DNA of 20,892 nt, from the IMG/VR virus record IMGVR_UViG_3300042006_000293, positions 1-20,892 of that record, one strand, 5' to 3'. Position numbers and translations under genes: made by a program. This DNA is from a virus. Under the pieces are notes generated by a model. That model did no database searches and was not told where the DNA came from. It saw nothing but the letters and a program-made list of their open reading frames with translations. Below are positions 1 to 20,892 of this stretch, one piece after another; within the stretch, counting starts at the first letter, position 1; each line of letters starts with the position of its first letter.

Positions 1-413
1 CCCAAAAGACCGACGACTATCAGGGCGGCGGCATGTTGTCGCCGGTCGAAATCGCCATGGGGCTGGAAAAGCTGGAAGCGGCGTTTACCACCAACGGCGT
101 GCGCCGCGAGGCGCTGAAGTACTTCGGCCTAGCCGATCAGACCGCTTGCAATCTCGTGTTCCGCGGTGCCTTCAAGGGCCTGCGGGGCGTGGTCACGCCG
201 GTTATTGTGACTATGCGCGGCGGCATCAAAGAGGTCGACATGGGCGACTGGAAACCGGCCGACAAGGCCGAAATCAAGCACGCGGTCAAGCTGGTCTACT
301 ACAAGCTGGAGATCGACGGCCGGGTCATGTACGAAATCGACCCACTCAACATGGTGATGGTGGTCGACGGTGTCGACCAAGCTGCCGCTGAACGCTCGGC
401 CCTCGGCCTCTAA
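1..413 (+). CDS. Phage major tail tube protein (P2 FII family), 5'-truncated
   Basis: The reading frame is open from base 3 to the stop at 411-413, so the true start lies before the window. The first visible residues are QKTDDYQGGGMLSPVEIAMG. The remainder has the look of the P2 FII/R-pyocin tube family: it contains MGLEKLEAAFTTNG near the start, then RGAFKGLRGVVTPVIVTMRG, and a C-terminal half rich in beta-strand patterns (KLVYYKLEIDGRVMYEIDP). This protein forms the stacked hexameric rings of the inner tail tube around the tape measure. About 136 residues are visible against roughly 170 usual for the family, so only the N-terminal part is missing. It is followed 12 bases later by the tail assembly gene, as in P2-like late operons. 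The ATG at 33 is internal and not the start. Confidence 0.9.
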   Translation, partial: QKTDDYQGGGMLSPVEIAMGLEKLEAAFTTNGVRREALKYFGLADQTACNLVFRGAFKGLRGVVTPVIVTMRGGIKEVDMGDWKPADKAEIKHAVKLVYYKLEIDGRVMYEIDPLNMVMVVDGVDQAAAERSALGL

Positions 414-425
414 GGACAACAGCAC

Positions 426-737
426 ATGACCCAAGTAACCCAAGACCAAGAATTGCCGAGCTGGCTCAAGCTGAGCGATGAGGGCGTTACCGTAACGCTC
501 AAATACAAGACCCTGATCAGTGGTGTCCTGACCGACAAGCTGATGATGCGTGCGCCCAGCGTCATGGATTGGCGCGCCTCCAAGGTGGCGGGCAATGGCG
601 ACTATGAAAAACAGGAATTGTCGCTGTTCAGCAGCTTGCTGGGGCTCACCGAGGCGGAATTGTTGAGCCTGAAATACAAGGACTATCAGCGCCTATCGGC
701 GGGCTATTTTCGCCTGGTCGAAGAAGACGACGTTTAA
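426..737 (+). CDS. Phage tail assembly protein (P2 gpE-like)
   Basis: 103 residues starting MTQVTQDQELPSW. Size, acidic C-terminus (LVEEDDV) and position between tail tube and tape measure match the gpE tail-assembly chaperone of P2-like phages, which helps tail tube monomers assemble around the tape measure protein and is absent from the finished particle. The start lies 12 bases after the tube stop; upstream GGACAACAGCAC gives a weak Shine-Dalgarno (AAGGACA at 412-418). In most tailed phages this gene is read through a programmed frameshift into a second frame (E'), and a matching extension frame follows here. Identification rests on gene order more than on sequence motifs. Confidence 0.8.
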   Translation: MTQVTQDQELPSWLKLSDEGVTVTLKYKTLISGVLTDKLMMRAPSVMDWRASKVAGNGDYEKQELSLFSSLLGLTEAELLSLKYKDYQRLSAGYFRLVEEDDV

Positions 738-753
738 CGCGACCACCCTGAAG

Positions 754-849
754 ATGGCGGCCCAGCGCTTGGCAAAAGAGACCGGTTTCTCTGCCGCCGA
801 GATTACGGTCATGCCCTTTTCAGAGATGGTTTGGTGGCTCACGGATTGA
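754..849 (+). CDS. Tail assembly extension (gpE'-like), probably made by ribosomal frameshift from gpE
   Basis: A 31-residue frame from ATG 754 to TGA 847-849 reads MAAQRLAKETGFSAAEITVM followed by PFSEMVWWLTD. The pattern of an alpha-helix, an (F/H)-x(3)-E/D turn, and a hydrophobic helix ending in WW resembles E'/GpE extension proteins encoded between gpE and the tape measure. There is no Shine-Dalgarno before ATG 754. The frame stays open back to 673 across the end of gpE, so the natural product is probably a gpE-E' fusion rather than a free peptide. Relative to gpE the extension is in the +1 (equivalently -2) frame. The coordinates given cover only the independent-ATG version. Confidence 0.6.
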   Translation: MAAQRLAKETGFSAAEITVMPFSEMVWWLTD

Positions 850-886
850 GCCGCTGTTTGATCGACCCGACGTATAGGGCAAGTAC

Positions 887-3412
887 ATGGCGAACAAACT
901 CGCGCTCGGCCTGGTCATTGGCGGGGCGGTCAGCTCCACCGTGGGTTCCGCGTTCAAGGATGTCACCAGTCGCATCAAGCGCCTGGAGGCCGAAGGCAAA
1001 AAAGCCCGGGTGCTGGAAAAGACCATTGGCGACACCATGCGGTTGCGCGATGAATGGCGCAAGGCGCACATGGCGGGCGAGAAGGGCGCCGGCGCGCTGC
1101 TGAAACAGCTGGAAAGCAATCTCAGCAGCCTGAAGAAGCAAGGCGTAGAAGTCCGCAATCTGGCCAAGGCTTATAGCACCATGGGGCAGGCGGCCGCCAA
1201 GGCCGAGCTGAAAGCCAAAGGTCACCATCAGCTTGATGAGGGCAAGCAGCGGCTGAGAAGCAGTGTCGGCCAGGCGGTCGCCGGCACGGCCGCGCTGGCG
1301 CTCCCGGCGAAGATCAGTGCGGACTATGGCGCGATCATTCGTGACATTGCGATCAAGGCCAACATTGCCAACAAGCCCGAAGAAGCGAAGTTGTCCCGGA
1401 CGGTGATCGACACGTCTCGCGACACCGGCATGGCGCGCAATCAGGTGGCCGAGGTGGTCAACGCGCTGGTGGGGGCCGGCATGGAGCTGGACAAGGCCCT
1501 GCAATATGCCCCAACGGCGGCCAAGTTTTCCGTGGGGCAGGGGGCGGACGGCGGCGAAACCGCGCGCATGATCAACGCCCTGGGGCAGAACGCCAAAATC
1601 ACCGATCCGGCCATGATGCAAAAGGCGCTGGAGGCGATCGCCTACCAAGGGCAGGCGGGCAGCTTCGAGGCGGCCGACATGGCGCGCTGGTTCCCTGAGC
1701 TGCTGGCTGGCATGGGCAAGCTGGGCATCACTGGGATGGATTCGGTGACGCAGCTGGGCGCGATGCTTCAAGTGCAAATGAAGACCGCCGGCGGCTCGGA
1801 TGAGGCGGCGAACAACCTCAAGAACTGGATGGAAAAAATCGGTTCGGGTGACACCGTCGAGGCCTACAAAAAGGCCGGGATCGATTATCAGGGCTCGATG
1901 AACACCGGCCTGAAGAATGGCAAGTCCACGCTGGAATCCAGCTTTGAGCTGGCGCAAAAATACATCGCGGCGACCGATCCGAAGAAGGCCGCCGCCATGG
2001 CCGAAGCCACGGCCAAGATCAGCCAGGAGACCGATCCGGAAAAAGCCAAGGCCATGATTGCTTCCCTGGAGCAGGCCTTGCGCACTGGCGATCTGTTCGC
2101 CGACATGCAGGTCAAGGGCGCTTTGACCGCGTTCATGCAGAACAAGGATCTGTATGCGAAGTTGAAAAGCGAGTCGGCCAGCGCCACGGGGATTCTGGAC
2201 AAGAACCTTGAGGAACGTCGGCAGTCGTCCGCGCAGAAACAGGCGGAAATGGTCCAGGGCATCGACGATGCCATGCGTGGCATTGGTGATGCCTTTCGGC
2301 CGGTGACTGACGCGGTGGTCGACGGCGTGACCTCCGTCACGCAAGGCCTCGCCAAACTGTCCGATGAGTCGCCCCGGCTGGTGACGGGCATCGGTGCGGC
2401 CGTCGCGGCCGTGATCGGCTTTCAGACCGCCATGAGCAGCTTCAAGATTGCCAAGGGCCTGATGAACCTCGGGCGCGGCTCGCTGATGGGCAATCCCAAC
2501 ATCCCGCAAAAGGTGATCGTCACCAACATGCCCGCCGGTGGCGCCGGCGGGCTGGATGGCGGCGACCTCGATGCCGGCGGCGAAGGCAAAAAGGGCAAAA
2601 AAGGCCGGGCGGGCGGCAAGGGCGGCGGCGTGCGTGGTGGGGGTGGTGTCGGTAATGTGGTCAAAGGCGCGGCGGTGTTCGCGGTCGCTGAGGCCGGTTA
2701 CAAGGCCTATGACACCTATCAGAACGCCGAGACGCAGGACGAGAAGGCCGAGGGCTACGGCGCAGCGGCGGGCGGGTTGGCGGGCACGCTGACCGGTGCC
2801 GCCGCTGGGGCGGCGATCGGTACCGCGGTGTTGCCGGTGATTGGCACCTTTGTCGGCGGTTTGATTGGGGGGTATCTCGGCAGCCAGGGCGGTGACGCGC
2901 TGGGTGGTGCAATCGGCAAGTCGATGTTTGGCACGCCCGACGAGCTGAAGCGGATGCCGGCCGCCGGGCCGCTGATGATGAGTAATGCCGGCAAGGACAT
3001 CCCGCCGGTGATGGGTGGCATTGCCAAGTCGTTCGCCGCGCCAGTGGCCGGGTCGCTGGTGATGGCCCATGGCGGTGCTCCGGTGATGCCGGCTGCCGCT
3101 GTGCCCGCACGCGCTGCCACCGCTGCCGAAACGCAGCCCGGTGATGCCGCGCGTTCCATGATGTTGCCGCCGGCCAGCGCTGATGCCGGGGTGGGGCCGC
3201 TGGCCAAGGTCCTGGCGCCGGCCGCGAAGTCGGAGCCCGCCAAGATCGAATCCAAGGTGGACATTCAGGCGCCGTTTTCGCTGACGGTCAACGGTGACGT
3301 CAAGGATGCGGCGCAGCTATACGGTCAGCTCAAGCCGTTGCTCGATCAGCACTATCGCGACATGGCCAAGCAAATGGGGAGCGCTCAGCTCTTTGACGCG
3401 CCGCACGTTTAA
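887..3412 (+). CDS. Phage tail tape measure protein
   Basis: 841 residues. The N-terminal third is rich in charged helix and likely coiled coil (residues about 20-110, KRLEAEGKKARVLEKTIGD). Next comes the phage tape-measure core domain with alternating helices around ANIANKPEEAKLSRTVIDTS and the conserved stretch on ALEAIAYQGQAGSFEAADMA. Further on are a membrane-like Ala/Val segment (residues about 495-510), a Gly/Lys-rich linker (about 545-585), and a second Gly/Ala hydrophobic region (about 620-670). The protein sets tail length, fills the tube lumen and is ejected on infection. Its length is close to P2 gpT (about 815 residues), suggesting a contractile tail of similar size. An in-frame TAG at 875 limits the start to ATG 887, preceded by a modest AGGGC. 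The Gly/Ala-rich 3' half has skewed base composition and produces long spurious open frames on the minus strand. Confidence 0.95.
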   Translation: MANKLALGLVIGGAVSSTVGSAFKDVTSRIKRLEAEGKKARVLEKTIGDTMRLRDEWRKAHMAGEKGAGALLKQLESNLSSLKKQGVEVRNLAKAYSTMGQAAAKAELKAKGHHQLDEGKQRLRSSVGQAVAGTAALALPAKISADYGAIIRDIAIKANIANKPEEAKLSRTVIDTSRDTGMARNQVAEVVNALVGAGMELDKALQYAPTAAKFSVGQGADGGETARMINALGQNAKITDPAMMQKALEAIAYQGQAGSFEAADMARWFPELLAGMGKLGITGMDSVTQLGAMLQVQMKTAGGSDEAANNLKNWMEKIGSGDTVEAYKKAGIDYQGSMNTGLKNGKSTLESSFELAQKYIAATDPKKAAAMAEATAKISQETDPEKAKAMIASLEQALRTGDLFADMQVKGALTAFMQNKDLYAKLKSESASATGILDKNLEERRQSSAQKQAEMVQGIDDAMRGIGDAFRPVTDAVVDGVTSVTQGLAKLSDESPRLVTGIGAAVAAVIGFQTAMSSFKIAKGLMNLGRGSLMGNPNIPQKVIVTNMPAGGAGGLDGGDLDAGGEGKKGKKGRAGGKGGGVRGGGGVGNVVKGAAVFAVAEAGYKAYDTYQNAETQDEKAEGYGAAAGGLAGTLTGAAAGAAIGTAVLPVIGTFVGGLIGGYLGSQGGDALGGAIGKSMFGTPDELKRMPAAGPLMMSNAGKDIPPVMGGIAKSFAAPVAGSLVMAHGGAPVMPAAAVPARAATAAETQPGDAARSMMLPPASADAGVGPLAKVLAPAAKSEPAKIESKVDIQAPFSLTVNGDVKDAAQLYGQLKPLLDQHYRDMAKQMGSAQLFDAPHV

Positions 3413-3424
3413 TCAGGAGGGCTC

Positions 3425-4270
3425 ATGGAAGCATTGGGGCAATTACAGTCGGGGCTGAAATATCTGGCTTCGGCAGGGGAAACCGGTCGGCGCAGCCTGG
3501 ACGGCATGCTGGGGCCGGTGAATGGCGCGATCGGAGAAATCACCGGCGCGACGTCCGAGCTGGAGGGGCTGCCCTTTGTCGGCCCCGCGATCGGGGCCAA
3601 GCTGCAGCGTGTCATGCGCGGGGTGAATGCGGCTCAGGCAAAGGTCGGGCAGGTGGTGGCCACGTACAACACGGCCACCCGGGCGCTGTCGCAGATCGAC
3701 GAGCGCATGGGGGTGCTGAAGGAACAGGCGAGCAAGGCAGCGACGGCGATCAACAAGATCGCCGGCAAGGCCAGTCCGGCGCTGGCCAACATCGTGCCCA
3801 CCGGAGCCTTTGCCACGGATTCGACGCCGGCGCCGGAGGCGGTGAAGCCGTTCCCGCACTTGCTGATCATCCAGCCCCAAGACCCCAAGGCGCAGCCGTA
3901 TTTCTTCAACCTCGACACGGCGGCCTTTGACGAGCTGCGACGCTCGACCGAATTCCGCTGGGCCTCGCAGGAGCGCCTGTCGCGCCGGCCAGCGCAGCAA
4001 GCCGTGGGTATGGGTGACGAGAAGATCACGCTCAAGGGCGCGATCTTTCCGGGGTTCAAGGGTGGCCTGAAGCAGCTCGACACGTTGCGCGCGATCGGCG
4101 CCAGGCTTGAACCGTTGAGCCTGGTCACGGGTTATGGCGACGTGCTGGGGAACTGGTGCCTCAAGAGCATTGAGGAAGAACAGAGCGCGCTGATGCAGGG
4201 TGGCATCCCGCGCAAACAAGGGTTCACGCTGGAGTTTGTGCGCTATGGCGACGACATGCAGAACGTCTGA
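3425..4270 (+). CDS. Phage tail protein, P2 gpU-type C-terminal domain
   Basis: 281 residues with a strong Shine-Dalgarno (AGGAGG, 3415-3420) before ATG 3425. Residues 1-125 are a helical, Ala-rich segment (KVGQVVATYNTATRALSQID). Residues from about 140 match the gpU-like domain layout: PHLLIIQPQDPK, then FFNLDTAAFDELRRSTEFRW, a GMGDEKITLKGAIFPGFKGG block, and a final LEFVRYGDD. gpU forms the tail terminator/baseplate-linked ring in P2 and has a counterpart directly after the tape measure in R-type pyocins. P2 gpU is about 160 residues, so the N-terminal helical region is an extension. The 3' end overlaps the next gene (X) by 26 bases, implying translational coupling. Confidence 0.85.
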   Translation: MEALGQLQSGLKYLASAGETGRRSLDGMLGPVNGAIGEITGATSELEGLPFVGPAIGAKLQRVMRGVNAAQAKVGQVVATYNTATRALSQIDERMGVLKEQASKAATAINKIAGKASPALANIVPTGAFATDSTPAPEAVKPFPHLLIIQPQDPKAQPYFFNLDTAAFDELRRSTEFRWASQERLSRRPAQQAVGMGDEKITLKGAIFPGFKGGLKQLDTLRAIGARLEPLSLVTGYGDVLGNWCLKSIEEEQSALMQGGIPRKQGFTLEFVRYGDDMQNV

Positions 4271-4451
4271 CGGGGATTTGTTGGACACCATCTGTCACAA
4301 CTACTACGGCCATCTGGTCGGCAGTGTCGAGGCGGTCCTTGATGCCAATCAGGGGCTGGCTGACGAGCCTCAACCCTATCGCGCCGGGGTAGTCATCACG
4401 CTGCCGGATCTGCTGGCCCCCGCTACGGAGCAGGTAACGCTATGGGATTGA
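4245..4451 (+). CDS. Phage tail protein X (gpX/LysM-like)
   Basis: 68 residues, MATTCRTSDGDLLDTICHNY through TLWD. The sequence has the whole P2 gpX pattern: an N-terminal GD-x-LD-x-IC-x(2)-YYG motif, VEAVLDANQGLAD, a LP-x-G/AGVVITLPDL segment and a terminal LWD/E. gpX is a small LysM-related tail/baseplate protein. ATG 4245 was chosen because it begins the conserved domain and lies inside the end of the gpU gene; an upstream start at 4200 would add residues absent from the family. Gene order U-X-D resembles R-type pyocin clusters; in P2 itself X lies elsewhere, upstream of the lysis genes. Confidence 0.9.
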   Translation: MATTCRTSDGDLLDTICHNYYGHLVGSVEAVLDANQGLADEPQPYRAGVVITLPDLLAPATEQVTLWD

Positions 4452-4502
4452 TGGTCTACACTCGCGTCGTTCATCGTTTCAAACTCCTTACTTTCTTTCT
4501 TG

Positions 4503-4525
4503 CCCGCCTTGTGCGGGTTTTTTTT
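4503..4525 (+). terminator. Intrinsic terminator between X and D
   Basis: CCCGC (4503-4507), loop CTTGT, GCGGG (4513-4517), then eight T (4518-4525). This is a compact 5-bp GC stem followed directly by a long U-tract, the classic rho-independent form. It sits 52 bases after the X stop and ends 11 bases before the D start, in the middle of what should be a continuous late operon, so it would have to be read through or anti-terminated, or D would need its own promoter. Confidence 0.65.
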
Positions 4526-4536
4526 GGAAAAAATTC

Positions 4537-5586
4537 ATGACGCCCATCTTTCGTATCGTGGCGGATGGTGCCGATATCACGAGCCTGATCAACGATCGGC
4601 TGTTGCAGCTCAGCACCACGGACAAGCCCAGCATGGAGTCGGACGAGTTCGAACTGCGCATCGATGACCGCGACGGGCTGGTGACGCTGCCCCGCAAGGG
4701 CATTGGCATCGAGATCTACCTAGGCTATGCCGAGACGAGCTTGGCGCGCCTGGGGCGTTATGTGGTGGACGAGGTCACGGTATCCGGTCCGCCGGATGTG
4801 ATCGTGATCAAGGGCAAGGCCAGCGACATGCGCGGCAGCGGCAAGACCATCCGCAGCGGTAGCTGGGAGAACGTGCCGTTGTCCAAGATCGTCAGCGATG
4901 TCGCCACGCGTAATGGCTGGCAACCGGTGTGCCCGGTCACGACGAAGGTCGCCCGGGCGGACCAGCTCAGCGAATCCGACTTTAACTTCATCACGCGCCT
5001 GGCCAAGCAATACGACTGTACCGCCAAGGTGGGCGACGGGAAGCTGTTGGTGATGCCCCGCCAAGGCGGTCAGACGGCCAGCGGCAAAGCGTTCGGGGCC
5101 ATCACCCTGACCCGCAGTGACGTCAGTCGCTGGCAGTTTCGCTTTGGGGATCGCAGCGCGCACAAGGCGGTGGCCACCAAGCACCAGGACAAGAAGACCG
5201 GCAAGCTCGCGGTCGTCTCCCTGGACAATGACGACGTGCCGGACGGCCTGCCGGCAGTGCATACCGATCGGCATATTCATCCGAACAAGACCGCCGCGGA
5301 ATCGGCGGCCAAGGCGCGCTTGGCGGCGTTCAACCGCTCGAGCGCGGATGTTCGGTTTGAAATGCCCGGGCGCACGGACCTGTTTGCCGAGCGGTCCATT
5401 AACGCCCAGGGTTTCAAGGTCGGGCTCGATGGCGAATACCTGATTGATTCGGTCGAGCAGGTTTACACTCAAGCTGGTTGGTCGACCACCGTCGAATGCA
5501 ATGGCGGCAAGAACGGCAAGGCCAAAGCCAAGGGCAGGAAAAAGAAGAAGGAGGCGAAGCCGGTCAAAGTCGTGTCCCTGAAGTAA
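4537..5586 (+). CDS. Phage late control gene D / tail spike-hub protein (gpD)
   Basis: 349 residues, starting MTPIFRIVADGADITSLIND. The N-terminal DITSLINDRLLQLSTTDKPS block, the GIEIYLGYAE and GRYVVDEVTVSGPPDVIVIKG strands, and the later DFNFITRLAKQYDCTAKVGDG segment are typical of the gpD family, which forms the baseplate hub at the tip of the tail tube in P2-like phages and R-pyocins. The last 25 residues are a Lys-rich tail (KAKAKGRKKKKEAKPVKV). Length matches the family (about 330-390). The gene follows directly on the T-run of an intrinsic terminator and has only a weak GGA upstream, so its translation or transcription control is unusual compared with its neighbours. Confidence 0.92.
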   Translation: MTPIFRIVADGADITSLINDRLLQLSTTDKPSMESDEFELRIDDRDGLVTLPRKGIGIEIYLGYAETSLARLGRYVVDEVTVSGPPDVIVIKGKASDMRGSGKTIRSGSWENVPLSKIVSDVATRNGWQPVCPVTTKVARADQLSESDFNFITRLAKQYDCTAKVGDGKLLVMPRQGGQTASGKAFGAITLTRSDVSRWQFRFGDRSAHKAVATKHQDKKTGKLAVVSLDNDDVPDGLPAVHTDRHIHPNKTAAESAAKARLAAFNRSSADVRFEMPGRTDLFAERSINAQGFKVGLDGEYLIDSVEQVYTQAGWSTTVECNGGKNGKAKAKGRKKKKEAKPVKVVSLK

Positions 5587-5605
5587 CGCTATAGAGAACC
5601 CATAG

Positions 5606-5625
5606 CCGCCGAGAGCGGTTTTTTT
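5606..5625 (+). terminator. Intrinsic terminator after gpD
   Basis: CCGC (5606-5609), loop CGAGA, GCGG (5615-5618) and seven T (5619-5625). It begins 20 bases after the gpD stop and ends 15 bases before the endolysin ATG. The stem is short but the U-tract is clear. It separates tail structural genes from the lysis cassette. Confidence 0.6.
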
Positions 5626-5640
5626 ATGCCTGGAGTTTGT

Positions 5641-6204
5641 ATGTCCTTAACCGAGCAACAGCTGCAACTCATCATGCCGAACGCCCGCCGCCAAGCGGGC
5701 GTTTTTGTATCCGCCCTCAACACCGCCATGGCTCATCGGCAAATCACTACGCCGAAGCGGCGGGCCGCATTTCTGGCTCAGGTCGGGCACGAGTCCGGCC
5801 AACTGCAGTACGTCCGCGAACTGGGTGGCGATCAGTACCTGAGCAAGTACGACACCGGCAATCTGGCCGTGAAACTGGGCAACACCCCAGAGCCGGACGG
5901 TGATGGCCAGCGCTATCGCGGACGTGGGCTGATCCAGATCACCGGCCGCAACAACTACCTGCGCTGCAGCTTGGCATTGTTCGGCGACGAGCGATTGCTG
6001 CGCACCCCGGAGTTGCTCGAGCTGCCGCAATGGGCTGCCGAGTCGGCCGCGTGGTTCTGGTGGGTACGCGAACTGAACGCCTTGGCGGATCGGGATGAGT
6101 TCGAGGCGATTACCCGCAAGATCAACGGTGGTCTCAATGGCCTAGCGGATCGGCTGCAATTGTGGGAGCGGGCGAGGGCAGTGTTATGCGTCTCTTCGAC
6201 CTAA
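5641..6204 (+). CDS. Phage/tailocin endolysin, glycoside hydrolase family 19 (chitinase-like lysozyme)
   Basis: 187 residues from ATG 5641, which has TGGAG at 5631-5635 as Shine-Dalgarno. A further ATG at 5626 lies in the preceding terminator T-run and adds only five residues, so it is unlikely to be used. GH19 signatures are visible: RRAAFLAQVGHESGQLQYV (residues about 40-58), containing the catalytic Glu of the HES/HET motif, and YRGRGLIQITGRNNY (about 92-106), the family's substrate-cleft motif. These enzymes cleave peptidoglycan glycan strands for cell lysis. There is no signal peptide, so release needs a holin, which is not visible in this window. The R-pyocin cluster of P. aeruginosa carries a GH19 lytic enzyme at the same place, after D. 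The gene contains a terminator-like hairpin and overlaps the spanin gene by 19 bases. Confidence 0.92.
   Translation: MSLTEQQLQLIMPNARRQAGVFVSALNTAMAHRQITTPKRRAAFLAQVGHESGQLQYVRELGGDQYLSKYDTGNLAVKLGNTPEPDGDGQRYRGRGLIQITGRNNYLRCSLALFGDERLLRTPELLELPQWAAESAAWFWWVRELNALADRDEFEAITRKINGGLNGLADRLQLWERARAVLCVSST
5682..5708 (+). terminator. Terminator-like hairpin inside the endolysin coding sequence
   Basis: A perfect 7-bp stem CGCCCGC (5682-5688) / GCGGGCG (5695-5701) with loop CGCCAA, followed by TTTTTGT (5702-5708). It lies 41 bases into the gene (codons about 14-23). The bases encode ordinary residues (NARRQAGVFV) and the stem could also be explained by codon use, but the combination of a perfect stem and an immediate T-run matches rho-independent terminators. 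It could act as an attenuator linked to translation of the first codons. Confidence 0.45.
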
Positions 6205-6728
6205 TCCCGGCGCCGTATCGGTTGCTGGGCATCGGCGTGCTACTGGCCGTATTGGCCGGTGGTTCTGCCATGTTGGCTTGGCAGGTTCAGGACTGGCGCT
6301 ATGGCCGACAGCTTGAGCAACAAGCCCGCCTGCAGGCGGAAAGTCTCAATCAACTGACTCTGGCCGCTGCAGTGCAGCAACAAGCCGAGCAGGACAAACG
6401 TCTGGCTCTGGAGCAGCGGCTTTCAGTCAGTGAACAAATCCATTACCGAGCTCTAAGCGATGTCCAACGTGATCAAGGTCGCCTGCGCGACCGCCTTGCC
6501 ACTGCTGATCTGCGCCTGTCAGTCCTACTCGATGCCACCGATGACACCAGTAGCGGCACAGTGTCAGCCGCCACCGCAACCGGCGGCGTGGTTTATGGCG
6601 CCACAAGAGCCCAACTTGACCCAGCGCATGCTCAACGAATTATCGGCATCACCGATGCCGGCGACCAGGGATTGATCGCGTTGGCGGCCTGTCAGGCCTA
6701 TGCCAAAGAAGTCTCAACACCGAAGTGA
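6186..6728 (+). CDS. Inner-membrane spanin (Rz-like)
   Basis: 180 residues starting MRLFDLIPAPYRLLGIGVLL. It has one N-terminal transmembrane segment (residues about 12-32, LLGIGVLLAVLAGGSAMLAW) followed by a long periplasmic helical region rich in Gln, Arg and Ala (RQLEQQARLQAESLNQLTL and on to about residue 120) that would form the coiled coil of an i-spanin. The start at 6186 has GAGGGC upstream and overlaps the endolysin by 19 bases; an earlier ATG at 6162 would put eight extra residues before the membrane segment. Together with the embedded lipoprotein it would fuse inner and outer membranes in the last step of lysis. Identification is by architecture and position. Confidence 0.85.
   Translation: MRLFDLIPAPYRLLGIGVLLAVLAGGSAMLAWQVQDWRYGRQLEQQARLQAESLNQLTLAAAVQQQAEQDKRLALEQRLSVSEQIHYRALSDVQRDQGRLRDRLATADLRLSVLLDATDDTSSGTVSAATATGGVVYGATRAQLDPAHAQRIIGITDAGDQGLIALAACQAYAKEVSTPK
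6460..6675 (+). CDS. Outer-membrane spanin lipoprotein (Rz1-like), embedded in Rz frame +1
   Basis: 71 residues, MSNVIKVACATALPLLICAC then QSYSMPPMTPVAAQ. The N-terminus is a lipoprotein signal with hydrophobic core ATALPLLI and lipobox I-C-A-C, predicting lipidation at Cys20. The mature part is Pro-rich (PPMTPVAAQCQPPPQPAAW), as in Rz1 o-spanins. It lies completely inside the Rz-like gene, one frame over, the same nested arrangement as lambda Rz/Rz1. Rz1 binds the C-terminal end of Rz across the periplasm. Upstream sequence is CTAAGCG, a weak Shine-Dalgarno, which is common for nested Rz1 genes. Confidence 0.82.
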   Translation: MSNVIKVACATALPLLICACQSYSMPPMTPVAAQCQPPPQPAAWFMAPQEPNLTQRMLNELSASPMPATRD

Positions 6729-6845
6729 AAAAGAGCGACCGGAGTGGATGCGTCAACATCCAACCCGGCCGCCGTCCCTGCAGATTGGCCCTGCAAGTCC
6801 AGCCTAGGCTCTTACTCCGTGCACGAAGCGCGGCGAGCCTAGCAT

Positions 6846-6861
6846 CTGTTTATCCATACAG
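6846..6861 (+). promoter_or_regulatory. LexA-type SOS box upstream of the DNA adenine methylase
   Basis: CTGTTTATCCATACAG fits CTG-N10-CAG, with an AT-rich core and flanking TA on the 3' side (CAGTA), as in gammaproteobacterial LexA boxes. It is centred about 25 bases before the methylase ATG (6879), where it would overlap or abut a promoter. One core position departs from the alternating TA pattern (TCC), so affinity may be moderate. Confidence 0.6.
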
Positions 6862-6878
6862 TAAAGGTCTTGCTCTCA

Positions 6879-7673
6879 ATGTCTACACCCATCATTCCTT
6901 GGATGGGCGGCAAACGCCGCCTGGCCGACCGCCTCATTCCACTTTTTCCGCCACACGAATGCTACGTCGAAGTCTTTGCCGGCGGTGCCGCGCTCTACTT
7001 CATGCGACCCCAGGCGGCACCGGTCGAAGTCCTTAACGACATCAACGGCGACCTGGTGACGCTGTACCGCGTCGTGCAAAACCACCTCGAAGAGTTCGTG
7101 CGCCAGTTCAAATGGGCGCTCAGCTCGCGCCAGGTGTTCGAGTGGCAGAAGATGACTCGCCCCGAAACCCTCACCGACATCCAGCGCGCCGCCCGATTCT
7201 TTTACCTGCAGCACCATGCCTTCGCCGGCAAGGTCACCGGGCAGACGTTCGGTACCGCCACTACGGGCCCGGCCATCAACCTGCTGCGGATCGAGGAGAA
7301 CCTCTCGGCCGCCTGGCAGCGCCTGTCCGGCACCTACGTTGAAAATCTCCCCTGGCTGGAATGCGCCGAGCGCTACGACCGTGCCCATACCTTCCATTAC
7401 ATGGACCCGCCTTACTGGCAGACCGCTGGCTATGGTGTGGACTTTCCGTTCGAGAACTACGAGCGGATGGCCGACTTCATGCGGCGCTGCAAAGGCAAGG
7501 TGATGGTTAGCATCAACGACCACCCGGACATCCGTCGCGTGTTCGAAGGCTTTCACTTCGAAACCTTGGACATCCGCTACACCACCACCAACCAACGGCA
7601 GGGGAAGGCCGAGGTGAGCGGCGAGCTGGTGATCATGAATTGGGAGCCGGCTGCGTTGGGCGGATTGTTCTGA
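6879..7673 (+). CDS. D12-class DNA adenine (N6) methyltransferase, phage-borne
   Basis: 264 residues. Motifs of the Dam/D12 family are in order: PWMGGKRRLADRL (residues 7-19, the S-adenosylmethionine-binding FxGxK-like motif X), EVFAGGAALYF (31-41, motif I), VLNDINGDLVTLY (51-63), and the catalytic DPPY (176-179, motif IV), with SGELVIMNW near the C-terminus. The enzyme would methylate adenine N6 in a short target, probably shielding phage DNA or altering gene control. ATG 6879 was preferred because AAAGG (6863-6867) is at proper distance; an in-frame TTG at 6870 is too near. It follows the lysis cassette after a 150-base gap that contains an inverted CTAGGCTC/GAGCCTAG pair (6804-6811, 6835-6842) and a LexA-type box, so it is likely a separate, damage-inducible unit. 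No cognate endonuclease is next to it. Confidence 0.9.
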   Translation: MSTPIIPWMGGKRRLADRLIPLFPPHECYVEVFAGGAALYFMRPQAAPVEVLNDINGDLVTLYRVVQNHLEEFVRQFKWALSSRQVFEWQKMTRPETLTDIQRAARFFYLQHHAFAGKVTGQTFGTATTGPAINLLRIEENLSAAWQRLSGTYVENLPWLECAERYDRAHTFHYMDPPYWQTAGYGVDFPFENYERMADFMRRCKGKVMVSINDHPDIRRVFEGFHFETLDIRYTTTNQRQGKAEVSGELVIMNWEPAALGGLF

Positions 7674-8072
7674 TCACCATGGCGCGAATCCTGGGCAACC
7701 AATACCCCAAAGCTGCAACAGCTCGGTGAGTTTGATAAGAAACTCAACAGTTGCCATTAGAAGAGCCAGCACATTCATTTTTTTATTCTCGCAAAGAAAC
7801 ATGCCGCGCCTAATGGCGCGGTAGCTGTGGGCGGAAAGTGAATCTGTTTTTAAACTAGTTGTTAAATACGGTGTTCGTCAATGGCGAGACGAGAATTATT
7901 GGGAGTTAGTTAATATTTGTCTGGGTACATTATCCCCGGGTCAAAAGGTGTATGCGACGTGACGTCCTTCTTTGGTATAGGGCTAAGGGGGTATACGGCA
8001 TTTGGGGATGTGGGCAATGGGTGTATACGGCGGGTATGCATTGAACGCTGCTTTATGGAAGGTCGCGATATC

Positions 8073-8101
8073 TGTTTTTTACACGAAAAGTGGAAATCAT
8101 G
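8073..8101 (+). repeat. Direct repeat, copy 1 (29 bases)
   Basis: 29 bases matching 8205-8233 with one mismatch (T at 8078, A at 8210); the inner 22 bases, TACACGAAAAGTGGAAATCA plus TG, are identical. The core contains the small imperfect palindrome CACGAAAAGTG. The spacing between copies is exactly 132 bases, a multiple of three. Confidence 0.8.
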
Positions 8102-8204
8102 AATATTTGTTAGTTGGTGGGTGATGCTTGTTATTATATGTTGGCGGGGTGAAGGGCTTGTGTTTACTGAGGTGAATGATTTGTTAAGTGATGAACAGTT
8201 AAAA

Positions 8205-8233
8205 TGTTTATTACACGAAAAGTGGAAATCATG
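8205..8233 (+). repeat. Direct repeat, copy 2 (29 bases)
   Basis: Second copy of the 8073-8101 repeat. It lies 32 bases before the 3' end of the SRAP gene, which is transcribed towards it. Such a pair could be recombination or attachment sites at an element border, or a regulator binding pair. Confidence 0.8.
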
Positions 8234-8264
8234 CACAAACCATATTTCGCCATAATCGGGCAGA

Positions 8265-8957
8265 TCATGGGTCTAGTGGTGAAGTCGGAGTGATCAATGC
8301 GGCACCCTGATTGCGGACATTGCCAATCGCCCTGTCGACCCTGAACCACTCGAATGCTTCGGTTGGCTCCCCCTGCAGCAGTACCATCTGTTCCGCGTGC
8401 TCATTGGGCGTGGCCGGGTCCAGCCATTCCCGGGCCAGTTCAGGCGACAGCGTTACCGGCCGACGGTCGTGGATGTCCACCATGCCGCCGGCGCTGTCGG
8501 CGGTGATGATGACGAAGCCGTCATACTCGCCTGGCTCATGCTCGGCGCTGGGGTATTGGCCGATCGCAGCACAGAGGATCGGAGTTCGGTCACGGTGACG
8601 AATCAGGTAGGGTTGCTTCTTTGGGCCGCCTTCATCTACCCATTCAAACCAGTTGTCGATGGCGATGATTGCTCGGTGCGGCCAGATCGCTTTGAAAAAA
8701 GGACCATGAGCGACTTTCTCAACCCGGGCATTGATCGGCGCTGCGCGGTCTTTGGCCCAATGCGGCCGCCATCCCCAGCGAACCATGTCAGCCCGCAGAA
8801 ATTGACCTTCTTGATGTAAAAGGGCGAGCTGCGTGGACGGCGCAGCGTTATAGCGCTCGAAAGGCTGGTCGCCAGTATAGTTAATTAGTGCGTTTGGCAT
8901 GCTGAGCGCCGCGACGAAGTCGTGAATGCCCCGGTACTGGGAAAGGCGTCCACACAT
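8265..8957 (-). CDS. yedK: SRAP-domain protein (YedK/HMCES-type abasic-site DNA-protein crosslinker)
   Basis: 230 residues. The protein starts MCGRLSQY, placing the catalytic Cys at position 2, exposed after Met removal. Other SRAP landmarks follow: NARVEK (residues about 76-81), RAIIAIDNWFEWVDEG with the conserved Glu (about 94-109), and DIHDRRPV with the conserved His (about 160-167). Family members form a thiazolidine link between Cys2 and abasic sites in single-stranded DNA, protecting them during replication; the older name is SOS response-associated peptidase. ATG 8957 has GGAGG seven bases upstream. It starts 23 bases after the stop of the upstream minus-strand gene, so both probably share one transcript driven from the LexA box at 9734-9749. 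Length is normal (YedK is 222 residues). Confidence 0.95.
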   Translation of the reverse strand: MCGRLSQYRGIHDFVAALSMPNALINYTGDQPFERYNAAPSTQLALLHQEGQFLRADMVRWGWRPHWAKDRAAPINARVEKVAHGPFFKAIWPHRAIIAIDNWFEWVDEGGPKKQPYLIRHRDRTPILCAAIGQYPSAEHEPGEYDGFVIITADSAGGMVDIHDRRPVTLSPELAREWLDPATPNEHAEQMVLLQGEPTEAFEWFRVDRAIGNVRNQGAALITPTSPLDP

Positions 8958-8980
8958 GGTCAGATCCTCCAGCTGTGCTT

Positions 8981-9709
8981 TCAGCGTAGACCAGCACTCG
9001 GATGCTTAATGACGAAGCCTTGTCCGGAGCAGGCAGTGCAGTCGTCTCTTCGGTCAAAGCGGTCGAGACAATCGGGGCAGGTTTTGAACCTGGCCAGATC
9101 AATAAACGGCCGCATCTTTTCGTAAATGTTCAGATCGCGATCTTCCAGCGCGACTTGCGCCGCGTCGACCAAGGCACGATAAATATCGGAGTCTTCAATC
9201 GGCTTGTAGATAACCCCGAGAATCATCCGACCTGTCTCAATGAGGTCGAACTGTCGGCCATCGGGCAGGATCAGCGTAAGGCCTTCGATGCGTGCAGTGA
9301 CACCGGATGGGTTGAAAACGAGATTTACCCCGGAGCCGCCGCAATAGACCTTGCCATCGTAGGTGGTTCGAACTTCGGCCAGGTTGTCCCTTCTCGCCAT
9401 AAAAATGGTTCGCCCGATTTCCCCCAGTGTCAGGGAGCCGTTGCAGGCTACAACGTCATAGGATGATGCGCCGCAATAGCGGACAGGATGGCTCTGCAAT
9501 TCTTCCACGGCATGCCAGTACGCGGCGTTAGCCATTTCATTCATATCGTATTGCTCGAGCGGGTTGATCAGTCCTTCGGCGAGCAAAGTGGATGTCATGG
9601 AGTGAAGGTGCTGCCGGTGCGCCTCGGGGTTCTGCATTCGAAAGTCGTGGTCGTCGAGGGTCGAGTTCCACTGCTGAAGTCTTAGCGCTTTAGCCTGGTC
9701 GAAATTCAT
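8981..9709 (-). CDS. Uncharacterised protein with C-terminal zinc ribbon, LexA-box-controlled, upstream of SRAP gene
   Basis: 242 residues starting MNFDQAKALRLQQWNSTLDD. Residues 1-75 are helical and polar, and 80-190 alternate strands and helices (LGEIGRTIFMARRDNLAEVR, GLTLILPDGRQFDLIETGRM). The last 35 residues carry CPDC-x(9)-CTAC followed by SGQGF, a four-cysteine zinc ribbon of the DnaJ/rubredoxin-knuckle kind, suggesting binding of nucleic acid or a partner. I do not recognise the family. The only gene downstream is the SRAP gene, 23 bases away, and the only upstream signal is a LexA box about 23 bases before the start, so a DNA-damage role is a fair inference but not shown. The ribosome site is weak (GAAGA). 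No membrane segment or signal peptide. Confidence 0.8.
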   Translation of the reverse strand: MNFDQAKALRLQQWNSTLDDHDFRMQNPEAHRQHLHSMTSTLLAEGLINPLEQYDMNEMANAAYWHAVEELQSHPVRYCGASSYDVVACNGSLTLGEIGRTIFMARRDNLAEVRTTYDGKVYCGGSGVNLVFNPSGVTARIEGLTLILPDGRQFDLIETGRMILGVIYKPIEDSDIYRALVDAAQVALEDRDLNIYEKMRPFIDLARFKTCPDCLDRFDRRDDCTACSGQGFVIKHPSAGLR

Positions 9710-9731
9710 GGAAGAGTCTTCGCTGGACGTA

Positions 9732-9751
9732 TACTGTTTTTATATACAGTA
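9732..9751 (-). promoter_or_regulatory. LexA SOS box controlling the zinc-ribbon/SRAP gene pair
   Basis: TACTGTTTTTATATACAGTA (plus-strand reading) holds CTG-N10-CAG with the outer TA/TA of the gammaproteobacterial consensus; only the left half of the core (TTTTT) departs from perfect symmetry. It lies 23 bases upstream of the ATG at 9709, where LexA would block a promoter for the minus-strand pair. Confidence 0.8.
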
Positions 9752-9849
9752 ATCGGAATCGCACGGTTGGGGTGAGTAAGAGGCGACGAGGTGTAGGATT
9801 CTAGGGATGTACGGTCGGCATGAGGCTAGGGAGTGCGAGATAGTTGTAG

Positions 9850-10489
9850 ACACCTTCACCCCTGCCGGTCGGTGAGCTTCGCAAGGAGCTGATCATCTGC
9901 CTACGCCAAGGTAGGACCGCCCCAGGCCATGCTCTGGTGGAGTGGATCGGCGTGGCCAGATCCCCAGATGATCAGTATTCACATGCTGATCACGCGAGAT
10001 TGAAGACGGGTTGATGCCAGGGCATTGGGAGCGCGATCTGATTAGGGGCAAAGCCAACGCCTCGTTTGTAGACACCTGTGGTTACTTGATGCTGATGAAA
10101 ATGAACGATACGAGGGCAACCATCTGCGATGGAGGCTTCAGTGCGGTGCTCAATCGCATGACGCTGGCGATGCGTAAAAGCATGACCTATGACCAAGGTA
10201 GGAAGATGGCGCAGCACGTCGAAATCACCCAGAAGACCGGAGTGGCGATCTATTTTTGTGACCCGCACAGCCCTGGCAGCGCGGCAGTAACGTGAATATC
10301 AACGGGGCTGACCGTCAATAGTTGCCCTAGGAGACTGACTTGTCAGTACATAGCCAGGAAAACCTAGATGCCTGCAATTGAATATGCGTCTTGCACAAAC
10401 GTTTCGATTTCAACTGTCCAATCGAAGTCATGGGGCAAGTGATGCAAGAGGCCATTGTTGTGAGCCTTGATGCCCAAAACTTCCATTAA
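9850..10489 (+). pseudogene. IS30-family transposase, decayed remnant
   Basis: Pieces of an IS30-type transposase are found in order but in shifting frames. LPVGELRKELIICLRQG (about 9862-9912) comes first. RGQIP and, after several frameshifts and stops, EIEDGLMPGHWERDLIRGKA (around 9995-10050) follow. Next is MRKSMTYDQGRKMAQHVEIT, then FCDPHSP. A one-base shift leads to WQRGSNVNINGADRQ, then two in-frame stops, ETDLSVHSQENLDA (about 10337-10378), and finally RFDFNCPIEVMGQVMQ ending at the TAA at 10489. IS30 enzymes use a DDE catalytic core; the first Asp region (GHWE-GDLI) is altered to GHWERDLI. The N-terminal helix-turn-helix region and part of the C-terminus are missing. No intact terminal repeats were found, so the element is immobile. 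Confidence 0.85.
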
Positions 10490-10499
10490 ATAACTGTAA

Positions 10500-10530
10500 T
10501 TGCACTCGGCTCTTGCAATCGCCTTATAAT
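10500..10530 (+). promoter_or_regulatory. Possible sigma-70 promoter for the small orphan gene
   Basis: TTGCAC (10500-10505) and a perfect TATAAT (10525-10530) with a 19-base spacer, longer than the ideal 17. It would leave an untranslated leader of roughly 105 bases before ATG 10642. AT-rich surroundings make a chance match possible. Confidence 0.35.
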
Positions 10531-10641
10531 TATTCGGCACATGGTCTGCTCTGAAAAATTCTTAAAGTTGTCATTTATAACAGGTGGATGATTTTTTTAT
10601 TGGACTACTCTGTGGCTATAAATATGGAGGAGGTTAGTGCG

Positions 10642-10908
10642 ATGGATAGTGCTGATGCAAAGGCTCTTGCGACGGATTGGGTTGGCGTTGGTAAAGAGTT
10701 GAGTGTAGTTCTTTGTAGTGGCTACTACACGTCCGAAGGTGGTGCGGGTGCTAGAGGGATTCTTCAAAGCATCGGCTCTAATGGCTTGACAGTAAAGACA
10801 GATAAAGGGTCGGTGTACATGGAATATAAGTTCATTGCTGGCATATATAATAGGAAGGAGATAGATAAAGCATCGGCTTCAACTGCCGGATTAGGAATAT
10901 TTCTTTAA
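10642..10908 (+). CDS. Small orphan protein, unknown function
   Basis: 88 residues starting MDSADAKALATDWVGVGKEL. ATG 10642 is chosen because it has a perfect AGGAGG (10627-10632) at 9 bases; an in-frame ATG at 10588 has no comparable site. The middle (KELSVVLCSGYYTSEGGAGA then RGILQSIGSNGLTVKTDKG, then SVYMEYKFIAGIYNRK) alternates short strands and turns as in a small beta-barrel (SH3/Sm-like: a bound RNA or peptide would be a guess). There is no signal peptide. AT-rich codon use differs from the phage genes and from the protease gene downstream, pointing to separate acquisition. Not recognised. Confidence 0.6.
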   Translation: MDSADAKALATDWVGVGKELSVVLCSGYYTSEGGAGARGILQSIGSNGLTVKTDKGSVYMEYKFIAGIYNRKEIDKASASTAGLGIFL

Positions 10909-11018
10909 AATTCTTCGGTGACTTGCTCATCGCTCAATCCTCCTAAAGGGAAGGGGCCTGCGGGAAAGTCGGGGCGGTTCAAACGTGTGATGGGCGGCTG
11001 GTGGCTAACGGAGTTGCT

Positions 11019-11900
11019 ATGAAGTCGAGTTTGCAGTCGTGCTCCAACTGGCGCCCTAGAAAAGATGTTGCTAATCGCAGTTCCGGCACGGATTTATCGC
11101 CCGTGAGTGATAGAGATGCGTCACACAACCAATTGATGTCTGACGCAGTTTCACCACAGGGCGTCGGTTTTTTTGGTCTCGATACCAAAAGTATCATTGG
11201 CGATGATGATCGGGACCCTGTAGCCAGCACCGTTAGCGCGCCGTGGCGAATGATTTGCTCCCTCGAGATCTGGTGGCCGGGAGCAGACGCTCCCGCCTAT
11301 GGCACGGGTTGGCTGGCGGGCCCAGCTCTCGTCGTCACCGCTGCCCACTGTGTGTTCGATCATCAACAAGGCCTCGGATGGGCGACGAAAATATCGGTCA
11401 CTCCAGGCCGTGATCGGAGCGAAGCCCCGTTCGGGAGCTACGATGCAAATCGCTTTTCCGCCACGAAGGCGTGGCAGAAAGTGCCCGGACGGAATGTAGA
11501 CATTGGCGCAATCCATCTCGACGACGACCTAGGGCGCGTCGTCGGTTGGTTCACGTACGGCATCAACGACCGGGTCATCGTCGGAGGCGAGCCGCTGACG
11601 ATCAGCGGATATTCTCGGCGAAGAGCCGTTCACTCTACCCAACAGCGAGCGTCTGGAGTTTCGGTTGGAGTGATCGAGGGTCGACTGTTTTACACCGTCG
11701 ACACTTTGGGAGGAGCGAGTGGTGCTCCGGTGCTGCTTGGAGCTGTCCAGGATGACTCCGATACACATGTTATTGCGGTACATACCGACGACGAGACTGC
11801 GGTCCCTCCGGAAATCGGAGTTGAGAGCAATTCTGGGCCGCTCCTCGTCCCGGAATGGACCACGCTGATTGAGCAGTGGAACGCATTAGTTCGAATATGA
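11019..11900 (+). CDS. Trypsin/V8-like serine protease (chymotrypsin clan PA)
   Basis: 293 residues from ATG 11019 (CGGAG just upstream; an in-frame GTG at 11001 is an alternative start). The catalytic triad is visible: His110 in VVTAAHC, Asp161 in NVDIGAIHL, and Ser234 in GGASGAPVL. SIIGDDDRDPVAS (about 58-70) resembles the start of the mature enzyme in glutamyl-endopeptidase-like proteases, which would make residues 1-58 a pro-region. No hydrophobic signal peptide is seen, which is odd for this family; it may act in the cytoplasm, be exported another way, or be wrongly started. The stop is 18 bases before a lipoprotein gene with its own Shine-Dalgarno, so the two and the following small gene form an operon. 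Confidence 0.85.
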   Translation: MKSSLQSCSNWRPRKDVANRSSGTDLSPVSDRDASHNQLMSDAVSPQGVGFFGLDTKSIIGDDDRDPVASTVSAPWRMICSLEIWWPGADAPAYGTGWLAGPALVVTAAHCVFDHQQGLGWATKISVTPGRDRSEAPFGSYDANRFSATKAWQKVPGRNVDIGAIHLDDDLGRVVGWFTYGINDRVIVGGEPLTISGYSRRRAVHSTQQRASGVSVGVIEGRLFYTVDTLGGASGAPVLLGAVQDDSDTHVIAVHTDDETAVPPEIGVESNSGPLLVPEWTTLIEQWNALVRI

Positions 11901-11918
11901 AGGAAAGGGAGAATCAGC

Positions 11919-13541
11919 ATGTTCCGGAACCTGAGCATTCATTTTTGTGCGGTAGTAGCGCTAACGACATTGGCGGGATGCGATAAGCCCGAAATTTCAG
12001 CCGCGGCACTAGAGTCGCGAGGGGGGGCGCAAGAGTCTGCGAGCTCAACCGGGCCGGTACGGATACTTAGCGCATTGCCCCCTCCGGGAACAAGCACGAC
12101 AGAGGCGGACCGAGAGGGACGTCTTGCAATTAAACGCGGTGCAGACTATGTGCCCATCGATGAAGATCCTAAGGCTCTTTTCGACCGCCTGGAACGTGAC
12201 ATGTCGCAAAGGCGGCAAGCAGGTTGGAAGATTGTCGAATCGATGCTTGCGCCTCAAAAGCTGCAGGTCGATGGCATGACCATCGACGTGCCGCTGTGGC
12301 ACACGTGGTATGAGGGCGCGTCTGAGAACGCTGAAGTCAATTCGGTCATCGATTTGTATGTCGACAATCTCAAGAAATGTCGTGAGAGTAGCTGTGGCGA
12401 TCGTGAGACGAAGATCGCTGAGCGGACGTTGGTCGAGTATTCCACGAAGGATCTGGGCGAAAGCCTCACTCGTGCGAACATGAATCAGACATTGTTACAG
12501 CTGAAGAACCTTGAGGAGCCTGATCCAACTGGAAAGCGGGCGCATCTCGGGCAAGGCTTCACAATGTTCAGCCCGAGCTTCGTTGAGCACTTACTAACGC
12601 AGGCGCGTGGTATTGAGGGCTGTGCATTGCGCAGAGAGACTGCGGACACACCACCCCGCACAGCATCACAGTTTTCCTACTGCTTCGACGAGTTTCCTCG
12701 AAGCGCAGTAATGGTCAAGACGCAATGGTCATCGATTGACGATGGTAGCGAGGACCGGGCTTTCGACACCTCGGGGCCGGCGCTTGAGCGTCAGCTGGGT
12801 TCGCTGAACGGAAAATGGAATCCCGGTAAGTCGGCGGCACGTTCGACCAGCACGATGTACTCGGTAAAAACCAATGACGGGGGTACCTACGGCCTCAACG
12901 CAATCCATTTTTCCACCAAGGACACGCGCGAATGGATCTGGGTGACGTTGTGGTGGGATCCTCAGCCCAACAATGACTTCGGCGCGGATCGTCCGGCATC
13001 TATCAACGGATATAACCAAGGGGTCTGGCGAAACTACAAGATGTGTGTGACCAGTGCCTTCAACGAGATGGATCCCGCTCCGTGGAAAAGCTACGAGAAA
13101 GACTATCCGTCTCTCGCGGCATCAATCAAAGGGAGCTTTAACGCAATGTCGTCGGCGGCGAAAGCGAGTTCACCGCCTTTTGATAAGGTCACCAGTTGGT
13201 GTAGTAATCCTTACGTAGAACGGCAAATCAACAACGACAAGACAAACTGCATTGGCTGTCACCAATACTCAATTACATGGTCGGAGGCCACCAGCATCTC
13301 GCCTGCTCGTAAAGTGGATTTCGCAGACAGCATTTGGCTCCTTCCTGATAGACCTCAGCCGCCGATTCCCGAGAAAAGCCGAGCCGACTACGCGAAGCAT
13401 TTCCCTCAGCTGGGTCGATCGCGAATCCGCAACAACTTCCCGGCAGACTTCGCATGGTCGACGGACCTCGAGTTCCCGGAACAAATTACGAACGCCCGTA
13501 AAGAGCATCACTTTGAATGGGATGCCAAGGAGAGTGATTAA
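11919..13541 (+). CDS. Large lipoprotein with single CxxCH haem-binding motif
   Basis: 540 residues. MFRNLSIHFCAVVALTTLAG-C is a lipoprotein signal with lipobox LAGC and lipidation at Cys21. The mature protein has no repeats or membrane spans. Around 335-345 it reads REWIWVTLWWDP, and at 444-448 NCIGCHQ supplies one c-type haem attachment site, followed by WSEATSISPARKVDFADSIW. A further seven Cys (for example C154, C159, C235, C255, C376, C428) suggest disulfides. The product is probably an envelope-anchored redox or sensory protein; I cannot name its family. The start has AAAGGGAGA upstream. One base separates its stop from the next ATG, so translation is coupled. Confidence 0.75.
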   Translation: MFRNLSIHFCAVVALTTLAGCDKPEISAAALESRGGAQESASSTGPVRILSALPPPGTSTTEADREGRLAIKRGADYVPIDEDPKALFDRLERDMSQRRQAGWKIVESMLAPQKLQVDGMTIDVPLWHTWYEGASENAEVNSVIDLYVDNLKKCRESSCGDRETKIAERTLVEYSTKDLGESLTRANMNQTLLQLKNLEEPDPTGKRAHLGQGFTMFSPSFVEHLLTQARGIEGCALRRETADTPPRTASQFSYCFDEFPRSAVMVKTQWSSIDDGSEDRAFDTSGPALERQLGSLNGKWNPGKSAARSTSTMYSVKTNDGGTYGLNAIHFSTKDTREWIWVTLWWDPQPNNDFGADRPASINGYNQGVWRNYKMCVTSAFNEMDPAPWKSYEKDYPSLAASIKGSFNAMSSAAKASSPPFDKVTSWCSNPYVERQINNDKTNCIGCHQYSITWSEATSISPARKVDFADSIWLLPDRPQPPIPEKSRADYAKHFPQLGRSRIRNNFPADFAWSTDLEFPEQITNARKEHHFEWDAKESD

Positions 13542-13542
13542 T

Positions 13543-13812
13543 ATGCTTTCGTACGTCGCTGATATCGTCCCTTTGTTTCGAGAAAAAGATCTCGGTTGTA
13601 TGGATAAGAGGCATTGGCCCTTGGCCGATGCGGTATTTATGTGTGATCCGACCGGCAGTGACGTGTACGCCGACCATTGGCATGCACGGTATACATTCTC
13701 CAGGCTTTCCAGCACTGACCCTTCCGATCGGATGCCGAAGGGAGGACCTTCTTGGAGCGAAGAAAGCCTGCTCAAATTTCAGCAGTGGATGGACGATGGA
13801 TTCCATCCATAG
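13543..13812 (+). CDS. Small cytochrome-c-like protein without haem motif
   Basis: 89 residues from ATG 13543, with AAGGAGAG (13527-13534) as Shine-Dalgarno. MLSYVADIVPLFREKDLGCM and the C-terminal RMPKGGPSWSEESLLKFQQW followed by MDDGFHP match the pattern DI-x-PLF...RMPxGGPxW...F-x-W-x-D-x-G found in cytochrome c domains, where the Met of RMP is the distal iron ligand. CxxCH is absent here. The upstream lipoprotein has CxxCH, so the two may work together or be a split form of one redox protein. No signal peptide. A longer frame open from 13252 overlaps the lipoprotein gene and is not used. Confidence 0.65.
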   Translation: MLSYVADIVPLFREKDLGCMDKRHWPLADAVFMCDPTGSDVYADHWHARYTFSRLSSTDPSDRMPKGGPSWSEESLLKFQQWMDDGFHP

Positions 13813-13886
13813 TCCATGAGCGTCCTCAGAGGTTCAGATCAGCGGTTAGTTGAGCCGCGGGTAGCACCTCGCCGCAGCGAAGGTTC

Positions 13887-13938
13887 CAGCCGACGTCCCT
13901 GCCTCCGGGCCTTCGGCCCTCCGGCAGGGCCGCGGCTG
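13887..13938. repeat. Nested GC-rich inverted repeat (cruciform/hairpin)
   Basis: Three nested arm pairs: CAGCCG/CGGCTG (13887-13892, 13933-13938), CCCTGCC/GGCAGGG (13897-13903, 13923-13929) and GGGCC/GGCCC around TTC (13907-13911, 13915-13919). Right after it is a perfect GCTCAC-TTC-GTGAGC (13941-13955). It lies 75 bases past the end of the protease operon and could stop transcription or stabilise the 3' end, but there is no T-run. Confidence 0.7.
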
Positions 13939-14015
13939 ACGCTCACTTCGTGAGCTGGACATCCAAAAGCTGCGCTTTCGGCCGCCCGTTAGCTTAATCG
14001 TTTGCGTCCGTTTTT

Positions 14016-14062
14016 GGCCGCTTTCAGCCGGTCGCGACAGGCTGAAATCGGCCATAAGCAGT
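14016..14062 (+). repeat. Dispersed intergenic hairpin repeat, copy A
   Basis: GGCCGCTTTCAGCC (14016-14029), loop GGTCGCGACA, GGCTGAAATCGGCC (14040-14053); 13 of 14 stem positions pair. Followed by ATAAGCAGTCAGTCGG. The same unit, with the sequence ARATCGGCCAWAAG, recurs around 18631, 19672 and 20071, and a relative lies at 17890-17997. GGCC at 14050-14053 is the empty counterpart of the insertion target of the miniature elements further on. Confidence 0.75.
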
Positions 14063-14093
14063 CAGTCGGAAATGTCCACGAAACCATGGGCGA

Positions 14094-14177
14094 TTCATCA
14101 CAATTTTGAACGTCATCAAGATCGCCGAAGCACTAGATATAAAGCCTTCAGCCCTACTAGAAATAGCAGGGCTATAG
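14094..14177 (+). pseudogene. 3' remnant of an XRE-family (helix-turn-helix) regulator
   Basis: In one frame the sequence reads FITILNVIKIAEALDIKPSA then LLEIAGL and TAG at 14175-14177. This is typical of the end of XRE/Cro-type HTH domains (TLLKIAKALDVEPSELL). The N-terminal part, including the recognition helix, is absent; the frame is broken just after the hairpin repeat at 14016-14062. It is convergent with the helicase-nuclease gene, with 27 bases between stops. A weak hairpin AGCCCT...AGGGCT (14150-14173) overlaps its end. It may be the last piece of a former regulator of the neighbouring gene. Confidence 0.55.
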
Positions 14178-14204
14178 GTCTCACAAATTTCTCTTAGAAA
14201 CTAA

Positions 14205-17102
14205 TCAATTATACAAACGAAATGGCAGATCTTCTGCGACGGCTTGCCCTGGAGTGCAGAGCCACTGCCACACTTGTTGTTGTGTTAGGCTTCCCTCGCA
14301 CAATCGCAATAGAGCCTCACCCAAATCCCCGCTTTCAACTACGCTTAACCGGCCACAGGATGCAATTTGTTGTGGCACACTCGGATCTACTCCGGGATGG
14401 CAAAGAGTCACGCAAAAACAATCTCTAAAGCTATGAATTTCGGAGGCCGCTAAAACCTCAACCGCTTTATTGTAATCGACAAGCTTATCTCCCTCTTTCG
14501 ATTTTAGCTCGACCACAACCGAAGGCGAATCGAAGAATTTGACTAGATAGTCGGGCGCGCCAGTTTTTGTCTTGTCATCTAATTTCTCAAACGCTACACC
14601 TAGCTGAACAAGCACCTGTTCGAACGCCACTTCAAACGCATCACCTTTTGCCTCATAATAGTTCTCAATTAGAACCTTGCTATCGCATCTGCTAGCTCGT
14701 TTTAGATGCCTAACAGACATTCGCTTCCGCTGGTCAACTTTCCAATCTCGACAAGCGTCTCGTACCCAATTTGCTTTAGCTTGCGCATTAGGTTTAGATT
14801 TTACAAAAGCTAAAACTCTTGCTGAATTCGCCTCAGGACTGCCAAGCATAAGCAATTGCGGCGTTGTGACTCCATGGTACTTCAAGAGTAACATTTCATG
14901 CCTATACAGCTTTAAAGTACTACCCGTCGCAGATACCCCTGTCATCCAGAGAATGTCGTCCGGCAATCCCTCTTGGACTCTGTATGCTAATCTTCGAATG
15001 TAGCGCGTCAGCTTAGATATAGCTCGCAGCAAAGTATCATCCACTCTTAATTGTGGCGGACGAAGAACTGGCGGCACGCGCTTATCGGCGGCGGACATAG
15101 CTATCCCAGCTAAGCCCTGTAGGACCCAGGATAGGTTTCTGTTCATTTCTTTGACAGCGCCAGCACTCAGAGATTTAACTTCACGCTCAATTGCCCTAAT
15201 CTCAACACCGCTAGTCCATTTCTGGCACAACCATGCCGCATTAGTAGGTACTGGATCAACTTGCCAAATTGATTCCATTAGGTCATCTGCGAGGTGCTGC
15301 GCATCATAAATGGGATCTTTCAACTGATAAGGCAGAAACCGAGTAGGTTTAACTCCATTTCTCGGACGAAACTCAGGGCTGGATAAGCATGCGGAAAAGA
15401 TAAGCATCTCTAGCCTGGACTTGAGATCCGCCGATTCAAGATGCCCAATGAGCTCTGCCAAATAAAGTGATTTCCTAGACAGAAAGTTGATTAAAAACAC
15501 CCCAGTTTCAGGTAGCAAACCACTGAACCCGACCGCTCGCCCCACTGGCGTAGGGCTTAGGTCCCCACCAGATGTTTCAACGACGAAGCCAGCATCAATC
15601 AACCCGGCCAGAGCAACCCCGACTTTACTCGGCCACGTCTTAAATGCAGTTAAGTTGTTATCTTCTTCCCTTAACGCACTGAACGTTGTGCAAACAAGCT
15701 CTTCAAGCTCGGCTCTGTTGTTGCACAACCCTGAAGATATCAGTTGCAGTGAAAGCTGACCGAACCTAGCAGGCACAATTCGCGCTTTGATTTCAGGAAG
15801 CTGCTCTATTGATAGATAACTTGTAGCTAATGCGCGTTGCGGCCCGGTACCAAAATATATTACACGCCCTTCTGCATGTTCAAACCCCATACGCCCGACC
15901 CGCCCGGACATGTTGTGGAACTCTGCGCTATCTATTGCGACATACTGCCTTTGCTGGCCGTCCCAACGTTCCCAATTAGCAAATACTGCTGCCCCTAGAG
16001 GGAAATTCACACCTGCTGCTAAAGTACTTGTAGCAAATACAACATCCAGCTTATTTTCTGACAAGTAGCGTTCCACTACTCCTCGCTCTTCGTCAGTCAA
16101 ATCCGCATTATGACTCGCAACTCGGAGATCCAGTATCTTCGCCAGCATCGTGTTAGCTGAAGTTTCAGGCAAGGTATCAAATTCTAACGACAACTGTCCT
16201 TGCTTACCCTTGTGGTACGAAGCTACAAAAGCCTCGGCAAGATCATAAGTATCTTGCTTTTTCATGCAAAAAACTATGATTGGAAGCGGTGGATTATCGT
16301 GCTTAAGCAGATATGTTAAAGCTGAAATCGTTTCCGCTTTAACTCCAGCAGGCAGTCGCTTGTCCGATTCCATCACATCAGGTTTCGCACTGCTTACTGA
16401 ATAAATCTGATCGCCAATCCAGCATTCATACCGTAAATGTTTCTCACGCTTTTGCTCGAAAATAAGCTGAACCCGCAGCCAGTTCGCTAAGTCCTGGGCG
16501 TCCTTGCTTTTTAAAACTGCTGACAATCCTACAAACTGTTTCCAACCCGCGTTCCGCATAAGTGTTAAAAGGACTTCAACATTCTGCCCGCGGTTTTCGT
16601 CTCCCATCAGCTGAATTTCATCGCACACGACAATCGTATTTTGCATGCTTTTCGGCACCCCAGATGCCGACAGTAGCGCTAAATATTTTTCATATGTAGC
16701 AATTACCAGAGGAGCACTTAGAGGAGCCGCAGAATACTGTCCCGTGGCATCTTCGACGTAGTCCCCCGTGGCAATAACTATGGAAGCACCATCGCTCTCC
16801 AAATATCTGTCCAACAACAACGTTTTGAAGTCTTCAAATTTCTGCTTGGCCAGTGCGCGATGGGTCACCAAATAAACTGTTTTATTCCCAGCGAGCAGTC
16901 CTTCAGCAATAGCCCAGAGCCCAATTTGAGTCTTTCCCGTTGAGGTAGGAGAAACCACCAGCATGCTTTGTCCATGCGCCACGCCAGACTCCAACGCGAG
17001 GTACTGAACATCAGTGAGGGAAATCGCCCCCTCGGATCGGTAGACCAACCCATCGGCCACAGATGCGGACAGACCGTGTTCTACTGGAAAGGTATCCCTC
17101 AT
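14205..17102 (-). CDS. Ski2/Hel308-like DExx-box helicase fused to C-terminal PD-(D/E)XK nuclease
   Basis: 965 residues from ATG 17102, which has AGGAG at 8-9 bases; an in-frame TTG at 17111 abuts that site and is unlikely. SF2 motifs in order: Q-like TDVQYLAL (about 30-37), Walker A SPTSTGKT (51-58), Ia VTHRALAKQ (79-87), DEIQ box (161-164), III GLSAVL (192-197), RVASHNADL (327-335), V ATSTLAAGVNFPLG (357-370), and VI NMSGRVGRMGF (397-407). DEIQ rather than DExH is unusual. A winged-helix/helical region follows. Near the C-terminus KGDAFEVAFEQVL (Glu824 or Glu828), GAPDYLV (Asp851) and VVVELKSK (Glu865, Lys867) form a PD-(D/E)XK nuclease core. The protein would unwind and cut nucleic acid. 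Its composition is more AT-rich than the neighbours, indicating horizontal transfer. A single-protein anti-phage helicase-nuclease is the favoured guess; a DNA repair enzyme is the alternative. Confidence 0.88.
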   Translation of the reverse strand: MRDTFPVEHGLSASVADGLVYRSEGAISLTDVQYLALESGVAHGQSMLVVSPTSTGKTQIGLWAIAEGLLAGNKTVYLVTHRALAKQKFEDFKTLLLDRYLESDGASIVIATGDYVEDATGQYSAAPLSAPLVIATYEKYLALLSASGVPKSMQNTIVVCDEIQLMGDENRGQNVEVLLTLMRNAGWKQFVGLSAVLKSKDAQDLANWLRVQLIFEQKREKHLRYECWIGDQIYSVSSAKPDVMESDKRLPAGVKAETISALTYLLKHDNPPLPIIVFCMKKQDTYDLAEAFVASYHKGKQGQLSLEFDTLPETSANTMLAKILDLRVASHNADLTDEERGVVERYLSENKLDVVFATSTLAAGVNFPLGAAVFANWERWDGQQRQYVAIDSAEFHNMSGRVGRMGFEHAEGRVIYFGTGPQRALATSYLSIEQLPEIKARIVPARFGQLSLQLISSGLCNNRAELEELVCTTFSALREEDNNLTAFKTWPSKVGVALAGLIDAGFVVETSGGDLSPTPVGRAVGFSGLLPETGVFLINFLSRKSLYLAELIGHLESADLKSRLEMLIFSACLSSPEFRPRNGVKPTRFLPYQLKDPIYDAQHLADDLMESIWQVDPVPTNAAWLCQKWTSGVEIRAIEREVKSLSAGAVKEMNRNLSWVLQGLAGIAMSAADKRVPPVLRPPQLRVDDTLLRAISKLTRYIRRLAYRVQEGLPDDILWMTGVSATGSTLKLYRHEMLLLKYHGVTTPQLLMLGSPEANSARVLAFVKSKPNAQAKANWVRDACRDWKVDQRKRMSVRHLKRASRCDSKVLIENYYEAKGDAFEVAFEQVLVQLGVAFEKLDDKTKTGAPDYLVKFFDSPSVVVELKSKEGDKLVDYNKAVEVLAASEIHSFRDCFCVTLCHPGVDPSVPQQIASCGRLSVVESGDLGEALLRLCEGSLTQQQVWQWLCTPGQAVAEDLPFRLYN

Positions 17103-17504
17103 GCCTAGCAACTCCTGTCATGCGTTTGGGTGCAAGCGCCCAGAGCAATCTGGGCGCCGAGTGTCCGAATCCGGCAGAAGCATACGTAGCATTAAATGGC
17201 CATATTGGCCATCCTACTAAGCGTCAGAGCGGCAATCTGGGAAAAACAGGGCGGTAAAATGCATAGCTATATAATCTGTAACTACATAATTTTTAATAGA
17301 ATTACACTGGATCATGTGGTGGATTCGCTTTTCCCGGCCACCACTTTAAATCGCTCCTAGTTTCTCAGAGACCGAATGACTGGTTCTGGCCGATAGCTGC
17401 CTGTGGCGCGTCGCCAGACTGGCCCCTGAGACTCTGGTAATGATAGAACCATCAGCTGAATTCACCTCGACATGACTGTCGCCGGGCTTTTTGTGTGCAA
17501 TCGG
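17103..17504. other. Intergenic region upstream of the helicase-nuclease gene
   Basis: No gene. It contains the helicase 5' leader, a palindrome at 17196-17212, an AT-rich stretch (17260-17305) suited to a promoter, and an inverted pair GTGGTGG/CCACCAC (17316-17322, 17338-17344). A plus-strand hairpin CGACA-TGAC-TGTCG followed by CCGGGCTTTTTG (17467-17493) has a terminator shape without a gene on its upstream side, so it may be the end of a lost gene. Confidence 0.5.
17196..17212. promoter_or_regulatory. Palindromic operator candidate upstream of helicase-nuclease gene
   Basis: ATGGCCA-TAT-TGGCCAT, perfect 7-base arms with a 3-base centre, 94 bases before the ATG at 17102. A dyad of this size is typical for a dimeric HTH repressor. 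The XRE remnant at the gene's other end could once have been the partner. Confidence 0.4.
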
Positions 17505-17720
17505 TTAACCGATGTCCAATTTCTTCAATCGAGCCAGGCCTTGTTTGATATGGCCGGCGTTTTCACCCATGGTCCACAGTGCTCCACGGACATTTCCCCC
17601 CACGTCCTGCGCCCCTTGCTCCTCAACCAGGAGGGTCAACTCCATAATAGCCGCCTGCAGAGCCTCCTGATTTTCGTACAGCCTTTCCAGTACATCCGAC
17701 AGTGAATAATCACCAGGCAT
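17505..17720 (-). CDS. Short helical protein, unknown; paralogue of the 19782-20000 product
   Basis: 71 residues starting MPGDYSLSDVLERLYENQEA. ATG 17720 has AAAGGAG nine bases upstream. Nearly all of it is predicted helix: NQEALQAAIMELTLLVEEQG, then NVRGALWTMGENAGHIKQGL. It aligns without gaps to the product of 19782-20000 over the pattern NQxA-(x)2-A-x-E, G, N-x(3)-AL-x(3)-NA. No membrane segment, no Cys. The family is not recognised by function; small helical proteins of this pattern are frequent around repeats in Pseudomonas accessory DNA. Confidence 0.7.
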   Translation of the reverse strand: MPGDYSLSDVLERLYENQEALQAAIMELTLLVEEQGAQDVGGNVRGALWTMGENAGHIKQGLARLKKLDIG

Positions 17721-17889
17721 GACGTCGACTCCTTTCAATAAAAGCACAAGCATAGTACCGGCTGTGCCCATGTCAGGCAGTAATTGCAGCTTGCTTAGAA
17801 ATTGCTACAAAGCGAAGAAGTCGCAGCGGATTAGCCTGTCTGGCTGGGGCGTTGGGGGAGTGCTACGCCCAATCCATCATTGGAGAAAG

Positions 17890-17997
17890 TGAGGGACTGC
17901 TTTCGGCCAGAAGCAGACGTTCGATCCAAAGCTGCTTTCGAGCAGAAGCAAACGTCGCTAAGCAGCGGCCAGCGAGCCGCTGCAGAAATCGGCCGTC
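17890..17997 (+). repeat. Degenerate intergenic hairpin repeats
   Basis: CTGCTTTCGGCCAGAAGCAG (17898-17917) is echoed by CTGCTTTCGAGCAGAAGCA about 33 bases later, each able to fold on itself. A perfect hairpin GCAGCGG-CCAGCGAG-CCGCTGC (17961-17982) follows, and the block ends in GCAGAAATCGGCC, the core of the dispersed repeat seen at 14040, 18657 and 19700. The rest of the 17721-18128 gap has no gene that I can support. Confidence 0.6.
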
Positions 17998-18128
17998 CTG
18001 CTACCCTCTTTACCTAGTCGGGCCTGCTGTCACCCCTGTCGCGTTACCCTTTGATAGATCTCGCGCTTACTGCGACAAGGAACGCGACATGGCATGTCCA
18101 CCGAATGAGAGAGTGTCAGGATATCGCC

Positions 18129-18488
18129 ATGAAAGTTCGATGCCCTAGCTGTGATTATATCGCAGACAAGCTTCCGCCAAGCCTTAGGTGTCCTAAATGC
18201 GACGATTTTTCCCACAACTGGCTGATTTATGATTGGGAAAGCTTTGCTTCAATGAAGCGTCGACATATTAGATATAACCTGTTCATTATTGGCATAGTTC
18301 TAATTAATTTACTTGTGGCGATCACCTTGAAATCAACAAATGCGTTTCAATGGTTGTTCAGCTTGTTATTTATTCCAGCCATTATCAGTTTGTTTTATTG
18401 TCGAAAGCAGCTTGAAAGTGAATCGGAGTATGAGGGACATAGAGACAAGGCTTTACTTTTCTGGCTTTTCTATTTCGGGGGTATCTAA
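18129..18488 (+). CDS. Small zinc-ribbon membrane protein
   Basis: 119 residues starting MKVRCPSCDYIADKLPPSLR. The first 25 residues have two CxxC knuckles (C5-x2-C8 and C21-x2-C24) that would bind one zinc ion. Two transmembrane segments follow (about 51-68, LFIIGIVLINLLVAITL; about 73-93, FQWLFSLLFIPAIISLFYC), and a third hydrophobic stretch ends the protein (LLFWLFYFGG). The start has CAGGA at seven bases. This zinc-ribbon-plus-membrane layout occurs in many small stress or envelope proteins; no function can be named. Past the stop the same frame runs on to another coding-like segment (see rejected items), so the C-terminus may be shortened. Confidence 0.7.
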   Translation: MKVRCPSCDYIADKLPPSLRCPKCDDFSHNWLIYDWESFASMKRRHIRYNLFIIGIVLINLLVAITLKSTNAFQWLFSLLFIPAIISLFYCRKQLESESEYEGHRDKALLFWLFYFGGI

Positions 18489-18624
18489 AGCGGCTAACAA
18501 GTCGTCAGTGCGATTGCATTCTATCTGGCCGGTGTTGGGCGTGCTCGCCCTGACCACTCTATAGTTCGCGCAATAGGGCCAGTCGTTCATGAACCGTGGC
18601 AGGTGCCTGCCAGCAGTGAATGGC

Positions 18625-18669
18625 CGTAAAGGGTCGTTTTCAGCCGGTCGTGACAGGCAGAAATCGGCC
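18625..18669 (+). repeat. Dispersed intergenic hairpin repeat, copy B, interrupted by a miniature element
   Basis: GGGTCGTTTTCAGCCGGTCG then TGACAGGCAGAAATCGGCC, matching the copies at 14016 and 19672. It is cut at GGCC (18666-18669) by the miniature element, and its other part resumes at 18798 (GGCCAAAAGCAGCCAGTTGC). Confidence 0.75.
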
Positions 18670-18797
18670 CAGAGTGTGTAAAAACGCTTCGCCAAAATTG
18701 AAGTGTGCGCGTCAGCAGATGTGGATTTCGCGTAGAACGCGATTTGCAGTCCGGTTTTGAGTACCTATCGCACTCAAAAACGTTTTTACACAGCCTC
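18670..18797 (+). mobile_element. Miniature inverted-repeat element (MITE), copy 1, 128 bases
   Basis: Ends: CAGAGTGTGTAAAAACG (18670-18686) and, read on the other strand, GAGGCTGTGTAAAAACG; 14 of 17 bases match. It is flanked by GGCC on both sides (18666-18669 and 18798-18801), which fits a 4-base target duplication. It has no open reading frame. The interior matches the inverted copy at 20087-20245, but about 31 bases are missing after GCGCGTC (around 18711). A full-length IS sharing these ends must supply the transposase; none is in the window. Confidence 0.8.
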
Positions 18798-18864
18798 GGC
18801 CAAAAGCAGCCAGTTGCGATCGGCTGCAAACGGTCAGCGACTTGCTGCTTGGCCATGGCAGAGT

Positions 18865-19437
18865 TCAATTACGTGTTGGCGACCTCCGGCCCAGCAAGTT
18901 AGAAAACTCAAATAAAATCCACACCCAAAACGTCAAAGAGAGCAGAAAATACGCAACGCTCCCACCAGTTATCAATAATCGATTTCCCGACATCGTCTTA
19001 AGCACATGATATGAGTAACGTAGATCACTACTTGGCAACACTTGAAACAGCGGGACCAACAAAAGCAGTAGCATGAACCCAACGCTCAAAACCCTTACAA
19101 GATAGCTTTTACTCTCAATAGGTTGTAAAGCATGCATGTGAAGACGAGTCAATGACATCACAATAGCAGCAACCCATGACAAAATAATCGCCATAGAAAA
19201 ACTAACCATTATTACCAATGGATACCTTGAGCCTTCACTAACGCTCCCAATATCCTTGTAACAAACCAAAATCATCTGCTGGACCAGCAACCACCCCCCC
19301 TCAGCCGTATCGGGCACAAGGGCGCTGACCATTACCAGTAAAAGGAGAAGCAACACAATCACCAGTTTTGCCTGCCCTATGCTAAAAACTGGAAAAAAAA
19401 TACTTGTCCTGCTGCGTCCATAGCCGTCATCGGACAT
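18865..19437 (-). CDS. Polytopic membrane protein, unknown function
   Basis: 190 residues starting MSDDGYGRSRTSIFFPVFSI. Four hydrophobic segments are seen: LVIVLLLLLLVMVSALV (about 25-42), VIMVSFSMAIILSWVAAIV (about 75-93), VRVLSVGFMLLLLLVPLF (about 114-132), and a last one near YFLLSLTFWVWILFEF (about 162-178). The N-terminus is polar and likely cytoplasmic, and the protein ends in a basic tail (GRRSPTRN). The start has GAGGTTAGG upstream. There is no catalytic motif. Small four-helix membrane proteins can be immunity proteins or effectors in accessory DNA, but nothing here decides that. Confidence 0.7.
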   Translation of the reverse strand: MSDDGYGRSRTSIFFPVFSIGQAKLVIVLLLLLLVMVSALVPDTAEGGWLLVQQMILVCYKDIGSVSEGSRYPLVIMVSFSMAIILSWVAAIVMSLTRLHMHALQPIESKSYLVRVLSVGFMLLLLLVPLFQVLPSSDLRYSYHVLKTMSGNRLLITGGSVAYFLLSLTFWVWILFEFSNLLGRRSPTRN

Positions 19438-19461
19438 AACCTAACCTCAGTTGATACCTGT

Positions 19462-19538
19462 GTATTTTGATCGAGATATGCTAATGCGAGTTTAGACCAG
19501 AAAATGCCGGTAAATTAGAAACGCTTAGATCAAAATAC
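19462..19538. repeat. 77-base element bounded by 11-base inverted repeats
   Basis: GTATTTTGATC (19462-19472) and GATCAAAATAC (19528-19538) are perfect inverse copies around a 55-base AT-rich centre. The element starts 24 bases upstream of the membrane-protein ATG on the opposite strand, so it could be a regulatory dyad, a structured RNA leader, or a tiny insertion. No direct repeat flanks it clearly. Confidence 0.55.
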
Positions 19539-19671
19539 TATCGCGCATGTCGGGACGAAGACCTACCGCTCGCCAAATTGTAGAGCTAATGGATTGCACT
19601 ATTGCACGTATCGAGAGTTGGCATCGAAAATAAGCGAGCAAACTTACAAGAGCGACTCTACGAATGACCGC

Positions 19672-19740
19672 TTCGGGTCGTTTTCTGCCCCTCGCAACAG
19701 GCAGAAATCGGCCAAAAGTGGTCAGTCACGATTGGTCGCA
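19672..19740 (+). repeat. Dispersed intergenic hairpin repeat, copy C (uninterrupted)
   Basis: CGGGTCGTTTTCTGCC (about 19675-19689) pairs, with two mismatches, with GGCAGAAATCGGCC (19700-19713); AAAAGTGGTCAGTCACGATT follows. This copy shows the intact joint AAATCGGCCAAAAG with a single GGCC, the empty form of the site that carries MITE copy 1. Confidence 0.75.
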
Positions 19741-19781
19741 TGAACTAGACTTTCCAAACCTCTAACTCCAGGACGGATCCC

Positions 19782-20000
19782 ATGCCTGAAAACTCGGACT
19801 CCAACATCGCCACGGCAGATGCTCTGACACTGATCGTGCACAACCAGCATGCTATCCGTGCGGCATTAGATGAGGTCACGAAATGGTTTTCAGAGAATGG
19901 CGTAGAGGAGGCCGCCCTGAACGCAGTCATGGCTTTGGAAACCTTGGACACAAATGCACGAGCGCTAACAGATGCGATCCTGCGACTGCGACGGTCGTAG
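19782..20000 (+). CDS. Short helical protein, unknown; paralogue of the 17505-17720 product
   Basis: 72 residues starting MPENSDSNIATADALTLIVH. ATG 19782 has AGGACGG at 6-7 bases. The core NQHAIRAALDEVTKWFSENG followed by NAVMALETLDTNARALTDAI aligns with the 71-residue product encoded on the minus strand at 17505-17720. Helical throughout, acidic in the middle, without Cys or membrane segments. The 20001-20393 gap downstream holds the second MITE and repeat fragments and no other supported gene. Confidence 0.75.
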   Translation: MPENSDSNIATADALTLIVHNQHAIRAALDEVTKWFSENGVEEAALNAVMALETLDTNARALTDAILRLRRS

Positions 20001-20086
20001 GGAGTTGCCGCAGAATCTATAAAGGAGATGAGATGACTGGCCACCAGCAATTTTTTTTACACCTTCACCGTAGGCAGCAATCGGCC

Positions 20087-20245
20087 GAGGCTGTGTAAAA
20101 ACGTTTTCGAGCGCGACAGGTACTCAAAACCGGACTGGAAATCGCGCTTCTGCGCGAAATTCACATCTGCTGACGTGCCGATACATTTCAGATTTAACGT
20201 AGACGCGCGCACTTCAATTTTGACGAAGCGTTTTTACACACTCTG
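20087..20245 (-). mobile_element. Miniature inverted-repeat element (MITE), copy 2, 159 bases, inverted to copy 1
   Basis: Read on the minus strand it begins CAGAGTGTGTAAAAACG and ends with the GAGGCTGTGTAAAAACG terminus, as copy 1. It is flanked by GGCC (20083-20086 and 20246-20249). Its outer surroundings, AGCAATCGGCC on the left and GGCCATAAGCGGCCA on the right, are the same dispersed repeat as at copy 1, but the element lies the other way round in it. It keeps the roughly 31 bases that copy 1 lost, so it is closer to the parental form. Confidence 0.8.
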
Positions 20246-20393
20246 GGCCATAAGCGGCCACTCACAAAATCGGCTTTCTCACAGCCCCCCTCACCGAGTT
20301 GCGGCGTCCTATGCCGGGTCATGCCCGGGCGGTGGAAGTGTTGATTTTGGCGGGGTCAACTACAGTTGATAGATCATTTGAAAGGAGGTGCGT

Positions 20394-20654
20394 ATGAGCA
20401 TCACCGTCTGCGTCGTATGTGGTGATAGCGCCGAGAAAGCTTTTCCAGTAGGCGGTTTTGATGAGTTTAAATGTCCGAACTGTGGCTACTACTCAGTCGA
20501 TCGGCAGTTGATTGACGAGATGGAGGCAGCAGATCAGGTCTTTGACACCGAGCGTACGCAGCAATATTTGATGATCCACTCTCGGCCGGGCCTAGTGCCT
20601 GCGATTACGCGTGACCAGACTACAAAGCATCAACTAATTGTGGAGAGCACGTGA
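20394..20654 (+). CDS. Small zinc-ribbon protein, unknown function
   Basis: 86 residues starting MSITVCVVCGDSAEKAFPVG. ATG 20394 has a perfect AAAGGAGG at six to seven bases, which decides it over the earlier in-frame start at 20388. C6-x2-C9 and C27-x2-C30 (KCPNCGYYSV) make a zinc ribbon. The rest is helical and acidic (LIDEMEAADQVFDTERTQQY), then polar to the end. No membrane segment. It may be the N-terminal part of a larger protein cut short, since zinc-ribbon heads often precede enzymatic domains, but no frame continues it. Bases 20655-20892 show no further supported gene. Confidence 0.65.
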   Translation: MSITVCVVCGDSAEKAFPVGGFDEFKCPNCGYYSVDRQLIDEMEAADQVFDTERTQQYLMIHSRPGLVPAITRDQTTKHQLIVEST

Positions 20655-20892
20655 ACAAGATGGGGGGCAATGCTGGTGCCCTTTCAGGCAGCGTTAAGAG
20701 CATTAGCTCTAGTTGTCAAAAAGCCCCGCACGGGTACAGCCGTCACGGAGCTTTTATGTGTTGTGAGAGGGGGAAATCCCGTACCAATTTTTGTACCAAT
20801 GACCGCGTTTTGACAGGAGATTCTGAGTTGGCCTAGGTCTTAAGTCCCTGATTTCATTGACCCTGACAACTTAGTAAACACCCTTGAACATG

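Follow-up and report, generated by a model that had tools for sequence, protein, structure and literature searches.

What is a gene that joins a DNA helicase to a nuclease in one chain doing on a viral sequence record, and what might it be for? The stretch of DNA analysed here, referred to as the window, is a complete IMG/VR virus record of 20,892 bases, the first 7.7 kb of which carry head-closure, tape-measure, tail, endolysin, spanin and Dam-methylase genes. The helicase-nuclease gene, P0001, is situated well outside this block in DNA of lower GC content (0.46–0.49, compared with about 0.60–0.67 in the phage-tail part); the low GC is as the original prediction had described. It is one intact minus-strand open reading frame of 965 amino acids plus stop, located exactly where a single helicase-nuclease chain had been expected (Table 1). 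Sequence and predicted structure establish its anatomy and mobility, and its role and mechanism are inferred: the gene is rather likely to be a single-gene, horizontally mobile system of defence against phages and/or plasmids, and as such is probably an undescribed candidate.

Our reading of the sequence places AGGAG about 10 nt 5' of the ATG at 17102, which makes the TTG at 17111 preferred by the ORF caller an unlikely start. An Rfam scan of the window gave no matches, and promoter and terminator predictions were without excess over shuffled sequence. Elsewhere in the window, a trypsin-like protease gene (11001-11900) is followed by a gene for a 540-residue protein with no confident Pfam match (11919-13541).

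Table 1. Features of the helicase-nuclease gene and its mobile unit (window coordinates).
Feature	Position	Strand	Basis or remark
Helicase-nuclease gene P0001	14205..17102	-	ATG at 17102, TGA at 14205-14207; dN/dS 0.07-0.13 among Pseudomonas copies
Hel308-type SF2 helicase, residues 1-788	14739..17102	-	AlphaFold2 model, 2p6r match, NCBIfam Hel308-type models
Motif I (Walker A) TSTGKT, residues 53-58	16929..16946	-	T53, G56, K57 and T58 in 23/23 rows with letters
Motif II (Walker B) DEIQ, residues 161-164	16611..16622	-	D161, E162 and Q164 invariant 24/24
PD-(D/E)XK nuclease domain, FokI-cleavage-domain-like, residues 792-965	14208..14729	-	AlphaFold2 and structure comparison
Predicted catalytic residues (set)	14502..14633	-	invariant 24/24
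Predicted catalytic E824	14631-14633	-	invariant 24/24
Predicted catalytic D842	14577-14579	-	invariant 24/24
Predicted catalytic D851	14550-14552	-	invariant 24/24
Predicted catalytic E865	14508-14510	-	invariant 24/24
Predicted catalytic K867	14502-14504	-	invariant 24/24
Mobile unit of ~3.34 kb with the helicase-nuclease gene, without transposase	14049..17392		ends common to window, L005, L006, L009, L010, L017; left end in L008
Terminal inverted repeat, gene's 5' side, CGGCCAGAACCAGTCATTCGG	17372..17392	-	imperfect
Terminal inverted repeat, gene's 3' side, CGGCCATAAGCAGTCAGTCGG	14049..14069	+	18/21 match to other end
Imperfect palindrome of ~58 bp across the unit's 3'-side end	14006..14063	+	fold -28.7 kcal/mol
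Vestigial C-terminus of HTH (Xre-like) regulator, 24 residues, ILNVIKIAEALDIKPSALLEIAGL	14103..14177	+	HTH call from reading the sequence

A Hel308-type helicase

Pfam recognizes DEAD (1.5e-18) and Helicase_C (3.4e-6) in the protein, and a full-length AlphaFold2 model built with a 24-row family alignment (pLDDT 87, pTM 0.86) extends this to a complete motor. Residues 11-788 superpose on DNA-bound Archaeoglobus Hel308 (2p6r) with Z 34.9 over 660 of 683 residues at 3.0 Å, and the five-domain Hel308 fold is present; the structural matches that follow include Pol-theta, Ski2/Mtr4 and Brr2 helicases. HamB entries are absent from the 50 best matches to the full model, a listing that leaves similarity possible. 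NCBIfam Hel308-type models also match (best E 3e-54), yet under their equivalog cut-offs, the curated Hel308 equivalog NF040935 scoring 120 bits where 1200 are required; judged by these profiles, the helicase part is a relative of Hel308 and not an orthologue. Motif I, the DE(I/V/L)Q box and motifs V and VI are invariant in every alignment row with letters there, and the DEIQ box is found as the prediction had described it. The same prediction, of a Ski2/Hel308-like helicase with Hachiman kinship, stands as to an SF2 helicase of Hel308 type and is refined as to kinship, since profiles, structure and phylogeny all place it nearer Hel308 than HamB.

A complete Hel308 fold could also belong to an enzyme of replication or recombination repair that travels as accessory cargo and aids its element or host at stalled forks, and Hel308/HELQ biology as known is that of fork repair. 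We consider such a role improbable in view of the fused FokI-like nuclease, the extreme sporadicity of the family, its defence-gene neighbours and its existence as a stand-alone mobile unit confined to no single replicon type, all described below.

A FokI-like nuclease domain

No Pfam family covers the C-terminus of the protein and searching the PDB with the sequence of this region gave nothing useful, so the domain is identified by structure comparison alone. Folded on their own, residues 792-965 form a separate PD-(D/E)XK domain in the AlphaFold2 model (pLDDT 90.3, pTM 0.88), the fold that had been predicted for this region. In structure it comes closest to the FokI cleavage domain (Z 14.3, 155 residues, 2.6 Å, 13% identity), followed by the BspD6I subunits (small subunit Z 11.7) and HindIII. 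The NUC domain of Hna scores Z 8.9 (140 residues, 3.8 Å) and the type IIS enzyme PaqCI only Z 5.2, far below FokI; DdmD nuclease domains are among the weak matches.

The active-site residues are invariant across a 24-sequence family whose members share 32-97% identity with the query, and for the originally proposed D851, E865 and K867 this constancy is far beyond chance. Judged from fold and spacing, the catalytic residues are expected to superpose on the FokI PD...DxK triad. With the helicase motifs likewise conserved alongside E824, D842, D851, E865 and K867, both enzymatic centres look intact from the alignment.

A mobile unit between palindromic repeats

Comparison of the window with six Pseudomonas loci reveals one common block of ~3.34 kb, sharply bounded at the same two points and with mostly unrelated flanks, which contains one gene and a dead HTH fragment (Table 1). 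The palindrome that had been noted upstream of the gene proved to be the terminal repeat of this unit; at the 3' side the unit's end forms one of the two arms of a ~58-bp palindrome. Matches to the arm consensus number 55, spread over 21 of 38 relatives, and a reversed-pattern control gave none. The palindromic repeat, with arm GNCTGCTTNTGGCCGATTNCTGCC, is of low copy number and marks the ends of gene units, lying in the window at 14006-14063, 17378-17423, 17895-17918, 18797-18811 and 19709-19723, and elsewhere at L010:7456-7513 and L067:4001-4058; locus L010 looks like an array of palindrome-bounded gene units. Another unit of that array was considered as a widespread cassette and rejected, as it has one partial relative only in 349 genomes. 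We also rejected the terminal repeat as a high-copy repeat: its short form is no more frequent than the reversed control, while the longer arm motif is real and low-copy.

Several unit ends bear traces of other elements. In both L005 and L010 a short repeat, GACTTTTTCAACAGAATCGGCC, abuts the unit in its flank, and in L005 and L009 the unit adjoins transposase genes or fragments; it is as if insertion sequences had landed mid-palindrome at the unit ends of L005, L009 and L010. An integron origin is unsupported, because the unit ends are CGGCCA repeats and not an attC core site. An attC-like stretch does lie just outside the unit. This stretch, adjoining the unit at window positions 13895-14000, includes 39 bp that are 89.7% identical to the intervening stretch between blaSIM-1 and aac(6')-Ib4 of a class 1 integron. 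On the other side, the adjacent stretches 17458-17883, 17995-18673 and 18666-18797 each recur separately in other Pseudomonas genomes, and at least one of them is present in 53 of 349 genomes. Small mobile units thus make up a mosaic on this side of the window, which agrees with the mobile surroundings that had been predicted.

The predicted regulator remnant is likewise present, as a vestigial HTH-like fragment that is retained in L006, L010 and L017 and has an internal stop in L005 and L009. Such a decayed fragment within the unit might indicate regulated, toxin-like cargo that lost its antitoxin or regulator in Pseudomonas, leaving the HTH remnant behind. We give this explanation very little credence: no regulator or antitoxin gene recurs beside the relatives, and intact copies under selection persist without one.

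Distribution, selection and phylogeny

Scans for the family recovered 36 genome loci, together with viral contigs and two Cereibacter plasmids, from alpha-, beta- and gammaproteobacteria, Campylobacterota and Thermodesulfobacteriota (30-99% identity in the best segment). It is rare in a broad sample, with members in 3 of 399 Pseudomonas and 2 of 369 gammaproteobacterial genomes. These counts rule out a housekeeping role, and with it the possibility, raised by the original prediction against itself, that homologues are core genes of all pseudomonads. Among Pseudomonas copies dN/dS is 0.07-0.13 and is similar in the nuclease part, and this purifying selection indicates that both halves are kept functional.

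Relatives reside on diverse elements: one is in a P. caricapapayae prophage between primase and terminase genes, one on a conjugative Cereibacter plasmid, and one on a contig that on our reading has filamentous-phage-like genes, while that of L005 is downstream of a glmS-like gene. On the Cereibacter plasmid (L003:16884-20685), the relative is followed by genes for a UvrD-like protein, a DarT-like ADP-ribosyltransferase and an ADP-ribosylglycohydrolase. The prophage, conjugative-plasmid and filamentous-phage-like carriers of these members, together with the weak structural matches to DdmD nuclease domains, would suit interference with plasmids or foreign DNA instead of phage defence, in which a DdmDE-like helicase-nuclease degrades plasmids or competing elements to the benefit of its carrier. 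DdmD belongs to a different SF2 group and requires the Argonaute DdmE, and no partner gene recurs at the family loci; we regard this alternative as unlikely, if worth keeping in mind.

A tree was computed from rows representing the family, HamB, PDC-M23B, caspase-helicase fusions and archaeal plasmid helicases. The family forms one clade (SH-aLRT 99) that joins the caspase-helicase fusions first (97) and then an archaeal helicase (98), apart from the HamB and PDC-M23B rows; because the tree is a quick one with several long branches, we take this placement as good evidence, short of proof. The two fusions, on an Agrobacterium pusense plasmid (L059:5158-8163) and a Hymenobacter plasmid (L060:5113-8163), are each a single gene encoding an N-terminal caspase-like Peptidase_C14 domain and a Hel308-side SF2 helicase. 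As the sister group of the helicase-nuclease family in this tree, they look like the same sensor with another effector.

Genomic neighbourhood

Neighbouring genes were scanned with PADLOC models at a cut-off of 1e-10, comparing the 123 nearest proteins with 100 outer-edge genes of the same loci. The tally was 69 PADLOC families for the nearest proteins versus 2 for the outer ones; merged to proteins, this corresponds to about 10-14 of 123 versus 1-2 of 100 (Fisher p 0.002-0.07), a modest count and an estimate on our part, since hits were tallied by family and not by protein. Among the genes identified are LmuA beside L012, the methylase and restriction genes of a type III pair beside L020, an LmuB/mad3-like gene beside L037 and PDC-M36A beside L013, and models of ThsB, DrmD and GajB type are also in the tally. 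The enrichment of defence genes near family members is suggestive and not conclusive; defence genes cluster with other cargo too. The nearest neighbours of the gene in the window include no known defence gene, with the Dam methylase 6.5 kb away. No neighbour or partner gene recurs across lineages among the family loci, which argues for a self-sufficient one-gene system.

Proposed mechanism

Pairings of a helicase with a nuclease figure prominently in bacterial immunity, where it is a central question by what means a general DNA motor distinguishes an invader from the cell's own DNA. FokI-type domains in isolation have little activity singly and must dimerise to cut duplex DNA, and on this ground two of the enzymes described here probably must meet for cleavage. 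We propose that the Hel308-like part would load on duplex DNA that is forked or in part single-stranded, for example the replication intermediates of phages or plasmids, and that its ATP-driven motor would track 3' to 5' on one strand and unwind the DNA, as expected from the 3'-5' unwinding preference of Hel308 (PMC12278908). From Hel308 work, the tracked strand should exit towards the end of the helicase at which the nuclease starts, so placed that the nuclease domain, tethered just past the last helicase domain, would meet the emerging strand or the duplex ahead. A need for dimers would restrain the nuclease at normal chromosomal forks and activate it where many forks or ends accumulate; licensing would thus occur where replication intermediates crowd, as in phage takeover. 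Such cleavage may destroy either the invader as it replicates or all cell DNA (abortive infection), as in Hachiman. The tracking direction, loading substrate and dimer requirement in this scheme are carried over by analogy from Hel308 and FokI, and we found no phenotype or biochemistry for any family member.

It is quite possible, if somewhat short of probable, that bacteria hold a Hel308/Pol-theta-type lineage as an immunity sensor motor with interchangeable effectors on the same chain, namely a C-terminal FokI-like nuclease here and an N-terminal caspase-like protease in L059 and L060. The nuclease branch would then provide fork- or ssDNA-sensing DNA destruction from one gene, in a minimal cassette between palindromic repeats. 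A fork helicase of Hel308 type, with its well-known structure and DNA path, joined to a FokI-like domain that normally dimerises, would offer a compact and directly testable answer to the question of self and invader.

Comparison with known systems

Hachiman pairs the nuclease HamA (DUF1837), a type IIS-like PD-(D/E)XK enzyme, with the Ski2-like helicase HamB (PMC12278908), and resembles the present family in teaming a Ski2-superfamily DNA helicase with a nuclease of that kind. Models of HamB recognize the helicase core (best 1.9e-29; hhalign 99% over 22-416), and together with the nature of HamA this might suggest a divergent Hachiman in which HamA has turned into the C-terminal domain of HamB. 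There is, however, no N-terminal helical region for HamA binding, as the alignment starts at HamB residue 220 and the family's RecA1 begins near residue 20, whereas the HamB of L044 has about 220 residues ahead of RecA1. No HamA was found among the ten window proteins scanned, the box is DEIQ and not DEGH, the tree position is with the archaeal helicase on the Hel308 side, and the nuclease is nearest FokI, with type IIS PaqCI far lower; a divergent Hachiman is accordingly disfavoured already, and we think it very unlikely. The PADLOC phage defence candidate PDC-M23B has a related helicase core (2.1e-28; hhalign 99.5% over 25-416), but it has about 300 extra N-terminal residues, lacks a matching nuclease C-terminus and is separate in the tree.

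The original prediction contrasted a single chain with paired systems, and this is correct with respect to Hachiman; the design is not itself new, as Hna of Sinorhizobium meliloti (PDB 9YKJ/9YHN) is a one-chain SF2 helicase-nuclease abortive infection system with a DinG-like motor (PMC13381803). Both are single genes for an SF2 helicase with a C-terminal PD-(D/E)XK nuclease, and the NUC folds are shared. Hna itself acts as a 3'-5' exonuclease on ssDNA that ATP inhibits and a phage SSB triggers. The sequence used for Hna is an 845-aa ORF on unannotated pSymA, assigned by size, position, helicase motif and an E-x-K near residue 729. Its motor is DinG/XPD-like, in contrast to the Hel308 fold here, and the two proteins lack significant similarity over their full length (BLASTP E 0.05; hhalign probability 36%, Walker region only). 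With HamA and the HamB N-terminal region absent and the Hna motor unrelated, the family belongs to neither Hachiman nor Hna. The openly licensed papers searched contain no description of a bacterial Hel308-FokI or Hel308-nuclease defence protein, and PADLOC 2.0.0 and the other libraries searched contain no dedicated model for the family, although one may exist elsewhere.

The FokI and BspD6I cleavage domains share with the C-terminal domain their fold and PD...(D/E)xK layout, at 13% identity, although here the nuclease is carried on a helicase and not on a sequence-specific DNA-binding domain. The archaeal Hel308/Hjm and the eukaryotic HELQ and Pol-theta helicases resemble the whole helicase part (660 residues at 3.0 Å); what differs is the added C-terminal nuclease and a bacterial, sporadic and mobile existence. 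Hel308 has been reported absent from bacteria (PMC12278908), and a Hel308/HELQ/Pol-theta-like helicase is now placed there.
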